From positions 1 through 64,000 of the forward strand of contig CAITNS010000016.1 of NCBI GenBank assembly GCA_903893815.1: a stretch of DNA of 64,000 nt, read 5' to 3'. Shown here in pieces: positions 1-64,000 of this stretch. Numbering within the stretch: position 1 is the first letter of the stretch; each line of letters begins with the position of its first letter. The notes under the pieces are model-generated. The model made no database searches. It was not told where the DNA came from and saw only the letters and a program-made list of their open reading frames with translations. The position numbers and the translations under genes are program-made. Source of the stretch: an uncultured Bacteroidota bacterium (GTDB lineage: Bacteria; Bacteroidota; Bacteroidia; B-17B0; Aurantibacillaceae).

Positions 1-49
1 ACATTTGAGCATTAATACGCAAAAAATGGAATTTAGGTGCGGTTATGCC
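1..49 (-). repeat. attC-like site of cassette 11, truncated by window edge
   Basis: This is the right-hand end of another array element. It has the arm ATGGAATTTAGGTGCGG followed by the core GTTATGCCT at 42-50. The core matches, inverted, the AGGCATAAC core at 209-217 that opens cassette 11. The rest of the element lies outside the window, so the array continues leftward. Confidence 0.7.
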
Positions 50-209
50 TTCGTGTGTTTGTTTCAAGTATAGTTGCGTCTAGTACACAACGTTCATATT
101 TTTTTCTTTCACCCTACTCCAACACAGAAATCTCAAAGACAAAGTTGATAACACTACTCATACACAGAAATCTCAAAAACACAGTTGCGTTTAGCTTTCC
201 TACACATGA
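50..209. repeat. Gene-less body of cassette 11 with a 27-bp direct repeat
   Basis: No credible reading frame is present; the longest minus-strand ATG frame is only about 16 codons. Two copies of a 27-bp unit lie at 114-140 and 154-180 and differ at about three positions. The motif AGTTGCGTYTA occurs at 72-82 and 183-193, and a similar AGTTGCGT occurs in the palindromes beside the candidate attI (25619-25670). The cassette may be non-coding, encode a small RNA, or be decayed; the sequence does not decide. Confidence 0.5.
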
Positions 210-385
210 GGCATAACGGTTGCAAGCTAAATTCCCGTTTGGGTTTTGAAACATTGTCTACCGAAATATTACTAACAAAGCTAAATGTTTATTGGACTTT
301 TGCAAAGCGAAAATTAATTAATTGTCTACCGCTTTTGCAAAAGCCGAAGCCGAATGCCCAAATGGGATTTAGGTTGGGTTATGCG
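210..385 (-). repeat. attC-like site of cassette 10
   Basis: This is an imperfect palindrome about 170 bp long. The ends read GGCATAAC (210-217) and GTTATGCG (378-385). The outer arms pair roughly CTAAATTCCCGTTTGGG with CCCAAATGGGATTTAG. An inner pair of about 10-12 bp is built on TTTTGCAAA/TTTGCAAAA around 299-341. The short motif TTGTCTACCG or a near variant appears twice as a direct repeat. The same layout recurs in attC-like sites 2, 3, 4 and 9. The GTTATGCGT end matches the start of cassette 10. Confidence 0.8.
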
Positions 386-440
386 TTTGTGCTTTCTTTT
401 TCTTTCATGGCAAGTGTTTCAAAATTTGTTTGTCGTTCAA

Positions 441-1451
441 TTATTGCTTTTTCACTTTGTGCGTATAATCTATAAACCTTCCTGACGGTGAATGATAACG
501 AAACAGTCCATACCTTGCACCGACCCAAATGTTTCCGTCTTTATCTTCTACAATAGTCCAAACATCCATATCTGCAAGACCGTCTTTTGCTGTAAAAAGG
601 GTATAGGTTTTTCCATTGTAAAGACAAAGACCTTTGGACTCTGCCCTAATAATACCCGACTTGTTGACACCGCTACTGAACCAAAGGTTTCCCTTTTTAT
701 CCTCATAAATACATGTAACAACATTTCCGCAAATACCATCTTCCTCTGTAAAATGGGTAAACTCGCCTGAAGTGGGATTATAACGGCAGAGTCCATTGTA
801 CAAATTTGCGAACCAGATGTTCCCCGCTTTATCTTCTTTGATGTCCATAATTTGATTACTAAAACATCCATCAACTTTGGTAAACCTACCTTTGACAGTA
901 TCGTAACGGCAAACTCCACCGTCCCTTTCGCCAAACCAAAGGTTTCCTGATTTATCTTCTAAAATACATTGAACAGCATTACTACCCAGACCTTGTTCCT
1001 TTGTAAAATTGGTAACCGCACCTGAAACTGGATTGAAACGGCATACTCCCGAGCCATTACTGCCTATCCAGATGTTTCCAGCCCTATCTTCTACAATACA
1101 ATTAATATTAAATTTGCCCAGTCCTGCTTTGGTCGCAATATCGGTAAAGGATTTACCATCGTAATAACATGCTCCATTTTCAGTGCTGAACCAAAGTTTC
1201 CCTGCTTTATCTTCATAAATAGATTCAATGTTGTTATCGTTAAGACCATCTTCCTTTGTGAAATTGGTAAACTTGTCTGAGGCGGCATTGTAACGGTAAA
1301 CACCTTTGCCAATATTAGAGAACCAAAGGTCTCCGACTTTATCCCGTATACTGCAACGAAACATATATCCGTTTGTTTGACCGTAGAATGTAGTAATAAA
1401 AGTTAATAACAACAGGGTGCAAATTTGTTTATGTATGTAATACTTTTTCAT
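441..1451 (-). CDS. Secreted two-component-regulator-type beta-propeller protein (cassette 10)
   Basis: The 336-residue product begins with a signal peptide (about residues 1-24, ending near FYGQ). The rest is about seven repeats of roughly 40 residues with the signature EDKxGNLWF and F(T)xxDGL, which is the Reg_prop propeller repeat (PF07494). In Bacteroidota such repeats usually form the periplasmic sensor half of hybrid histidine kinases. Here no transmembrane, kinase or DNA-binding part follows, so this is a stand-alone propeller, perhaps a ligand-binding or surface protein. The length fits one propeller blade set. The ATG at 1451 gives a clean signal peptide. It is the only gene of cassette 10, with attC-like sites on both sides. 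The function is inferred from the fold only. Confidence 0.85.
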   Translation of the reverse strand: MKKYYIHKQICTLLLLTFITTFYGQTNGYMFRCSIRDKVGDLWFSNIGKGVYRYNAASDKFTNFTKEDGLNDNNIESIYEDKAGKLWFSTENGACYYDGKSFTDIATKAGLGKFNINCIVEDRAGNIWIGSNGSGVCRFNPVSGAVTNFTKEQGLGSNAVQCILEDKSGNLWFGERDGGVCRYDTVKGRFTKVDGCFSNQIMDIKEDKAGNIWFANLYNGLCRYNPTSGEFTHFTEEDGICGNVVTCIYEDKKGNLWFSSGVNKSGIIRAESKGLCLYNGKTYTLFTAKDGLADMDVWTIVEDKDGNIWVGARYGLFRYHSPSGRFIDYTHKVKKQ

Positions 1452-1520
1452 TTGTCTGTTATTTTATTTTAAAGCTTTAATTTCTCGCATTCAGTTTTAA
1501 GTTAGCGCGTCTTTAAGCAT

Positions 1521-1698
1521 TACGCATAACGGTTGCAAGCTAAATTCCCGTTTGGAGTTTGAAACTTTGTCTACCGAAATGTTTGTTTAAAGATAAATGT
1601 TTAATGGACTTTTGCAAAGCGAAAATTAATTAATTGTCTACTGCTTTTGCAAAAGGCGAAGCCGAATGCCCAAATGGGATTTAGGTTGTGTTAGCAGT
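1521..1698 (-). repeat. attC-like site of cassette 9
   Basis: The ends are TACGCATAAC (1521-1530) and GTTAGCAGT (1690-1698). The outer arms, the inner TTTTGCAAA arms (about 1611-1652) and the doubled TTGTCTAC motif match those of the site at 210-385. Its right end matches the start of cassette 9 (ACTGCTAAC, 2158-2166), not its own left end, as the cassette model predicts. Confidence 0.8.
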
Positions 1699-1732
1699 TC
1701 GCCGTTTTTTTAAAATACAATGCGCCCTGTGT

Positions 1733-2116
1733 CTAAGGAATTGAACTAATATTTATAAATGTGTCACTAGGGTTCACGTAATATTTTAAATAATAAAGGT
1801 ATTCGCCTGTTTTTATTTCTTTCATTTCTGTGCCACAAAAACCGCGAATCTTTCTTGTGTATATTTTATTATTGTCAATATATGTGCTCATTGAAACCAT
1901 TGGATAGCCGCTGTCAAAAGTCATTGATTTATATATAATAAAAGGGCTTGTGCTGTCTTTGTCTATATGGCCAACAAGCATACCATTTACATATAATGAG
2001 TCTACAGTTTTTCCAGTTTTATTATTGAATTTTAGCTTTAAATTCTGGCCAGTCACATTTAGGTCAACAAAGACTAGAAGAAAAAACAGGAAATAAACTT
2101 TAATATGTTTGTCCAT
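1733..2116 (-). CDS. Small secreted protein of unknown function (cassette 9)
   Basis: The 127-residue product has an N-terminal signal peptide (about residues 1-23, hydrophobic core FLFFLLVFV, cleavage likely after VTG). The mature part is about 100 residues, rich in beta-forming residues, with one cysteine (RGFCGTE) near residue 94. I do not recognise a family. It is the sole gene of the 0.64-kb cassette 9, and the ATG at 2116 lies about 40 bp inside the cassette start, a typical cassette layout. Export to the periplasm or outer surface is inferred from the signal peptide. Confidence 0.7.
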   Translation of the reverse strand: MDKHIKVYFLFFLLVFVDLNVTGQNLKLKFNNKTGKTVDSLYVNGMLVGHIDKDSTSPFIIYKSMTFDSGYPMVSMSTYIDNNKIYTRKIRGFCGTEMKEIKTGEYLYYLKYYVNPSDTFINISSIP

Positions 2117-2157
2117 TTTAATTGAATTTTAGTTTCTAATTGTGTTTTCTAACGGTG

Positions 2158-2342
2158 ACTGCTAACGGATTCGCGGTTTATTTCTGTTTGGGATTTGAAA
2201 CCGTTTCTACCGAAATATTACTGACAAAGCTATAATATTATTAGCCATTTGCAAAGCATGAATAAACTTCTTTCGCGGGAGCGACTGCTTTTGCAAATGC
2301 CGAAGCCGAATGCCCAAATAGAATAAACCGAGTGTTAGCTGC
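2158..2342 (-). repeat. attC-like site of cassette 8
   Basis: The ends are ACTGCTAAC (2158-2166) and GTTAGCTGC (2334-2342). This is a second sequence subtype shared with the site at 23469-23654. Its outer arms are CGCGGTTTATTCTGTTTGGG-like against CCCAAATAGAATAAACCG. The inner arms are ATTTGCAAAGCA against TGCTTTTGCAAAT, with a TTCGCGGGAGCGA segment between them. The right core matches the start of cassette 8 (GCAGCTAAC, 2883-2891). Confidence 0.8.
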
Positions 2343-2356
2343 TGTAGTTTTCTTTT

Positions 2357-2866
2357 CTAGTTATATAATAGATAAAATGTCGCTGCAACATAAATAATTA
2401 GTAATACAATGTCAATTATTGTTACGCGTCGTTCAGAAAATAAGTCCGTGTCGAAACCTTTGGATGGACAAATTAAGTCTTGGTGTTGTGTCTTTGCGCT
2501 AATAAACCTTAAAACTTGAAACAGTAAAAGTAAAATAAATGTATTTCTGAATCCGGTAACAGCTGAGTGTCCTCTCGGGAAAATTAAATTCACATTGTCT
2601 TTTAGTCGCCAATAGATGTATAAGTGAATTATGCCAACTGATAACCAAAATATATATACAGTTAAATTTCTAAGAGATTTATAATTGATGACATATAAAA
2701 AGAAAGGTGTCAAGAATGAAAAACCGAAAATTATTTCGCGTTGTACTGCGCTGTCTGTTGAATAATAGCAATAAAAACCGAGTCCAAACGATAACACTAA
2801 ATAGAGAATTACCGTGACTCTGTCCCAAGTATTAAGTTTGTCGAAATAGAATATTGGTTTTTGCAT
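2357..2866 (-). CDS. Polytopic membrane protein of unknown function (cassette 8)
   Basis: The 169-residue product has about five predicted membrane segments: near residues 15-34, 45-63, 70-88, 103-122 and 147-167. Charged residues sit in the loops, and no signal peptide or known motif is visible. A cytoplasmic loop of about 25 residues near 120-145 (AKTQHQDLICPSKGFD) carries the only cysteine. I do not recognise a family. It fills cassette 8 alone, its stop codon 15 bp from the attC-like site. It is probably an inner-membrane protein; no role can be assigned from sequence or context. Confidence 0.75.
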   Translation of the reverse strand: MQKPIFYFDKLNTWDRVTVILYLVLSFGLGFYCYYSTDSAVQREIIFGFSFLTPFFLYVINYKSLRNLTVYIFWLSVGIIHLYIYWRLKDNVNLIFPRGHSAVTGFRNTFILLLLFQVLRFISAKTQHQDLICPSKGFDTDLFSERRVTIIDIVLLIIYVAATFYLLYN

Positions 2867-2882
2867 ATTTGTCTATACTATT

Positions 2883-3019
2883 GCAGCTAACGGTTTCGGG
2901 CTTGGCGAAGGTGGCGATTTTCACCACAAATGTTAATGCGGAGAACCAAACTTTGATTAACCACAAATGTGTCTGCGGAGCACTGAACCGCCACTTTTGC
3001 CAAACCCGTGTTATATGCT
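2883..3019 (-). repeat. attC-like site of cassette 7, divergent short subtype
   Basis: This 137-bp element shares almost no internal sequence with the others but keeps the same plan. It has TAACGG...GTGTTA ends, a long stem in which CGGGCTTGGC and GTGGCG pair with CGCCAC and GCCAAACCCG, and an AT-richer centre. The cores are GCAGCTAAC (2883-2891) and GTTATATGC (3010-3018). The latter matches the start of cassette 7 at 5156-5164. Conservation of structure with loss of sequence is typical of attC sites. Confidence 0.75.
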
Positions 3020-3056
3020 GCCCTTTCTCTCGTGTCAAGGGTTACACGTCCAATTA

Positions 3057-3203
3057 TCATTTCTTTTTTGTCGTCTGATTTGGATTAAGTTGTTTGCCTC
3101 TGTTGCCCTCGTTTTGTGAGTTTTGTTTGTTCGTTCCACTTGTCCCTTTGTTAGAATTTTGTTGGTTCGATTGGTTTTGTTGTGGTGTGATTTTCTTTGC
3201 CAT
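3057..3203 (-). CDS. Asn/Gln-rich small protein, 48 residues (cassette 7)
   Basis: This is a short frame on the minus strand, from ATG at 3203 to TGA at 3057. The product starts MAKKITPQQNQ, contains NKGTSGTNKQ and GNRGKQLNPNQ, and ends in three lysines. It lies 10 bp downstream of the 276-residue gene and reads in the same direction, so it is the third gene of a likely operon. The composition is extreme (about half N, Q, K, S, T), with no hydrophobic core, so the protein is probably disordered. I recall NKGTSGTN/GNRGKQLNPN-type small proteins accompanying similar AAA+ modules elsewhere, but cannot verify this here. The biochemical role is unknown. Confidence 0.65.
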   Translation of the reverse strand: MAKKITPQQNQSNQQNSNKGTSGTNKQNSQNEGNRGKQLNPNQTTKKK

Positions 3204-3213
3204 TTTATTGATT

Positions 3214-4044
3214 TTAATTTGTGTCTAAATCTACTCCTAACTTGTCAAGTTCTGTAAGCACCCATTCAATTGCTTTGTCGTCTGAAACTTCTCCGCTGAA
3301 TACTTCTTGAACATATATGTCGCCTTTGTTTGTCGCAGTTGCAGGATAACCATAATTACTTATAAAGTCTGACCAACCCTCAATTTCTGCAATGGAAAAC
3401 ATAATTTTTCTCAACATTGATGGATGTGCCAAGCAAAAAGCAAGTTCAATCATTTCTAATGGTTGGTCTGCCTTTTTAATAGTTACATCAGCTTCTAACC
3501 AACCGTATTCCTTGTTATTTCCTCCTCTGTAATGTCTGCTTTCTTGTCTTGATACTGCCCAATTGCAAACTACTTCTGCTCTGTGTCCAGCATATTCAAT
3601 CGCATCTATTAAAGCACATATCATTGCACCTCGTTGAATTATAGTTTCGGGTGTTATAGCTGCTGAAAATGAAATTGAACAAACTATTGTAAATATTTTT
3701 CCTGGGTAGTTTCGTTCCTCATTTACTCTTGAAATGAAACATTCAGGGTCGTTTGCTAAATAGCTACCAACATCAACATTGTAGCCGGAAATTGCGAATA
3801 CCTGTTGATGTCTTAAAACTTTTTCTGCAATAAATGGGCTAATCTTCGCTTGATATTTTTCAACTTCTCGTAATCCTTCTTTCCAACCTTTCAACGCTAA
3901 ACTTTTTGCTTCGTTCCAAGACAAGCCGCCCGACCAACGGTCGGCAGTTTGTCTTGAACTTTTGTGATATGCGTTGCTTTCTTGCATCGCATATTTCCAA
4001 AACTTGTGCAAGTCCTCAAAAACAATATGCTTATTAATTGTCAT
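3214..4044 (-). CDS. Partner protein of AAA+ ATPase, possibly DUF7192/VWA-like (cassette 7)
   Basis: The 276-residue product has no signal peptide or membrane segment. An N-terminal helical part (about residues 1-95, W-rich: FWKYAMQES, RWSGGLSW) precedes an alpha/beta part (about 100-276). There, segments such as IFTIVCSISFSAA and GAMICALIDAIEYAGHRAEVV look like the strands and helices of a von Willebrand A-type fold. Its start overlaps the stop of the MoxR-like ATPase gene by 11 bp, so the two are translationally linked. MoxR-type ATPases usually work with a VWA protein on a target complex, which fits. The family name is from memory; cytoplasmic location and partnership are inference. Confidence 0.6.
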   Translation of the reverse strand: MTINKHIVFEDLHKFWKYAMQESNAYHKSSRQTADRWSGGLSWNEAKSLALKGWKEGLREVEKYQAKISPFIAEKVLRHQQVFAISGYNVDVGSYLANDPECFISRVNEERNYPGKIFTIVCSISFSAAITPETIIQRGAMICALIDAIEYAGHRAEVVCNWAVSRQESRHYRGGNNKEYGWLEADVTIKKADQPLEMIELAFCLAHPSMLRKIMFSIAEIEGWSDFISNYGYPATATNKGDIYVQEVFSGEVSDDKAIEWVLTELDKLGVDLDTN

Positions 4045-5107
4045 CTTCGTCCTCGTCTGGGTTGTATTCGTAATTTTCTAAATTCTCTAAAATTGTGCTG
4101 ATTGTTGAAATGTCTAAACCTTTCCAAATTACAGATTTCTCAACTGCTTTTCTCTCGATTCCTTTGGCTAAAAGTTTTGAACCAAATATTGAAGCTCTCG
4201 GGCTTACAACGTGTCTTATTTTTAGTTCTGCAATAGCTTTTCTAACTTCTTGAACAAAGTCCACCCACTCGTCATTGCCTGCCAATTCTCTTTCTAAATT
4301 TTCATCAAATTTCCAGTCTAAAAAAACAAAACGGTCAAGTGAAGCCGCATCAAGTTGATTTCTTCCTATGTATTGTCTGTCTGCACCTTGCCCAAAAGTA
4401 TTAGCGGCTGCAATGCAATAAAAATCTTTGTGTCTTAGGATACGCTTGTCGGGAAAGTCCATATAGTCGTTTGCAAGAGCAGCATTAAATGCTAAAACCG
4501 CTTGCGGATAACTTGCGTCAATTTCGTCAAAAAGAAAAAGTCCACCTTTTTCAAATGCTTCTCTGAATTCCGTTGAAATATATTCACCACTTGCACTTTT
4601 AAAACCTGTCAACTTAAACTCACTTGCAATTGCACCTGTAAAATGAAAAGGTATGTCAAGAGCCTTTGCACAATTAAAAGCGGCAGTTGTCTTGCCAGAA
4701 CCAGCAGGTCCAACTAAATAAACATTCAGTTTTGTAGATAAAATTTGAAGTAAATTTTCAAATTGTTTATGCTGTTTTCCTAAATCGTTAGGTTTTTTAT
4801 TATCAACTTTTACGATAACATCAACAGGTCTTCTACTTTTAAGACTTTCAATGTCTTCTTTAATTTTCTTTAACTCGTCAGTCAAGTTACCTTCGTTGCT
4901 ACCAAGGCGGCTGGCAATTGATAAAACTTTTTCTTCAATTGCTTTTAGCTCTTCTTTTATATCCTCGTCTGCTTTTTCCCATTCTTCATTTTCAACATCT
5001 ATCTCAAAGGTCGGAACAACCTCTTGAATAATATTATAAACATTTCTTTCCAATGGATTATCGGGAAGACTTGGGTTTCTTGGTTTGATTATTTTTCCTT
5101 TACTCAT
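4034..5107 (-). CDS. AAA+ ATPase, MoxR/dynein-related (AAA_5) type (cassette 7)
   Basis: The 357-residue product has a coiled-coil N-terminus (about residues 40-95, E/K-rich) followed by one AAA+ module. The module contains Walker A GPAGSGKTTAAF (about 134-145), Walker B LFLFDEIDA (about 190-198), a sensor-1-like AAANTFGQG (about 233-241) and an arginine-rich C-terminal lid (RHVVSPRAS). The arrangement matches MoxR/CobS-like chaperone ATPases. It is the first gene of a three-gene operon with the 276-residue partner and the 48-residue protein, all inside cassette 7. The role is probably ATP-driven remodelling of an unknown target. Defence or stress functions are known for some MoxR-VWA pairs but are not shown here. 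Confidence 0.85.
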   Translation of the reverse strand: MSKGKIIKPRNPSLPDNPLERNVYNIIQEVVPTFEIDVENEEWEKADEDIKEELKAIEEKVLSIASRLGSNEGNLTDELKKIKEDIESLKSRRPVDVIVKVDNKKPNDLGKQHKQFENLLQILSTKLNVYLVGPAGSGKTTAAFNCAKALDIPFHFTGAIASEFKLTGFKSASGEYISTEFREAFEKGGLFLFDEIDASYPQAVLAFNAALANDYMDFPDKRILRHKDFYCIAAANTFGQGADRQYIGRNQLDAASLDRFVFLDWKFDENLERELAGNDEWVDFVQEVRKAIAELKIRHVVSPRASIFGSKLLAKGIERKAVEKSVIWKGLDISTISTILENLENYEYNPDEDEDDN

Positions 5108-5155
5108 TTGTCAATTATTGTCTGTTAATGTTTGCACTGTCGGTTCGGTAGGGTT

Positions 5156-5335
5156 GCATATAACGTTTTGGAGCTAAAAGAAGTGCGGCATTGAAACCGT
5201 TTCTAACCGAAAAGCTTTTTTAAAGATACTATGTTTGTGGACATTTGCAAAGAAAAATAAATGTCTTTCGCGAAGCGACCTTATTTGCAAATGCTTATAC
5301 TAATGCTAGCATTTTTTTTAGGTACTGTTATGTGA
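5156..5335 (-). repeat. attC-like site of cassette 6
   Basis: The ends are GCATATAAC (5156-5164) and GTTATGTGA (5327-5335). It is a third sequence subtype shared with the site at 5987-6166, opening ACGTTTTGGAGCTA. The inner arms are ATTTGCAAA (about 5243) and TTTGCAAAT (about 5283), around CTTTCGCGAAGCGAC. The right core matches the start of cassette 6 (CACATAAC, 5987-5994). Confidence 0.8.
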
Positions 5336-5361
5336 TCGCCGTTTTCTTTGAAACAACAATA

Positions 5362-5949
5362 TCACCATTTCTTCCAAGCTTTGTGATTTACCGGATTGCT
5401 TTTTGAGTAAAACACATTTACCGAATCGCCTACATCTAAATTGTCCGCTTTCATATAGTCTGTATACTGATGACCAGATTGGTCAAAAAACATATATGTC
5501 TTACGTTCTCCTATATCATTTTTTCTATGACTGGAAGAAATGACTACACCAGATGTTGTAATTCCATCTTTGGTCACTACAGAATCAAGATAAATTGCAG
5601 GAAGAACATTCCACAAATAGGCTCCTAAACAAACAAATAAACAGGTAAATAAAGCAGTCAATTTAAATGCTGTAGTTTTCCTTGCTATTGCTAATTCCTC
5701 TTTATTCAATTCCTCTTTGTTTCTCATTTTTAATAGCATTGTTATTTGTGGAGGAGTCTCTGCATTTCGGTCATCAGGAAATATATTGCAAAAAATATAA
5801 TAGAAAGAATAAATTGAGGAGCCAAAAGCTAAGCTAACAACTATCATAAATAGAATAGTCCCCATTTTCCAAGTTGGATTAATCACGACAATTAAAGTTG
5901 TCATAATTATTATTGTCAATGGGATAATTATATTTTTTATGAATTTCAT
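5362..5949 (-). CDS. Membrane protein with DUF3592-like C-terminal domain (cassette 6)
   Basis: The 195-residue product has three predicted membrane segments (about residues 7-24, 28-50 and 95-115). A soluble C-terminal part of about 75 residues follows, containing TSGVVISSSHRK, an aromatic stretch YMFFDQSG, and VGDSVNVFYSKSNP. The last pattern (a G/D-S-V-x-V-x-Y-x-x-x-N-P strand) is typical of DUF3592-like domains in small membrane proteins. The ATG at 5949 gives a good first membrane helix. It is the only gene in cassette 6. Function is unknown; the topology suggests an inner-membrane anchor with an extracytoplasmic beta-rich domain. Confidence 0.7.
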   Translation of the reverse strand: MKFIKNIIIPLTIIIMTTLIVVINPTWKMGTILFMIVVSLAFGSSIYSFYYIFCNIFPDDRNAETPPQITMLLKMRNKEELNKEELAIARKTTAFKLTALFTCLFVCLGAYLWNVLPAIYLDSVVTKDGITTSGVVISSSHRKNDIGERKTYMFFDQSGHQYTDYMKADNLDVGDSVNVFYSKSNPVNHKAWKKW

Positions 5950-5986
5950 TTCGTTCGGTTTCTATGCGGTTATTTTTCTACGGTGA

Positions 5987-6166
5987 CACATAACGTTTTG
6001 GAGCTACCAGTAGTGCGGTTTGTAACCGTTGTCTACCGAAATGCTACTAACAAAGATACTATGTTCATGGACTTTTGCAAAGCGAAAATAATTGTCTTTC
6101 GCGGAGCGACCGCTTTTGCAAAAGCTTTGTTGTCCGCCCGCATTACTGGTAGGTGCTGTTACCTGA
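5987..6166 (-). repeat. attC-like site of cassette 5
   Basis: The ends are CACATAAC (5987-5994) and GTTACCTGA (6158-6166). Arms: GGAGCTACCAGTAGTGCGG pairs with CCGCATTACTGGTAGG, a strong stem. The inner arms are ACTTTTGCAAAGCG and CGCTTTTGCAAAAG. The right core GTTACCTG matches the start of cassette 5 at 9549-9557, and complementarity resumes further out (CCAGCC/GGCTGG). Confidence 0.85.
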
Positions 6167-6372
6167 TGCCAGCCACATTTTTTGAGAAACGTACCAATAG
6201 AACACAATGTATATTATTAAGTACTAATATGTCTGACAGAAACCGAATGCCACCTATTAGCAATTTGGAAAATTGCCAGAGCGTAAGCAAAGTTTACAAG
6301 CTTTTTTGCAAAATTAGGATTGCAGGGCTGATTTGTGCGTTTTGCAAATGGGCTTGGAAACTTAGGGGAGCA
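6167..6372. repeat. Cassette 3'-tail repeat, copy 1 (family B)
   Basis: This stretch is closely similar to 9725-9925. Shared blocks include GCCAGCC followed by a TGAGAAA segment, AATATGTCT, CAATTTGGAAAATTGCC, TTTACAAGCTTTTTTGCAAAAT and GATTGCAGGGCTGATTT. Both copies lie immediately next to an attC-like site, at the 3' ends of cassettes 5 and 4. No convincing gene is present in either copy. It may be an extended cassette end or the remnant of an older attC-like element (TTTGCAAAA arms are visible). Confidence 0.65.
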
Positions 6373-6385
6373 AATAAACGTTGGT

Positions 6386-6739
6386 CTACTTACTATTTTT
6401 GTGTCCGTTGATGATTTTAACGATCTCACTTAACTGGTCTAAGGGAATTGTTTTGATTGTGTCTTGCCAGTTTAGGTCGGTATTTTGTTTCTTTAACCTA
6501 GTTATAGGATGGGTGTCTGCTAATTTCTCATTGCGGTTAGGTGTCCAAACAAGTAAGTCGTTTGGTGTACAGTTGAGTAAGGAACAAAGCTTGTCGATGT
6601 GACTTAACCTAAATGTAACTGTCTTAGCATTAAGAAGGTTGTGAGCAGTATATGACGGAAAGCCTGCACTTGTGAGGTAAGAGAAGGGTTTATCAATACC
6701 GCGTGCTTTAAAAATGGGTTGTAGGTTGAGAGATAACAT
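6386..6739 (-). CDS. XRE/Cro-type helix-turn-helix regulator (cassette 5)
   Basis: The 117-residue product has a Cro/C1-type helix-turn-helix in its first 70 residues. FSYLTSAGFPSYTAHNLL corresponds to helices 2-3, and LSHIDKLCSLLNCTPNDLLVW is the characteristic C-terminal helix of the HTH_26/XRE fold. Residues 70-117 form a charged tail (DQLSEIVKIING). It is probably a DNA-binding transcriptional regulator. It lies last in the minus-strand series of cassette 5, separated from the upstream gene by a 21-bp-period repeat tract that could hold its operator. Regulation of the neighbouring repeats or genes is inference. Confidence 0.75.
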   Translation of the reverse strand: MLSLNLQPIFKARGIDKPFSYLTSAGFPSYTAHNLLNAKTVTFRLSHIDKLCSLLNCTPNDLLVWTPNRNEKLADTHPITRLKKQNTDLNWQDTIKTIPLDQLSEIVKIINGHKNSK

Positions 6740-6746
6740 ATTGCAG

Positions 6747-6956
6747 TCGCTAAAAATTAAAACGCAGGTTAAAGATATTAAAAATCCTATTCAAATACTT
6801 AAAATGCAGGAGAAAAAAGTTAAAATGCAGTAAGTAGTTCTTAAAACGCATATTAAAGAACTTAAAATGCATAATCAAAAAGTTAAAACGCCATATAAAA
6901 AAATTAAAACTCCTATTAAAAAAGTTAAAACACCTATTGAAGTACTTAAAAATAGA
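6747..6956. repeat. Ten tandem 21-bp degenerate repeats upstream of the XRE gene
   Basis: Ten consecutive 21-bp units are visible, each with an invariant TTAAAA near the middle, often followed by TGCA, CGCA or CTCCT (for example ATTAAAGAACTTAAAATGCAT). The tract sits directly upstream of the XRE gene start. In the plus strand the units read as seven-residue repeats such as KKIKTPI KKVKTPI, with one in-frame stop after unit 4 and no good start codon. It may be an iteron-like DNA-binding array of two helical turns per unit, or a decayed heptad-coding gene. The remaining 6957-7020 shows nothing further. Confidence 0.7.
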
Positions 6957-7020
6957 AAAGATGATTTAATTTAAGGGTTTTAGGAAAATGAACCTAAATT
7001 AAAAACATAAATTAATAAGA

Positions 7021-8766
7021 TTAATATAATTCTCCATTAAGGTCTTTAGGATAATTTGATATTAACTTTTTTCGCTGTTCTATATCTTTTTCTTCAATTA
7101 ATCTCTTTGTGAATTTTTTTAATTTCTTTTCGGGTATAATTGATTTTATAATATTTTCCTGAATTTGACTTAGTTTAAATAAGTTTCTGGCATACTCATA
7201 GTATTGAATTTTTTTAGAAATTTCGATAGCATATATTTCATTATAGATATTAAATATTTCCGACTTAGAAGTAGATAAGTCTGAATTAGAAATAGTCTGA
7301 TGATTTGATTTTGTTTTTATAACAAACTTAACTAAATAGTCATAGTTGTCTTTTCTTCCAACTATTTGTTGATCTAAATGAGCAATATAAGCTGTTGATA
7401 AAGATTGCGCCACATTAAGTTGATTCAATGCGTTGTCTAATTCGCCTTTTTTAGCAATTGAATCTGCGACATTAAGTGCTGATTCAAATTTATTTTGTTT
7501 TAATTGCTGTTCACCTTTTTTTCTTTCAGATTCAATTTGAAAAATCTTTTGATTTAAATTTTTAATTCTTTCAGTATAGTCTTTATTAGGAAGTATTTCA
7601 GAAGCTTGTTTTAAATTTGATACTGCATTACTATAATCATTTGTTGCTTCAAATTTATCTGCTTCTGCTATAAGGTTAAGCACTTTGTTTTCTTTTGCTG
7701 CTAATTGCTTTTTTGCAATAATTGTTTCACAACTTTTTATTTTATTAGTTAAATCATCGGGTACAGGAATTGTTTGATTTTTACAAAAATTAATTGCACT
7801 GGAATAGAATTTAATAGCACCTTCCATATTATCAATTGATTGACAACTATCTCCTGATACATTTAGTTTTTTTAGAATACTTGCATTATTAAGTTCATTT
7901 TCTTTTTTTACCTTTTCTTCTTTTGCGTTATTAATTACTTTTAAATCAGTACCTTTTGCAAGAAAAAAAATTGGATTGTCGCCCCTTTCGCAACCATTGT
8001 AACCATTGTCATTACAGCCCCAAAAACTAAGAGCTGTGTATAATTCCCAAAAATTGCCATTCTCATACTTATATTCATTGGAGTTTAATAAATCACCAGT
8101 TCCCATATTTCTGTGTATCGATGAAATTAATTTACCGTGTTTATATACTCTAATGTCTTCAAAAGGAATTTCACGAACCCAATATTTCACATTGTAATTG
8201 CCGTTTAAGTCGCCCAAAGAATCGTAATTAATTTTAAATTCAAATTTGTCTAAATTGTTTGCTGTAAACTCAAATGAGCCAATCATTATATTATTCGAGA
8301 ATTGCGCTTTAGATGAATAATATTTCTTACCAGTTTTTTTATCAATTAAATTATAAGTCCAATTCCCATTTAGTTTTCCTTGGTTGTAATTTCCTTCAGC
8401 GATTTCTGTGCAAGGTGAGAAGTTTGTATTATCTTGGTCTCTTCGGTTTAAGTTATATTTCCAATACCCATCTTTTAAATTGTTTTTATAAGAACCTGAT
8501 ATACTTGTGGAATATGTACCGCTTGTTGTTAATGTAAATTTGCCTTGAAAGATTCTCTCTAAATTAGAATTTTCAAAATACTCATAGTTAGCGTTTCCAG
8601 ATATTCCACCATATTTAAAGCCTGTGCCAATATCACTGACAGCATATGAACTCGGAAATTGATAAACAACTTTATCTTTATATGGACCAGAATAGTTTTT
8701 AATAGTTTGAGCTTGTATAGTGATTATACTCAATATAATAATTGCGATTGAAAGGATATATTTCAT
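7021..8766 (-). CDS. Secreted MORN-like/TPR-like repeat protein (cassette 5)
   Basis: The 581-residue product has a signal peptide (about 1-19, cleaved near IQAQ). An N-terminal half (about 60-270) has MORN/YwqK-like motifs (GSYKNNLKDGYWKYNL, GNYNQGKLNGNWTYNL). A C-terminal half (about 285-560) is alpha-helical and lysine-rich, with TPR-like helices (AIKFYSSAINFC, AVSNLKQASEILP, ALNQLNVAQSLS). Such proteins are probably periplasmic or outer-membrane-associated scaffolds; no enzyme motif is visible. Six bp separate it from the upstream DUF6530 gene, so the two are probably cotranscribed. Its size is large for a cassette gene. The specific function is unknown. Confidence 0.75.
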   Translation of the reverse strand: MKYILSIAIIILSIITIQAQTIKNYSGPYKDKVVYQFPSSYAVSDIGTGFKYGGISGNANYEYFENSNLERIFQGKFTLTTSGTYSTSISGSYKNNLKDGYWKYNLNRRDQDNTNFSPCTEIAEGNYNQGKLNGNWTYNLIDKKTGKKYYSSKAQFSNNIMIGSFEFTANNLDKFEFKINYDSLGDLNGNYNVKYWVREIPFEDIRVYKHGKLISSIHRNMGTGDLLNSNEYKYENGNFWELYTALSFWGCNDNGYNGCERGDNPIFFLAKGTDLKVINNAKEEKVKKENELNNASILKKLNVSGDSCQSIDNMEGAIKFYSSAINFCKNQTIPVPDDLTNKIKSCETIIAKKQLAAKENKVLNLIAEADKFEATNDYSNAVSNLKQASEILPNKDYTERIKNLNQKIFQIESERKKGEQQLKQNKFESALNVADSIAKKGELDNALNQLNVAQSLSTAYIAHLDQQIVGRKDNYDYLVKFVIKTKSNHQTISNSDLSTSKSEIFNIYNEIYAIEISKKIQYYEYARNLFKLSQIQENIIKSIIPEKKLKKFTKRLIEEKDIEQRKKLISNYPKDLNGELY

Positions 8767-8772
8767 ATTATT

Positions 8773-9210
8773 TTAAATTTTTGAATAATTTTTGTTTTCG
8801 GTCTTTCTAAATTCCGCGATTAATCTTTCAAGTTCTGAAATCCTTGCTTTAATTTCTGTTTTATTGTCGTTATAATATTTTTGTATTTTTTTTACATCAT
8901 CTAAATTATCGCAAGTTTCTCGTAATGCGCTTACAGAGAAATTTAATTCTGAATCCTTAATTAATGATGCTATTGTTAAAATACTTAAATCTAACACTCT
9001 ATGTAAAGGTAATTCTTCACTTTGTCTACTCCATTTTTTATTTGCCTCATCATATCGCCATACTTTAGCGCTAATATCAGAAGCATCATATTGAGCAATG
9101 CCTATTGATAAAGCTTTTGCGTCAGTATTTTTGGCATATATACCATCAATATTATTATAGTTATTTACTGAAATTATAGGTTTATGTTTTAGATGTTTTG
9201 GAGCGTCCAT
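8773..9210 (-). CDS. DUF6530-like protein (cassette 5)
   Basis: The 145-residue soluble product opens MDAPKHLKHKPI and contains DGIYAKNTDAKALSIGIAQ, ISAKVWRYDEANKKW and SEELPLHRVLDLSI, which I recognise as the pattern of the DUF6530 family. The C-terminal third is a charged helix (ISELERLIAEFRK). No signal peptide is present, so it is probably cytoplasmic. It is the first gene of cassette 5, and the MORN/TPR gene follows after 6 bp. No biochemical function is known to me for this family. Confidence 0.7.
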   Translation of the reverse strand: MDAPKHLKHKPIISVNNYNNIDGIYAKNTDAKALSIGIAQYDASDISAKVWRYDEANKKWSRQSEELPLHRVLDLSILTIASLIKDSELNFSVSALRETCDNLDDVKKIQKYYNDNKTEIKARISELERLIAEFRKTENKNYSKI

Positions 9211-9277
9211 TATGTTTTTTTTAAGTAGGAGTTAAATCAAAGATAAAATAATTTCTTTTATATATTATAAAAACCAT

Positions 9278-9548
9278 ACGCCTGTGGCGCACCTTTTGGT
9301 GCGTCAAGCACACGTGCAAAAAAAAGTGCTGAAAGCACACCTTATTGTGTGGGTGGGATAATTTAGCTTATTTGGTTTTTGCCTGCCTTTTCGCAAAAAC
9401 AAATGTGCTAAATTATTGGGATAGCAAAAACGGTTTTTTCAAGCCGATAAAACAGTTTGGTTTCACACACAGGTCTAGCGAGTTTAGTGAGGTCTAAATG
9501 AAGTTTTGTGTCTTACGATGAAGTTTGATTTTTCTGTCGGCTGGTTGC
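9278..9548. repeat. Cassette 5'-leader repeat, copy 1 (family C), with a long hairpin
   Basis: The leader of cassette 5 repeats at 17885-18171 in cassette 4. Shared blocks include ACGCCTGTGGC, GCTGAAAGCACACCTTATT, TTTTTGCCTGCCTTTTCGC, CACACACAGGTCTA, TTTAGTGAGGTCTAAATG and TTTTGTGTCTTACG. Within it, about 9357-9422 folds into a near-perfect hairpin. Its arms are TAATTTAGC...GCTAAATTA and GGTTTTTGC...GCAAAAAC. No reading frame of note is present. It may be a cassette-borne promoter or leader, or an old attC-like unit. Confidence 0.7.
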
Positions 9549-9724
9549 AGGTAACGGTTGCAAGCTAAATTCCCGTTTGGGTTTTGAAACTTTGTCTACC
9601 GAAATATTACTAACAAAGCTAAATGTTTATTGGACTTTTGCAAAGCGAAAATTAACTAATTGTCTACCGCTTTTGCAAAAGCCGAAGCCGAATGCCCAAA
9701 TGGGATTTAGGTTGTGTTATAAGT
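9549..9724 (-). repeat. attC-like site of cassette 4
   Basis: The ends are GCAGGTAAC (9549-9557) and GTTATAAGT (9716-9724). The body is almost identical to the site at 210-385, with the same arms and the doubled TTGTCTACCG motif. The right core matches the start of cassette 4 at 18172-18180, although that start is 8.5 kb away. Beyond the core the two flanks pair again (CCAGCC/GGCTGG). Confidence 0.85.
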
Positions 9725-9925
9725 TGCCAGCCGCATTTAGTGAGAAAAGTACCAATGAAACTAAATGTTTTTTAACCTCAAATATGTCTAACCGAAGCCG
9801 AATACCACCTGTTGCAATTTGGAAAATTGCCGGTGCATGGGATAGGTTTACAAGCTTTTTTGCAAAATTTGGATTGCAGGGCTGATTTATGCGTTTTGCA
9901 AATGGGCTTGGAAACCTGATGAGAT
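9725..9925. repeat. Cassette 3'-tail repeat, copy 2 (family B)
   Basis: This is the second copy of the tail described at 6167-6372, here at the 3' end of cassette 4. Conserved blocks are in the same order and orientation relative to the attC-like site. The two cassettes therefore share both ends (families B and C) around different genes. From 9926 to 10024 I see nothing further. Confidence 0.65.
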
Positions 9926-10024
9926 TGGCTACGGTAAATGTTGAATTTGAAAAGTAAATACTTTCCACAACTACGTCTTTACATTTAGGTCTACAAACTT
10001 ATGTTGTTACAATTATGCGCTATG

Positions 10025-10444
10025 CAGTTGGAAGAAAACAAAACATAGGTCGGCATAAACAAAGTGTTGTTGCAAGTAAAGGTTTGGTAGCTTGACAAAT
10101 TGTCTGCATATTTTGAAGTAATTTTTTGATATAACGGAGTGGGGCGGAAATTATATGAAATATAATTTTTACAGTCGCAAGAAAACACTTTGCAGTCCGA
10201 AGAAAATAGCTGGTAGTTGCGACTATCAATAAAGTTTCTGCTCCAATTACTTTGGTTGTTTGAAGAAAAGGTTTTGTTTTCTGACAAAAATACTTGGAGA
10301 TTGGAATTAAAATAAAAACGCAAAGCATTTGATAAAAACAGTATGGATAAAAACAATTTATTGATTGAAGTATTGTTTTGAATTATGGAACTAACAAATA
10401 ACATTTTGAAATTGGTTATTTTGTTGGTGTCAGAAAACGAATAG
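10025..10444. repeat. About twenty degenerate 21-bp repeats (cassette 4)
   Basis: The tract can be cut into 21-bp units (for example CAGTCGCAAGAAAACACTTTG, then CAGTCCGAAGAAAATAGCTGG) that keep a GAA/CAA-rich centre and a TTGG or TTTG end. Two minus-strand frames stay open across much of it: 9991-10404 (137 codons) and 10020-10328 (102 codons). The second gives seven-residue repeats such as FLRTAKC FLATVKI. Neither has a convincing start or a normal composition. It resembles the 21-bp tract at 6747-6956 in the related cassette 5. I do not call a gene here. Confidence 0.55.
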
Positions 10445-10469
10445 TTTGTTGGACAAAATAAAAGGCATA

Positions 10470-10499
10470 AAAAAATCCGACTTGTGAGGTCGGACTTTT
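10470..10499 (-). terminator. Rho-independent terminator of the 258-residue gene
   Basis: The stem TCCGAC (10476-10481) pairs with GTCGGA (10489-10494) with a short loop. On the minus strand it is followed by a run of seven T residues. It lies about 20 bp downstream of the stop at 10518. Confidence 0.75.
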
Positions 10500-10517
10500 A
10501 AGAGAAGATTACGAAGT

Positions 10518-11294
10518 TTATTTAGGTATTACTCTTACAAACTTTAATGAACTAGCTGCGTGGTATTGTGCGCTTGATGCTCCAAAAATACTTTTGATAT
10601 ACGCTTTAGCTAATTTAACAAGGTCTAACATTCCTGTTCCTTTCGTATAAAAGACTGCGTTTCTGTCGATACGAGCGGCTTTTAAATTTGCATAGCTAGT
10701 ATTAGCTGCATTGTTTAAGGTTGTTAGATTTGTTAATTGTGTTTGTAATGATGCTACTTTAAATGAAACTTCATTTGGATTATATGAAGGAACACTTACC
10801 AATATCAAAACCATTTTTTCAAAGTGTTGTAACTTGTTATCGAAACTTTGTTGTGATGTTGAATGTGTTTTTGTTTCGATTGTTTCAACTGGGTCAGTTG
10901 GTAATTTTGCTTCGGGTGTAGGTTCAACGATTCCTGAATCTGCTTTTGTTAATTTAGAACCCGAACTACGGAACTTTTGAGTTTGAAAAGCAAAGTCATC
11001 AATAGTTTGTTGAGCGATACCCAAACTTTGTAATGAAGCTAAAATTTGAGTTGCTTGTTTTGCTAAAGGATCAAAAGCTAATTCACGAGCGTTGGTTGCA
11101 TTTTTCCAAGTTGTGAATAGGTTATTTACCGTTGTTAGTTTTGTATTAGCGGCATTATATAAAGTTGCTAATACTGTTGCTTTAATTGCATTATTACTTG
11201 GGTTATAGTTTAAACCGTAAGTTGCAATTTGTTGGTTTAATTTTAATAGGTTAGCTACGTTTTTAGCGTGACCTGTTTCAAAGAATGTGCTCAT
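10518..11294 (-). CDS. Conserved Bacteroidota protein of unknown function (cassette 4)
   Basis: The 258-residue product is alpha-helical without a signal peptide. It appears to be an internal duplication. Residues about 10-100 (KNVANLLKLNQQIATYGLNYNPSN...LYNAANTKL) and 150-240 (FDNKLQHFEKMV...PSYNPNEVSF...LNNAANTSY) share a YNPSN/YNPNE plus L-x-x-L-x-x-L...NAAN pattern. A T/P-rich linker lies between (about 118-150). It ends KFVRVIPK. Proteins of this pattern are, from memory, widespread in Bacteroidota genomes without known function. It has its own terminator and sits at the 3' part of the oversized cassette 4. Base composition looks ordinary. Confidence 0.7.
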   Translation of the reverse strand: MSTFFETGHAKNVANLLKLNQQIATYGLNYNPSNNAIKATVLATLYNAANTKLTTVNNLFTTWKNATNARELAFDPLAKQATQILASLQSLGIAQQTIDDFAFQTQKFRSSGSKLTKADSGIVEPTPEAKLPTDPVETIETKTHSTSQQSFDNKLQHFEKMVLILVSVPSYNPNEVSFKVASLQTQLTNLTTLNNAANTSYANLKAARIDRNAVFYTKGTGMLDLVKLAKAYIKSIFGASSAQYHAASSLKFVRVIPK

Positions 11295-11528
11295 TTTTTT
11301 AAATATTAATTTGTGAATTTTTAATTTCGATGTTCTGCTTTACTTTAAGAAAACGAGCAAGGAAGAGAAAGAGTTCGGGTATTTAACATTTTATAGGTGG
11401 CATATTATTTTTGTTTATTGTTTGGGTATAACGAACTATCGTACCAAATAGTACAATATAATTCCAAAGGAATGTTAAAACAAATGTATTTTAGTGAAAA
11501 AGATTTTCGCTTATTTATTTAACAAAAA

Positions 11529-11559
11529 TTTGCATATTAAAAAAATAGTTATACATTCG
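11529..11559 (+). promoter_or_regulatory. Bacteroidota-type promoter for the large subtilase gene
   Basis: TTTG (11529-11532), a 19-bp gap and TACATTCG (11552-11559) match the phylum's -33 TTTG / -7 TAnnTTTG pattern with one mismatch. The predicted start lies just before the ATG at 11581. The rest of 11295-11528 shows no gene. Confidence 0.4.
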
Positions 11560-11580
11560 TTTTAACTAAAAATGTTAATC

Positions 11581-14500
11581 ATGAAAAAAAATTATTATTT
11601 ACTAAGCCTACTCTCATTACTTTTTTCTTTAAACACAAAAGAATTAGTTTGCCAGATACAGGTCACGCCTAATGGTTTGCCAATCTATCAAGATGGCAAA
11701 TTATACTTAAAAATTAAAGGGCAATCCAACGTAATAATTACATCAAAAGATACCATTGCAAATGATATTGGGGACAGTATAAAAACTGTGTTTGTTAGAT
11801 ATGGTGTAACATACACTGAGCGCCCCTTTGCTATATTAAATGATAGTAAACTTAATAAAACGTACAGATTAACATTTTCCGATATATCGCATGCTCAAAA
11901 TTTCATAGCCGATATACAACAAATAGGCTCTGTTGAATATTCTGAGCAGGTGCCAGCAATGTATACAACCGCAGTACCAAATGATCCAACCCAACCATAT
12001 CATTTAGCTTTGGTAAATGCAGATCCTGCTTCAAATATCCATATAGCGAATAGTCTCAATGCTGCAGTTGTTGCCATTGTGGATGATGCAGTTTTAACAA
12101 CTCATCAGGATTTGGCTGCAAATGTGGGAACACTAAACCGAGATGTTGCTGACTTGGATAATAATCCAAATCCTCCATTAACAGGGCCTACTGCAGTAAT
12201 CAACGGAGGTAATTTTTCACATGGTACTCATGTAGCTGGAATTGCTGGTGCGGTAACTAATAACGGAATCGGTGTTGCATCTGTAGGATGGAATAACAGA
12301 TTAATGTGTATCAAAACAAGGAATGATAGTGATCCATCTGGAGCCCTGCCTTTTGTTTATGATGGGATTGCATGGGCAGCAGCTAATGGAGCTCATGTCA
12401 TAAACTTAAGTGTTGGAGGATTTGCCGCAAGCCAGGTCGATTATAATGTTATGGTGGCAGCAAAAAACCTGAACGTTGTTCTGGTTGCAGCAGCAGGTAA
12501 TTTTTATACTTCAACCCCTAGTTATCCTGCTGCTTATGGTGAAGGTTTAACATCACAACCTTGGGAATTAATAGATAAAAGATTGGTTGTGGCGGTTGCA
12601 GCTTTAGATGCAAATAGCGATATTTCATACTGGGGCACAAATGGGTTCGGTATGCCATCTGGTTCAAATTTTGGAAACTGGGTGGATATTGCTGCTTATG
12701 GCACGGCTATAGAAAGTACTCTTGCAAGTTCGAGCGGAGGATTACCTGTTAATAATCTATACGGACCAAGAGATGGAACATCCATGGCATGTCCTATTGT
12801 TGCTGGTATTGCTGGTATTATGCGCTCATATAACATGTTAAAGACAGCTGATGAAATTATTGACTGTTTATTATATACTGCAAATCCAGATATTTATGAT
12901 CCACAGCTTCATCCAAATAATATTGTAGGTAACCTAGGAACAGGAAGGGTTGATGCGGATGCAGCACTAAGATGTTTAGGGGTTCCATGCGGAACGTCAC
13001 CAGTTGCTATTATTGCTCCTAGTTCGTTCTTTATTTGTCCGGGAGGTAATGTTACATTATCAGCTAATGCTGGTGTTTCATACCAATGGTCAACAGGTGC
13101 TACAACACAAAATATTAACATTACAGCACCAGGTGCGTATTGGGTAATTGTAACTTTTGCGGGTGGATGCACATCAACTGCAAACATAACTATCCCGCCA
13201 GCAAATACCCAAGCACATATCTATCTTACAGAAAATTCTGGGACGACACCAAATGATGGGATTTTGTGTGGTACAAATTTTTTAAATATTTCTACCGATT
13301 ATGGTTTATCTTATCAATGGAGTGCGTTTGGTGCAACTTCTCAGGGTGTAAGTAATATAAATGCAGGTAGTAATTTACCTTTTACTTGGAACGTATCAGT
13401 AACGGTAACTGGACTAGGCGGATGTATTGGTGCAGTTAGTACAGCCTTTGCTACTGTACAATGGTTAGCTTTGCCAATAGTAACTGCCTCAGCAAATCCT
13501 ACTAACGTTAATGCCTGTTCTCCAGTTATTTTATCTGCAACGGGAGCAAATACTTATACTTGGAACCCAGGAAGCATTGTTGGAAGCCCTGTTACAGTAT
13601 TACCTAGTGCAACTACTAATTATGTTGTTACAGGAACGGATTTATTTGGATGTACTAATACAGCCGCAGTATTAGTAAATGTTACGGGGACAGGTTTAAC
13701 TTCACTAGCTGTAACGGCATCAAATATTTATCCAACTGCTGGCGCTCCAATTACACTTAATGCTATTGCTTCACCTCCTGGCTCATACACATATGTTTGG
13801 TCGCCTAATATTGGTAATACACCTAGTGTAAATTTAACACCAACTGATAACGGAGTTTACACGTGTAATGTTACTGATCAATGCGGAAATACAATTAGCG
13901 CATCAACTTGCATTAGTTTGAAAAGCACATTGTGTTCAAGTACATCAAATGTTACTTTAAATAATACAACCTTTAATTCTAGTGTAACTTACAATAATCA
14001 AATCATTACAGTTATTGGTAATATAAACGTACTCAACGGTACATTAACCTTTAAAAATTGTACTTTAAAAATGGGAACAAATTCTAGGTTTATTGTAAGT
14101 CCAGTTTCAACTATAGACATGGTTTCTTCGCAGGTTTTTTCATGTGAAGGTATGTGGTTTGGTATTGATGCACAAAGCAATGGGTCGTCAGCCGCTACTG
14201 TTAAAATTAAAGGTTGCAGTATTGAAGATGCCTATAATGCTGTTATTGCTAATAATAATTTAGTAAACGTAAATAATAGTATTACAATTTCTTCAACTAC
14301 ATTAAACAAGAATTATATTGACATTTCTATTAGTAATGCTTCTGCTGCTACTTCATATCCTTTGTTTGTTCAAAGTTGTAATTTAACATCTAATGTTTCT
14401 ACAACATCGCCTGGTAATAGTTTAAAATGCAGCGGATATTATCCTGTTGGCGCATCACCTGTAAAAGCAAGAAGTTATGCGGGTTTATTCGCAGATAGAG

Positions 14501-16629
14501 CTGGAGTAGTTATTTTAACTAATAATAATCTTGGAACTAATTTTACTAGAGTAAGTAATAAAGATTACGGTTTATTTTTAAGAAGAACTGATGCGACAGT
14601 TTATAATATTCAGTTTAGAGATATAACAAGCACAACGTCACTTTTGACACCTATGACAGGACCTCTTCCGTTGCCAGTTGGTGTCTCGATTTTTTCATCT
14701 AATGCAAGGAGTTTAATTGCTAAGCCAGTAACTACACCTGTGAATAATGCATTATTGTTTAGAAATGTTGGTTATGGTATTATAACCAATAAAACACTTA
14801 TTGTAGAAGTTGTAAATGCAGAATTTACCAATCCTGGCCAATTTGCTACGCCAAATTTACCAGCTAATATTTCAACAGGCATTGGTGTTAGCGCTGTATA
14901 TACTATTGATGCTGACGCAATATTACGAATAAATTCAAATAATATAAGTCGTGTTACAAATGCAATTACTGCAACTTACAGCTTAGCACCAAAAGCGGCT
15001 GGGTTATTTAGTATAAGCCAAAATATAATAACGGCTGGTGCAGGAACATTAAATACTGCTATTGATATTTTATCTACTGTTAATACTCCATTTACAGGAA
15101 CTATTGGTAATCAAATTGTAGCGGCGAATCAGATTACTAATGCTGGTACTGCAGGTATTCGTATGATAAATGTAACAGGTAGTAGTGGCTTGCGTGTAAG
15201 TGGTAACACTATAACTTTACGAAATGCTACATCAGGAATACGTGATGGTATTTTATTAAATGGAGCAAACAATAATGTAATGATTGATAATAATAGTGTA
15301 GATGGTAATTTACCAGGCAATAATCCTTCTGCTTATAATTTAAATTGTAGTGGCATACGTTCAGTAAACAGCCCTGGTTGTTTTGTACAATGTAATGCTA
15401 TCACACATACAGGTAAAGGAGTTGTATATAGTGGAAATAACTCAACTGGAACTGGTGGTACTGGCGCTGAATTTTTTGGTAATATATTAACGGCTCCAAT
15501 TCGTAGAGGTTTAGAATTGAACACTGGTGGTATGATTGGAACACAAGGTAATAGCATTGGTGCAAGTGCTAATGTGTGGAACGGTTTTAATGCTGCTAAT
15601 AGCGACCAAACATTGATAGGAGGACCTTTTCCTTTTAGTACTCCAACAAATGCAATTAATAGTGTTTTATTTGTTCATAATATTACTGGCTTCTCTGCGG
15701 AACGCCCTACTGATAATCAGTTTCAACTACCCTCCAGTGTTGGGAATGATTATATTTGGAATGTTAACTTATTTCCTGCATCAGGGGGTAATATCATCGG
15801 GTGTCCAATAGCTTTAACAACTGGAGCGAAAGTAATTTTAACACCAACACTTGATGTTACACAACGTAATGCTGATTATAGCACTTACATTACTTCGGTT
15901 GTAACGGCAACAAGTAATACGGCACCTCAAGCCAAATGGATGTTAAAGCAACATATGCACAAAGCAATACGTCAAACACAAATAGGTAATAATACTACAG
16001 TGGCAAATTTTTATGCGACTGAACAAAATGGTGATGCTGCAAAATATTACGAAGTAGATAGTCTACTGAGTGAAGGCGATACTATTTTAGCTAAAGCAAA
16101 AAACAATATAGCGCCAGTGAATAATGATATTGAGCAAACTCATCATGATTTTAATCAATTATATTTATCAGGAATTACCAATGGCACAGATTATGCGGCT
16201 TTAGAAACTATTGCAAATTTATGTGCTTATAAATATGGTAATGCAGTTTATCAGGCTCGTGCTTTGGTTAATATTGTTACTTATGGAAATAGAGATTTTG
16301 AAGAAGATTGTGAAAACGGAGAGGGTAGTAGAATAGGTAATTTTACTGAGGAAGATAATAGTATCAGTGTTGCTGAAAATATTCAAGCTCATTTATTTCC
16401 AAATCCAAATAATGGAAATTTTACATTATCTTATGATTTAAAACAAATGCAAGAAGTCAATATTCAAATAATTGATATAACTGGTAAAGTAGTTTATTTA
16501 AATACAATAGATAACTTAAATAATCTTGTTCAAATTAATATTCAAGATTTGCACAGTGGCATGTATTTTATTCAATTATTGAATAAAGATAATTTGCTAT
16601 GGACTGATAAAGTAATGATTAGTAAATAA
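11581..16629 (+). CDS. Giant S8 subtilisin-like protease with T9SS sorting domain (cassette 4)
   Basis: The product is about 1,682 residues if started at the ATG at 11581 (an ATG three codons upstream is less likely). A signal peptide ends near LVCQ. An S8 protease domain spans about residues 150-460. Its triad is D in VAIVDDAVLTTH, H in FSHGTHVAGIAG, and S in GTSMACPIVAGIAG. Then come Ig/PKD-like segments (SYQWSTGATTQNI, YTYVWSPN) and a long Asn-rich right-handed beta-helix-like region (about 830-1400). The C-terminal T9SS type-A sorting domain has HLFPNPNNGNFTLSY and GMYFIQLL. It is probably secreted through T9SS to the cell surface. It runs opposite to the cassette direction, unusual cargo for a cassette. 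A strong terminator follows. Confidence 0.9.
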   Translation: MKKNYYLLSLLSLLFSLNTKELVCQIQVTPNGLPIYQDGKLYLKIKGQSNVIITSKDTIANDIGDSIKTVFVRYGVTYTERPFAILNDSKLNKTYRLTFSDISHAQNFIADIQQIGSVEYSEQVPAMYTTAVPNDPTQPYHLALVNADPASNIHIANSLNAAVVAIVDDAVLTTHQDLAANVGTLNRDVADLDNNPNPPLTGPTAVINGGNFSHGTHVAGIAGAVTNNGIGVASVGWNNRLMCIKTRNDSDPSGALPFVYDGIAWAAANGAHVINLSVGGFAASQVDYNVMVAAKNLNVVLVAAAGNFYTSTPSYPAAYGEGLTSQPWELIDKRLVVAVAALDANSDISYWGTNGFGMPSGSNFGNWVDIAAYGTAIESTLASSSGGLPVNNLYGPRDGTSMACPIVAGIAGIMRSYNMLKTADEIIDCLLYTANPDIYDPQLHPNNIVGNLGTGRVDADAALRCLGVPCGTSPVAIIAPSSFFICPGGNVTLSANAGVSYQWSTGATTQNINITAPGAYWVIVTFAGGCTSTANITIPPANTQAHIYLTENSGTTPNDGILCGTNFLNISTDYGLSYQWSAFGATSQGVSNINAGSNLPFTWNVSVTVTGLGGCIGAVSTAFATVQWLALPIVTASANPTNVNACSPVILSATGANTYTWNPGSIVGSPVTVLPSATTNYVVTGTDLFGCTNTAAVLVNVTGTGLTSLAVTASNIYPTAGAPITLNAIASPPGSYTYVWSPNIGNTPSVNLTPTDNGVYTCNVTDQCGNTISASTCISLKSTLCSSTSNVTLNNTTFNSSVTYNNQIITVIGNINVLNGTLTFKNCTLKMGTNSRFIVSPVSTIDMVSSQVFSCEGMWFGIDAQSNGSSAATVKIKGCSIEDAYNAVIANNNLVNVNNSITISSTTLNKNYIDISISNASAATSYPLFVQSCNLTSNVSTTSPGNSLKCSGYYPVGASPVKARSYAGLFADRAGVVILTNNNLGTNFTRVSNKDYGLFLRRTDATVYNIQFRDITSTTSLLTPMTGPLPLPVGVSIFSSNARSLIAKPVTTPVNNALLFRNVGYGIITNKTLIVEVVNAEFTNPGQFATPNLPANISTGIGVSAVYTIDADAILRINSNNISRVTNAITATYSLAPKAAGLFSISQNIITAGAGTLNTAIDILSTVNTPFTGTIGNQIVAANQITNAGTAGIRMINVTGSSGLRVSGNTITLRNATSGIRDGILLNGANNNVMIDNNSVDGNLPGNNPSAYNLNCSGIRSVNSPGCFVQCNAITHTGKGVVYSGNNSTGTGGTGAEFFGNILTAPIRRGLELNTGGMIGTQGNSIGASANVWNGFNAANSDQTLIGGPFPFSTPTNAINSVLFVHNITGFSAERPTDNQFQLPSSVGNDYIWNVNLFPASGGNIIGCPIALTTGAKVILTPTLDVTQRNADYSTYITSVVTATSNTAPQAKWMLKQHMHKAIRQTQIGNNTTVANFYATEQNGDAAKYYEVDSLLSEGDTILAKAKNNIAPVNNDIEQTHHDFNQLYLSGITNGTDYAALETIANLCAYKYGNAVYQARALVNIVTYGNRDFEEDCENGEGSRIGNFTEEDNSISVAENIQAHLFPNPNNGNFTLSYDLKQMQEVNIQIIDITGKVVYLNTIDNLNNLVQINIQDLHSGMYFIQLLNKDNLLWTDKVMISK

Positions 16630-16640
16630 AATAACTTAAA

Positions 16641-16670
16641 GGCATTTGTTAACTAACAAATGCCTTTTTT
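16641..16670 (+). terminator. Rho-independent terminator after the giant subtilase
   Basis: An 11-bp perfect stem is visible: GGCATTTGTTA (16641-16651) pairs with TAACAAATGCC (16654-16664), followed by six T. The next gene starts only 14 bp later, so it probably needs its own promoter or read-through. Confidence 0.85.
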
Positions 16671-16683
16671 ATAATTATTAATT

Positions 16684-17880
16684 ATGAAAATGCGTTTCCT
16701 TTTATTTCTTTTAGTTACACTTTGTTTTATTAAAAAACAAAAAGGACAAAACTTTGTACCTAATTGGTCTTTTGAACAAAATATAGATTGTTCAACTCCT
16801 GTTTTAAGAAACGCTACCGATTGGTGTTCTGTTGGGAATAATTGTTCCTACCTTTACGCTTGTGAGAGTAATACTCACTATCAAACTCCTTATCAATATC
16901 TTAGTAATTGTATTCAAAGTTATCAAAATGGAAAAACAGGACAAGCATATGCCGCATTTTCTGTTTTTATAACATCTTCAACATTACCGCATAATAAGTT
17001 TGCTCAAGTTAAATTAATTGACACTTTGAAATCAAGTAAAATTTATTGTATATCATTTTATTTAAGTTTATGGAATTACAGCCAATATAGTACAGATAAA
17101 ATAGGTGCTGTTTTAACACCAACTCCTTTTCCATGTTTACCACCTGCTACTGCCCCAAATTATACAGTTACTGGAGTAACACCACAAATAGTTAGCCCAG
17201 CAGGAGTTCAGTTAAATGACACCTTAAATTGGATGGAAGTAAGTGGAACATATACGGCTAATGGAACAGAAACATATTTAACTATTGGTGATTTTTTTCT
17301 TCAATCACAACATAGTATTGTGCAGAGTTATCCAACTAATTGCAATGGTGTTGCTGATTATTATTTAGATGATGTAAGTGTTGAAGAAGTGCAAATAGCG
17401 AGAACTAGAAATGATACTTTAATTTATGCAGCAGACAGTATTATTATTGGTAATAATCTAAGCGAAGCTGCTATATTTAATTGGCAACCAACAGCAGGTT
17501 TAAGTTGTACTAATTGTCCTAACCCTAAAGCAAGTCCAAATATAACCACTACTTATACAGTTACTAAAACGCAATGTAAAACAGTAACTACAGATGTAAT
17601 TAATGTTAGTGTTAGCCCAACGAGTATAAATGAATTTACTATAATTAATGCAGTAAGTGTTTTTCCGAATCCGACAAATGACTTTGTTAAAATTAGTAGT
17701 AAGCTTAACATTCAAAGCATTGAGTTTATAAATATTACTGGACAAGTATTGTTTTCGGAAACTGTAAATTCAATGGAACGCAAACTGCAATTGCAAAATT
17801 ATGCAAATGGGATTTACTTTATAAAACTGATATTTAATAATGAATTTAATATCACTAAAAAAATAATTATAAATAATTAA
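16684..17880 (+). CDS. T9SS-sorted secreted protein, N-SFE family (cassette 4)
   Basis: The 398-residue product has a signal peptide (about 1-21, KKQKGQ). The N-terminal domain begins NFVPNWSFEQNIDC and is cysteine-rich. A jelly-roll-like part follows (YLTIGDFFLQ, DYYLDDVSVEE at about 220-240). A PKD-like stretch contains SCTNCPNPKASPN, and a T9SS type-A sorting domain closes the protein (SVFPNPTNDFVKIS, ANGIYFIKLIF). The same N-terminal plan (VPNxSFE...YYLDDV) occurs in the backbone protein at 37573-38538. It is probably surface-exposed or secreted and may bind carbohydrate, inferred from the fold pattern only. It follows the subtilase gene after a terminator. The shared cassette leader begins 5 bp after its stop. 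Confidence 0.8.
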   Translation: MKMRFLLFLLVTLCFIKKQKGQNFVPNWSFEQNIDCSTPVLRNATDWCSVGNNCSYLYACESNTHYQTPYQYLSNCIQSYQNGKTGQAYAAFSVFITSSTLPHNKFAQVKLIDTLKSSKIYCISFYLSLWNYSQYSTDKIGAVLTPTPFPCLPPATAPNYTVTGVTPQIVSPAGVQLNDTLNWMEVSGTYTANGTETYLTIGDFFLQSQHSIVQSYPTNCNGVADYYLDDVSVEEVQIARTRNDTLIYAADSIIIGNNLSEAAIFNWQPTAGLSCTNCPNPKASPNITTTYTVTKTQCKTVTTDVINVSVSPTSINEFTIINAVSVFPNPTNDFVKISSKLNIQSIEFINITGQVLFSETVNSMERKLQLQNYANGIYFIKLIFNNEFNITKKIIINN

Positions 17881-17884
17881 CCGC

Positions 17885-18171
17885 ACGCCTGTGGCTAAAG
17901 CGCTTTGACTGAACGGACGTGAGATGCGCAAAACCTCGCTGAAAGCACACCTTATTTTGTGTGTGGGGATAATTTAGCTTATTTGGTTTTTGCCTGCCTT
18001 TTCGCAAAAACAAATGGGCTAAATTATGTGGGATAGCAAAAGCGGCTTTTTCAGCTGCATTGTTCTAATAAAACTGTTTCTATTTTCACACACAGGTCTA
18101 CCGAGTTTAGTGAGGTCTAAATGAGAAGTTTTGTGTCTTACGTTAAAGTTTGATTTTTCAGTCGGCTGGTT
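17885..18171. repeat. Cassette 5'-leader repeat, copy 2 (family C)
   Basis: This second copy of the leader at 9278-9548 sits at the start of cassette 4. The hairpin TAATTTAGC...GCTAAATTA with the inner GTTTTTGC/GCAAAAAC is conserved (about 17970-18028), as are the CACACACAGGTCTA and TTTAGTGAGGTCTAAATG blocks. It begins 5 bp after the stop of the preceding plus-strand gene. No gene is seen between 17881 and 18431. Confidence 0.7.
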
Positions 18172-18349
18172 ACTTATAACGGTTTCAAGCTAAATTCCCG
18201 TTTGGATTTTGAAACTTTGTCTACCGAAATGTTAGTTTAAAGATAAATGTTTAATAGACTTTTGCAAAGCGAAAATTAAATAATTGTCTACCGCTTTTGC
18301 AAAAGCCGAAGCTGAATGCCCAAATGGGATTTAGGTTGTGTTAGGCGTA
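18172..18349 (-). repeat. attC-like site of cassette 3
   Basis: The ends are ACTTATAAC (18172-18180) and GTTAGGCGTA (18340-18349). The body nearly matches the site at 20599-20776, including the AGTTTAAAGATAAATG variant centre shared with the 1521 site. The right core matches the start of cassette 3 (TACGCCTAAC, 20599-20608) over 10 bp. Confidence 0.85.
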
Positions 18350-18431
18350 TGTGCTTTTTCTCGCCACGTATTAAATGCAAAAAGTGTTCCCTATCCAAAG
18401 ACAGAAAACACTTTTACACAAATTGATATTT

Positions 18432-18848
18432 TTAGTCTTTTTGCGAAGCTAACTGTCGCAATTTTTTTAGTGCAATTACATAAGGAATTAAAAACACTAA
18501 AAATGTTGCCATCATTCCAATTCCTTTCAACGAGAAATGGTCGAGGTAGCCGACTAAAAGCATATCGTAAAATTCTCTTGCAAAGTTCATCAAAAATGTA
18601 AATGCTAAAAACATTGAGTTTTGAGATTTTAAAGCAAATAATGTAACCACTATCATTACAAAATTTCGTCCTGCCAAAGTTAGAATAGCTTGTCTGTTTG
18701 CATCATTGTTTTCAAATGTGCCGTAAGCCCATGATGGATTTATAAATGCCGAAATCATTTGAAATATTAATATACAAATAACTACAACAGTTAAAATATT
18801 AATCCACACTGGGATTTTGTCTCGTTTGTAATTTGCGTTTGTTTTCAT
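18432..18848 (-). CDS. Small polytopic membrane protein (cassette 3)
   Basis: The 138-residue product has four predicted membrane segments (about residues 14-34, 50-72, 76-93 and 108-126). The first lies after a short basic N-terminus (MKTNANYKRDK). An exposed loop contains INPSWAYG and NDANRQAIL. I do not recognise a family. It is the last gene of a three-gene minus-strand operon behind two SnoaL-like genes, with a 5-bp gap to its neighbour. It is probably an inner-membrane protein related to the operon's small-molecule or stress role, which is inference. Confidence 0.7.
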   Translation of the reverse strand: MKTNANYKRDKIPVWINILTVVVICILIFQMISAFINPSWAYGTFENNDANRQAILTLAGRNFVMIVVTLFALKSQNSMFLAFTFLMNFAREFYDMLLVGYLDHFSLKGIGMMATFLVFLIPYVIALKKLRQLASQKD

Positions 18849-18853
18849 TGAAA

Positions 18854-19690
18854 TTAAAACTTACCATTAGTATTTTTCCATTGTTCTTTAGGAGTTGCGG
18901 GTTCTATTACATCCCAATGCTCTACAACTTTTCCGTTTTCTACTCTAAACAAATCGTAGAAGGTTGCATCTTTTCCTCCCATTACTCCTTCAGATTGAAC
19001 TAAAACAAAATCGCCTTCCGCCAGAACCAAATGTGTTTTATTCACCTTAAACCAAAATTGTTCTTTCGCCATTTTCATCATGTAAGCAAAAGCATCTTTA
19101 CCATCAGGTGAACCCGGATTGTGTTGAATATATTTTTCGGAACTTATATATGTGTCAATTTTATTTAAGTCCCCTCCTATAAAAACATTAGCATACATTG
19201 CTTGGATTAGCTTTTTGTTGTCGGCTGTTTCCTTCAAGTCGTTGGCCTTAATTGTTCCATCAATCATGCTGTGTCCGCTTTTAGAAGTGGTTTCAGTTGT
19301 TTGCATATTATCCCAATGCTCTACAATCAATCCGTTCTCAAATCTGAAAATATCAAAGAAAATTTTTGCTCCGTAAATATCACCTTCGCTGTGAGTGAAA
19401 ACATAATTGCCATCTTCAAACACGCGAACCACATTTGTTTTGTAACCATTAGCAGGTTTGTATTTTATAAAGCCGTAAAAGCCCTGAATACCATCGGGTG
19501 CACCTGCATTGTGTTGAATGTATTTTTTTGGGTTGATATAGTGAGATGCCGCTGTGGTATCGCCAGTTTCTACACTCTTGATAATGGCTGTAACTTTTTC
19601 TTTGTTCGTCATTTTTGTGTTTTTTGTTTGTGCATTCGTGTAGCTCATTGATATGATAACTACTAAAGCTAATAAGATTATTTTTTTCAT
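18854..19690 (-). CDS. Exported protein with two tandem SnoaL-like (NTF2-fold) domains (cassette 3)
   Basis: The 278-residue product has a signal peptide (about 1-20, SMSYTNAQ). Two NTF2/SnoaL-like domains of about 120 residues follow (about 28-145 and 155-272). Each carries the paired motifs YIQHN(A/P)G(A/S)PDG and (F/L)FRxENGxxVEHWD, typical of SnoaL-like polyketide-cyclase-related proteins. The tandem duplication is clear because both domains keep the same motifs. The ATG at 19690 gives the signal peptide. A 19-bp gap separates it from the single-domain SnoaL gene upstream. It is probably periplasmic; the substrate is unknown. Catalysis is uncertain because many family members only bind ligands. 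Confidence 0.85.
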   Translation of the reverse strand: MKKIILLALVVIISMSYTNAQTKNTKMTNKEKVTAIIKSVETGDTTAASHYINPKKYIQHNAGAPDGIQGFYGFIKYKPANGYKTNVVRVFEDGNYVFTHSEGDIYGAKIFFDIFRFENGLIVEHWDNMQTTETTSKSGHSMIDGTIKANDLKETADNKKLIQAMYANVFIGGDLNKIDTYISSEKYIQHNPGSPDGKDAFAYMMKMAKEQFWFKVNKTHLVLAEGDFVLVQSEGVMGGKDATFYDLFRVENGKVVEHWDVIEPATPKEQWKNTNGKF

Positions 19691-19709
19691 TTTCTTTGAT
19701 TTTTTAATA

Positions 19710-20120
19710 TTAAGATTTTAATTGAGCAATTGCAGTTGTCCACTCTTCAATATGATAAACGGTTTTTATTTGACCGTTTTCAATGGTGTGCATATCCATT
19801 GACATTGTTTTAAAGGATTTTGAACCATCTACTTCCATTCCCATAAAATTTCCTTTCGGTGATGCAGAAAATTCACATCTTACCACGACTTGGTTACCTT
19901 CTTGCACCATATCTTTGATTTCCCATTTCATATCAGGCATCAATTTCCAAAATCCTGCAACTTGTCCAATGAGTTGGGCTTTGCCTTTGGTTTCTTTGGT
20001 GTTGATGGATTGAAAATCGTCAGCCAAAATTTTTTCCAATACTTCGTTGGTATTGTTTTTTTCGTTTACAGTCAAGCAATCATTGTAAAATGTTGCAACC
20101 ATTTTTTTTAATTCGCTCAT
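19710..20120 (-). CDS. SnoaL-like (NTF2-fold) protein (cassette 3)
   Basis: The product is about 136 residues when started at the ATG at 20120 (MSELKKMVATFY); a longer frame to 20153 would cover the likely promoter. It forms one NTF2-like domain with FYNDCLTVNEK, LADDFQSINTK, GKAQLIGQVAGFWKLMPDM and a closing EEWTTAIAQL. This is the ester-cyclase/SnoaL pattern. There is no signal peptide, so it is cytoplasmic. It is the first gene of the operon opposite the HxlR-type regulator gene and is probably controlled by it. The reaction cannot be named from sequence. Confidence 0.8.
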   Translation of the reverse strand: MSELKKMVATFYNDCLTVNEKNNTNEVLEKILADDFQSINTKETKGKAQLIGQVAGFWKLMPDMKWEIKDMVQEGNQVVVRCEFSASPKGNFMGMEVDGSKSFKTMSMDMHTIENGQIKTVYHIEEWTTAIAQLKS

Positions 20121-20221
20121 TATTTTTTTAATTATTTGTGAATAATGAGGCAAAAGTAATACCTTTGTCCATAAAAGCTATGTAGTCAGTTTTAATTTGC
20201 ATAGTACATAATTATAGACTA
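20121..20221. promoter_or_regulatory. Divergent promoter region between hxlR-type and SnoaL operon
   Basis: Two Bacteroidota -7 motifs lie almost side by side: TACCTTTG on the plus strand (20160-20167), toward the regulator, and TACTTTTG on the minus strand (20151-20158), toward the SnoaL operon. A regulator binding here could control both directions, as HxlR proteins typically do. No clear palindrome stands out. Confidence 0.4.
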
Positions 20222-20560
20222 ATGGAAAAAGCAAGAAAAAATAAGGATTTTAACCCCAATAATTGTCCTGTTACGCATTGTATGAATAAAATAGGTGGCA
20301 AGTGGAAGCCTATTGTGATATTTTTAATTAATATTGGAAAGAATAGGTTTAGTCTTTTACAAAAAGCAATTCCTGACATTTCAAAACAAATGTTGGTAAA
20401 CCAGTTACGAGAAATGGAAGAAGATAAACTAATTGAACGTATTATTTACGCTGAAATTCCACCACGAGTAGAATACCGTTTGTCCGAACATGGTAAAACG
20501 GTTTTACCTATTATTGGTGTTATGGCAAATTGGGGAAAAGTTGATATGAAACTCTCGTAG
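20222..20560 (+). CDS. HxlR-family winged-helix transcriptional regulator (cassette 3)
   Basis: The 112-residue product matches the HxlR family. It has the N-terminal cysteine motif NNCPVTHCMNKIGGKW (about residues 13-28), then RFSLLQKAIPDISKQMLVNQLREMEEDKLIER (helix-turn-helix), and the wing PPRVEYRLSEHGKTVLPII. Cys16 and Cys21 are possible redox or electrophile sensors as in HypR/YodB relatives, which is established for some members but not shown here. It is transcribed divergently from the SnoaL operon and is probably its regulator. It is the only plus-strand gene in cassette 3, so the cassette carries its own regulatory circuit. Confidence 0.9.
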   Translation: MEKARKNKDFNPNNCPVTHCMNKIGGKWKPIVIFLINIGKNRFSLLQKAIPDISKQMLVNQLREMEEDKLIERIIYAEIPPRVEYRLSEHGKTVLPIIGVMANWGKVDMKLS

Positions 20561-20598
20561 GACCTTCTGTTTGTGATTTGCTCGGTCGCTCTTAGCAT

Positions 20599-20776
20599 TA
20601 CGCCTAACGGTTTCAAGCTAAATTCCCGTTTGGAGTTTGAAACTTTGTCTACCGAAATGTTAGTTTAAAGATAAATGTTTAATAGACTTTTGCAAAGCGA
20701 AAATTAACTAATTGTCTACCGCTTTTGCAAAAGCCGAAGCCGAATGCCCAAATGGGATTTAGGTTGTGTTACCGGC
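20599..20776 (-). repeat. attC-like site of cassette 2
   Basis: The ends are TACGCCTAAC (20599-20608) and GTTACCGGC (20768-20776). The body nearly matches the sites at 18172 and 1521. The right core matches the start of cassette 2 (GCCGGTAAC, 23469-23477) over 9 bp. TACGCCTAAC/GTTAGGC fits the classical GTTRRRY core best of all the sites here. Confidence 0.85.
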
Positions 20777-20799
20777 TGCCTTTCTATTTAACTTTCTTG

Positions 20800-23448
20800 T
20801 CAATGCTTAACTACTTTGATTGTTTTATACTGATTATTTGCACTCACTTTGAGTAAATAAATACCATTCGTTAGGTTACTAATATCTATTTGCTTTTTGG
20901 TATCTCCAGTAGTTAGAATTAATTTTTCGCTTTGAACCAATGAGCCAGATAAATTATATATTTCAATTTTACTTTCAGTGTTTAATAAAATTTCAACATC
21001 TACAGTTGTAATACCTGTTGTTGGATTAGGATAAACAATTAAGCCAGCTTCTTGAGTATTCTCAGAAATTCCAACAAAACAATTTACGGAATTGTCGTAA
21101 ATAAAAGTTGATGAATAAAGTCTTGGGTGTCCGCCAGTAATTGTAGTAAGGGAATCTCCTGTGTATCGGTGCATTTGAATAGCAGTGCTGTCCCAAAGTT
21201 CGAACTGGTCTGTTCCGCAACCATAAAACCTTAATTCCATTGTGCTGTCGGCATATTCAAAATCATTAACGCCTGGAACATTTTTAACCAAAGTTTCAAT
21301 ATGATTTTGATTGTATAAGGGTAAAATAGTTCCTTCTTTAATAAAAATTGGAAGACGATCTAGTGGTGCACTAACCGATAAAGTTGTCGGTCCGGTAGCT
21401 GCAATTGTTCCTGTCCAGAAGTCATACCATGTTCCTGCGGGAAAATATACATTTCTAGTAACTGCTCCCGAGTCTAAAACGGGCGCAACCATTACACGGT
21501 CGCCTAACAGAAATTGGTCTTTTATTTGAATTGTATTTACATCATTCGGGTAATGCAAATACAATGATCGTGCAACAGGAATACCTGTTTCCTTTGCTTC
21601 TTTAACCAATGTGTAGATGTAAGGGAAAAATTTCACATGTAGTTTTGCATATTTTTTAAACATGGCTTTCGTTTGTGGTGATTGGTCAAATACTTGTTTG
21701 GCACCCAAATAAAGTTCATCCCCCTCGTGTGTCCATAATACCGGAATTAAGGCAACCATTTCCAACCACCTTATCCAAAGTTCTTCTAAATTGCTTGGCA
21801 ATACAACGGGCGCACCATATTTATATCCTCCTACATGTGGACATACGAGAGGGTGTCCGGAAATACCGCCTGATAAAATATTTGAAATTTGACCTTTAAT
21901 GCCGTTGGCGGTTTCCCAACTCATATCAGGGTCGTTAATCATAACAGGTGCATACTTCTGCATCCCTGTCCATCCTCCACGCATAAAATAAACATAATCT
22001 CCGTTGGGTTGGTTTTGCTCCCAAAATTCTTGATTTGTTTTTGCCCAGTTAAGCGGGTATTCATTGTGAACTGCATACGGATTTGAATTGGCTGAATCAA
22101 TCATATCTATTCGGTGGTGTTCGCCAAAATCAGCCATCCACCCGCTGCTGCCAACACTTAGTGCATTTGTCATTAAATTATTCTTATACCAGTTTCTCAC
22201 TGTCTGTCGACTAAGGTCTGGTTCTGCTACCTGATTAAACCAAACTAACCATTGATTGAGATATGTTGTGCTTAACCAATTTTTCATAAAATAACCTTGC
22301 GTATTTGCGTAATTATATTCTGCATCGTTATTGAAGATATAAGGCCAGTAATAATGTAATACTTTGAAACCTTGATTGTGATGAGTGTTAACCAAAGTAT
22401 TGTAATTAGGCCAATATGCAGGGTCTATCTGCCATGACATTCCTGCTCCGAGAATGTTCAATATTTTTTTTGACCAGTAGTGATGCCACAAGGCACTACA
22501 AGGTATGCTATCGTTACGCAACAATGAAGCAACTTGATTAGAGCGGTCGGATTCGGTTTGAAGACCATTTCTGTTTTTTGTTAACATCCAAACGCCAAAG
22601 ACCCAAGGTTCAGGGGTTCTTAGCAGGCGACCTGCATCTTCTGTATAATTCTGTATAATGTCAATTGGTGTTGCTCCTAAATAAACTGTAAAGTTCAAGT
22701 GTTGTTCCCAAGTGGCTATTTCGTTAATGTTTGGATCAGTTTCTCCTAAGTCAAATGAGCTGCAAGTGTTTTCATTTAATAATAAACCATAGCCACGAGT
22801 TGAAATATAAAATGGCACTCTGGCTTCCCCTTGATTTTCTGGTTTAGGAGAAGGTTCATTTGCAATTCTCATCTCACTTATCCAGTTTAACATTTTCTTA
22901 TTTCTAAACGCCACATCTTCAGGGCGTGTTCCGAACCCAAGAAAATATTCATTCGGAAAAAGTTTTAATCTTAATCGGGTTCTGTATTTCCAAGGCTGAG
23001 CAACTGGTGTGGCCTTTTGAATTTCTACTTTCACTTTATTGTTTAAAAGAAGTTGAACATGCATATTGATCACTTCTGCATTCGAAGTGTTTTGAAAAGA
23101 AGCATCAATAATATATAGCGGGTCATTCGAACTCCAGGTCAACAAGGTATTTGTCCACCATTGGTAGGCAGCAGTGCTATCCTTTACTACTGAATACATG
23201 TAACTTGCATAATCTACTGTTGAGTTTGGATAACTTGCAAATCCAATAGGTAAGTCGGCCGTTGGTGAAGAGGTCTCAATAATAAATGCGCCTGTGCTTA
23301 GATCTTTTATTTTAAAGCCATTGTCGTAGAGGTTGAATTCTACATTTCCTCGGCTTAATTGTTTGAGCAAGGTTTGCCCGAAAATGTTAGAGAAGCTTAA
23401 TAGTGAAATACTTAAAGCTAAAGTCAATTGTAAAATTATTTTTCTCAT
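20800..23448 (-). CDS. Glycoside hydrolase family 31 enzyme with T9SS sorting domain (cassette 2)
   Basis: The 882-residue product has a signal peptide (about 1-25, FSNIFGQ), an N-terminal beta-sandwich (about 30-250) and a GH31 (beta/alpha)8 barrel (about 260-650). GWMADFGEH (about residues 440-448) holds the expected catalytic nucleophile Asp. A conserved MINDPDMSWE segment (about 510-519) is the likely acid/base region, followed by SGGISGHPLVCPHVGGY. A C-terminal beta domain and a T9SS type-A sorting tail (LIVYPNPTTGITTVD, NGIYLLKVS) complete it. GH31 enzymes are alpha-glucosidases, alpha-xylosidases or sulfoquinovosidases. The WMADFGE motif is closest, from memory, to the YihQ-like group, but specificity is not certain. 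It is probably surface-exposed and is the sole gene of cassette 2. Confidence 0.9.
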   Translation of the reverse strand: MRKIILQLTLALSISLLSFSNIFGQTLLKQLSRGNVEFNLYDNGFKIKDLSTGAFIIETSSPTADLPIGFASYPNSTVDYASYMYSVVKDSTAAYQWWTNTLLTWSSNDPLYIIDASFQNTSNAEVINMHVQLLLNNKVKVEIQKATPVAQPWKYRTRLRLKLFPNEYFLGFGTRPEDVAFRNKKMLNWISEMRIANEPSPKPENQGEARVPFYISTRGYGLLLNENTCSSFDLGETDPNINEIATWEQHLNFTVYLGATPIDIIQNYTEDAGRLLRTPEPWVFGVWMLTKNRNGLQTESDRSNQVASLLRNDSIPCSALWHHYWSKKILNILGAGMSWQIDPAYWPNYNTLVNTHHNQGFKVLHYYWPYIFNNDAEYNYANTQGYFMKNWLSTTYLNQWLVWFNQVAEPDLSRQTVRNWYKNNLMTNALSVGSSGWMADFGEHHRIDMIDSANSNPYAVHNEYPLNWAKTNQEFWEQNQPNGDYVYFMRGGWTGMQKYAPVMINDPDMSWETANGIKGQISNILSGGISGHPLVCPHVGGYKYGAPVVLPSNLEELWIRWLEMVALIPVLWTHEGDELYLGAKQVFDQSPQTKAMFKKYAKLHVKFFPYIYTLVKEAKETGIPVARSLYLHYPNDVNTIQIKDQFLLGDRVMVAPVLDSGAVTRNVYFPAGTWYDFWTGTIAATGPTTLSVSAPLDRLPIFIKEGTILPLYNQNHIETLVKNVPGVNDFEYADSTMELRFYGCGTDQFELWDSTAIQMHRYTGDSLTTITGGHPRLYSSTFIYDNSVNCFVGISENTQEAGLIVYPNPTTGITTVDVEILLNTESKIEIYNLSGSLVQSEKLILTTGDTKKQIDISNLTNGIYLLKVSANNQYKTIKVVKH

Positions 23449-23468
23449 GTCTGTAGTTTTTTAAGGTT

Positions 23469-23654
23469 GCCGGTAACGTTTTCGCGGTTTATTTCTGTTT
23501 GGGGATTTGAAACCGTTTCTACCGAAATATTACTAACAAAGCTATAATTTTATTTGACATTTGCAAAGCATAAATAATTTTCCTTCGCGGGAGCGACTGC
23601 TTTTGCAAATGCCGAAGCCGAATGCCCAAATAGAATAAACCGTGTGTTAGGGGC
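23469..23654 (-). repeat. attC-like site of cassette 1
   Basis: The ends are GCCGGTAAC (23469-23477) and GTTAGGGGC (23646-23654). It belongs to the same subtype as the site at 2158-2342 (GCGGTTTATTTCTGTTTGG arms). The right core matches, inverted, the GCCCCTAAC at 25593-25601 that opens cassette 1. Confidence 0.85.
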
Positions 23655-23706
23655 TGGTTTTTTTTAACAATTAATGATAATAAAAAAATAGATTAATACT
23701 CACTTT

Positions 23707-25530
23707 TTAATATAATACAAATGTTTCAGTGACAATATTATTACCTGCATTCAAAAATTGAATTGTAAATGTACTCGGTGAAATAGCTATAATTGATCTA
23801 TGTACATTTCCAAATAATATTAAATCATTTTTGACAGTACCAAATATCCATGTATCAATAGTGTTATAAGTGCTACAGCTACTACCGCTAACTTGCAATG
23901 TTCCGTTTAAAGAAAAAGTATGTTTTGTGTTAATATCACACACGTCAACTGATATTGGATTACCTGATAAAGTTACGCTAGAAACTTTCCAATCCTTTAA
24001 TGAATTGTTTGTTAACATTGCTAATGTATCTGCGCCAACTGAAGTATAAAAACTAATGGGAGTATTTAATATATTGCTACCATCAGCTTTTTTTGCAACT
24101 ACTTGCACTTCTTGAGCACCAGATGTTCCAAGTGTCCAATTTGTTTCAGCAAAACCATTTGCATCAGACAATACTGTGGTAGTGGTAATAGAGCCTCCAC
24201 CGTTAGCTACCGAAAAATAAACAGGAACATTTGATTGTGAACTACCTTTACTATCTTCAACTTTAATTTTTAAAGCGTTTGCTAGTTGTTGACCAAAAGT
24301 TCCTGATTGATTATTACCAGAAACAATAGAAATTTGATAAGGTGTGGTATAAGATAATTTTGTTGTTTCCCAACTATTACTGTAATTAGCTAATGTATAA
24401 CCAAGAACATCTATACTAGCACCTGCTGTAGCCTTAACCCAAACATCTGTTTTAAAATCCCAATCTAATTGAGGCGATGCAATATTGCCAGTTAATTGCT
24501 CTTGTAAACCAACAGATGCATATGGACCAGCAACACCATATAATTTAACACTAACATGCGGTGTTAAGCCAATGTTTACAGTCATGTTTGCATTCCCTGA
24601 AGGTTGTGGATTTAAAGAAAATGTATTTGTCGGATTGAAATTATTTATACCAGTCCATTGAGAGTTGCTGTATTTTACACCAAGATTAAAAGTATTATTA
24701 CTAGTGTATGTTCCTGACTTTGAAATAGCCGCACCAATGGTAGCTGAATAATTTACAATTAAATCAACGTCTATAATAACTTCAATTGGTACAACTACAG
24801 GTACGCCTAATAAAACAGCAGGCACCCATTTGGTATATGATTTTGTTAAATGAGTCAAGGTATCATTTCTGTCAAATAATGTAATAGCTTGACTAGCGGT
24901 AACCGACATATTAAAGTTGCCATTTAATGTGCCATTTTGTGCGCTCATTTCAAACTTTGTAATTCCAGTACTATTGAATCCAAAATCAAAAAACCAATTA
25001 GGATTTAAATCTATCTGACCACTGTTTATAATAATACTTAATGGGCCATTTTGATAAATAGTTTTATTGTTTATTGGATATGAAAAGCCTGTAGAAGCAC
25101 TTTTCTGATGCATATTGTCCATATCTAAATTAAAATTCAGCCCACCGTTTTTAAAAACATCTTCCATCCGAGCTTGGGTTGTTTGCAAACTAATATTACC
25201 TGAGTTTAATGTTACTGCCGTTACTTTTCTCAGATAACCTACACCTGCTGAGCCAACTATAATATCGCCAATTGTTATAGTTGGTGTAGCGCCTGTATAT
25301 GAAAATTGATATATGCCATTCCCAATTAATGTAGGACTTTGATTAAGAGTATACGTTGTTGTGTCAATTATTTTGACATTTTCCCATAAATCAGGAGGTG
25401 GGACTGGTTGAGATGGTGTAGTAGGATCCTCAGGTGTAATTTCATTTTTGTCTTTTTTACAGCTGAAAATAGCTAATAAAATTATAGGAATGATGAAACT
25501 CCATTTTCTGAAAATAGTCTTTGATTTCAT
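23707..25530 (-). CDS. Lipoprotein with Ig-like (Big_1) domain (cassette 1)
   Basis: The product is about 607 residues when started at the ATG at 25530; the frame extends to a TTG at 25551. It begins with a lipoprotein signal (LLAIFSCKKDK, lipobox Cys near residue 22) and an acidic/proline linker (EDPTTPSQPVPPPD). The middle (about 60-400) is beta-rich with many Asn/Gly/Thr. A Big_1-type Ig domain at about 410-495 contains KVEDSKGSSQSNVPVYFSV and LSDANGFAETNWTLG. A C-terminal beta domain follows. It is probably anchored in the outer membrane. I do not recognise the middle domain. It is the first cassette gene next to the candidate attI, where a cassette would be newly inserted and best expressed in classical integrons. 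Confidence 0.75.
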   Translation of the reverse strand: MKSKTIFRKWSFIIPIILLAIFSCKKDKNEITPEDPTTPSQPVPPPDLWENVKIIDTTTYTLNQSPTLIGNGIYQFSYTGATPTITIGDIIVGSAGVGYLRKVTAVTLNSGNISLQTTQARMEDVFKNGGLNFNLDMDNMHQKSASTGFSYPINNKTIYQNGPLSIIINSGQIDLNPNWFFDFGFNSTGITKFEMSAQNGTLNGNFNMSVTASQAITLFDRNDTLTHLTKSYTKWVPAVLLGVPVVVPIEVIIDVDLIVNYSATIGAAISKSGTYTSNNTFNLGVKYSNSQWTGINNFNPTNTFSLNPQPSGNANMTVNIGLTPHVSVKLYGVAGPYASVGLQEQLTGNIASPQLDWDFKTDVWVKATAGASIDVLGYTLANYSNSWETTKLSYTTPYQISIVSGNNQSGTFGQQLANALKIKVEDSKGSSQSNVPVYFSVANGGGSITTTTVLSDANGFAETNWTLGTSGAQEVQVVAKKADGSNILNTPISFYTSVGADTLAMLTNNSLKDWKVSSVTLSGNPISVDVCDINTKHTFSLNGTLQVSGSSCSTYNTIDTWIFGTVKNDLILFGNVHRSIIAISPSTFTIQFLNAGNNIVTETFVLY

Positions 25531-25592
25531 TGCATTAAATTTTAACTTCAAATATAAATAATTTTCTGTTTGTTGAGTTTTTTTCTAAACTT

Positions 25593-25674
25593 GCCCCTAA
25601 CACCTGTGTATACGCAACTAGTTGCGTATTACTCGGCTTTTTGAGATATAAACGAAACAAGTTGCGTTTATATC
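25593..25674 (-). other. Candidate attI: first cassette boundary with two strong palindromes
   Basis: GCCCCTAAC (25593-25601) is the 5' boundary of cassette 1, complementary to the core at 23646-23654. Beside it, away from the cassette, lie a perfect 20-bp palindrome (25610-25629, half-site ATACGCAACT) and a 30-bp inverted repeat with 10-bp arms GATATAAACG/CGTTTATATC (25645-25674). Both carry AGTTGCGT. No attC-like arms are present. A site with integrase-binding repeats but no attC fold, next to a recombinase gene, is what attI should look like. Its use as attI is inference. The remaining 25675-25791 shows no gene. Confidence 0.55.
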
Positions 25675-25791
25675 CAGATTAGTCGAAGGTGATTGCGAGG
25701 TTGGTATTTCGTTAAAAAAAATGTTAGTTATAATTTTATTCCTGCTCATTACTTCTTTCTATCTGTTTTGCAATGTAAATTTAACATAAAA

Positions 25792-27408
25792 TTAAAATAT
25801 ATCCAATTTATCTAACGGACTCGTTATTTGATCAAATCCTTTGGTTGTGATATGGGTGTATATTTCAGTCGTTTTACTACTCTCATGCCCTAATAAACTC
25901 TGAATGTATCTTAAATCTGTGCCATTTTCCAGCAAATGTGTTGCAAAACTATGTCTTAAAGTATGAACACTAATCTTTTTCTTTATCCCTGCCTTAAAAG
26001 TTGCATCTCGCATAATTGCTTGAATACTTCGTGTAGAGTATTGCCCACCTGTCTGACCCTCAAACAGCCAAATTTCCGGTTGGTATTTCTTAAAATAATC
26101 TCTTAATATTATTAGGAGTTTTGGTGATAAAATTGAGTATCTATCTTTTTTTCCTTTGCCCTGTGCAATGTGAATTTGCATCCTTTCACTATCAATATCT
26201 TTAAGTTTGAGGTTAATCAATTCACTCAATCGTAATCCAGCAGAATAGCATGTCATCAATATGGCTTTATGTTTTAAATTTTCAGCTGCTTTTAATATAT
26301 CCGAAATCTCAGTCTCGTTCAAAACTATTGGAAGAGTTTTTTCTTCTCTTGGCCGTTCAATTAAATACACTTTTCTGCCTCCTCCTAAAACACGCTCATA
26401 GTAAAATTTTATAGCGTTAATTGCCTGGTTTTGATAGGAAGATGAAATTTTTCGGTCAATTACTAAGTATCTCAAATAATCAACAATCATTGGTTCTGTA
26501 ATACTTTCAATATCATGATCAGAATAATAATTAATAAACTCCGTAAAAGTATTAACATATACAGCTAGTGTATGTGCGCTATATCGCAGCTCTTTTAGCT
26601 TAAGGATAAATTCTTCTGGACAAGTTCTATAATTACTAATATCAGATCGAGTTAATCTAGGAGCTTTTTCTGATTCTCCTTTTTCAATCTCTAATGTTAT
26701 GTCTAAATTTTGAAATTTGGCAATGGTTTGTATTTCTAACAAAAATCTTTCAGTATAAGGAATACTCCATGATTTGTTCCTTGGATTCCATTTTGAATAT
26801 GGAATTGCCCTAGCTGCCCTAGTAAGTGTATTATTGAAATTAAAAAATAATTTTAATCGGCCAGAAATTGTTTTTATAATAAGTAATTGATTTGGCTCAA
26901 CGCTCCTTCTAACATCATATGATGCAAAGATTTCAGAATCAGAATATACTTCAATGTTTGGATTTCTATCCTTGAAATAATTCTTCAGTAAGATTAAATT
27001 AGCGCCATAATTTGGAACCGTCCAATAATACTGTTTCTTATCCCAGCGGCTGTATTTAAATCCCAAAATAAAACGAGTATCCTGCTCGTTACGAGGCAAC
27101 TTTACAGAGATGTTGCGGCCATGCACAATTATAAATACATCCGAAATAATCTGATTAATATTAATGGACTCACTATTTGCTGATGACTTTGTAACAGTTG
27201 CTTTGCCTTCATAATCAAGTTCAATAAATTTCTCTTTGAGAAGTTCAAAGGTTTGTTTATCATATGGAACATGCCATGCATTATGAATTTTACTCCATTT
27301 GGAGTCTGGAATTTTTTTTATAGCTGCAACAGATTCATAATTAAATTTGAAATCAACTTTTATTCGCGGCTCATTATTATAAAAAATTTTACTTGCTTTC
27401 ATGATCAT
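25792..27408 (-). CDS. Tyrosine recombinase with HARP-like N-terminal repeats; candidate cassette integrase
   Basis: The 538-residue product has three N-terminal repeats of about 75 residues with a K-x-W-x-(V/I)-P core: KIHNAWHVPYDKQ, KKQYYWTVPNY and RNKSWSIPYTE. A SAM-like core-binding domain follows (about 255-345), then a tyrosine-recombinase catalytic domain. Catalytic residues are Arg393 (GLRLSEL), Lys418 (GKGKKDR), His482/Arg485 (HTLRHSFATH), His508 (LLGHESS) and Tyr517 (EIYTH), so it looks active. It ends ITSPLDKLDIF, similar to the SPLD tail of IntI proteins. I do not see the extra segment that IntI has before HTLR. It is transcribed toward the array, its stop about 190 bp from the first cassette boundary, as in inverse integrons. 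Movement of these cassettes is inference. An ATG two codons downstream is equally possible. Confidence 0.85.
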   Translation of the reverse strand: MIMKASKIFYNNEPRIKVDFKFNYESVAAIKKIPDSKWSKIHNAWHVPYDKQTFELLKEKFIELDYEGKATVTKSSANSESININQIISDVFIIVHGRNISVKLPRNEQDTRFILGFKYSRWDKKQYYWTVPNYGANLILLKNYFKDRNPNIEVYSDSEIFASYDVRRSVEPNQLLIIKTISGRLKLFFNFNNTLTRAARAIPYSKWNPRNKSWSIPYTERFLLEIQTIAKFQNLDITLEIEKGESEKAPRLTRSDISNYRTCPEEFILKLKELRYSAHTLAVYVNTFTEFINYYSDHDIESITEPMIVDYLRYLVIDRKISSSYQNQAINAIKFYYERVLGGGRKVYLIERPREEKTLPIVLNETEISDILKAAENLKHKAILMTCYSAGLRLSELINLKLKDIDSERMQIHIAQGKGKKDRYSILSPKLLIILRDYFKKYQPEIWLFEGQTGGQYSTRSIQAIMRDATFKAGIKKKISVHTLRHSFATHLLENGTDLRYIQSLLGHESSKTTEIYTHITTKGFDQITSPLDKLDIF

Positions 27409-27456
27409 TTTTAATTACCAAAGTTCGGTGCACATTTATTGTAAACGAAATTTATT

Positions 27457-27470
27457 CGTATATTTATACG
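27457..27470. promoter_or_regulatory. Palindrome in the divergent promoter region of the recombinase
   Basis: CGTATATTTATACG has perfect 6-bp arms, with a further ACGTATA half-site about 10 bp on. It lies between the divergent recombinase gene and the zinc-finger gene and could be an operator for either. No -7/-33 pair is clear. Confidence 0.3.
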
Positions 27471-27508
27471 GATAATAAACGTATAATTAACGTCAATAAA
27501 TTCTGAAA

Positions 27509-27868
27509 ATGACTAAATGTCTTGAGTGTAATGAAATTTTGAAAGGAAGAGAAGGGCAAAAATATTGTTCTGAGTATTGTAAATCATCCTATCATTACAA
27601 GAAGAATAAGCTAAAAGAATCAAGCATATATGTTAAGATTGACAAAAACTTAAAGTTGAATAGAAGCATACTCAAAAAATACAATATATCAGGGCAATCG
27701 CAAGTTAAAACAGAATTGTTAGTAGCAGAAGGTTTTGATTTTAGACATTCTACTCATACTTGGACAGCAAAAAACGGAAATTTATATCATTTTTGTTATG
27801 AATTTGGCTATCGTGATTTACAAGATGGTAAGTACACCCTCATCATGTGGCAAGATTATATGAAGTAA
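27509..27868 (+). CDS. Small protein with N-terminal zinc-ribbon-like C4 motif
   Basis: The 119-residue product begins TKCLECNEILKGREGQKYCS and continues EYC, giving a CxxC...CxxxC zinc-binding pattern in the first 25 residues. A lysine-rich linker (YHYKKNKLKES) follows. A C-terminal domain of about 70 residues contains KYNISGQSQVKTELLVAEGFDF and ends YRDLQDGKYTLIMWQD. There is no signal peptide, so it is cytoplasmic and probably nucleic-acid- or protein-binding. It starts 100 bp from the divergent recombinase gene and lies just before the second recombinase on the same strand. I recall similar small proteins in Bacteroidota chromosomes with no assigned role. Confidence 0.75.
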   Translation: MTKCLECNEILKGREGQKYCSEYCKSSYHYKKNKLKESSIYVKIDKNLKLNRSILKKYNISGQSQVKTELLVAEGFDFRHSTHTWTAKNGNLYHFCYEFGYRDLQDGKYTLIMWQDYMK

Positions 27869-27960
27869 TTAATTTTTTTCGACTCAGTTTAGTTCATTAA
27901 AATAACCTATTTATTATTTGCGACTAGATTTTTATTTTGGTATTTTTTTCGTAAAAACAT

Positions 27961-28959
27961 ATGCGAAAAAAAACCGAAACTAGAGTAGAATTTGCTTGTA
28001 GACATATTAATGGATTTTTTGAGGTCACCACAAAAATGGAGCAGTACATTTTAATTAGCGGCCTTTCAAAAGCAACATATGAATCATACTGCCGAAAACT
28101 TGCTGAACTGTCTTTATATTTCAACAAACTGCCACAACATATTTCCGAAATAGAATTAACAGAATACTTGGCTTTTTTAGTAACTAAAGCTAAAAGCCCA
28201 TCGCAAACAGAATTTAAACACATGGTATACGGAATGCGTTTTTACTTTAAAGCGCTAAACTTAAAGCTGAAAGTAAGGCTTCCAATTATTAAAGACGATA
28301 AAAAATTACCAATTGTTTTAAGTAAACAAGAGTGTTTTTCCATCATTAATCAGACTAAAAATTTTAAGCATCGCTTAATACTTATGTTTATTTATTCGGG
28401 AGGATTAAGAGTGAGAGAGCTCACCAATTTAAAATGGAGTGATGTTAATGTAAATCGCATGACTATTCATATAAAAAGATCTAAAGGAAGAAAAGACCGC
28501 TACGTTCCTTTAGCTAAAAACATCATTGAGCCTTTTGTTCAATATATGGGTGGGTTGCATAAAAGTGAATACATATTTTTTGGCGCTGATAACAGAGAAA
28601 AAATGAGTCACACGGGAATTATGTTTTTGCTTAAACAAGCTGTTAGAAGAGTGGGAATTAATAAAACAGGAGTTTGTTTACATACGTTGCGTCATAGTTA
28701 TGCTACCCATTTATTAGAAGACGGATTAGACATTATTTCTATTAAAGAATTGTTGGGGCATGAAAGTATTCAAACTACTTTAGTTTATTTGCACGTTGCA
28801 AATTGTAATAGGCAACAAAAAATGTCGCCACTTGACAGCTTATATGATGAAGTCGCAACTGAATTAATTAATAAATGCAAAATAAAATACACTGAATTAT
28901 CTATTCAACGCAATTCTAGAATAAAAGTTCAAGATAACCAACTTGATTTGTTTTATTAG
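27961..28959 (+). CDS. Tyrosine recombinase, XerC/IntI-related, 332 residues
   Basis: The N-terminal SAM-like core-binding domain spans about residues 25-115 and the catalytic domain about 120-290. Catalytic residues visible are Arg150 (GGLRVREL), Lys175 (SKGRKDR), His241/Arg244 (HTLRHSYATH), His267 (LLGHESI) and Tyr276 (TLVYLHV). After the tyrosine come KMSPLDSL and a further 40-residue charged tail not usual in XerC. The size fits XerC/D and IntI, but the IntI-specific extra segment before HTLR is not evident. It points away from the cassette array, the orientation of classical integron integrases, but lies 2.4 kb from the first cassette. It could be the cassette integrase, a chromosome-dimer-type recombinase, or a partner of the neighbouring one. 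Confidence 0.85.
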   Translation: MRKKTETRVEFACRHINGFFEVTTKMEQYILISGLSKATYESYCRKLAELSLYFNKLPQHISEIELTEYLAFLVTKAKSPSQTEFKHMVYGMRFYFKALNLKLKVRLPIIKDDKKLPIVLSKQECFSIINQTKNFKHRLILMFIYSGGLRVRELTNLKWSDVNVNRMTIHIKRSKGRKDRYVPLAKNIIEPFVQYMGGLHKSEYIFFGADNREKMSHTGIMFLLKQAVRRVGINKTGVCLHTLRHSYATHLLEDGLDIISIKELLGHESIQTTLVYLHVANCNRQQKMSPLDSLYDEVATELINKCKIKYTELSIQRNSRIKVQDNQLDLFY

Positions 28960-29184
28960 GTGAATAATTTTGGGATTTTAGGTAGGTTAAGTTTTAACTA
29001 GAGCTGATACAATTTATCTCAAAGAAAAGAGTTTTTATTATATTTATTATCTAATCTATAGATTAATTTTGATTCAACTGCGTTTAAACTAATTTGAAAA
29101 AATTTTATTAAATGTAATGATATCAATATAATAACAAAAAGTATTCGACTACGCTCGAAGTGACAAACTCACTGTGCTAAAAAA

Positions 29185-30873
29185 CTAAACTACCAACTTT
29201 TTATAACGTGGGCGTTTTGGCTCTGCATTACCTAAACGTTTTTTACGGTTTTCTTCATACTCAGTGTATCCGCCTTCAAACCAGTAAACCGAACTATCGC
29301 CTTCAAAGGCTAAGATGTGCGTACACACGCGATCTAAAAACCATCTATCGTGACTAATGATTACAGCACAACCCGCAAAGTTTTCTAAACCTTCTTCTAA
29401 GGCACGCAATGTATTTACATCTAAATCATTGGTAGGCTCATCCAATAACAACACGTTACCTTCATTTTTTAAAGCCATGGCTAAGTGCAAACGGTTACGT
29501 TCTCCACCAGATAGTACAGAAACTTTTTTTCCTTGATCGCTTCCGCCAAAATTGAAACGAGAAATATACGCTCGTGAGTTCATTGGCTTACCACCTAAAG
29601 TAATATTATCCAAGCCTCCGCTTAATATATCATAAACGGTTTTATTTGGATCTAAATCTGCGTGAGATTGATCGACATAAGAAATTTTTACAGTTGGCCC
29701 TACTTTAAAATCACCTGAATTAGGCGTTTCTTGTCCCATAATCATACGGAACAAAGTTGTTTTACCAGCACCATTTGGCCCAATAATACCAACAATTCCC
29801 GCAGGTGGTAATTTAAAGTTTAAGTGTTCGTATAATAATCTATCGCCAAATCCTTTTGATACTTCAATGGCTTCAATTACTTCATTACCAAGACGAGGAC
29901 CGTTAGGAATGAAGATTTCTAATTTTTCTTCCTTATCCTTAATATCTTCATTCATCATTTTATCGTAGTTATTTAAACGGGCTTTTTGTTTTACGCCGCG
30001 TCCTTTTACTCCCTGACGAACCCAGTCTAACTCACGCGCTAAGGTTTTTTGACGCTTAGATTCTGTTTTCTCTTCTTGCTTTAAACGGTTTCCTTTTTGC
30101 TCTAACCAGGAAGAATAATTTCCTTTCCATGGAATACCTTCTCCACGATCTAATTCTAAAATCCAACCAGCTACATTATCTAAAAAGTATCTATCATGCG
30201 TTACAGCAATAACAGTTCCTTTGTATTGTTGTAAATGTATCTCCAACCAATCAACCGATTCAGCATCTAAGTGATTGGTAGGCTCATCTAATAATAAAAT
30301 ATCTGGTTCTTGTAATAATAAACGACATAAAGCCACACGACGACGCTCACCACCTGATAAAATTTTGATTGGCGTATCGCTTTCCGCACAACGCAACGCA
30401 TCCATAGCGCGCTCCAATCGTGTATCTAAGTTCCATAAGTCATGTTGGTCAATTAAGTCTTGTAATTGAGCCTGACGATTAATTAACTTATCCATTTTAT
30501 CTGGATCGTTTAATATTTCTTCATCCATGAACTTATTGTTCACTTCTTCAAACTCATTTAAAATATCAACGTGTTTTTGTGCGCCTTCGCGAACAATTTC
30601 AATCACTGTTTTTGTTTCATCTAAATTTGGCTCCTGCTCTAATAAACCTATGCTGTAGCCAGGTGATTGGTGGATTTCTCCTAAATAATCTTTATCTAAA
30701 CCAGCCATTATTTTTAATAAGGATGATTTACCTGAACCGTTTAAACCTAAAACACCAATTTTGGCTCCGTAATAAAAGGAGATATAGATATCTTTTAATA
30801 CTTGTTTTTGTGGCGGATGTATCTTAGATACATTTACCATACTGTAAATAATTTGTCTTCCTACTTCTGACAT
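29185..30873 (-). CDS. ettA: ABC-F ATPase, energy-dependent translational throttle protein EttA
   Basis: The 562-residue product has two ABC domains without membrane segments. The first has Walker A GLNGSGKSSLLKIM and signature ILSGGERRRVALCRLL; the second has GPNGAGKTTLFRMIMG and VLSGGERNRLHLAMAL. Each has LLLDEPTNHLD or LLLDEPTNDLD Walker B motifs. The charged linker (KQEEKTESKRQKTLAREL) and C-terminal NRKKRLGNAEPKRPRYKKL tail match EttA. It binds the ribosomal E site and gates the first steps of elongation according to ATP level, as known for the family. Its length matches E. coli EttA. It is a backbone gene outside the array, apparently monocistronic. The intergenic 28960-29184 holds nothing I can name. 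Confidence 0.93.
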   Translation of the reverse strand: MSEVGRQIIYSMVNVSKIHPPQKQVLKDIYISFYYGAKIGVLGLNGSGKSSLLKIMAGLDKDYLGEIHQSPGYSIGLLEQEPNLDETKTVIEIVREGAQKHVDILNEFEEVNNKFMDEEILNDPDKMDKLINRQAQLQDLIDQHDLWNLDTRLERAMDALRCAESDTPIKILSGGERRRVALCRLLLQEPDILLLDEPTNHLDAESVDWLEIHLQQYKGTVIAVTHDRYFLDNVAGWILELDRGEGIPWKGNYSSWLEQKGNRLKQEEKTESKRQKTLARELDWVRQGVKGRGVKQKARLNNYDKMMNEDIKDKEEKLEIFIPNGPRLGNEVIEAIEVSKGFGDRLLYEHLNFKLPPAGIVGIIGPNGAGKTTLFRMIMGQETPNSGDFKVGPTVKISYVDQSHADLDPNKTVYDILSGGLDNITLGGKPMNSRAYISRFNFGGSDQGKKVSVLSGGERNRLHLAMALKNEGNVLLLDEPTNDLDVNTLRALEEGLENFAGCAVIISHDRWFLDRVCTHILAFEGDSSVYWFEGGYTEYEENRKKRLGNAEPKRPRYKKLVV

Positions 30874-30992
30874 AATAAATAAAATTTGAGATTATAAAGT
30901 TAGTAGAAAAAGCCGATATAACACAATGCTGTAGCAACAAAACAGGTATTTTTTATAAGGAAAACAAAGCGAAATTAGAAAACGAATTTAAA

Positions 30993-31643
30993 TTAACCCT
31001 CTGGAAAATACACTAAATGTTTTTCGTTGTACATACGGATATATTTTGTGGCCATTTCTTTTTTATTTTTTTTATTTAAAGCCTTATATTCATTGTAAAT
31101 GGTTTCGTCGCGTTTTAAATACGTTTCTATTTTGTCAATACTAAATGGGGTAATTTCTCCGCTATAAAAATCAAATAAATACTGTCTAATCTCTCTTACT
31201 TTTTGGGCATTACTGCCAATAGGAGCATTCATAAAAGGGTCGTAACCAGGCGAATAATTAGTAACCTCAACAGTGCCAATAAAATTACTGATTGAGCCAA
31301 AAACAGGAATTCTGTAAAAAATTTTATCTTGATTGATGAAAATAATATTGTTTTGGCAGTACCCCCACACTTGTTCCGATTTCATTTTTGTAATGGAACC
31401 ATCTCGCTCTGTATATTCAATAAATTCTTCTTCAATTAATTTTGAATAAAAATCTAATTGATCTTTATTAATTTTAGTAATAATTTTTTCTTTTGGAATA
31501 GGCCAATTGTATCTAAAATCTTGATAACCTAAATACAAGCCTTCGTACAATCTAAAATCTTTAGTAAAAGCAACAGAATCTTGGGCTTTAATATGCGTAA
31601 AGCAAAAAAAGTAACAAAAAACTAAAACTAAACTAAATCGCAT
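30993..31643 (-). CDS. Exported protein of unknown function
   Basis: The 216-residue product has a signal peptide (about 1-20, FCFTHIKAQ). The mature part contains LYEGLYLGYQDFRYNWPIPKE near its start. A central segment could be a beta-sheet domain (VWGYCQNNIIFINQDKIFYRIPVFG), and a charged helical C-terminus (NEYKALNKKNKKEMATKYIRMYNEKHLVYFPEG) ends the protein. I recognise the style from Bacteroidota periplasmic proteins but not a named family. It is divergent from the subtilase gene at 31692, with only 48 bp between the starts, so the two share a promoter region. Confidence 0.7.
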   Translation of the reverse strand: MRFSLVLVFCYFFCFTHIKAQDSVAFTKDFRLYEGLYLGYQDFRYNWPIPKEKIITKINKDQLDFYSKLIEEEFIEYTERDGSITKMKSEQVWGYCQNNIIFINQDKIFYRIPVFGSISNFIGTVEVTNYSPGYDPFMNAPIGSNAQKVREIRQYLFDFYSGEITPFSIDKIETYLKRDETIYNEYKALNKKNKKEMATKYIRMYNEKHLVYFPEG

Positions 31644-31691
31644 ACTGTAAATATCTAAATTATTTGTAATTTAATGCTATAAATTTACGGC

Positions 31692-33800
31692 ATGCGGTTA
31701 TATTTTACATTTTTTACCATACTTGCTTTCTTTGGATTAAGAGCGCAATCAGTTTTTAATACTGAGTTGATTTCTAAATTAGAACATACAAGTACTAACG
31801 AAATAATAAATGTACTAGTGCTTACAAAACCAAATACAGAAATTAATTATTCCGAATTTCCTGACATTCAATTCAATTACCAAGCTGGCAATATTACTTC
31901 CATTAGTGGCAGTGTTTCAACTATTAAACAACTATCGACTTTAAAAAATATTGTAAGAGTAGAGTATACTCAACATCATTTACAATTAATGGGTGATACC
32001 GCTCATATTAGAAACAGAATTAAAAATATTAAAACTGGATTAAGTCCTCTTGCTCAGCCTTATGATGGCAATGGCGTTGTTGTTGGAGTAATAGATTCTG
32101 GTACAGATTTCAATCACCCTGATTTTAAAGATGCTAATGGAAACTCTCGGATCAAGTATTTATGGGACATGACAAAAGCTTTAGCGGTAAATACGCCTAC
32201 TCCTTTTGGTTATGGACAAGAGTGGAACAATGCGCAAATAGATTTAGGATTGTGCACGCACAGCGATGTTGCACAATTTGGGCATGGCACCAATAGTACA
32301 GGAATTGCAGCAGGAAATGGATTTTCGGTAAACAAATATGAAGGTATGGCGCCAAAGGCAGATATTATTGTTGTGGCAATGGATTTTAATAGACCAGGTT
32401 TTACTATATCTGATGCACTGCAATACATCATCACAAAATCACAATTATTAAATAAACCTGTAGTAATTAATGCTAGTCTTGGTGATTATTATGGAAGTCA
32501 TGATGGCTCAGATTTAGAAACACAACTCATTAATGGTTTAATTTCAAATGTGCCAGGCAGAGCCTTGGTTGCAGCTTGTGGTAATGCTGGCCGAGTAAAA
32601 TTTCATGTTGGATATAATATTATAAATACCGACACCAATTTTACTTGGATTAAGAACAACTTAAATACAATTTCCTTTTCTGAATATGCCGACACATCGC
32701 AAATAAAAAATGTGATGTATAGAATTGGAGTCACTCACCCTAGTTTTAGTGATGTTGGCGCGACTTCTTTTAAATCCTATAACTATGCCTTAAACACCGT
32801 TAAACGAGATACCATTTACCGTAACAGCAACAGAATCGGAATTATTGAAAGCATAGCAAGTATCAATTCATACGGAGTATATGAATTATCGGTTTCAATT
32901 AATGCAGATAGCTTAAACTATTTATGGAGCATGGCACATACAGGAATTGGAAGAATAGATTCGTGGAATTTTGATTATGTAACCACTAATTTACCTTCAG
33001 CTTCTAGCTATCCAAAAATTACTAAATATAAAATTGCTGATACCTTGCAAACCATTGTAAGCGGTTTTCAATGTAGTGATGAAGTGATTGCCGTTGGAAA
33101 TTATATTAATAGAAATAGATACATTGATGTAAATGGAAACACGCAAATTAAAGCTGAAACACCGGGGCAACTTCACGAAAGTAGTAGCACTGGGCCAACT
33201 AGAGATAATAGAATAAAGCCAGATATAGCAGCTACAGGTGCAAATATTATAGCAGCGCTCCCAATTAGTATGCTAGCCACCTATGCTATTAGTTTTCCAA
33301 GTGTTGTTGCTCAAGGTGGTTATCACCGAACTGCGGGCGGAACATCTGCTGCCAGTCCAATAGTAGCTGGATTAGCTGCCTTATATTTTCAGAGAAATCC
33401 AACAGCAACTAATCAACAATTAAAGCAAGCTATTATCAATTGTGCTTATAGCGATTTTTATACTGGAGCAAATTTACCAAGCAACAGATGGGGTTACGGA
33501 AAATTAGATGGTTTTGCAACAATGACGTGCGGAGAAGTATTAGATAATATTAAAATTTTAAGTAATCAAGAAACCATACAAGCATTTCCTAATCCCTTAT
33601 CAAACGAAACTAACTTAATATTTCCCAATGCTGAAAGCAAAAAAATTAAACTCTACAATTCATCTGGACAAATGGTAATGGAAGATTCTTGTGAATCCAT
33701 CAATTACATATTAAAAAGAAATCTTTTAGCTTCGGGCTTGTATTTTATTTTAGTGGAAGAAAAAAATGTGTCTTATAAAATTAAAATCGTTATTTTGTAG
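31692..33800 (+). CDS. S8 subtilisin-like serine protease with T9SS sorting domain
   Basis: The 702-residue product has a signal peptide (about 1-17, FFGLRAQ), a short propeptide region, and an S8 domain (about 120-620). Triad: Asp in VVGVIDSGTDFNHP, His in FGHGTNSTGIAAG, Ser in GTSAASPIVAGLAAL. A large insert of about 200 residues (about 300-480) separates His and Ser, as in C5a-peptidase-like or Bacteroidota subtilases. The C-terminus is a T9SS type-A sorting domain (IQAFPNPLSNETNLIF, SGLYFILVEE). It is probably exported through T9SS and cell-surface bound or released. Unlike the cassette-borne subtilase it has no beta-helix extension. It lies upstream of a PorG-like barrel gene on the same strand, with 57 bp between. 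Confidence 0.9.
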   Translation: MRLYFTFFTILAFFGLRAQSVFNTELISKLEHTSTNEIINVLVLTKPNTEINYSEFPDIQFNYQAGNITSISGSVSTIKQLSTLKNIVRVEYTQHHLQLMGDTAHIRNRIKNIKTGLSPLAQPYDGNGVVVGVIDSGTDFNHPDFKDANGNSRIKYLWDMTKALAVNTPTPFGYGQEWNNAQIDLGLCTHSDVAQFGHGTNSTGIAAGNGFSVNKYEGMAPKADIIVVAMDFNRPGFTISDALQYIITKSQLLNKPVVINASLGDYYGSHDGSDLETQLINGLISNVPGRALVAACGNAGRVKFHVGYNIINTDTNFTWIKNNLNTISFSEYADTSQIKNVMYRIGVTHPSFSDVGATSFKSYNYALNTVKRDTIYRNSNRIGIIESIASINSYGVYELSVSINADSLNYLWSMAHTGIGRIDSWNFDYVTTNLPSASSYPKITKYKIADTLQTIVSGFQCSDEVIAVGNYINRNRYIDVNGNTQIKAETPGQLHESSSTGPTRDNRIKPDIAATGANIIAALPISMLATYAISFPSVVAQGGYHRTAGGTSAASPIVAGLAALYFQRNPTATNQQLKQAIINCAYSDFYTGANLPSNRWGYGKLDGFATMTCGEVLDNIKILSNQETIQAFPNPLSNETNLIFPNAESKKIKLYNSSGQMVMEDSCESINYILKRNLLASGLYFILVEEKNVSYKIKIVIL

Positions 33801-33857
33801 TTAAATGAATAACACTATTTCACATACTATTTTAATTATTTCTGCGTTTACATACCA

Positions 33858-34676
33858 ATGAAGTCTTGTCTTTGTATATTTTTATTATTTGTAGTACTTA
33901 GTTCTAATTTGTTTTCACAAGGACGAAGAAGAAATTTTCGTCAGCATGAAGTAGGCTTTATGGTTGGTGGAGCATATTACATTGGCGATTTAAATCCTAG
34001 AAAACAATTTAACTTAACTCAACCTGCAGCAGGTGCATTTTACAGATTTACACCAAATTACCGCTATGCATTTAGGGCAGGTATTAATTGGGGGAATATT
34101 ATGGGAGATGACTCTCAAAGTGATGATGCTGATCAAGTTCAACGAAATTTAAATTTTAAATCTCAAATTATAGAATATAATATTATTGCGGAATTTAATT
34201 TTTTAGAGTATCGTATTAGTAATGATAAATACAAATTCACTTCTTATTTGTTTTTAGGAATAGACGTTTTTAACTTTAAACCAAGAGCAAATCTGGGTAA
34301 TAAATGGACCGACTTAGAGCCGTTACATACCGAAGGACAAGTAAAAGGATACAAATTAACTCAAGTATCTATTCCGTTTGGTATTGGCGCAAAAATGAAT
34401 GTATCAAAACAAGTAGGCATTGGTTTAGAATGGGGGCCTAGAAAAACATTTACAGATTACTTGGATGATGTGAGTGGAACCTACCCAGATTGGGAAACCA
34501 CACAAGCTTTTAATAAAAATACCATAAAATTTACCGACAGATCTAAAAATGCTAGCAGCAATGTTAATAAGATGCGTGGCAATCCAAGAACAAAAGACTG
34601 GTATTTCTTTTTTGGAATTACATTAAACATCAAGCTTAATTTTAAAGCTCCACCTTGTTATTCTTATAATCATTAA
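33858..34676 (+). CDS. DUF6089/PorG-like outer-membrane beta-barrel protein
   Basis: The 272-residue product has a signal peptide (about 1-20, SSNLFSQG) and a small beta-barrel. Its pattern HEVGFMVGGAYYIGDLNPRK near the start, FRAGINWGNIMGDD, FLGIDVFNFKP, IPFGIGAKMNVSKQVGIGLEWGPRKTFTDYLD, and the closing DWYFFFGITLNIKLNF...PPCY is typical of DUF6089 proteins. These include PorG, an outer-membrane component of the T9SS. It is probably a T9SS accessory or a paralogue. Position next to a T9SS substrate protease supports this weakly, because the core T9SS genes are not adjacent. It is convergent with the PaaY-like gene, with 4 bp between stops. Confidence 0.75.
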   Translation: MKSCLCIFLLFVVLSSNLFSQGRRRNFRQHEVGFMVGGAYYIGDLNPRKQFNLTQPAAGAFYRFTPNYRYAFRAGINWGNIMGDDSQSDDADQVQRNLNFKSQIIEYNIIAEFNFLEYRISNDKYKFTSYLFLGIDVFNFKPRANLGNKWTDLEPLHTEGQVKGYKLTQVSIPFGIGAKMNVSKQVGIGLEWGPRKTFTDYLDDVSGTYPDWETTQAFNKNTIKFTDRSKNASSNVNKMRGNPRTKDWYFFFGITLNIKLNFKAPPCYSYNH

Positions 34677-34680
34677 GAAA

Positions 34681-35295
34681 CTATTTCTTTTTTGATTTCG
34701 TTTTTTCTTCATTCCAGGTTTTGTATTCGTTTTGCTGTTCAGGTCTAAATGCGGGCATTCTTCGCAAAGGCTCGCACTCTTTTAATGTAGCATAACAATC
34801 TGCAGGTAGCTGCTGATATAAGGCAGTTCCTTTAGTTTTCCATGCAATCATTTCATCACTCACATCTTTCACAACTCTGCCAGGATTACCAACAACTACT
34901 TTTCTGTCTTCAATAACCGTATCGGCAGGTACAAAACATAAAGCGCCTATAATACAATTATCGCCAATCACACAATTATCCATAACAACAGCATTCATAC
35001 CCACTAGCACATTCTTTCCAATCGTTCCGCCATGTATAATGGCACCGTGACCAATGTGTGCCGCTTCTTTCAATAAAACAGTTGTTCCAGGAAACATGTG
35101 TATGGTGCAATTTTCTTGCACATTACATCCGTCTTCAATAATAATTTGTCCCCAATCGCCACGAATGGCAGCACCTGGACCCACATATACATTTTTACCA
35201 ATAATCACGTTACCAGTAACGGTTGCGTTTGGATGAATGAAAGACGATTTATCTATTACTGGTTTGTAACCGTTGAACTCGAAAATATTTGCCAT
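34681..35295 (-). CDS. PaaY/CaiE-like hexapeptide-repeat protein (gamma-carbonic-anhydrase fold)
   Basis: The 204-residue product is a left-handed parallel beta-helix of hexapeptide repeats, about residues 15-150 (for example SFIHPNATVTGNVIIGKNVY, VGPGAAIRGDWGQIIIEDG). The three metal-ligand positions of the gamma-carbonic-anhydrase group appear as His in TIHMFPG and in HIGHGAIIHGG. The C-terminal helix (DEMIAWKTKGTALYQQLPADC) and the ECEPLRRM motif are characteristic of PaaY/CaiE. PaaY is a thioesterase acting on CoA esters in phenylacetate breakdown. Here no paa genes are nearby, so a general thioesterase or carbonic-anhydrase-like function is possible. It is a cytoplasmic trimer by family. 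Confidence 0.85.
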   Translation of the reverse strand: MANIFEFNGYKPVIDKSSFIHPNATVTGNVIIGKNVYVGPGAAIRGDWGQIIIEDGCNVQENCTIHMFPGTTVLLKEAAHIGHGAIIHGGTIGKNVLVGMNAVVMDNCVIGDNCIIGALCFVPADTVIEDRKVVVGNPGRVVKDVSDEMIAWKTKGTALYQQLPADCYATLKECEPLRRMPAFRPEQQNEYKTWNEEKTKSKKK

Positions 35296-35310
35296 AGTAT
35301 TTTGTTTTAT

Positions 35311-35396
35311 AGAACGCAGATGACGCTGGTTGTTATGATTAGATAAGATTTTTTTTAATCATATTTATCTTAATAAATCTGTGTTATCAGCGTTCT
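35311..35396. repeat. Interspersed palindromic repeat between genes
   Basis: AGAACGC (35311-35317) and GCGTTCT (35390-35396) close an imperfect hairpin. Further pairing occurs around GATAAGATTTTTTTTAATC. This AGAACGCAGATGACGCTG...TTATCAGCGTTCT style of intergenic palindrome is common in Bacteroidota genomes and is unlike the attC-like elements; no shared core is present. Confidence 0.5.
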
Positions 35397-35405
35397 AATT
35401 TATTA

Positions 35406-36989
35406 TTAAAACTCACTCTTTAAATGAAACTTAATTTCTGGAAATTTAGTTTGTGCCATTTCTAGTAACCAAGCCGATTCAGCTAAAAACACCAAACGAT
35501 TTTCTTTATCGTAGGCAATGTGGTTTGATTTGTCAATTAAAAATTCATCAAGTTTTTTCTTATCACTACACTCAATCCACAAGGCTTTATACAAGTTTAC
35601 AGAATCATAACCACAAGAAGCATTATACTCCGATTTTAAACGATGCTGAATAACCTCAAACTGTAAAGCTCCCACTGTACCAACAACTTTACGTCCATCT
35701 GCTTTTTTAGTAAATAATTGGGCAACACCTTCGTCTGTTAACTGCTCTAAACCTTTTTGCAATTGTTTAGTTTTCATTGGATCCAAATTAGTCACATATT
35801 TGAATAACTCAGGTGAGAAACTAGGTATACCTTTAAAATGAAATTTAGCGCCTTCGGTTAAAGTATCTCCAATTTTAAAATTACCCGCATCATACAAACC
35901 AATCACATCACCAGGGAAAGATTCATCAATCACCGATTTTTGTTGCGCCATGAAAGCCGTTGGATTACTAAAGCGCATGTCTTTTTGCTCTCGCACATTG
36001 TAGTAATATTTATTACGTTCAAACTTACCTGATACAATTCTTAAAAAGGCAATTCTATCGCGATGTTTGGGATCTAAGTTAGCATGAATCTTAAATACAA
36101 AGCCGCTAAATTTAGGCGCTTCTGGCTCTATATATCCTGCTAAATCTGTATCTCTGCCTTGAGGTGTAGGTGCAATTTCCACAAAACAATCTAACAATTC
36201 TTTAATACCAAAATTATTAACCGCACTACCAAAAAACACGGGACTCACATTAGCTTTTAAATATTCGCGTTTATCAAAATCATCATATACGCCATCAATC
36301 AATGTAATGTCGTCACGTAATTGATTCGCAAAATCTTCGCTAATGTATTTTTCAATTTCACTATCGTTTACGTTATCTAAAACAACACTTTCTTCAACTG
36401 TTGTTTTACTATCACCTTGAAAAAGAGACAATTTTTTCTCGTATAAATTATAAACCCCTTTAAATGATTTACCAATACCAATTGGCCAAGTTAAAGGACG
36501 CACTCTGATTTTTAATTCTTTTTCAATTTCATCTAATAAATCAAATGCATTTTGGCCTTCACGATCCATTTTGTTTACGAACACTATCACAGGTGTGTTT
36601 CGCATACGACACACTTCTAATAATTTACGTGTTTGAGGCTCTACTCCTTTTACACAATCAATTACCATAATTACACTATCCACAGCCGATAAAGTACGGT
36701 ATGTATCTTCAGCAAAATCCTCGTGACCAGGAGTATCTAAAATATTAACTTTGAAATCGCGATAATCAAAAGCCATTACGGAAGTAGAAACCGAGATACC
36801 ACGTTGTTTCTCAATTTCCATGAAATCGGAAGTGGTTGACTTTTTAATTTTATTTGATTTTACTGCTCCCGCCGATTGGATGGCCCCACCAAATAATAAT
36901 AATTTTTCGGTTAGGGTTGTTTTACCTGCATCTGGATGGGCAATAATGGCAAAGGTTTTTCTCTTATGTAATTCTTCTATAAAACTCAT
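35406..36989 (-). CDS. prfC: Peptide chain release factor 3
   Basis: The 527-residue product is a translational GTPase. Motifs: P-loop [15 protein letters not shown] (about 18-32), effector region [21 protein letters not shown]3 [14 protein letters not shown], and G4 NKMDREG. The domain-III region ([33 protein letters not shown]) and the C-terminal [17 protein letters not shown] are typical of RF3. Its length matches the family (about 529). It recycles RF1/RF2 from the ribosome after peptide release, in the cytoplasm. It is apparently monocistronic, between a PaaY-like gene and a terminator. Confidence 0.97.
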
Positions 36990-37021
36990 TATGTATCTGA
37001 AATAAGGGTGTAAAGATACTA

Positions 37022-37054
37022 AAAAAGCGCCTGTTAACTAACAGACGCTTTTAA
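37022..37054 (-). terminator. Rho-independent terminator downstream of the decayed surface-protein gene
   Basis: The stem AAAAGCGCCTGTTA pairs with TAACAGACGCTTTT with one mismatch. T runs at both sides make it potentially bidirectional. It lies 3' of the pseudogene at 37077-37557, and read the other way faces the prfC start. Confidence 0.75.
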
Positions 37055-37076
37055 ACATTTATTTTGATTAGAAAAC

Positions 37077-37557
37077 TTATTCTCTCACCATTTTTTTACT
37101 ATCAATTACTTTTCCATCAGCTACCAACTCCTACAAACAAATTCCTCACTTCGCCATTATGCCATAATATATTTTGACCACCAATCATATATGATTGTGG
37201 ACTAGCGGCAATATTGCCAGCAATACCTTGCCCTATATTAATATTCCCATCTCTTACATCAACCAAGTTTAAAGGTGTTGTAAAGTTGTTTCCAACGCCT
37301 ACAAAACCAGTAGTAGCTCCACCAGGTAAGCCTCCAAGTATAGTCATACGTTGAACACCGTTTGTCCAAAAATTAATTGGAAAATTTCCTTTATGTTCTA
37401 CTCTTACGGGAAATAATCGGGTGGCATTCCATCCACAATTATCTGCGGCTGCTCCAGGAGCACCATTACCAACGCTGGATATTTGTGCTTTAATATTGAC
37501 CATAAGACCAAATAAAGCAAGCGATAGAGCTAAGATTTTTTTGTTTGATTGTTTCAT
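37077..37557 (-). pseudogene. Remnant of a secreted tail-fibre-like surface protein, internally deleted and frameshifted
   Basis: An open frame of 146 codons (37557 to 37119) encodes a signal peptide and a start typical of long Bacteroidota surface proteins (FPINFWTNGVQRMTILGG, NINIGQGIAG, SYMIGGQNILWHNGEVRNLFVGVG). In intact relatives the last motif continues into many G/N-rich repeats. Here the frame stops at once. The next frame carries VADGKVIDSKKMVRE and a stop at 37077, which looks like the normal C-terminal end of such a protein. An internal deletion with loss of frame is the simplest reading. A functional short 146-residue product cannot be ruled out. A terminator follows. Confidence 0.6.
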
Positions 37558-37572
37558 ATGTTTATTATTTGG

Positions 37573-38538
37573 TTAGTGTTTAATTAGAATTGTTTCGGAG
37601 TAAAAATTATTCTTGGTCTTTATTTTTAGGGCATAAAATCCTTGTGGAAAAATGGAAACACTGACGTCAATTCTTTTACTCTTTTTTGATTTGTCTTGAT
37701 ATACAACTTGTCCCAAACTGTTAATCAAATATATTTCTTCAATATCTGATGCCGTTTCAATGTTAACTATATCGGCTACAGGATTTGGATAAAAACTTAC
37801 TGTTGGTAACTCCTTGTTTTCAGATATGCGTGTAACATAGCTATAACTGTTAACAAAGATTGAATCAGTACCAACACAAACATCATCAAGATAGTAGTAG
37901 GCAAAGTCATCCCACCAGCTATTAAAAAACTTTAAAGTATCCGTATTATTATCATCAAAAAAATTACCAATCACAAGGTAAGTATATGCTGAATCAGCGA
38001 TAAAAGAACCTGTTATTCTCGTCCAGTTTGTTGAATCAGTAACAACACTATTCGTATAAATAGGTGGATTATTCGTAATAAGCTCATCGCATGTGTAAGG
38101 ATTTGTTGTGAACATTGCTCCAATTTTATTAGAAGCACAATTAGTAGGATTAGCTACATTCTCTAAACTCAAAGCAACTTTAAATGAAACATAATATTTT
38201 GTGCCAATGTTCATGGGTATGCTAAGGGCACAAGCTGGAAACTCTCTTTCATTTATCCCACCTGTATAATAGGTTATAAAACCAGAATAAGCATTTCCAC
38301 TTGCTGCCATTTGATAGCCGAAAATATTAGTTGGTACACCCCAATCAGATTGATTACAACTTTTAAAATAATCTGGGCTACCGCACAAAGACATCCATCC
38401 ATTCGCTTTTGCTATATCCCCAGATTGATAAGGACAATTTACTGTATCTTCAAAACTCGGATTCGGAACAAGATTTATTTGAGCATAACCTACAACCGCA
38501 CTAAAAAAGAAAACGGTGTATAGGAGCAATGATTTCAT
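37573..38538 (-). CDS. T9SS-sorted secreted protein, N-SFE family
   Basis: The 321-residue product has a signal peptide (about 1-19, VVGYAQ). The N-terminal domain opens INLVPNPSFEDTVNCPYQSG and contains GWMSLCGSPDYFKSCN, GNAYSGFI, YLVIGNFFDD and YYLDDVCVG (about residue 215). A T9SS type-A sorting domain ends it (PTVSFYPNPVADIVNIE, FYALKIKTK). The domain plan is the same as in the cassette protein at 16684-17880, without its PKD-like insert. A carbohydrate-binding-like jelly roll is plausible but not shown. It is probably secreted to the surface. It lies 15 bp upstream of the decayed surface-protein gene in the same direction, a possible former operon. Confidence 0.85.
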   Translation of the reverse strand: MKSLLLYTVFFFSAVVGYAQINLVPNPSFEDTVNCPYQSGDIAKANGWMSLCGSPDYFKSCNQSDWGVPTNIFGYQMAASGNAYSGFITYYTGGINEREFPACALSIPMNIGTKYYVSFKVALSLENVANPTNCASNKIGAMFTTNPYTCDELITNNPPIYTNSVVTDSTNWTRITGSFIADSAYTYLVIGNFFDDNNTDTLKFFNSWWDDFAYYYLDDVCVGTDSIFVNSYSYVTRISENKELPTVSFYPNPVADIVNIETASDIEEIYLINSLGQVVYQDKSKKSKRIDVSVSIFPQGFYALKIKTKNNFYSETILIKH

Positions 38539-38724
38539 GTTTTTTTTATTTTTTTAAAAGGGAACATGGAATGGCTTTGCCAATTCATATAGCTAATGTA
38601 TAACAATAAATTTAATAACCAAGTTTATTAGCGTTAATAAGCGACTACTTTTTGTTTAGCAAAATGAGATAACTAACAAAAAAAGTTGATGGCATTCTCA
38701 AAGGATTATCAGAAACACTCTTTC

Positions 38725-41268
38725 CTAGAAAGGATAACCAATGGTAAAGTTCAAAATTGCAGATTCGCGCAGTGTTTGAGTACCAAAAACCAAACGTTTA
38801 CTCTCAATATAGTGTGGATCGTATATTCTCATGGCTCCATCTAATCTCAACACAAAAAACGAAAAATCATATCTTATACCAAAGCCAGAGCCCACGCCCA
38901 ACTCCTTATAAAATTTATCAGCTTTAAATTGTCCGTTTGGTTTGTTGGGGTCGTCGTACGATAGCCAAATATTACCTGCATCCACAAACCAAGCTCCGTA
39001 AATGGATTTAAAAATATGGAAACGATACTCTAAATTAGTTTCAATTTGAATGTCTCCAATTTTATCATACCTAGCAGCTACATCTGCAGGCTGAGAGTAA
39101 CTTCCTGGCCCTAAAGTTCTGGCTCTCCAAGCTCTGTTGCCATTGGGTCCACCACTAAAAAAACTTTGTTCATAAGGTAAGGCGGATAAATTTTTTAAAG
39201 GCTTACCTACTCCGCCAGCAATACGATATACTAACTTACCTAGCTTTCTGATTTTAAAATAAAAACGATAATCTACATCTAACTTCACAAACTGAGAAAA
39301 AGGAATGCCCGCAATTAAATATCTACCTAAAGTGTCTTGAGGTTGATTGGTAGCTGAATGCAAGCCTCTTAAAATATTACCCGATGAACTTAAAGACATT
39401 TTTAAATACATCACATTTCTTTTTTTTGTTAAACTCTGATTGTTGTATACCGCCGTAATTCTAGATAATGTCGTAATGTGATCCTGAAAAGAGTTTAATA
39501 AAAACAAATCGTTTGTAGATAATAAATTATCATTAAAACTGCTGGATAATTTAGCTTTAACAGTATAGGCCTCTAAAGGCACCACATCATAAAAAAACAA
39601 ACCTTTACTATTATTAAATTTAAACCCATAAGAGATATTAGAAATAATACGATTATAATCTGGACTAGATTGATAGTTTACCGAGAGATTAACGATGGTT
39701 TTAGGCTGAACGAAATAACGTTTTTCGCTTGCATCTTTTTTATAATAAAATAAAGTGAAGGGAAATAAAGGTTTTGGGAAATAAAAATTTAGCTCTGGTC
39801 CAAATTGAATCGTATTAAACGTACTTTGAACATTGTCGATTGTTGTAGCTTCTTGGGTTTCGTTGAATTGTTTTTGTGCAATAACCGATCCTTTTAATTT
39901 TAATTCAACTAATTCAGCTCCTCTAAAAGCATTTTTATTTTGAAATACCAAACTACCCGCAATACCTAAATTCCCAGCAGTATTGGTTCCTTCAGTTTCA
40001 ATAGTTAATGCTTGTTTAACAATTGGTTGGCAAACTATATAACAATCTAATTTATCTGAAAAATAGGGGTTTTTGATGTATTGTATATAAACACTTCTAA
40101 ATACTTTCAAATTGCTTAAGCCTTTGTAAGTTTCTTCTGAAAAATTTTGCTGATACAACTGTCCAGGAGAAATAGAAATATCACGAGTTAAATCTTTTTT
40201 TCGAAACTTTAATTTATTGTTGTGTAATATTTTAATGCCATTATATTCTACAGTATCTTTCATGTAGGCCTCGCTGGCTCTTCCCCTAAAATCAGGGATA
40301 AACTCGGGTATAACATATACATTTTCAATATAAAAACGTGGATGATTAATATAAACTAATGAATCATTGTACTCATTGTAAGACCGAGAAAACATTTTTA
40401 CACCAATGGTTAAATTTACATCGTGACCTGCTAAATTAGTGTCCACTAAATAACTAACATACTCTGGCGCAAAATAAAAATAACCGTTATTTAACTGACT
40501 CTCGGTAATACGCTCTCTTTCTTTTTGAAAAACATCTTCGTTGTAAATAGTATTGTGTTTAATTAAGGATAACGTGGTATCATTTAAAATAAAATATTCA
40601 ATTAAAGGGTCGTCAATTTTATAATTAATTGATCTAATATAATAAGGCTCAGATTTAGATATCGAATAAAATGTTTTTGCACGTTTTGCTTTTACATCAG
40701 TTACTAAACTATCTCTTACTTTAGAATCAAAATAACCTCTCGAAAACACAAATTTTTGAAGTTGGTTTTTAGTGATTTTTGTCAAGAGTGTATCTAAAAT
40801 AACTGGCGGTTCGCCTGCCTCCATAATGCTTTCACGAAACGTTGCTTTCTCTTTATTTTTAAGCTTAGGCAACTTTGTTGGCTTGCCTTTTTTAACTCGA
40901 CGTAAATTTTTTTCATCATTTCTTTCAATCCGTTTTGCGTTTATTCTATCAAATCTTGCATCACGTTTTTCTTTCTTCTTCAACATTTTTTGTTGATCCA
41001 CTTGATTGTAAAGCCATAAATTAAAACGTACTAATTTTAAAATTTTACGATTAGGTTTTTGTCTTAAAAAAGCTTCTAACTCATCGTTATCAATAGCTGT
41101 TCCGTTGTACTTAATCCCTGTTTTTTTTAGCAATAATTCATTCTCATTTAAGTGTTTGTTAACACCACAAGAATTTAGCAATACAAAACAGAGCAATAAG
41201 CTAAAACCAGCCCAACTTGTTTTGCAAAAGCGCTTTAAAAAAAACTGAATATCCTGTTTATAGGTCAA
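38725..41268 (-). CDS. tamL: Translocation and assembly module lipoprotein TamL (BamA/TamA-like barrel)
   Basis: The 847-residue product has an N-terminal membrane/lipoprotein signal with FVLLNSCGVNKHLNENELLLKK, whose cysteine near residue 34 is the probable lipid anchor. POTRA-like repeats follow (about 40-430), with a very basic insertion at about 90-140 (KKKEKRDARFDRINAKRIERN). A C-terminal surface-antigen barrel (about 440-847) contains FFSGGPNGNRAWRARTLGPGSY and ends in an aromatic residue (NFTIGYPF). In Bacteroidota, TamL replaces TamA and works with TamB in outer-membrane biogenesis. It is divergent from the RNA methyltransferase gene, with 43 bp between starts. Confidence 0.85.
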   Translation of the reverse strand: MTYKQDIQFFLKRFCKTSWAGFSLLLCFVLLNSCGVNKHLNENELLLKKTGIKYNGTAIDNDELEAFLRQKPNRKILKLVRFNLWLYNQVDQQKMLKKKEKRDARFDRINAKRIERNDEKNLRRVKKGKPTKLPKLKNKEKATFRESIMEAGEPPVILDTLLTKITKNQLQKFVFSRGYFDSKVRDSLVTDVKAKRAKTFYSISKSEPYYIRSINYKIDDPLIEYFILNDTTLSLIKHNTIYNEDVFQKERERITESQLNNGYFYFAPEYVSYLVDTNLAGHDVNLTIGVKMFSRSYNEYNDSLVYINHPRFYIENVYVIPEFIPDFRGRASEAYMKDTVEYNGIKILHNNKLKFRKKDLTRDISISPGQLYQQNFSEETYKGLSNLKVFRSVYIQYIKNPYFSDKLDCYIVCQPIVKQALTIETEGTNTAGNLGIAGSLVFQNKNAFRGAELVELKLKGSVIAQKQFNETQEATTIDNVQSTFNTIQFGPELNFYFPKPLFPFTLFYYKKDASEKRYFVQPKTIVNLSVNYQSSPDYNRIISNISYGFKFNNSKGLFFYDVVPLEAYTVKAKLSSSFNDNLLSTNDLFLLNSFQDHITTLSRITAVYNNQSLTKKRNVMYLKMSLSSSGNILRGLHSATNQPQDTLGRYLIAGIPFSQFVKLDVDYRFYFKIRKLGKLVYRIAGGVGKPLKNLSALPYEQSFFSGGPNGNRAWRARTLGPGSYSQPADVAARYDKIGDIQIETNLEYRFHIFKSIYGAWFVDAGNIWLSYDDPNKPNGQFKADKFYKELGVGSGFGIRYDFSFFVLRLDGAMRIYDPHYIESKRLVFGTQTLRESAILNFTIGYPF

Positions 41269-41311
41269 ATGGTTTACTTACATTTATAGCGTACTAATTT
41301 AGCTTTTAAAA

Positions 41312-42073
41312 ATGATTAGTAAAAATCAGATAAAACATATTCAATCTCTTCACTCTAAAAAAAATAGGGACGCAGAAGGCTTGTTTATTATTGAAGGCAT
41401 TAAATTAGTAACTGAATTTATTGGTCAACAAAAATTTGCTGTAAAAGAAGTATTTGCTACTTCTGAATACATTAGCAATCAACAATCTATCTTAGAAACA
41501 CATCAGATTAATTACTCTGAAATTAGCCTTGAGGAATTAAAAAAAATAAGCCTTCAAACTACTCCAAATCAAGTATTGGCAATTGTTAAAGAATGTCAAC
41601 AGAATATAAAAACAAATGATTTGATTTCCTCAACTACTTTGTTTTTAGATGATATTAGAGACCCAGGGAATTTAGGAACCATCATTAGAATTGCAGATTG
41701 GTTTGGGATACACCAAGTTATTTGCTCTCCAAACTGTACAGAATTATATAATCCAAAAACCTTGCAAGCAAGTATGGGTGCAGTATTAAGAGTTAATGTT
41801 ATTACACAAAATTTTGACGAACTATTACCAAAACTAAAAGATGTGCCCATTTATGGAGCTCTGCTGGAAGGAAAAAACATTTACACGTCTGAATTAAAAC
41901 ATGGTTTAATTATAATTGGAAACGAAGCAAATGGCATATCAAATGCAATAAAACAACATATCACTCATTCAATTACAATTCCTGCAGCTACTAATAACGG
42001 CAGCGAATCGTTAAATGCAGCTAATGCCTGTGCTATTATTTGTTCCGAATTTTACCGACAATTAACGTATTAA
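41312..42073 (+). CDS. SpoU/TrmH-family 2'-O-ribose RNA methyltransferase
   Basis: The 253-residue product has an N-terminal substrate-binding domain (about 1-95, with RDAEGLFIIEGIKLVTEF) and a SPOUT methyltransferase domain. Its three motifs are visible: LDDIRDPGNLGTIIRIADWFG (motif 1), LIIIGNEANGIS (motif 2) and TIPAATNNGSESLNAANACAII (motif 3). The family methylates a ribose 2'-OH in rRNA or tRNA using S-adenosylmethionine, through a trefoil-knot dimer. RlmB-like and TrmH-like members cannot be separated here. It is cytoplasmic. Only 2 bp separate its stop from the next gene start (ATG at 42076), so the two are cotranscribed. Confidence 0.9.
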   Translation: MISKNQIKHIQSLHSKKNRDAEGLFIIEGIKLVTEFIGQQKFAVKEVFATSEYISNQQSILETHQINYSEISLEELKKISLQTTPNQVLAIVKECQQNIKTNDLISSTTLFLDDIRDPGNLGTIIRIADWFGIHQVICSPNCTELYNPKTLQASMGAVLRVNVITQNFDELLPKLKDVPIYGALLEGKNIYTSELKHGLIIIGNEANGISNAIKQHITHSITIPAATNNGSESLNAANACAIICSEFYRQLTY

Positions 42074-42075
42074 TC

Positions 42076-42837
42076 ATGAGCTATAAGATTATAATTATTG
42101 TTCTATTGCTATTCAAACTATTTTTGAATGCACAAGTCATAAGCCTTGATATTGATGCCGCTACACCAAGAATGAAATTTGAAAACGGAAAAGATGTGAT
42201 TGATTTTATGTATCAAAAATACAGACAAGGCCCCTGCAAAATATATACTTTTTCTCAAAAAAACACGCATTACAGAAATGACAGTATTATTGGACATTCT
42301 GAATGGCACGAATACATTGAATTTCCCGACAAATTTAGAATAGATTTTGGCGATAAAACGGAAGGTAATTATGTGATTTTTAGAAATGACAGTTCTTACA
42401 GTTATAGAAAAAACGAACTTAAAAAAACTAAATACGATTCTAATATTCTATTACTATTATTAGGAGGAATGTATTACAGAGAACCAGTAGATGTTGACGC
42501 TCGTTTAAAAAAAGTGGGTTATAAGACTCAAGTATTGTCTAACCAAAAATGGGATAAACAAGCTGTGTGCGTTATTGGAGCTTTAGAAGGCGACACACTA
42601 TCAAATCAAATTTGGGTGAGTAAAAAAAATTGGCGAGTAGTTAGAATCATTGAAAAGATGGATGAAAAAAGTACCATGGATATGACTTTTGATTCTTTTC
42701 AAAAGAGCTGCAATGGCTATACCGAAACAAAAGTAACCTTTAAAAGAAATGGCAAAATAGAACAAGTAGAGGAGTATTATGACATCAAAGCTCATGATAC
42801 GCTGCCAACAGATGTCTTTTACCCTAAAAAACAGTAA
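42076..42837 (+). CDS. Exported protein of unknown function, possibly LolA-like fold
   Basis: The product is about 253 residues from the ATG at 42076 (MSYKIIIIVLLLF). The frame extends further upstream, but only into the neighbour. The signal peptide ends near LNAQ. The mature part has alternating beta-strands (YIEFPDKFRIDFGDKTEGNYVIFRNDSSYSYRKNEL, VCVIGALEGDTLSNQIWVSKKNWRVVRIIEK). This pattern resembles LolA/outer-membrane-lipoprotein-sorting folds, which bind lipids in a beta half-barrel. There is no lipobox. It is probably periplasmic. The family assignment is tentative; no partner genes nearby help. Confidence 0.6.
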   Translation: MSYKIIIIVLLLFKLFLNAQVISLDIDAATPRMKFENGKDVIDFMYQKYRQGPCKIYTFSQKNTHYRNDSIIGHSEWHEYIEFPDKFRIDFGDKTEGNYVIFRNDSSYSYRKNELKKTKYDSNILLLLLGGMYYREPVDVDARLKKVGYKTQVLSNQKWDKQAVCVIGALEGDTLSNQIWVSKKNWRVVRIIEKMDEKSTMDMTFDSFQKSCNGYTETKVTFKRNGKIEQVEEYYDIKAHDTLPTDVFYPKKQ

Positions 42838-42884
42838 TAATATTTTTGTAATCGTATTAATAGTTTAGTTTTGTAATTCAAACA

Positions 42885-43727
42885 ATGTCAGCAGAAATTA
42901 GTATAAATCATACATCATTCGGTCAATCTTCCAACTCGGCAGATACCCTGGTTATTGAGTTATCAGAAAATCTAATTCAGTTTTGCGAATTAGAATCTGC
43001 ACAAAATAAGCCCGTATTTATTTGCGACTATCCTATTGAAAATATCTTAAAACATACATTAAGCGAACACTTTATAAGTGCCATTAAACATTTTCAATTT
43101 TCAAAAAAACAATATCTACACGTTTATATAAATTATTTTACTCAGCAGTTTACATTGTGTCCTACTGCATTTTATAATAGCGATAGCAATCGGTCGATGT
43201 TAGAATTTAATGCCGGCTCTATCGATAATAAATTAATTTTAGTAGATGATGTAACCACAGATATTAAATTAATATATGGGATAGATGAATCGTTAAAATC
43301 AACTTTAGATTTAATTTTCCCTAACCATCAATTAAAACATAGCTTGAGTGTACTCTCCAAACTCATGTTAGTATCGGAAGAATTAGTAAAAGAACACATC
43401 CTTTTATCTATTCACTCAAATTACATAGAAGTTGTTGTGAAACAAGACCAAAAATTAGTTTTAGCAAATCAGTTTTCTATAAAAACACAAGAAGATGTTT
43501 TGTATTACGTATTATTTATTTTAGAGCAATATCAATTAAATCCTTTAACTGCAAATATTAGTATTGTAGGAAATCTAGATACCAATTCTGAACTAATTAC
43601 TTCATTAAAAAAGTACATCAAAAACATACGACAGGCTCTTGGCAACAAAAGCATCAACTGGTCGGCAGTTACAGGCACTCCACAACATTTTAATTACACT
43701 TTAATCAATAGATTGTTTTGCGAATAA
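42885..43727 (+). CDS. DUF3822-family protein
   Basis: The 280-residue product is a soluble alpha/beta protein without a signal peptide. It resembles an actin/ASKHA-like half (NTLVIELSENLIQFCELES-type opening and LVEEHILLSIHSNYIEVVV-like strands). The N-terminal SADTLVIELSENLIQFC and the C-terminal YYVLFILEQYQLNPLTANISIVGNL are typical of DUF3822, which in Bacteroidota is found directly upstream of rsmD. Here too the rsmD start (TTG at 43718) lies inside its last codons, a 10-bp overlap, so translation is coupled. The function is unknown; the conserved pairing suggests a link to ribosome or RNA metabolism, which is inference. Confidence 0.8.
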   Translation: MSAEISINHTSFGQSSNSADTLVIELSENLIQFCELESAQNKPVFICDYPIENILKHTLSEHFISAIKHFQFSKKQYLHVYINYFTQQFTLCPTAFYNSDSNRSMLEFNAGSIDNKLILVDDVTTDIKLIYGIDESLKSTLDLIFPNHQLKHSLSVLSKLMLVSEELVKEHILLSIHSNYIEVVVKQDQKLVLANQFSIKTQEDVLYYVLFILEQYQLNPLTANISIVGNLDTNSELITSLKKYIKNIRQALGNKSINWSAVTGTPQHFNYTLINRLFCE

Positions 43728-44260
43728 TTGGAGGTACATACAAAGGCAAGCAAATAATTGCTCCAAAAAACTTACCCGTTAGGCCAACAACCGATTTCGC
43801 GAAAGAAGGCTTATTTAATATTTTAAATAACAAAGTTGACTTTGAAGGTTTAACTGTTTTAGATTTATTTTGTGGAACAGGTAACATTAGTTTAGAGTTT
43901 GCTTCGCGTGGCGCACAAAAAATATACGCTATTGATAAACACTCACCATGTTTATATTTTGTTAAAGACACCGCTAAAGCCTTAAAACTAAATTCAATTA
44001 TAACTGATAGAGCAGATGTTTTTAAATACCTCGAGAAATCGCATTCAACCTATGATGTTATTTTTGCCGATCCACCATACGAATTAGAAAACATTGCTCA
44101 AATTCATGACTTAGTATTTACTCACAATCTTTTAAACGAAGATGGTTGGCTAATTATTGAGCATGGGCAAAGAACAGATTTAAGTTCTAAAAAAAACTAT
44201 GTGGAAACTCGAAAGTACGGGAATGTTCATTTTAGTTTTTTCGCTCAATCATTAGAATAA
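43718..44260 (+). CDS. rsmD: 16S rRNA (guanine(966)-N(2))-methyltransferase
   Basis: The 180-residue product is a class I SAM-dependent methyltransferase. It opens RIIGGTYKGKQIIAPK and has TTDFAKEGLFNIL, the SAM-binding motif VLDLFCGTGNISLEFASRGA (about 50-69), and the amino-methyltransferase motif DVIFADPPYEL (about 112-122). It fits RsmD, which methylates N2 of G966 in 16S rRNA within the 30S subunit. The start is a TTG at 43718, chosen because it restores the conserved RIIGGT opening. It overlaps the end of the DUF3822 gene by 10 bp. Confidence 0.92.
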   Translation: MRIIGGTYKGKQIIAPKNLPVRPTTDFAKEGLFNILNNKVDFEGLTVLDLFCGTGNISLEFASRGAQKIYAIDKHSPCLYFVKDTAKALKLNSIITDRADVFKYLEKSHSTYDVIFADPPYELENIAQIHDLVFTHNLLNEDGWLIIEHGQRTDLSSKKNYVETRKYGNVHFSFFAQSLE

Positions 44261-44326
44261 CATATTTTAGTAAATCATCCAAAAATTTATCTGTAACTAA
44301 TTGTATATTTGGTATTATACAACCAT

Positions 44327-45739
44327 ATGCGAGTTTTTCTTTTTCTAATATTAATTATCTCCATAAACTGTGATGCACAAAACATTACAATTAAAGGCAA
44401 AGCTAATGCTTCTCAAATTGGGAAAGAAGTGGTTTTAAGCGATTTCTCGGATTATGTTACTTATACTAGAACAAAAGAAAGTGCCGATACGGTGGATGCA
44501 AATGGTTACTTTGAATTGAAATTACAATCTACCATTACCAAACCAATATTAATTAATATTGATAATTTAATCGGTAAAATATATGTTCAACCAAATTTTG
44601 TTTACGGCATTTATTTTCCTGGAAAAGATTCTTTAACCAATAATCAAGAAGGGACTGAAACCACTGTTGACATCTCTGTTTATGGAAAAGATAGTACAGA
44701 ATTAAATGCTTTAGTTGTTGATTTTAATGCGCAGTATAATCAACTATTCGTTAATAAAAAAGACGCTTATTTATCTCCTGCCAAACTAAACACGATCTTA
44801 GATACATTTTTGGTAACAAGTAAAAAAAGATATGCTCATATTAAAAATCCTTATTTCAAAAATTATTTAGAATATTCTTTTGCTGATTTTTTTTCAAATA
44901 TCTCGCGTAGTAAAACCATATTGTATAGTCAGTATATCGACAAAAAACCAATTTTATATAGCAACTACGAATACATGCAATTTTTTAATACTCATTTTAA
45001 AGGCTATTTAAAAGCGTATGCATCTACAAAAAATGGAGGCAATATTTATAACAGTATTAATGCATTTGCAGATTATAATGATTTAAAAAATCAATTCAAG
45101 TCTGATAAATCTATTACCAATGATACCCTTAGAGAACTCTTAATTTTAAAAGGTTTAATTGATTTTTACTATAGTTCTGATTTTGATAAAAAGCAAGTAC
45201 AAAGTGTGATTGAACAATTACATAGAGAAACCCGAATTGAGGAACACAAAAAAATTGCAGGTAATTTATTGCAGTCGGTTTATAAATTACAACCAGGTGC
45301 TCCCGCTCCCGATTTTATAGCTACTGATAAAACTGGCGCTAGTGTTAATCTTTCAAACTACAAAGGAAAATACATTTACCTCAATTTCTTTTCAACAGAA
45401 AGTGATATTAGTATGAAAGAAATGCAAAAGATAATTGATCTGAAGAAAAAGTTTAATGACAAGGTTACTTTTGTGAGTGTATGTTTAGATGATAGCAGTA
45501 AAGCTTTTAAATCATATTTAAAAGCAAACACTAAACAAGATTGGATAATTTTACATCAATCACAAAATAGCACAGCTAAACAAGCTTATAACATTAAAAA
45601 CTTCTCTGGATTTTTCTTTATTAATAATTTGATGCAATTAGCACAATCTCCAGCATTAATGCCAAGTGAAGGCATTGAATATAAATTTAATGCGCTATTC
45701 AGAACAAGAAAGAAAAATACAATTATTGGGATTAGGTAA
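44327..45739 (+). CDS. Exported thioredoxin-fold (TlpA-like) protein lacking the CxxC
   Basis: The product is about 470 residues from the ATG at 44327 (MRVFLFLILIIS). A signal peptide ends near CDAQ. A DUF4369-like N-terminal beta domain (ITIKGKANASQIGKEVVLSD, about 20-130) and a helical middle region (about 140-315) precede a thioredoxin-like domain. The last contains PGAPAPDFIATDKTGASVNLSNYKGKYIYLNFF. Where TlpA/ResA proteins have WCxxC, this one reads FFSTESDISMKEMQ, with no cysteine. It is therefore probably not a disulfide reductase and may act as a redox-inactive binding protein. It is probably periplasmic and appears monocistronic. Confidence 0.75.
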   Translation: MRVFLFLILIISINCDAQNITIKGKANASQIGKEVVLSDFSDYVTYTRTKESADTVDANGYFELKLQSTITKPILINIDNLIGKIYVQPNFVYGIYFPGKDSLTNNQEGTETTVDISVYGKDSTELNALVVDFNAQYNQLFVNKKDAYLSPAKLNTILDTFLVTSKKRYAHIKNPYFKNYLEYSFADFFSNISRSKTILYSQYIDKKPILYSNYEYMQFFNTHFKGYLKAYASTKNGGNIYNSINAFADYNDLKNQFKSDKSITNDTLRELLILKGLIDFYYSSDFDKKQVQSVIEQLHRETRIEEHKKIAGNLLQSVYKLQPGAPAPDFIATDKTGASVNLSNYKGKYIYLNFFSTESDISMKEMQKIIDLKKKFNDKVTFVSVCLDDSSKAFKSYLKANTKQDWIILHQSQNSTAKQAYNIKNFSGFFFINNLMQLAQSPALMPSEGIEYKFNALFRTRKKNTIIGIR

Positions 45740-45750
45740 AATATAAATAA

Positions 45751-46044
45751 TTATTGATTTGATTTATCCTTTCTAATAATCTCATCAATATCACGAGAAG
45801 CATTAATACGTGCATTAAATTCTACTGCACTACCACTCTTTTTCCTCGCCCACAAGGTCAATAAAATTCCAGCAATAAGTCCAGTAAGTGTAACAACAAT
45901 ACCTATTATTAACCCGATATTATCTGTTTTATTTACATAAATAACGATACCTATAAACAAACCAATTAACAAAGGAGATAAAACTATTTTCATGAATGAA
46001 AAAGCTTCTATAATGATTTCCAATAATTTAAGTAATTTATTCAA
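45751..46044 (-). CDS. Small two-helix membrane protein
   Basis: The 97-residue product has two predicted membrane segments (about 15-37 and 41-66) in a hairpin. A basic patch follows (ARKKSGSA), and a charged C-terminal helix (FNARINASRDIDEIIRKDKS) ends it. I do not recognise a family. It lies 1 bp downstream of ctaA, same strand, so it is very likely cotranscribed with it. A role linked to heme A or respiratory assembly is possible but rests on position only. Confidence 0.65.
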   Translation of the reverse strand: MNKLLKLLEIIIEAFSFMKIVLSPLLIGLFIGIVIYVNKTDNIGLIIGIVVTLTGLIAGILLTLWARKKSGSAVEFNARINASRDIDEIIRKDKSNQ

Positions 46045-46045
46045 A

Positions 46046-47113
46046 TTAATTTTTCCTAAACGTATGAAAAATTAAATACACACTTGAAGCAAACAAAAAG
46101 AAAGCACCTGTTTGATGCAATACCCCCAAAACAACTGGCACATGATATACTAAAGTCAAAACTCCCAAAATAAATTGCAAAGTAACTCCATAAATTAAAA
46201 AAGTAATTCCTCTGTATTGAGAAGAATTTAGATTCAATTTAGATGACTTATACCAAATCACAGATAAAAGAACACAAACTAAAATAGCTAACATTCGGTG
46301 CATAAACTGTATACCGCTAGCGTTTTCCATTAGATTAGCAAACATACTATCTTTCATCATCACTTGTTCTGGTATCCACTCATTACCCATCTTTGGCCAA
46401 GTATTAAATATTTGTCCGGGACGAATTTTAGCTGCATCTCCTTCCACATAGCCTGCTGTAAAAGCCCCATAAATAATTTGAATAATCAGTAGCACAAAAA
46501 AAGAAACAGACCACCATTTTAATTTACTTCCATCATTTGTGTTTGTTGAGATTGTTGAAGCATCCTCATGAGGATTTAATAATTTAAGTGCAAACCAAAA
46601 TGTAAATGCAAATAATGTAAATGCACTCATCAAATGTGTAGCTAATCTAAAATGACTTACCGCAGGTTTTGCTTGCAAACCACTATATACCATCCACCAA
46701 CCAATAACAGCCTGCATCGCTCCCATAAAAAACAATAAAATTAGAGACGGCAGCATTTGTTTATTAATTTTTTTACGAATAATTAAAATAATCAAACCTA
46801 TAGCAAATACATACATCATGGTGCGACCAACCATGCGGTGAAAATATTCCCAAAAAAAGATATGCTTAAATTCTGGTAATTGCATCGTATAATTCACCTT
46901 AATAAACTCTGGACTTTGTTGATATTTAGCAAAACGTTCCAACCAAGCTTCTTCAGATAAGGGCGGCATCGAGCCCATAAAACTCCAATCGGTAATAGAC
47001 AAGCCCGAATGTGTTAATCTAGTAATACAACCTACAACTATCATTATATATACTAAGGAACAACCTGTAAGTAGCCAATAAATAACTGATTTGTTAGAAT
47101 TTTGAGAAATCAT
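46046..47113 (-). CDS. ctaA: Heme A synthase, CtaA/COX15 family
   Basis: The product is about 355 residues from the ATG at 47113 (MISQNSNKSVIYW); upstream codons to 47173 are poorly placed. It has eight membrane helices with conserved histidines. Motifs include GCITRLTHSGLSITDW, FKHIFFWEYFHRMVGRTMM (an H-x-x-x-x-H pair) and, near the C-terminus, NASGIQFMHRMLAIL and VPVVLGVLHQTGAFFLF. This is the type of heme A synthase that oxidises the C8 methyl of heme O for cytochrome oxidase. It lies in the cytoplasmic membrane. Its presence indicates an aerobic respiratory chain with an aa3-type oxidase. A small two-helix gene follows 1 bp downstream. Confidence 0.92.
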   Translation of the reverse strand: MISQNSNKSVIYWLLTGCSLVYIMIVVGCITRLTHSGLSITDWSFMGSMPPLSEEAWLERFAKYQQSPEFIKVNYTMQLPEFKHIFFWEYFHRMVGRTMMYVFAIGLIILIIRKKINKQMLPSLILLFFMGAMQAVIGWWMVYSGLQAKPAVSHFRLATHLMSAFTLFAFTFWFALKLLNPHEDASTISTNTNDGSKLKWWSVSFFVLLIIQIIYGAFTAGYVEGDAAKIRPGQIFNTWPKMGNEWIPEQVMMKDSMFANLMENASGIQFMHRMLAILVCVLLSVIWYKSSKLNLNSSQYRGITFLIYGVTLQFILGVLTLVYHVPVVLGVLHQTGAFFLFASSVYLIFHTFRKN

Positions 47114-47236
47114 TGAAAGTGAATTTGGGTGTAAACTTACTAAGCATTTACCTAATATTTGAAATAAAAACAACCAAAAAAAGCAATTGTTTTAAAATAA
47201 AAATCCTATTTTTAAAATTCTTTAAAACAAGTAAAA

Positions 47237-48103
47237 ATGAAAGGAATAATATTAGCAGGTGGCTCAGGAACCCGTTTACATCCATTAACATTAGCAATGA
47301 GTAAACAGATGATGCCCATTTATGACAAACCAATGATTTATTATCCACTATCGGTTTTAATGATGGCTGGCATTAATGAAGTTTTAATAATTTCAACTCC
47401 CCATGATTTACCAAATTTTGAACGTTTGTTAGGCACAGGCGAGCAGCTTGGATGTAAGTTTACTTATGCGGTTCAAGAAGTACCAAATGGTTTAGCACAA
47501 GCTTTTGTTATTGGCGAAAAATTTATTGGTAACGATAAAGTAGCTTTAGTATTAGGCGACAATATTTTTTATGGCGTTGGCTTAGGTCGTATGCTACAAA
47601 AAATCAATAATCCTGATGGTGGCGTTGTTTTTGCTTATCATGTGAGCGATCCTGAAAGATATGGTGTTGTAGATTTTGACAAAGACTTTAATGTATTATC
47701 AATTGAAGAAAAACCAACCGAACCAAAATCAAATTATGCGGTACCAGGTCTATATTTCTACGATAACTCAGTAGTGGAAATCGCTAAAAATTTAAAGCCA
47801 TCTCCTCGCGGAGAATATGAAATTACTGACGTTAATAAAGAGTATTTAAAGCGTAAACAGTTAAAAGTTTCTATTTTAGATAGAGGGACAGCTTGGTTAG
47901 ATACTGGCACTTTTGCCTCATTAATGCAAGCTGGTCAGTTTGTTCAAGTAATTGAAGAACGTCAAGGTTTAAAAATTGGTTGTATCGAAGAAATAGCCTT
48001 TAAAATGGGGTTCATTACAAAAGAACAACTAATAAAAATAGCAACTCCATTAACTAAAAGTGGCTATGGAACTTATTTACTAAAAATGGCAGAAGCCAAA
48101 TAA
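47237..48103 (+). CDS. rfbA: Glucose-1-phosphate thymidylyltransferase
   Basis: The 288-residue product is a nucleotidyltransferase with the signature [18 protein letters not shown] (1-18), then [24 protein letters not shown] (about 108-115, metal-binding Asp) and [19 protein letters not shown]. It fits RmlA/RfbA in length and sequence. It makes dTDP-glucose from glucose-1-phosphate and dTTP, the first step to dTDP-rhamnose and other deoxysugars, in the cytoplasm. Other rml genes are not adjacent. The prenyl synthase gene starts 9 bp downstream, which suggests cotranscription. Confidence 0.95.
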
Positions 48104-48112
48104 TTTATTCCT

Positions 48113-49096
48113 GTGCAAGCATACTCGTCTTTATTTACCATTTTAAATCAAGCTATTGATCAACAACAAGTTTCTTTAGGTAAAGCTAAGCCTCAGGAAA
48201 TGTATGAACCAATGAGCTATATTCTTGGCCTTGGTGGCAAACGCGTTCGTCCTTTATTAACTTTAGTTGGTTGTGATTTGTTTGACGCCAATCCAAAAGA
48301 AGCCATTCATGCAGCCTTAGCTGTAGAATTATTTCATAATTTTTCGCTAATACATGATGATATTTTAGATAATGCGCCATTGCGTAGAGGAAATACAACT
48401 GTTCACGAAAAATGGAATCACAATATTGCTTTATTAAGTGGTGATGGCATGATGGTAAAAGCCTTTGAAGTACTTGCCAAATCAAACAAAGTTCATGTTC
48501 CACAATTACTTAATTTGTTTTCAAAAACAGGACTAGAAGTATGCGAAGGTCAACAATATGATATGAACTTTGAAACACAAGACAATGTAAGTGTTGAAAA
48601 TTACATACACATGATTACCTATAAAACAGCTGTATTATTAGGCTGTAGCTTACAAATGGGTGCCATTTGCGCAGGTGCGTCGGAGCATAGTCAGCAACAT
48701 TTATACGAATTTGGAAAACACGTTGGCATTGCTTTTCAAATTTTAGATGATGTATTAGATGTTTATGCCAATGACGAAAAATTCGGAAAACAAGTGGGGG
48801 GCGATATCATCTCTAACAAAAAAACCTTTATGCTATTAGATGCATTTGAGTTAGCTAATGAAGCTCAAACTAAAGAATTAAATAACTTATTATTCTCTAA
48901 GGAAATTTCAAATTCAGAAAAAGTAAAACAAGTAACTGCCCTTTACAATACTCTAGGAGTAAAAGAATTGGCTATCGAAGAAGCTAATAAGCACACAGAT
49001 ATAGCTTTAAAACATTTGGAAGAATTAGAAGCGAATACCGCCAAAAAAAATAGCCTAAAAGAATTTGCCTTGCATTTATTAAATAGAGAAGTATAA
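48113..49096 (+). CDS. Polyprenyl synthetase family protein (long-chain prenyl diphosphate synthase)
   Basis: The 327-residue product is an all-alpha trans-prenyltransferase. The two aspartate-rich Mg-binding motifs are LIHDDILDNAPLRRG (first, DDxxD) and FQILDDVLDV (second, DDxxD). GGKRVRPLL (about 42-50) also fits. It condenses isopentenyl diphosphate units to a short- or long-chain allylic diphosphate (farnesyl, geranylgeranyl or octaprenyl), feeding quinone or lipid-carrier synthesis. Chain length cannot be read from sequence alone. The start is a GTG at 48113, 9 bp after rfbA, fitting the usual opening of the family. The thioesterase gene starts 2 bp after its stop. Confidence 0.9.
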   Translation: MQAYSSLFTILNQAIDQQQVSLGKAKPQEMYEPMSYILGLGGKRVRPLLTLVGCDLFDANPKEAIHAALAVELFHNFSLIHDDILDNAPLRRGNTTVHEKWNHNIALLSGDGMMVKAFEVLAKSNKVHVPQLLNLFSKTGLEVCEGQQYDMNFETQDNVSVENYIHMITYKTAVLLGCSLQMGAICAGASEHSQQHLYEFGKHVGIAFQILDDVLDVYANDEKFGKQVGGDIISNKKTFMLLDAFELANEAQTKELNNLLFSKEISNSEKVKQVTALYNTLGVKELAIEEANKHTDIALKHLEELEANTAKKNSLKEFALHLLNREV

Positions 49097-49098
49097 CC

Positions 49099-49536
49099 AT
49101 GGAATTGCACGAACTTTTATCTTCATACATTCACAAGATTAAAATACAAGTTCGTTTTAAGGATATTGATAAACAAGGGCATTTGAATAATGCTAATCAC
49201 ATTACTTATTTTGAAACAGCTCGTGTAGAATATTTTAAAGATGTTTTTAGAAATAGTATTGATTGGGTTAAAACAGGAATGATTTTAGCCAATACAGAAA
49301 TCACTTATAAACGCCCTATTTTATTAGAAGATGACGTGTATTGTTATACAAAAATCACTCGTTTTGGCACCAAAAGCTTTGAAATTGAAAACGTTTTAAC
49401 TATTGAAGACGAGCATAATAAATACTTATGCGCTTATGGTAAAAGTACTTTAGTTTGTATTAATTACGAAACCAAAGAAACCATTGAAGTGCCACAAAAA
49501 TGGGTGGATTCCGTAAAATCTTACGAGAAAATCTAA
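49099..49536 (+). CDS. 4HBT-type acyl-CoA thioesterase
   Basis: The 145-residue product is a single hot-dog domain. The central motif FKDIDKQGHLNNANHITYFETARVEYF places the catalytic-type Asp of 4-hydroxybenzoyl-CoA thioesterase-like enzymes at D22 (residue D-x-x-G-H-x-N). The strands EITYKRPILLEDDVYCYTKI and KSFEIENVLTIED complete the fold. It hydrolyses acyl-CoA thioesters; the substrate is unknown. It is cytoplasmic. It lies 2 bp after the prenyl synthase, last in the apparent rfbA operon. Confidence 0.85.
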   Translation: MELHELLSSYIHKIKIQVRFKDIDKQGHLNNANHITYFETARVEYFKDVFRNSIDWVKTGMILANTEITYKRPILLEDDVYCYTKITRFGTKSFEIENVLTIEDEHNKYLCAYGKSTLVCINYETKETIEVPQKWVDSVKSYEKI

Positions 49537-49618
49537 TCTTATTATTACTTTAAATTAACTGTAATTGCTATTAAATTGCAATATTTTTGCTATTTTTACC
49601 TTATCACTATTTTTTAAT

Positions 49619-50599
49619 ATGAAGACATTAGTAGAAGGATTTACGAAACAATTACAAGAAGCGTTAGATATTGCAAATGCGGCAGTTTTAACTAAAAAAA
49701 ATAATATCCAAAATATAGTAGTTACTGGATTAGGAGGTTCTGGAATTGGAGGAACTATTTTATCTGAATTAGTTCAGTCAGAATGCCCAGTTCCTATTAT
49801 AATTAATAAAGATTATTTTTTACCTGAATTTGTAAATACAAACTCTTTAGTAGTGATTTCTTCATACAGTGGAAATACAGAAGAAACACTATCTGCTATG
49901 AAGCAGGCTATTGACAAAAATGCGCAAATTGTTTGCATAACAAGTGGAGGTGAAGTTAAAGCAATTGCCGAAAAATATAAATTCGATACTATTATTATTC
50001 CTGGTGGAAATCCTCCTCGTTCTTGTATAGGATACTCATTAGTTCAATTATTTAAAATAGTTCAATTTAATGGATTTGTAAAAACAGATTTATTAAACCA
50101 AGTGAAAGAAAGTATTTCATTATTAGATAATGAAAAAGAGGCTATTAAAGTTGAATCAGCAATTATTGCAAAAAAGTTATTGAATAAAATGCCTGTTATT
50201 TATTCTTTAGGTTCTTGTGAAGGTGCTGCTGTAAGATTCAGACAACAAATAAACGAGAACAGTAAAATGTTATGCTGGCATCATACTTTACCTGAAATGA
50301 ATCATAACGAATTAGTAGGTTGGGTAGAGAAAAATGATACATTAGCAGTTGTTACTTTTAGAACATCTTTTGATTATGAAAGAACAATTAAACGTTATGA
50401 TATTTGTAAAACATTATTTGCTAAATACAGCAACTCTGTAACAGACATTACTGCAAAAGGAACTTCAAAAGTTGAACAATTCTTTTATTTAATAAATATT
50501 GGCGATTGGATTTCTTGTTACATCGCAGATTTAAAAAATATTGATGCGGTAGAAGTAAATGTCATTACCAATTTAAAAAATGAATTAGCTAAAAGCTAA
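49619..50599 (+). CDS. Bifunctional phosphoglucose/phosphomannose isomerase
   Basis: The product is about 326 residues from the ATG at 49619 (MKTLVEGF). The longer frame starts within a non-coding AT-rich leader. It has an N-terminal SIS domain with VTGLGGSGIGGTILSEL and VISSYSGNTEETLSAM, a second SIS-like half, and the conserved ENSKMLCWHHTLPEMNHNELVGW, a signature of bifunctional PGI/PMI enzymes. It interconverts glucose-6-phosphate, mannose-6-phosphate and fructose-6-phosphate. Present alone here, it may serve mannose-containing glycans or replace a classical Pgi. It is cytoplasmic, 12 bp upstream of lipB. Confidence 0.9.
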   Translation: MKTLVEGFTKQLQEALDIANAAVLTKKNNIQNIVVTGLGGSGIGGTILSELVQSECPVPIIINKDYFLPEFVNTNSLVVISSYSGNTEETLSAMKQAIDKNAQIVCITSGGEVKAIAEKYKFDTIIIPGGNPPRSCIGYSLVQLFKIVQFNGFVKTDLLNQVKESISLLDNEKEAIKVESAIIAKKLLNKMPVIYSLGSCEGAAVRFRQQINENSKMLCWHHTLPEMNHNELVGWVEKNDTLAVVTFRTSFDYERTIKRYDICKTLFAKYSNSVTDITAKGTSKVEQFFYLINIGDWISCYIADLKNIDAVEVNVITNLKNELAKS

Positions 50600-50611
50600 A
50601 AATAACTCAAA

Positions 50612-51319
50612 TTGAATAAACAAGTACTTTTTAAAGACCTTGGCCTTATGGATTATAAGGCCTGTTGGGACTTTCAAGAAAGTTTATTTAATGAAACTAT
50701 TTCTCAAAAAATTTCCAATAGAAATTTAGAACCTCAAGAACAAATTGAAACAAAAAATCATTTGCTGTTTGTAGAACATCCGCACGTTTATACACTAGGT
50801 AAAAGTGGTGATGCCGCTCATTTATTAATTAATGATAATCAGCTTGAAGAAAAGCATGCAACTTATTACAAAATCAATCGAGGTGGAGATATTACTTACC
50901 ATGGTCCAGGACAGTTAGTTGGTTATCCAATTTTAGACCTAGATCATTTTTTCACAGACATTCATAAATATTTACGTTTACTAGAAGAAACCATTATTTT
51001 AACTTTAGATGAATACGGCATTAAAGCCGGAAGAAGCAAAGGAGAAACTGGTGTATGGCTAGATGAAGACAATCTATTTAAAGCTCGTAAAATTTGTGCT
51101 ATGGGAGTGCGTTGCAGCAGATGGGTAACCATGCATGGCTGGGGCTTTAATGTAAATGCAAATTTAGATTACTTTAAAAATATTATTCCTTGCGGCATAC
51201 AGGATAAAACTGTGACGAGTTTAAATAAAGAATTAGGTCAAGAGGTTAATATGCCAGAAATAAAAGAAAAACTAAAAAAACATTTCAGTTCGTTGTTTGA
51301 GTGTGAACTGATTTTTTAA
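50612..51319 (+). CDS. lipB: Lipoyl(octanoyl) transferase LipB
   Basis: The 235-residue product has the family motifs LFVEHPHVYTLGKSGD, YKINRGGDITYHGPGQLVGYP, GETGVWLDE, KICAMGVRCSRWVTMHGWGFNVN, and IIPCGIQDKTVTSL with the catalytic cysteine. It transfers octanoyl from acyl carrier protein to the lipoyl domains of 2-oxoacid dehydrogenases and the glycine cleavage H protein, in the cytoplasm. The start is a TTG at 50612, which keeps the conserved VLFKDLGLMDYKxxWDFQ opening; the next ATG at 50648 would lose part of it. It follows the isomerase gene after 12 bp. Confidence 0.93.
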   Translation: MNKQVLFKDLGLMDYKACWDFQESLFNETISQKISNRNLEPQEQIETKNHLLFVEHPHVYTLGKSGDAAHLLINDNQLEEKHATYYKINRGGDITYHGPGQLVGYPILDLDHFFTDIHKYLRLLEETIILTLDEYGIKAGRSKGETGVWLDEDNLFKARKICAMGVRCSRWVTMHGWGFNVNANLDYFKNIIPCGIQDKTVTSLNKELGQEVNMPEIKEKLKKHFSSLFECELIF

Positions 51320-51323
51320 TAAC

Positions 51324-52427
51324 TTATTCTTTAGGCTCTTCGGCCAACTGTGGCATTTTTAATTTATCAGTTTTTTGAATCCCTTCTAATATTTCAATAT
51401 TAATACCATCAGATAATCCAGTTTTTACAAAACGTTTTTCGAATATCTGATTTCCTTTTTCAACTTCCACAAAAGGTTTTTCTTTATCAAATTGTAAAAC
51501 ACTTTCAGGAATTGCCATTACCTTATTTTTTTTAGATAAAATGATATCAGCGTTAGCGCTATAACCAGCTCGTAAAAACGATGAATTAGTTTTATCAATG
51601 GATGCTCTAATTAAAAATTGGATAGCTCCATTTTCTGTAATCCCTTTTGGCGCAATATATTCTAATTTAGCATCAAAACTTTCTTTATCAATAGCACCAA
51701 TGGTTAAAACAATATCCATGTTTTCGTGTACTTTTCCTACTTCGCTTTCATCCAATTTCCCTTCAAAAATCATTTCACCCATATTAGCAACAGATGCAAT
51801 CGTTGTTCCTTCATTAAACGTATTACTCTCGATGACTTGTCCTCCTTCTTTAACAGGAACATCTAATACCATGCCTGTAATAGTTGCCTTTACAAATGTA
51901 TTGCTTGTAGAACCTGCTGTTTTAGAAGCACCTTCTTTAATAATTTGCAATTGATTAATCGCTGCCTCTAATTCTACCTTATTAGAATTCACTCTTAATT
52001 CAACTGCTTGCATATCGGCTTTTGAAATTACACTTTGATCAAATAACACTTTATTTCTATCGTAATCCAATTTTGAATTATCATAGTTTACTTGAGCTGC
52101 ACTAATTCTGTTTTCAGCATTTGCTAAATTCAACATATTAGGAACAATTTTTATTTTCGCTATCACATCGCCTTGCTTTACTTGTTGCCCTGCAACAATA
52201 TATAATTTCTCGATGATACCACTTACTTGTGATTTCATATTAACCTCTTTACGAGGTGTAACTGAACCTGTAGCTACTGTCTTTTTTACAATTGACGTAT
52301 CAAAGGCAGTAGTTGTTTTAAATACCTCAGGTGGTTTTTGAGATTTATTATATAAGAAATAAAATGTCCAAAAAATTAAGCCAACAAAGGCAATTAGTAA
52401 CGTGATTTTTATCGTTTTTTTTATCAT
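51324..52427 (-). CDS. Efflux periplasmic adaptor (MacA/HlyD-type membrane fusion protein)
   Basis: The product is about 367 residues from the ATG at 52427 (MIKKTIKITLLIA). It has one N-terminal membrane anchor (about 6-26). A first biotinyl-lipoyl-like half (GSVTPRKEVNMKSQVSGIIEKLYI) is followed by a coiled-coil hairpin (about 100-175, NAENRISAAQVNYDNS) and the returning lipoyl half (ATITGMVLDVPVKEGGQVIES). A beta-barrel and membrane-proximal domain end it. It bridges an ABC permease complex to an outer-membrane channel. It is the last gene of a four-gene minus-strand operon with two FtsX/MacB-type permeases and a MacB-type ATPase. Confidence 0.9.
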   Translation of the reverse strand: MIKKTIKITLLIAFVGLIFWTFYFLYNKSQKPPEVFKTTTAFDTSIVKKTVATGSVTPRKEVNMKSQVSGIIEKLYIVAGQQVKQGDVIAKIKIVPNMLNLANAENRISAAQVNYDNSKLDYDRNKVLFDQSVISKADMQAVELRVNSNKVELEAAINQLQIIKEGASKTAGSTSNTFVKATITGMVLDVPVKEGGQVIESNTFNEGTTIASVANMGEMIFEGKLDESEVGKVHENMDIVLTIGAIDKESFDAKLEYIAPKGITENGAIQFLIRASIDKTNSSFLRAGYSANADIILSKKNKVMAIPESVLQFDKEKPFVEVEKGNQIFEKRFVKTGLSDGINIEILEGIQKTDKLKMPQLAEEPKE

Positions 52428-52511
52428 AATTTTATTTTTGTTTAACCGCAAAGACGCAAAGATTTTTCGCAGAGTCCGCAATTTATTTAGTTTATGTTTT
52501 TGATTCTCTAA

Positions 52512-53765
52512 TTATTCAGTTCTTAATGCTTCTACTGGTTTAATAGCAACTGCTTTACTTGCCGGAATTAATCCTGCAAAAGCGCCACTTAAAATTAATA
52601 CACTTAATGCTTTAATTGCTACTGATAAATCAACTGTTGGGTTTGTAAACATTTCTCCCGAATTACCAATCGCTGAATCTAATGCTTCCAATAATCCAAT
52701 GCCAATTACCAAACCAAAATAACCCGAAATAGAAGTTAAAAAGATAGCCTCTAAAACTATTTGACCAATAATTTGTGAAGGAACAGCACCCAAAGCGCGC
52801 TTAACGCCAATTTCTTTAGTTCGCTCTTTTACTACAATGAGCATAATATTACTAATTCCAATTACACCAGCAAGTAAAGTTCCGATACCTACAATCCAAA
52901 CTAAAACTTCTATACCAAGAAATAAGCCACTCAGTTTTTTAAATTCAATTTCCATATTCCAATGGCCAATAGCTTTTAAATCATCAGGGGCAATTTTATG
53001 ACGTTCCTTTAACATGGCAATCACCTTTTCTTCAGATAACTTTGCAGGAATTCCATCTTTAGATTTAATAGCAAACCATCCTATAACATCACCATAATTA
53101 AAGGCATTTTGAAACGTAGTAAAGGGAATATTTATTTTTTGCACTTGTTCCTGCCCATCATTACCTCCTGCCCTAGGCGCCGTAACACCAACAATTTTAA
53201 AATAAACGCCATTAATGCGGATATATTCTCCAATAACTGTTTCTCCCGGCTTAAATAACACTTCAACTACACGTGGACCTACAACACAAATTTTTCTTTT
53301 TTCCTTAATATCTAAATCATTTATAAAACGACCTTTCCCCATCAAAACATCTGAAATCAATCTAATGTTTGGATAACAAGCTTCTGTTTGAAAAGCTGCT
53401 GTTTTCAAACCACGTACTACATTGTTTCCTCCACCATAACCACCTAATTGATTTAATGGCGAAACAACATCCAATTCTGGCAATTGCTTCAAGGCTTCGG
53501 CATCAGCCAAATTATAATTAAAGAATCGAGAAGGCTTCATTCCTTTATAAGGCTTAGTAGTTTGCTGTGCCCAAACAAAAAAACTATTTGTTGCAGTGCC
53601 TGCAAAACCATTTAATATACCATTACGCAAACCGTTACCTGAACCGAGCATAATTACTAACATGAAAATTCCCCAAAAAACACCAAGCATGGTGAGAAAT
53701 GTTCGTAGTTTATTTTTACGAATGGTTGCAAAAATTTCTTGCCAATTATCTCGTTCAAATATCAA
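52512..53765 (-). CDS. MacB/FtsX-type ABC permease (second of two)
   Basis: The 417-residue product has an N-terminal membrane helix (RTFLTMLGVFWGIFMLVIMLG, about 20-40), then a MacB-type periplasmic domain (about 45-290). Three C-terminal helices follow, with the FtsX signature VKERTKEIGVKRALGAVPSQIIGQIVLEA. It is about 1 bp from the other permease gene. Together they probably form a heterodimer driven by the ATPase encoded at 55102-55761. It is a mechanotransmission-type exporter by family. The substrate is unknown. Confidence 0.9.
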   Translation of the reverse strand: MIFERDNWQEIFATIRKNKLRTFLTMLGVFWGIFMLVIMLGSGNGLRNGILNGFAGTATNSFFVWAQQTTKPYKGMKPSRFFNYNLADAEALKQLPELDVVSPLNQLGGYGGGNNVVRGLKTAAFQTEACYPNIRLISDVLMGKGRFINDLDIKEKRKICVVGPRVVEVLFKPGETVIGEYIRINGVYFKIVGVTAPRAGGNDGQEQVQKINIPFTTFQNAFNYGDVIGWFAIKSKDGIPAKLSEEKVIAMLKERHKIAPDDLKAIGHWNMEIEFKKLSGLFLGIEVLVWIVGIGTLLAGVIGISNIMLIVVKERTKEIGVKRALGAVPSQIIGQIVLEAIFLTSISGYFGLVIGIGLLEALDSAIGNSGEMFTNPTVDLSVAIKALSVLILSGAFAGLIPASKAVAIKPVEALRTE

Positions 53766-53766
53766 A

Positions 53767-54996
53767 TTAACTTTCTCTTAATGCGTTTATGGGTTCAACT
53801 CTTGATGCCTTTAATGCTGGAAAAAATCCTGCCAAAGCTCCTGCTAATATAATTAAACCAACAGAAACTATGGCTATTTTAAAATCTACTTCTGGATTTT
53901 TAAAAAAATCACTTTCTACACCTACTTGTTTAATTAACTCAACAACACCAATGCCTAATAGTAAACCTAAATAACCAGCAATAGATGTTATAAATACAGA
54001 TTCCTGAATAATTAATGAAACAATAGACCAAGGAGAAGCTCCTAATGCTTTTCGCACACCAATTTCTTTTGTTCGTTCTTTTACTATAATCATCATAATA
54101 TTACTAACACCAACAACACCTGCAACCAATGTAAAAACACCAATAATAAATACAAATATTTTAATGGCATCTAACATTTGCATAATTCTTTTATACTCTG
54201 CATTGTTATTATATACACCAATAGCACTTAAATCTAAAGGATCAAAATGATGTTTTTTAGCAAGCATATTTCTAGCCAATTGTATTAAACTCTCAGAACC
54301 TTCAACATCTAAATCACCTGTAGTAAACCACAAACTATTTACAAAATCTTTTCCATTATTTGCTCTTTGTGCTGTAACTAATGGTATATAAATTCGATCA
54401 TTGTCACCTCGTCCGGCATCATTAAAAACACCAACCACTTTATATTTTGTTGCAGCTATTTCAATATACTTACCAATTGGGCTTTCATTTTTAAACAACA
54501 CCTCTTTCACAGGCTTACCAACTGAACACACTTTTCGGTATTCGCTAATGTCATTTTCATTTATAAATCGTCCTTCAATTATTTTTGCGTTTTCTATAAA
54601 ACACTGTGCAGGAGCAACAGCTCGTACTGGAAAAGAAGCATGTTCGTTATGATAGCTGGTTATTTGATTACCCCAACTATAATAATCTGCTGAAAAATTT
54701 TCGGCACCAGCTAGGTTATTTTTGATAGTATAAAAATCTGAATTAGTTAATTGAATTCGTCTTCCTGGCTTATAGCCATTATAGGCCATAGATGTTTGCT
54801 CGCCAGAAATTGAAACATAATTTTTTGCATCACTCGCAAATTGTGCTTGAACTCCATTTTTTAAACCCTGACCAGCAGCTAATAAAATAATTAAAATAAA
54901 AATACCCCACGACACGCTAAACGCCGTTAAAAAAGTACGGAGTTTATTTTTTTTAATGGTTCCTAATATTTCTTGCCACTTATCTAAGTCAAACAT
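53767..54996 (-). CDS. MacB/FtsX-type ABC permease (first of two)
   Basis: The 409-residue product has the same architecture as its neighbour. The N-terminal helix is RTFLTAFSVSWGIFILIILLAAG, the MacB-type periplasmic domain spans about 45-275, and the FtsX core VKERTKEIGVRKALGASPWSIVSLIIQ lies near 310-335, followed by two more helices. The two permeases share roughly half their residues by eye, suggesting an old duplication. Its stop and the next start are 1 bp apart. It is probably one half of a heterodimeric exporter. Confidence 0.9.
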   Translation of the reverse strand: MFDLDKWQEILGTIKKNKLRTFLTAFSVSWGIFILIILLAAGQGLKNGVQAQFASDAKNYVSISGEQTSMAYNGYKPGRRIQLTNSDFYTIKNNLAGAENFSADYYSWGNQITSYHNEHASFPVRAVAPAQCFIENAKIIEGRFINENDISEYRKVCSVGKPVKEVLFKNESPIGKYIEIAATKYKVVGVFNDAGRGDNDRIYIPLVTAQRANNGKDFVNSLWFTTGDLDVEGSESLIQLARNMLAKKHHFDPLDLSAIGVYNNNAEYKRIMQMLDAIKIFVFIIGVFTLVAGVVGVSNIMMIIVKERTKEIGVRKALGASPWSIVSLIIQESVFITSIAGYLGLLLGIGVVELIKQVGVESDFFKNPEVDFKIAIVSVGLIILAGALAGFFPALKASRVEPINALRES

Positions 54997-55004
54997 TCGT
55001 TTTT

Positions 55005-55101
55005 AGTTATAAGATATGGGTGATGAATTATGAGTTGATAATTTATTTAGTTTCGTGCTTTAATTGTAAGTCATCCATAACTTATAATTCATAACTCATC
55101 T
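55005..55101. repeat. Imperfect inverted repeat between the ABC ATPase and permease genes
   Basis: GATGAATTATGAGTT on the left and AACTTATAATTCATAACTCATC-type sequence on the right (the latter ending at 55099) face each other around a centre near 55055. Such intergenic palindromes are common in this phylum. It may reduce transcription between the ATPase and permease genes. It is unrelated to the attC-like elements. Confidence 0.45.
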
Positions 55102-55761
55102 CTAAATGATGAGTCCGTCCTTTAATCTAATCGTTCTATCTGTTAGGGCTGCAATATCATTTTCGTGAGTTACTAAAACGATTGTTTTCCCTTGCTTGTT
55201 GATTTCTTTAAAAATATCCATCACTTCAATCGACGTTTGAGAATCTAAAGCGCCTGTTGGTTCATCTGCAAAAATAACTTTTGGATTTCCTATTAAAGCG
55301 CGGGCAATAGCTACACGTTGTTTCTGTCCACCGCTCATTTCGCTTGGTAAATGATTTGCCCATTCTTTTAATCCAACTCTTTCTAAATATTCCAAGGCTT
55401 TTATATTTCGTTCTTTTCGAGAAACTTTTTGATAGTATAAAGGCAGAGCTACATTTTCCATCGCATTTTTAAACGATAATAAATTAAACGATTGAAATAC
55501 AAACCCTAAAAATTGATTACGTAGTTGTGCCGCTTTAGTTTGCGACAAATCTTTAATCAAGGTATTATTTAAAGTATAAGTACCTGAATCGTAATTATCT
55601 AAAATTCCTAAGATATTTAAAAGGGTAGATTTCCCAGAACCCGATGAACCCATAATGGAAACAAACTCACCTTCTTTAATATGCATATCAATGCCTTTTA
55701 ATACTTCAAAAGATGTATTATTCAATTTATAGGATTTTTTGATTTGCTCTAGTTTTATCAC
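55102..55761 (-). CDS. MacB/LolD-type ABC transporter ATPase
   Basis: The 219-residue product is a single ABC domain: Walker A GSSGSGKSTLLNILG, Q-loop, signature MSGGQKQRVAIARALI, Walker B VIFADEPTGALD, and H-loop LVTHEND. The LolD/MacB subfamily is supported by the adjacent FtsX-type permeases and the loop SxxKAAQLRNQFLGFVFQSFNLL. It powers the two permeases encoded downstream. It is the first gene of the operon, 105 bp upstream of the first permease, with a palindrome between them. It is a cytoplasmic subunit at the membrane. Confidence 0.93.
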   Translation of the reverse strand: MIKLEQIKKSYKLNNTSFEVLKGIDMHIKEGEFVSIMGSSGSGKSTLLNILGILDNYDSGTYTLNNTLIKDLSQTKAAQLRNQFLGFVFQSFNLLSFKNAMENVALPLYYQKVSRKERNIKALEYLERVGLKEWANHLPSEMSGGQKQRVAIARALIGNPKVIFADEPTGALDSQTSIEVMDIFKEINKQGKTIVLVTHENDIAALTDRTIRLKDGLII

Positions 55762-55880
55762 GAACTAAAAATAGGAATATAAAGCAAGAATAAACCTACC
55801 GCTTATGACGAAAATTAGTCGTTTATGGATTTTTAAAGGCAAAGAGAGCAAAGTTTTAGTGCAAAGAGAAAGAAGTAAGA

Positions 55881-56753
55881 TTAACTAACTCTTCTTTTTA
55901 AATAAAAGTTGGTTACCACACTCATTAAAATATAAAGTATAATGATTAGAGGGATACCAACATATTGCAAAGTAACAAGAAGTAATAAACTTAATCCCAA
56001 AAAGGAATAGCGGATTCTATTTCCTCTCCAAGAGAAATTACGAAATTTTAAGGCAAAAAGAGGAAGTTCGGAGATAAGTAAAACTGAAAACACTAGGCAT
56101 AAAACAACATTAAAAACCGTGTTTACAAATAGTTCTGCGATAATTAATTTAATAACCTCTAAGGTAGATGGTGCAGCATAATTCGCAGCCAAACTAACAT
56201 TTTTCATATATTCCGGATAGCCATTTAGAAATACATAAAATGCATCTAAACCAGAAACTTCAGGGAATCTAACACCATAAACTAAAACTAATGAACAAAC
56301 AAAAATAGCAATTGCTGGCGTAGGAACGCCTATAAAGGAATCAGTTTGTCTAGTATCATTATTAAATTTTGCTAATCTAATAGCAGAAAAAATAGTCAAA
56401 ACAAAACAAAACAGCGGGGCAATCTTTGACAAAAAAATATCATCTATATGCAATCCAATAGTTGCTTCTTCAACGTAAGGCTGTTGACCAAATAAAGCTA
56501 TTTTATACATAATCACACCAGGCACCACGCCAAAAGTTACCATATCCGCCAAACTATCTAAATCTTTTCCTATTGGCGAAGCTACTCTTAATAAACGTGC
56601 TGCAAAACCATCAAAAAAATCGAAGATTGCAGCTAAGCCAACTAAGTATGCAGAGTAAACTAAATTACCTTCAAAAGCTTGAACAATTGCTAAACAACCA
56701 CATAACAAGTTGCAACAAGTAATGGCATTGGGTATATGTTTTTTGATACTCAT
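55881..56753 (-). CDS. pssA: CDP-diacylglycerol-serine O-phosphatidyltransferase
   Basis: The 290-residue product opens IKKHIPNAITCCNLLCGCLAI and carries the CDP-alcohol phosphotransferase signature. This is FDFFDGFAARLLRVASPIGKDLDSLADMVTFGVVPG, i.e. D-x2-DG-x2-AR-x8-G-x3-D-x3-D, at about residues 42-78. About eight membrane helices follow. It makes phosphatidylserine, the precursor of phosphatidylethanolamine, in the cytoplasmic membrane. The length matches the Bacteroidota type. It appears monocistronic and is divergent from the next gene (85 bp between starts). Confidence 0.92.
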   Translation of the reverse strand: MSIKKHIPNAITCCNLLCGCLAIVQAFEGNLVYSAYLVGLAAIFDFFDGFAARLLRVASPIGKDLDSLADMVTFGVVPGVIMYKIALFGQQPYVEEATIGLHIDDIFLSKIAPLFCFVLTIFSAIRLAKFNNDTRQTDSFIGVPTPAIAIFVCSLVLVYGVRFPEVSGLDAFYVFLNGYPEYMKNVSLAANYAAPSTLEVIKLIIAELFVNTVFNVVLCLVFSVLLISELPLFALKFRNFSWRGNRIRYSFLGLSLLLLVTLQYVGIPLIIILYILMSVVTNFYLKRRVS

Positions 56754-56838
56754 ATTATAGCGTAAATATATAAAAATGCTTACACTTAATAGTGTTCAAA
56801 AAAAATAGTATTTTTAATTATGACAAAAGTAAATTTTT

Positions 56839-57972
56839 ATGACAGCCAATAAACCTCTTTCTCATAAACTATTCTGGATAGGCCTGCTGTTTTGTCACTC
56901 TATTGTATTAGCATTTCTGTATTTTAAGTTTGGATTTAACACAATAAACGAAGGCGACAAATATTTATCGCGAGCTACTTATTTAGCACATGGCGATTTT
57001 ATAAACTCTACACAATATCAAACTTTTTATATTTCGTATGTAACTTACTTAGCATTTTTTGTTTTTATAAAAGCACCTACTCTGCTTATTTTCATGAGCA
57101 CCTATTTATTAAGTTTATTTGCTTATTATAAGTTTCATAAACTGATTTCAAGCTATATTAACTATGAAACTTCCTATTTATGGTTAGTAATGATGTGTGT
57201 GAGTCCGTTAATTCAATTTTGGCAATTCAATTTATTTTCCGAGACATTTTTTATTGCTGTGAGTTTATTATTTGCTTATGTTTCTTTATATGATTATATC
57301 AAATACAGAGCACTAAAAATTTCTTTAATTGGCTTAGTGGTTATTTTTGCCAGACCTTCAGGTATTTTCACAGTAATTTGCATTCTGTTGTTTAAATTAT
57401 ATCAAGACAAAAGATTTACTAAAAAGCAAATTTTATGGTTAGGTTCTTCCACTCTCTTTCTAATATTCATTGGCATTATGTTTTTCTTTCAATTGCCTTA
57501 TCACGATTTTTCAAAATACATTTCAAATGGGTCTATTTATTACGGTTTTCCAAGTTGGTCATCACCCGAATTAGCTCCAGGAAATTACACACTGTTTAAT
57601 TGCTATCAATTTATCATAGAGCAAAAAGATGTAAAAACACTTTTCTCATTATTCATTCAAAAATTAAATTCTTTCTTTTTAACAACGCGACCATACTATT
57701 CGAATTTTCATAATGCCATCAATGCTAGTCACCATCTATTATATCCACTAGCGCTAATAGCCTTGTACTTTTCTTATAAAAAACAAAAACCTGTTTATCC
57801 GTTATTAATCACTTTTTCAGTCATCATTCTTTTAAATGCATTAATGGTTGGTTTAATTTTTAATGAGTGGAGCGAACGTCATACCCTACATGTATTTCCA
57901 TATATCATTCTTCTGGCCTCTTATTCTATCATATATATTAGGAAGGCATTTGTTAAAAAGCAAGGTCTTTAA
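56839..57972 (+). CDS. Polytopic membrane protein, possibly GT-C-type glycosyltransferase
   Basis: The 377-residue product has about ten predicted membrane helices. After the first helix comes a loop with FNTINEGDKYLSRATYL; an acidic pair in the first loop is a common feature of GT-C glycosyltransferases. RPSGIF (about residue 174) follows the sixth helix, and the C-terminal part ends near NEWSERHTLHVFPY. There is no strong family signature. It is probably an inner-membrane enzyme acting on lipid-linked sugars, but this is inference from shape. It stands alone, 130 bp upstream of the porV-like gene on the same strand. Confidence 0.65.
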   Translation: MTANKPLSHKLFWIGLLFCHSIVLAFLYFKFGFNTINEGDKYLSRATYLAHGDFINSTQYQTFYISYVTYLAFFVFIKAPTLLIFMSTYLLSLFAYYKFHKLISSYINYETSYLWLVMMCVSPLIQFWQFNLFSETFFIAVSLLFAYVSLYDYIKYRALKISLIGLVVIFARPSGIFTVICILLFKLYQDKRFTKKQILWLGSSTLFLIFIGIMFFFQLPYHDFSKYISNGSIYYGFPSWSSPELAPGNYTLFNCYQFIIEQKDVKTLFSLFIQKLNSFFLTTRPYYSNFHNAINASHHLLYPLALIALYFSYKKQKPVYPLLITFSVIILLNALMVGLIFNEWSERHTLHVFPYIILLASYSIIYIRKAFVKKQGL

Positions 57973-58100
57973 ATCTAAAAACGGGGTTTTAGGCTCATAA
58001 AACATCATTTTTCATTAAATCCTATGCAATAATTCGATAATAAATTCGTTAAGTCAACATATTGTCGTTTTTAAAAAATTTACGTAATTTTAAGCTGATT

Positions 58101-59183
58101 ATGAAGAACTTAGTAGTTTTATTGTTTGTTTCTATCTCAACCATAAGCTTTGCACAAATTGCAAAGTATAGTAACGAATTTTTAAGTGTGGGTGTTGGAG
58201 CTAGAGCACTTTCGATGGCAAATGCCAATGTAGCTTCTGTAAATGATGTAACGGCTGGCTACTGGAATCCAGCAGGATTACAATTGCAACAAAGCAATGT
58301 ACAAATTGGACTAATGCATGCCGAGTATTTTGCTGGTATTGCTAAATACGATTTTATTGGAGGCTCTAAACGCGTGGATAGTAATAGCGTTGTGGGCCTA
58401 ACCTTTATTAGATTTGGGGTAGATAATATCCCTAACACAACCGAGTTAATTGATGCCAATGGCAATGTAGATTATTCTCGATTAAAATCATTTAATGCAG
58501 TTGATGCGGCAGTTTTATTATCATATGCCCGCAACATGGTTAAAATAAAAGGATTAAAAATTGGAGCCAATGCAAAAATCATCCGTCGTAAGTTAGGCGA
58601 ATTTGGAGGAGCTTGGGGCTTTGGGTTAGATGCAGGTGCAATGTATGATTATAAAAAATGGCGTTTTGCAGCGATGGCTCGTGATGTTACTGGAACTTTT
58701 AATGCATGGTCTTATAACTTAACAGATGATGTAAAACAAACATATGCCATTACTGGCAATGATATTCCTAGTAACTCAATTGAAGTAACAGTTCCAAAAT
58801 TAATATTAGGTGTTACTCGCACTTGGTTTGTTTGGAAAGACAGAGTATCTTTAGGCGGTGAATTAAATTTCATCAACACCTTTGACGGTAAACGTAATAC
58901 GGTTGTTAAAACAAAAGCTTGGAGTATGGAACCTGCTCTAGGTTTAGAAGTTGGTTACAAAGGTTTTATCTATTTGAGAGGAGGGCTTGGTAATATTCAA
59001 AAAGCCAAAAACGTAATAGGTGCTGATGTAACAACTGTGCAGCCTAATATTGGTGTGGGTATTAAGTATAAAATTTTTGCATTAGATTATGCAATGACAA
59101 ATATCGGAAATGTGTCGACCTCCCTTTACTCTCACATTTTTACTGTTAAAATTGATATTAATAAAAAAATACTCTCAAAATGA
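58101..59183 (+). CDS. PorV/PorQ-family outer-membrane protein of the type IX secretion system
   Basis: The product is about 360 residues from the ATG at 58101 (MKNLVVLLF); the longer frame to 58062 lacks sense. The signal peptide ends near SFAQ. The mature part opens KYSNEFLSVGVGARALSMANANVASVNDVTAGYWNPAGL, the typical start of PorV/PorQ (FadL-like) barrels, and ends in a beta-strand (YSHIFTVKIDI). PorV shuttles T9SS cargo from the translocon to the attachment complex. Its stop overlaps the start of the following PorU2-like gene by 4 bp (ATGA), so the two are translationally coupled. It is probably a PorV paralogue (PorV2), since its partner resembles PorU2. Confidence 0.85.
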   Translation: MKNLVVLLFVSISTISFAQIAKYSNEFLSVGVGARALSMANANVASVNDVTAGYWNPAGLQLQQSNVQIGLMHAEYFAGIAKYDFIGGSKRVDSNSVVGLTFIRFGVDNIPNTTELIDANGNVDYSRLKSFNAVDAAVLLSYARNMVKIKGLKIGANAKIIRRKLGEFGGAWGFGLDAGAMYDYKKWRFAAMARDVTGTFNAWSYNLTDDVKQTYAITGNDIPSNSIEVTVPKLILGVTRTWFVWKDRVSLGGELNFINTFDGKRNTVVKTKAWSMEPALGLEVGYKGFIYLRGGLGNIQKAKNVIGADVTTVQPNIGVGIKYKIFALDYAMTNIGNVSTSLYSHIFTVKIDINKKILSK

Positions 59184-62100
59184 TAAAACGTTTATTCATT
59201 TTATTTCCGATAATTTTTATAACAGCTAATTTAGCTGCTCAACAATATGGAAATGAATGGATAAACTTCGGACAAAAGCATTACAAGATTAGCATTCCAA
59301 ATACTGGATTATACCGTATAGATTATAATACACTTGTTAATTCTGGAATACCAGTTTCCTCTATAAACCCTAAAAATTTTCAGTTATTTATTAAGGGGCA
59401 AGAACAATACATTAATATCAATGATGAAAGTGATAATGTTTTTAATACAACTGATTACATCGAATTTTACGCTAAAAAAAATGATGCGAGTTTTGATTCT
59501 TCAGCCTATACAAACATTACTCGTTTACCCAACCCTTATATTGCTTTATTTAATGACACCAACTATGCTTACTTAACATGGAATGGTTCCATAAGCAATA
59601 AACGTGTGCAACGCGAAACGGATGTAAACTTTGTTGGATATACTGCGGCTACTTATTTTTATAATGAAAAGATTGAAGCCTATAAGAACAGTTATTCTTT
59701 AGGTAAAACCTATTTAGAAGTTCTTTCTGACCCTAGGTATATGTTAGGTGAAGGATCCGGTTTTAATATTAATAAAGGATCTTCAAAACAAACCAATTTT
59801 AGTAACCTTAACATTTATCCATCTAATTTGCCAGTGTATGTAAAAACAAGTTATTCAGGCGCTTCTGAAAATATTGTTTCAGGCATTACTTATGATCATC
59901 AAATTAAATTTCAGTACATTGATAATTTAGGGAATACCGTTACCTTAAATGATACATCTTTCTATGGCATTAATCAGTTTTTTATAGAAAAACAAATAAC
60001 AGCAAATCAATTACAAAACTCTTCTCAAATAATTATTAGCAGCGAGAACAATCCCTTTTTCTCATCAATACCAAATGCTATTCACAATACCAATATACAT
60101 TATATCTCCATAAAATATCCTCAAGTTCCTGATTTATTAAACGCTTCAGAACAACTGTTTTATTTAGACAATGCTTCGGTTGGCTCAAAAACTTTATTAG
60201 ATATTCAAAACGTAAATGTTGGCGCCTCGCAAGTTATATTGTATGATTTAACCAATCATAAATACATTCCTACTGTGGTTTCTGGAAGCAATGTAAAAGC
60301 ATTATTGCCAAATTCGAGTTCTCAAAAAGAATGTTTTTTAACGACTACTGCTAATATTTACTCCGTTAATTTACTTTCTCCAGTTAATCAAACAGGATTC
60401 TTTGTAAATTATTACACAACAAATCCTGATTCTGCTTTTTTAATTGTTACTCACAAAAGCCTACAAACTCAAGCAAACTTATATAAACAATACAGAGAAA
60501 CTTTATTAGGCGGAAGCAATCATGTAATTATGGCTGATATTGATGATTTGTATGATCAATTTGCTTATGGAAATATAAAAAACCCTTTAGCTATAAAAAA
60601 TTTCTGCAAATATTTAAGTGATGCATTAGCAGTACCACCTAAATATTTATTATTAATTGGAAAATCAATCCAAAATTCTGATGTGAGAATTAATGCCAAT
60701 AACTGGAATGCAAATAAAGTTCCAACATTAGGGCATCCATCATCCGACAATTCATTAACTGCTGGATTACATGGAGCAAATTCGATTACACCTTTTATAC
60801 CCGTAGGAAGAATTTCCGCAAAAAATGGGGCAGATGTCACCAATTATTTAGATAAAGTAAAAGAGCATGAAGGCAACTCGATAAATGGTTTAGGATCTAT
60901 GTCGCCTCCATTAGATTGGCACAAACGAGTCCTTCATTTTAGCGGGGGCGAAAATTCTCAACAACAAGATGCTTTTAGATCTTATTTAGATGTATTTGGT
61001 AATATAATTGAAGATACGCTTTATGGCGCAAGAATATTTCCATTTCAAAAAACAACCTCTGCACCTATTCAAATTACAGTAAGTGATTCCATCAAGCAAC
61101 TCATCGATTACGGCTGTTCATTAATTACTTTTTTTGGACATGGCTCAACTACTGGGTTTGACCAAGCTATTGATAATCCTTTAGCTTATGATAATCAGTT
61201 CAAATATCCTTTATTTTTAGCCAACTCTTGTTATTCGGGAAATATACATTTACCAGCTGCCAATAGTACGAGTGAAGTGTTTACTTTGATTCCTAATAGA
61301 GGTAGTATCGGTTTCTTAGCTTCATCTTCGGCAGGCGTAGTAAACACACTTTATAATTTTTCAAGAGATTTTTATTTAACAATAGCCTCCGAAACTTATT
61401 ATAAAGGCATTGGTGACGCTGTAAAAAGCGCCTCAAAAAAAACATCCATTTTAAACGATCAACTACAACATATTACAAGTTTAGAAATGACTTTAGAAGG
61501 CGATCCTTCCGTTAAATTAAATGCCTTTCCAAAACCAGATTATGAAATTACAAATTCAAGCGTGTATTTTAATACGACTACTCACTTAGATTCTATAGGT
61601 ATTAATATCGTTATTAAAAACAACGCAAAAGCCGTTTTGGATACTTTTATTGTAAGAATTGAACATTATTTTCCTAACGGAGATTCAGCAACTTACCTTA
61701 AACAGATAAAAGCGCCCATGAATAACGATACGGTTAGTTTTTTTGTTGAAAAGGATTATGCAAAACACGTTGGCTTAAATCATTTTTACGTACACATTGA
61801 TTCATATTATGAGATGAATGAAATGGCGGAAACTAACAATACAACCAATGGTTATGTTGATTTATTTATCCCTGGTGGAGATGTAATGCCAGTGTATCCA
61901 TACCAATACGCTATTGTACCAAACACTCCTCAAATTACGTTAAAAGCAACAACGGCAGATCCTTTTGCCGCCTCAGCAGCCTATCGAATTCAATTAGATA
62001 CCAACGACACATTTATCAACCCCATAAATACAACGGTTATAAACAGTGTGGGAGGTGTTATACAATGGACGGTTAATTTACCATTTACAGATAGCACCGT

Positions 62101-64000
62101 TTATTTTTGGAGAATCACCAAAGATTCAATTTTACCAACCGATTACACCAACTGGCGCGAAAGTTCATTTCAAGTTTATAATACAAAAACTGGTTGGGGT
62201 CAATCCCATTTTCACCAATTTAAAAATGATAAATACCAATTTGTAAATTTCAATCGTCTAAATAGAAAATTTGAATTTAAAAATGATATAAAATCAATTA
62301 CATGTCGAAATGGATTCCACAATGTTATACCATGGACATCAATAAATTATTCATTAAATGGTTACGTAATGCATAATCACCCTTGTGTTGCGTTTAGTGG
62401 GTGGACATTTGCAATTTTTGATTCGATTTCAGCTGAACCAAGACACAGTTATCCATTAGCTACACCAACCGGAACAGGCATAACTCAAATGGATAATTGC
62501 CAGTGTTACGGTAGAGTTTTAAGTGCATTTGACTACGGTATCCAAAGTTTTTGTGGTGCATTACCAACTTGGACAACAAGTATTTATAATTTGCTAGATA
62601 CGTTGCCAGTTGGAACTAGAGTTTTAGCTTATAGTAACCAAAACCATTTAACATCAAGCTTTCCGCAACCTTTAAAAGACCTATTTGGTAGCATTGGTAG
62701 TTTACAAATACAAACTACACCCGATACTATTCCAATAATTATATATGGCAAAAAAGGCATGCAAGCTGGTTCAGCACACGAGGTAAGAGGCTCAAGTCCG
62801 AATAGTATTATTTATTTAGAAGACTCTATCAAAACAAACTGGAACAATGGTTATATCTTATCAGAAAATATAGGGCCAGCCACAAAATGGAATAGTTTAC
62901 ACTGGAGGCAACAATCATTGGAATTACCATCTCGTGATAGCATTAAAGTAAAAGTGATTGGAGTTAAAACGAATGGGGCTGTAGACACGCTTGTAACTTT
63001 TAAAGACAGTATGGATGTGTATGCTTTATCTAATTATGTAAATGCGTCAACGTATCCAATTATACGATTAATCGCATTCATTAAAGATGATGTTCTAAAA
63101 ACATCTGCTCAGTTAAAAAAATGGCAAGTATATTTTGATCCAATTCCTGAATGTGCTATTAATCCGCAACAAGGCTTTACTAACAGTTCAACATTACAAG
63201 CCTTGCAAGAAGGAGACAATTTAATTGTGCATTTACCCATACAAAATATTGGCACTGTTCCTTTCACGGATAGTTTATTAGTAACCTACTGGATTGAAGA
63301 TGCTCAACGTGTTATTCATCCATTACCATATAAATTAAAGGCAAAACCATTTGTACCTAATCAAGTGATTCTTGATACGATTAAATTTAATACATTTAAT
63401 GCTAATGGTATTGGTCAGTTTGCGGGGTTTAACTATTTATGGGTGGATGTAAATCCTGAAAATCATTCTAAATATCAATTGGAACAATATCATTTTAATA
63501 ATGTGACACGTATTGGATTTAATGTAAGTAAGGATAATATTAACCCTTTATTAGATGTGACTTTTGATGGCACTCATATTTTAAATGGTGATATTATCTC
63601 ATCTAAACCACACGTATTAGTTACACTAAAAGACGAAAACAAATACTTAGCCCTAAACGACACTAGTAATTTTAAAGTGTTTATTAAATATCCTAATCAA
63701 TCAAGTGAGAGAAGAATTTTCTTTTCAAATGCTTTACAATTTTCACCAGCACAATTGCCAAACAACTCTTGTAAAATTGAATGGAGACCAGAATTTGCAG
63801 AAGATGGTAAATACAAAATGATTGTACAGGCTGTTGATAGAAGCAGTAACGTATCGGGTGCAACAGATTATAACATTCAGTTTGAAATTATTAATAAACA
63901 AACCATTACCGAAGTTTTAAATTACCCTAACCCATTTAGTACATCCACAAGATTTGTATTTACATTAACTGGCAACGAAATACCTGACATTTTTACTATA
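59180..64000 (+). CDS. PorU2-like C25 peptidase, T9SS sortase family (cut by window edge)
   Basis: An open frame from ATG at 59180 runs off the right edge (at least 1,607 residues; no stop inside). A signal peptide ends near LAAQ. A C25 (gingipain-type) peptidase domain lies at about residues 430-780. Its dyad is visible: His654 in FFGHGSTTGF and Cys684 in LANSCYSGN, 30 residues apart as expected. Beyond it are Ig-like domains and a C-terminal region with NPLLDVTFDGTHILNGDIIS and EVLNYPNPFSTSTRF. This extended architecture with the late PNPF segment matches PorU2, a relative of the PorU sortase. It may remove T9SS sorting domains from cargo and attach them to lipid. It is coupled to the porV-like gene. 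Confidence 0.85.
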   Translation, partial: MIKRLFILFPIIFITANLAAQQYGNEWINFGQKHYKISIPNTGLYRIDYNTLVNSGIPVSSINPKNFQLFIKGQEQYININDESDNVFNTTDYIEFYAKKNDASFDSSAYTNITRLPNPYIALFNDTNYAYLTWNGSISNKRVQRETDVNFVGYTAATYFYNEKIEAYKNSYSLGKTYLEVLSDPRYMLGEGSGFNINKGSSKQTNFSNLNIYPSNLPVYVKTSYSGASENIVSGITYDHQIKFQYIDNLGNTVTLNDTSFYGINQFFIEKQITANQLQNSSQIIISSENNPFFSSIPNAIHNTNIHYISIKYPQVPDLLNASEQLFYLDNASVGSKTLLDIQNVNVGASQVILYDLTNHKYIPTVVSGSNVKALLPNSSSQKECFLTTTANIYSVNLLSPVNQTGFFVNYYTTNPDSAFLIVTHKSLQTQANLYKQYRETLLGGSNHVIMADIDDLYDQFAYGNIKNPLAIKNFCKYLSDALAVPPKYLLLIGKSIQNSDVRINANNWNANKVPTLGHPSSDNSLTAGLHGANSITPFIPVGRISAKNGADVTNYLDKVKEHEGNSINGLGSMSPPLDWHKRVLHFSGGENSQQQDAFRSYLDVFGNIIEDTLYGARIFPFQKTTSAPIQITVSDSIKQLIDYGCSLITFFGHGSTTGFDQAIDNPLAYDNQFKYPLFLANSCYSGNIHLPAANSTSEVFTLIPNRGSIGFLASSSAGVVNTLYNFSRDFYLTIASETYYKGIGDAVKSASKKTSILNDQLQHITSLEMTLEGDPSVKLNAFPKPDYEITNSSVYFNTTTHLDSIGINIVIKNNAKAVLDTFIVRIEHYFPNGDSATYLKQIKAPMNNDTVSFFVEKDYAKHVGLNHFYVHIDSYYEMNEMAETNNTTNGYVDLFIPGGDVMPVYPYQYAIVPNTPQITLKATTADPFAASAAYRIQLDTNDTFINPINTTVINSVGGVIQWTVNLPFTDSTVYFWRITKDSILPTDYTNWRESSFQVYNTKTGWGQSHFHQFKNDKYQFVNFNRLNRKFEFKNDIKSITCRNGFHNVIPWTSINYSLNGYVMHNHPCVAFSGWTFAIFDSISAEPRHSYPLATPTGTGITQMDNCQCYGRVLSAFDYGIQSFCGALPTWTTSIYNLLDTLPVGTRVLAYSNQNHLTSSFPQPLKDLFGSIGSLQIQTTPDTIPIIIYGKKGMQAGSAHEVRGSSPNSIIYLEDSIKTNWNNGYILSENIGPATKWNSLHWRQQSLELPSRDSIKVKVIGVKTNGAVDTLVTFKDSMDVYALSNYVNASTYPIIRLIAFIKDDVLKTSAQLKKWQVYFDPIPECAINPQQGFTNSSTLQALQEGDNLIVHLPIQNIGTVPFTDSLLVTYWIEDAQRVIHPLPYKLKAKPFVPNQVILDTIKFNTFNANGIGQFAGFNYLWVDVNPENHSKYQLEQYHFNNVTRIGFNVSKDNINPLLDVTFDGTHILNGDIISSKPHVLVTLKDENKYLALNDTSNFKVFIKYPNQSSERRIFFSNALQFSPAQLPNNSCKIEWRPEFAEDGKYKMIVQAVDRSSNVSGATDYNIQFEIINKQTITEVLNYPNPFSTSTRFVFTLTGNEIPDIFTI

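Follow-up and report, generated by a model that had tools for sequence, protein, structure and literature searches.

A candidate cassette integrase without the IntI-specific insert, beside integron-like arrays in Bacteroidota

The integrases of integrons (IntI) carry a specific insert of about 41 residues. Recombination of single-stranded DNA by IntI has been ascribed to the gain of the I2 helix (PMC7790495), and the extra domain is called necessary by Messier and Roy 2001, as cited in PMC9668308. The insert is not kept by all members of a broad integron-like subgroup (PMC8138268). The inverse integrons of Spirochaetota have a reverse-oriented IntI (PMC9668308). For Bacteroidetes proper, a survey from 2022 reported a single complete integron, that of Salinibacter ruber (PMC9024848). 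In the open-access literature we found no description of HARP combined with an integron integrase, or of integron-like arrays in Bacteroidota. Here we investigate a recombinase gene and the repeats that adjoin it in a window of 64,000 nucleotides, the whole stretch of DNA analysed, from an uncultured Bacteroidota bacterium [GenBank: GCA_903893815.1, contig CAITNS010000016.1, positions 1 to 64,000].

The gene of the tyrosine recombinase P0001 (538 aa; 25792..27408), a proposed cassette integrase on the basis of Pfam, residue alignment and family association, is an intact open reading frame on the minus strand of the window. P0001 has a SAM-like core-binding domain (residues 266–342, 26383..26613, minus strand; Pfam PF13495, E 3.8e-14) and a catalytic domain (residues 363–521, 25846..26322, minus strand; PF00589, E 1.6e-41). 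An earlier note, made from the letters of the sequence, had described a complete tyrosine recombinase with the catalytic residues R393, K418, H482, R485, H508 and Y517; all of these are present in P0001 and are invariant across 48 aligned relatives. The SPLD tail that it named is also there, the protein ending in SPLDKLDIF. About 190 bp lie between the end of the gene and the first cassette boundary (TAAC at 25598), and the gene points to the array; this agrees with the placement given in that note and with its comparison to inverse integrons. We infer that P0001 is probably active on the cassettes as a recombinase.

With IntI (VchIntIA/IntI4, 2a3v; IntI1) P0001 shares its catalytic residues, SAM-like core domain and SPLD-like tail, as well as an adjoining attI and a cassette array in one orientation. 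It differs in its extra N-terminal repeats and in having no insert. The distance between the KGxKDR and HxLRH motifs is 58–59 residues in nearly all members of the P0001 family (range 57–65), as against exactly 100 in all seven true IntI of the fetched loci, so the IntI-specific segment is missing. In this respect P0001 resembles XerA and other Xer proteins (5hxy, NF040815). It scores 216.5 bits against the XerA model NF040815, for which the cut-off is 220, and falls far below the cut-offs of the XerC and XerD models. Unlike members of the P0001 family, Xer-type genes have no sites within 5 kb.

Is P0001 then an ordinary IntI minus the insert, already covered by the described integron-like subgroup of recombinases? 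It matches NCBIfam TIGR02249 at 209 bits, and the solved structure nearest to it is VchIntIA in complex with its hairpin (2a3v). This match is below the cut-off of 265, however, and IntI form their own 100/100 clade, apart from the P0001 family, which has N-terminal repeats of its own and sites with different ends. We consider this explanation quite unlikely; P0001 is not a canonical IntI, as had been proposed. P0001 itself belongs to a starred clade made up of seven long proteins. In the careful tree the whole family is not significantly one clade and the deeper branching order is weak. The family may have arisen independently of IntI, or may have branched off before the insert was gained. 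The literature view that IntI needs its extra segment does count against the reading of P0001 as an integrase, P0001 having none. Among 17 genomes, only G043:C26 passes the TIGR02249 cut-off. This is a true IntI (L156:4401-5435) with 443 bits to TIGR02249 and a TGA inside the matched stretch, and its genome (G043) also has three loci of the P0001 family.

The first ~260 residues of P0001 have no Pfam match. On the strength of a structure model and of motifs, residues 1–250 (26659..27408, minus strand) were divided into three repeats that are HARP-like at low confidence. In the AlphaFold model (mean pLDDT 84) each repeat has the order strand-strand-helix-strand-strand-helix-strand. The motifs KWSKIHNAWHVP (residues 37–48), RWDKKQYYWTVP (121–132) and KWNPRNKSWSIP (206–217) have in common the pattern [KR]W[SDN]x5W-x-[VI]-P. 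The three K-x-W-x-V/I-P repeats of the earlier note are therefore present as repeats, with the literal K-x-W exact in the third only. Its likening of this region to HARP is not established by the matches found, which are weak: PF07443 is matched weakly in 4 of 23 family members (best E 0.0016), and in P0001 there is no match to it up to E 1. The N-terminus shares its tryptophan/proline pattern with the HARP domain of SMARCAL1 (4o66, PF07443), and both the profile and the fold similarity are weak. A HARP profile matches the region at E 0.62. The Foldseek search with the N-terminal model gave 4o66 the top probability in its list (0.77; E 0.19, rank 11) and had no PDB match at E <= 0.001. The HARP identity of this region is only suggestive. 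Most members of the family have one repeat, and one that adjoins an array (L157) has none. Three repeats are therefore not required, since single-repeat and repeatless members adjoin sites as well. That the repeats help to hold the folded attC-like site, as the earlier note's idea of binding to folded single-stranded attC DNA would have it, is attractive but speculative. Some members have very long N-termini (L088, L090 and L093; ORFs of 676–720 aa); the extension in L090 resembles a degenerate second recombinase domain ahead of the active one, and L093 has at least five sites downstream.

P0001 faces an array of 11 attC-like boundaries that reaches from the contig start to 23.6 kb. The repeated elements run from TAAC to GTTA, are 126–176 nt long and lie between the genes of the window. 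They were located by a palindrome scan (TAAC/GTTA with complementary arms) and also by a covariance model. Neither the window's other half nor a shuffled sequence gave any site in the scan, and an Rfam search of the window gave no match. All are on the minus strand, and the first ten rest on the scan, their termini and the covariance model. Site 1 (23474..23649, 176 nt) ends the first cassette (gene 23707-25551), site 2 (20605..20771) belongs to a cassette with a GH31 gene (20800-23448), site 3 (18177..18343) to one with SnoaL and HxlR genes, and site 4 (9552..9719) to one of 8.4 kb. Next come site 5 (5991..6161), site 6 (5161..5330), site 7 (2888..3013, 126 nt; cassette with DUF7192 and AAA genes), site 8 (2163..2337), site 9 (1527..1693) and site 10 (214..381; cassette with a propeller gene, 441-1451). 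Site 11 (1..45), called by its terminus match, is cut by the contig start and has its GTTA end alone. Outside the sites, near-identical short segments are found between cassettes (9355-9416 and 17966-18027; 6260-6361 and 9814-9915), and at 6742-6951 there are repeat units of ~21 nt around TTAAAAYGC.

Within each of the 11 window cassettes, the nucleotides that follow GTTA are complementary, over 4–6 contiguous nt, to those that precede TAAC. Mismatched pairs of cassette ends reach 3 nt in 1.8% of cases, and none of 20000 permutations equalled the observed score. This pairing is the R''/R' relation of integron cassettes, a property of the cassette and not of the site. In other arrays the cassette ends are matched in 43 of 51 pairs, compared with 5% off-diagonal, and GTTG goes with CAAC and GTTC with GAAC.

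Because weaker sites, visible by eye in contig tails, escaped the first palindrome threshold (score 26), we built the covariance model R1 from 25 sites, with 17 pairs. All 17 stem pairs have compensatory changes, and there are 149 double-change cells versus 46 in shuffles; these stem statistics are inflated by the preselection of the training sites for complementarity, which leaves the tests of termini, strand and association unaffected. The bottom strand folds better in 36 of 47 non-redundant sites (p 3e-4). In most of the 47 the stem's first pair lies 9 nt from the 5' end and 5 from the 3' end, and the unpaired ends are uneven, with 5 nt on one side and 1 nt on the other. Across the family the sites are ~48–186 nt long. 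Canonical attC sites carry extrahelical bases on one arm and an unpaired central spacer that is roughly even, features that the sites here lack. For a canonical attC we take the aadA7 type, in which the first pair is at 10 and 9 and two extrahelical bases are on the 3' arm; the set for comparison comprised this one canonical attC and two sites of an IntI locus. The 47 sites have no common pattern of extrahelical bases and mostly 1x1 mismatches. Conserved extrahelical bases on the opposite arm were considered as well, and were dropped after counting (5 sites versus 9, mostly 1x1 mismatches).

The putative attI (25598..25700, minus strand) ends at GTTA (25598-25601). It contains the palindrome ATACGCAACTAGTTGCGTAT (25610-25629) and a second inverted repeat (25645-25674). 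Orthologues of P0001 are found in G070, G071 and G083, at 91%, 78% and 56% protein identity. Over the ~200 bp past the recombinase gene the window resembles G070 and G071, and in the core also G083; this core, common to the four species, has the palindrome TACGCAA..TTGCGTA near GTTA. In all four the likeness stops at GTTA, and a different cassette comes next in each. A conserved attI junction with differing first cassettes is the trace expected of insertion at attI, as read from these sequences.

Further signs of exchange are seen in other genomes, and the cassettes common to genomes or arrays break exactly at GTT. G020 and G021 have one cassette with its site in common at 96–99%; the identity stops at TAAC/GTTA on both sides, and this cassette is first at attI in G020 and ~24 kb into the array in G021. 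In G043 a 3.3 kb cassette (88.6%) lies behind different attC sites in two arrays, and a comparison of two further contigs gives 92% identity in the integrase with a step up to 99.9% over one cassette. Two window cassettes, when searched for, had no full-length copy in 86 genomes of the same taxonomic family, and recent movement of the window array therefore lacks support. P0001 may once have been functional, with the present copy or array now a relic; the lack of a close match for these two cassettes and the presence of some long cassettes in the window array are consistent with this. The intact frame, the full set of catalytic residues and the 91% identity to the G070 orthologue speak against it, as does the change of first cassette between attI sites that are almost the same, and we think a relic unlikely.

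Relatives of P0001 form a broad set in the 87 genomes of the same taxonomic family that were searched, most of them ~380 aa long with one repeat. Many lie near contig ends, as expected if repeats follow the gene. The earlier note had let its proposal depend on whether homologues sit beside such arrays, and the survey came out in favour of P0001. In 16 near-complete genomes a site is present within 5 kb of 9 of 18 family recombinases and of none of 78 other PF00589 proteins. Among the nine family members without a listed site, three (G016, G048, G005) had sites in other locus scans and others end at contig breaks; no site was detected near G079:C1, G084:C17 and G003:1338573. In a separate set, drawn from named genomes, a same-strand downstream site (E <= 0.01) was found at 22 of 41 family loci versus none of the 39 loci of non-family recombinases. 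With 2.5 kb or more of sequence available downstream, 15 of 17 family loci carry a same-strand array, versus 0 of the 39 controls (p ~1e-8; p 1e-7 without the 4 of 41 named-genome loci that supplied training sites to R1). The two exceptions are L091, from a clade of divergent orientation, and L089, with a site ~9 kb upstream on the other strand. Loci with a downstream array include named strains of Algoriphagus, Flavobacterium, Algibacter, Winogradskyella, Seonamhaeicola and Rufibacter. Two family members, in a Spirochaetota bin (L086) and a Firmicutes bin (L082), had no convincing sites on their short flanks. We take the P0001 family to be a large and apparently undescribed group of Bacteroidota that is located beside cassette arrays.

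The integrase gene of the Spirochaetota inverse integrons, like that of P0001, reads toward the cassettes. These elements have IntI as described, whereas P0001 belongs to a different recombinase lineage, one sub-clade of which has the usual divergent orientation. On G021:C2, G050:C12 and G043:C19 (L141, L157) the gene and the array are divergent, as is usual for integrons. Within each orientation type the strand polarity of the sites relative to the recombinase is constant. Several genomes, for example G003 and G053, have CALIN-like clusters of attC-like sites, remote from family recombinases; judging from the contig ends, the array on G053:C1 may continue that on C2 across a contig break. Such clusters, like the family members near which no site was detected, count against the integrase reading. 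Could the sites be repeated palindromes, such as REP- or MITE-like elements or terminators, arranged as they are by coincidence? Bacterial genomes commonly have palindromic repeats between genes, and many of the site clusters are away from any recombinase. Such repeats would not account for termini matched per cassette rather than per site, for identity of common cassettes that stops at GTT, or for the constant strand polarity, and we hold this to be highly improbable.

A second tyrosine recombinase, P0002 (332 aa; 27961..28959, plus strand), is divergent to P0001, and its relatives form a separate 100/100 clade. It might be thought that the enzyme at work on the sites is P0002, or the host XerC/XerD, with P0001 a mere neighbour: P0002 is a complete recombinase, it is kept beside the P0001 orthologue in G070, and host Xer proteins are always at hand. 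In G071 and G083 (L037, L038), however, this attI locus has no P0002, so P0002 is not needed, and it was judged unlikely to be the true integrase and outside the minimal system. The P0002-like relatives L138 and L154 have no site in 20 kb, and the 78 non-family recombinases again argue against another enzyme. We rate action by another recombinase as very unlikely. One P0002-like locus, L170 (G025:C30), unlike the others, has several attC-like sites, in reverse orientation on the opposite strand, so chance or secondary association does occur.

The window has the features of an integron platform, a cassette array with matched R''/R' ends and an attI beside the integrase gene. The sequences show intact catalytic residues, the array with its matched termini, covariation in the stems, exchange of cassettes at attI junctions and an association with this family alone, and they sustain the earlier proposal of P0001 as the integrase of an inverse-oriented integron-like array. 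With high confidence, on sequence grounds, we propose for P0001 the role of cassette integrase in an integron-like platform that occurs across Bacteroidota, acting on attI and on attC-like hairpins at GTT. P0001 would act on the adjacent attI (25598-25700) and on the imperfect hairpin that ends each cassette, exchanging DNA at the GTT triplet. Cassettes would enter beside attI and pile up downstream in one orientation. By analogy with IntI the substrate is probably the folded single bottom strand, and the order of these steps is likewise inferred. Polarity may be set by the unequal lengths of the unpaired ends (5 and 1 nt) and not by the usual extrahelical bases.

It is somewhat more probable than the contrary that integron integrases have a second lineage in this family, one that is widespread in Bacteroidota and recombines folded single-strand sites without an I2 helix, with another site geometry and often with HARP-like repeats. 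Against the one Bacteroidetes integron of the 2022 survey (PMC9024848), the P0001 family has a downstream array at 22 of 41 scanned loci. Tools that rely on IntI-specific features are expected to miss this family, and draft assemblies tend to break just past its gene. If P0001 is active, the I2 segment would be dispensable for cassette recombination, which bears on the origin of integrons (PMC7790495), and a large, little-examined route of gene exchange would be revealed.
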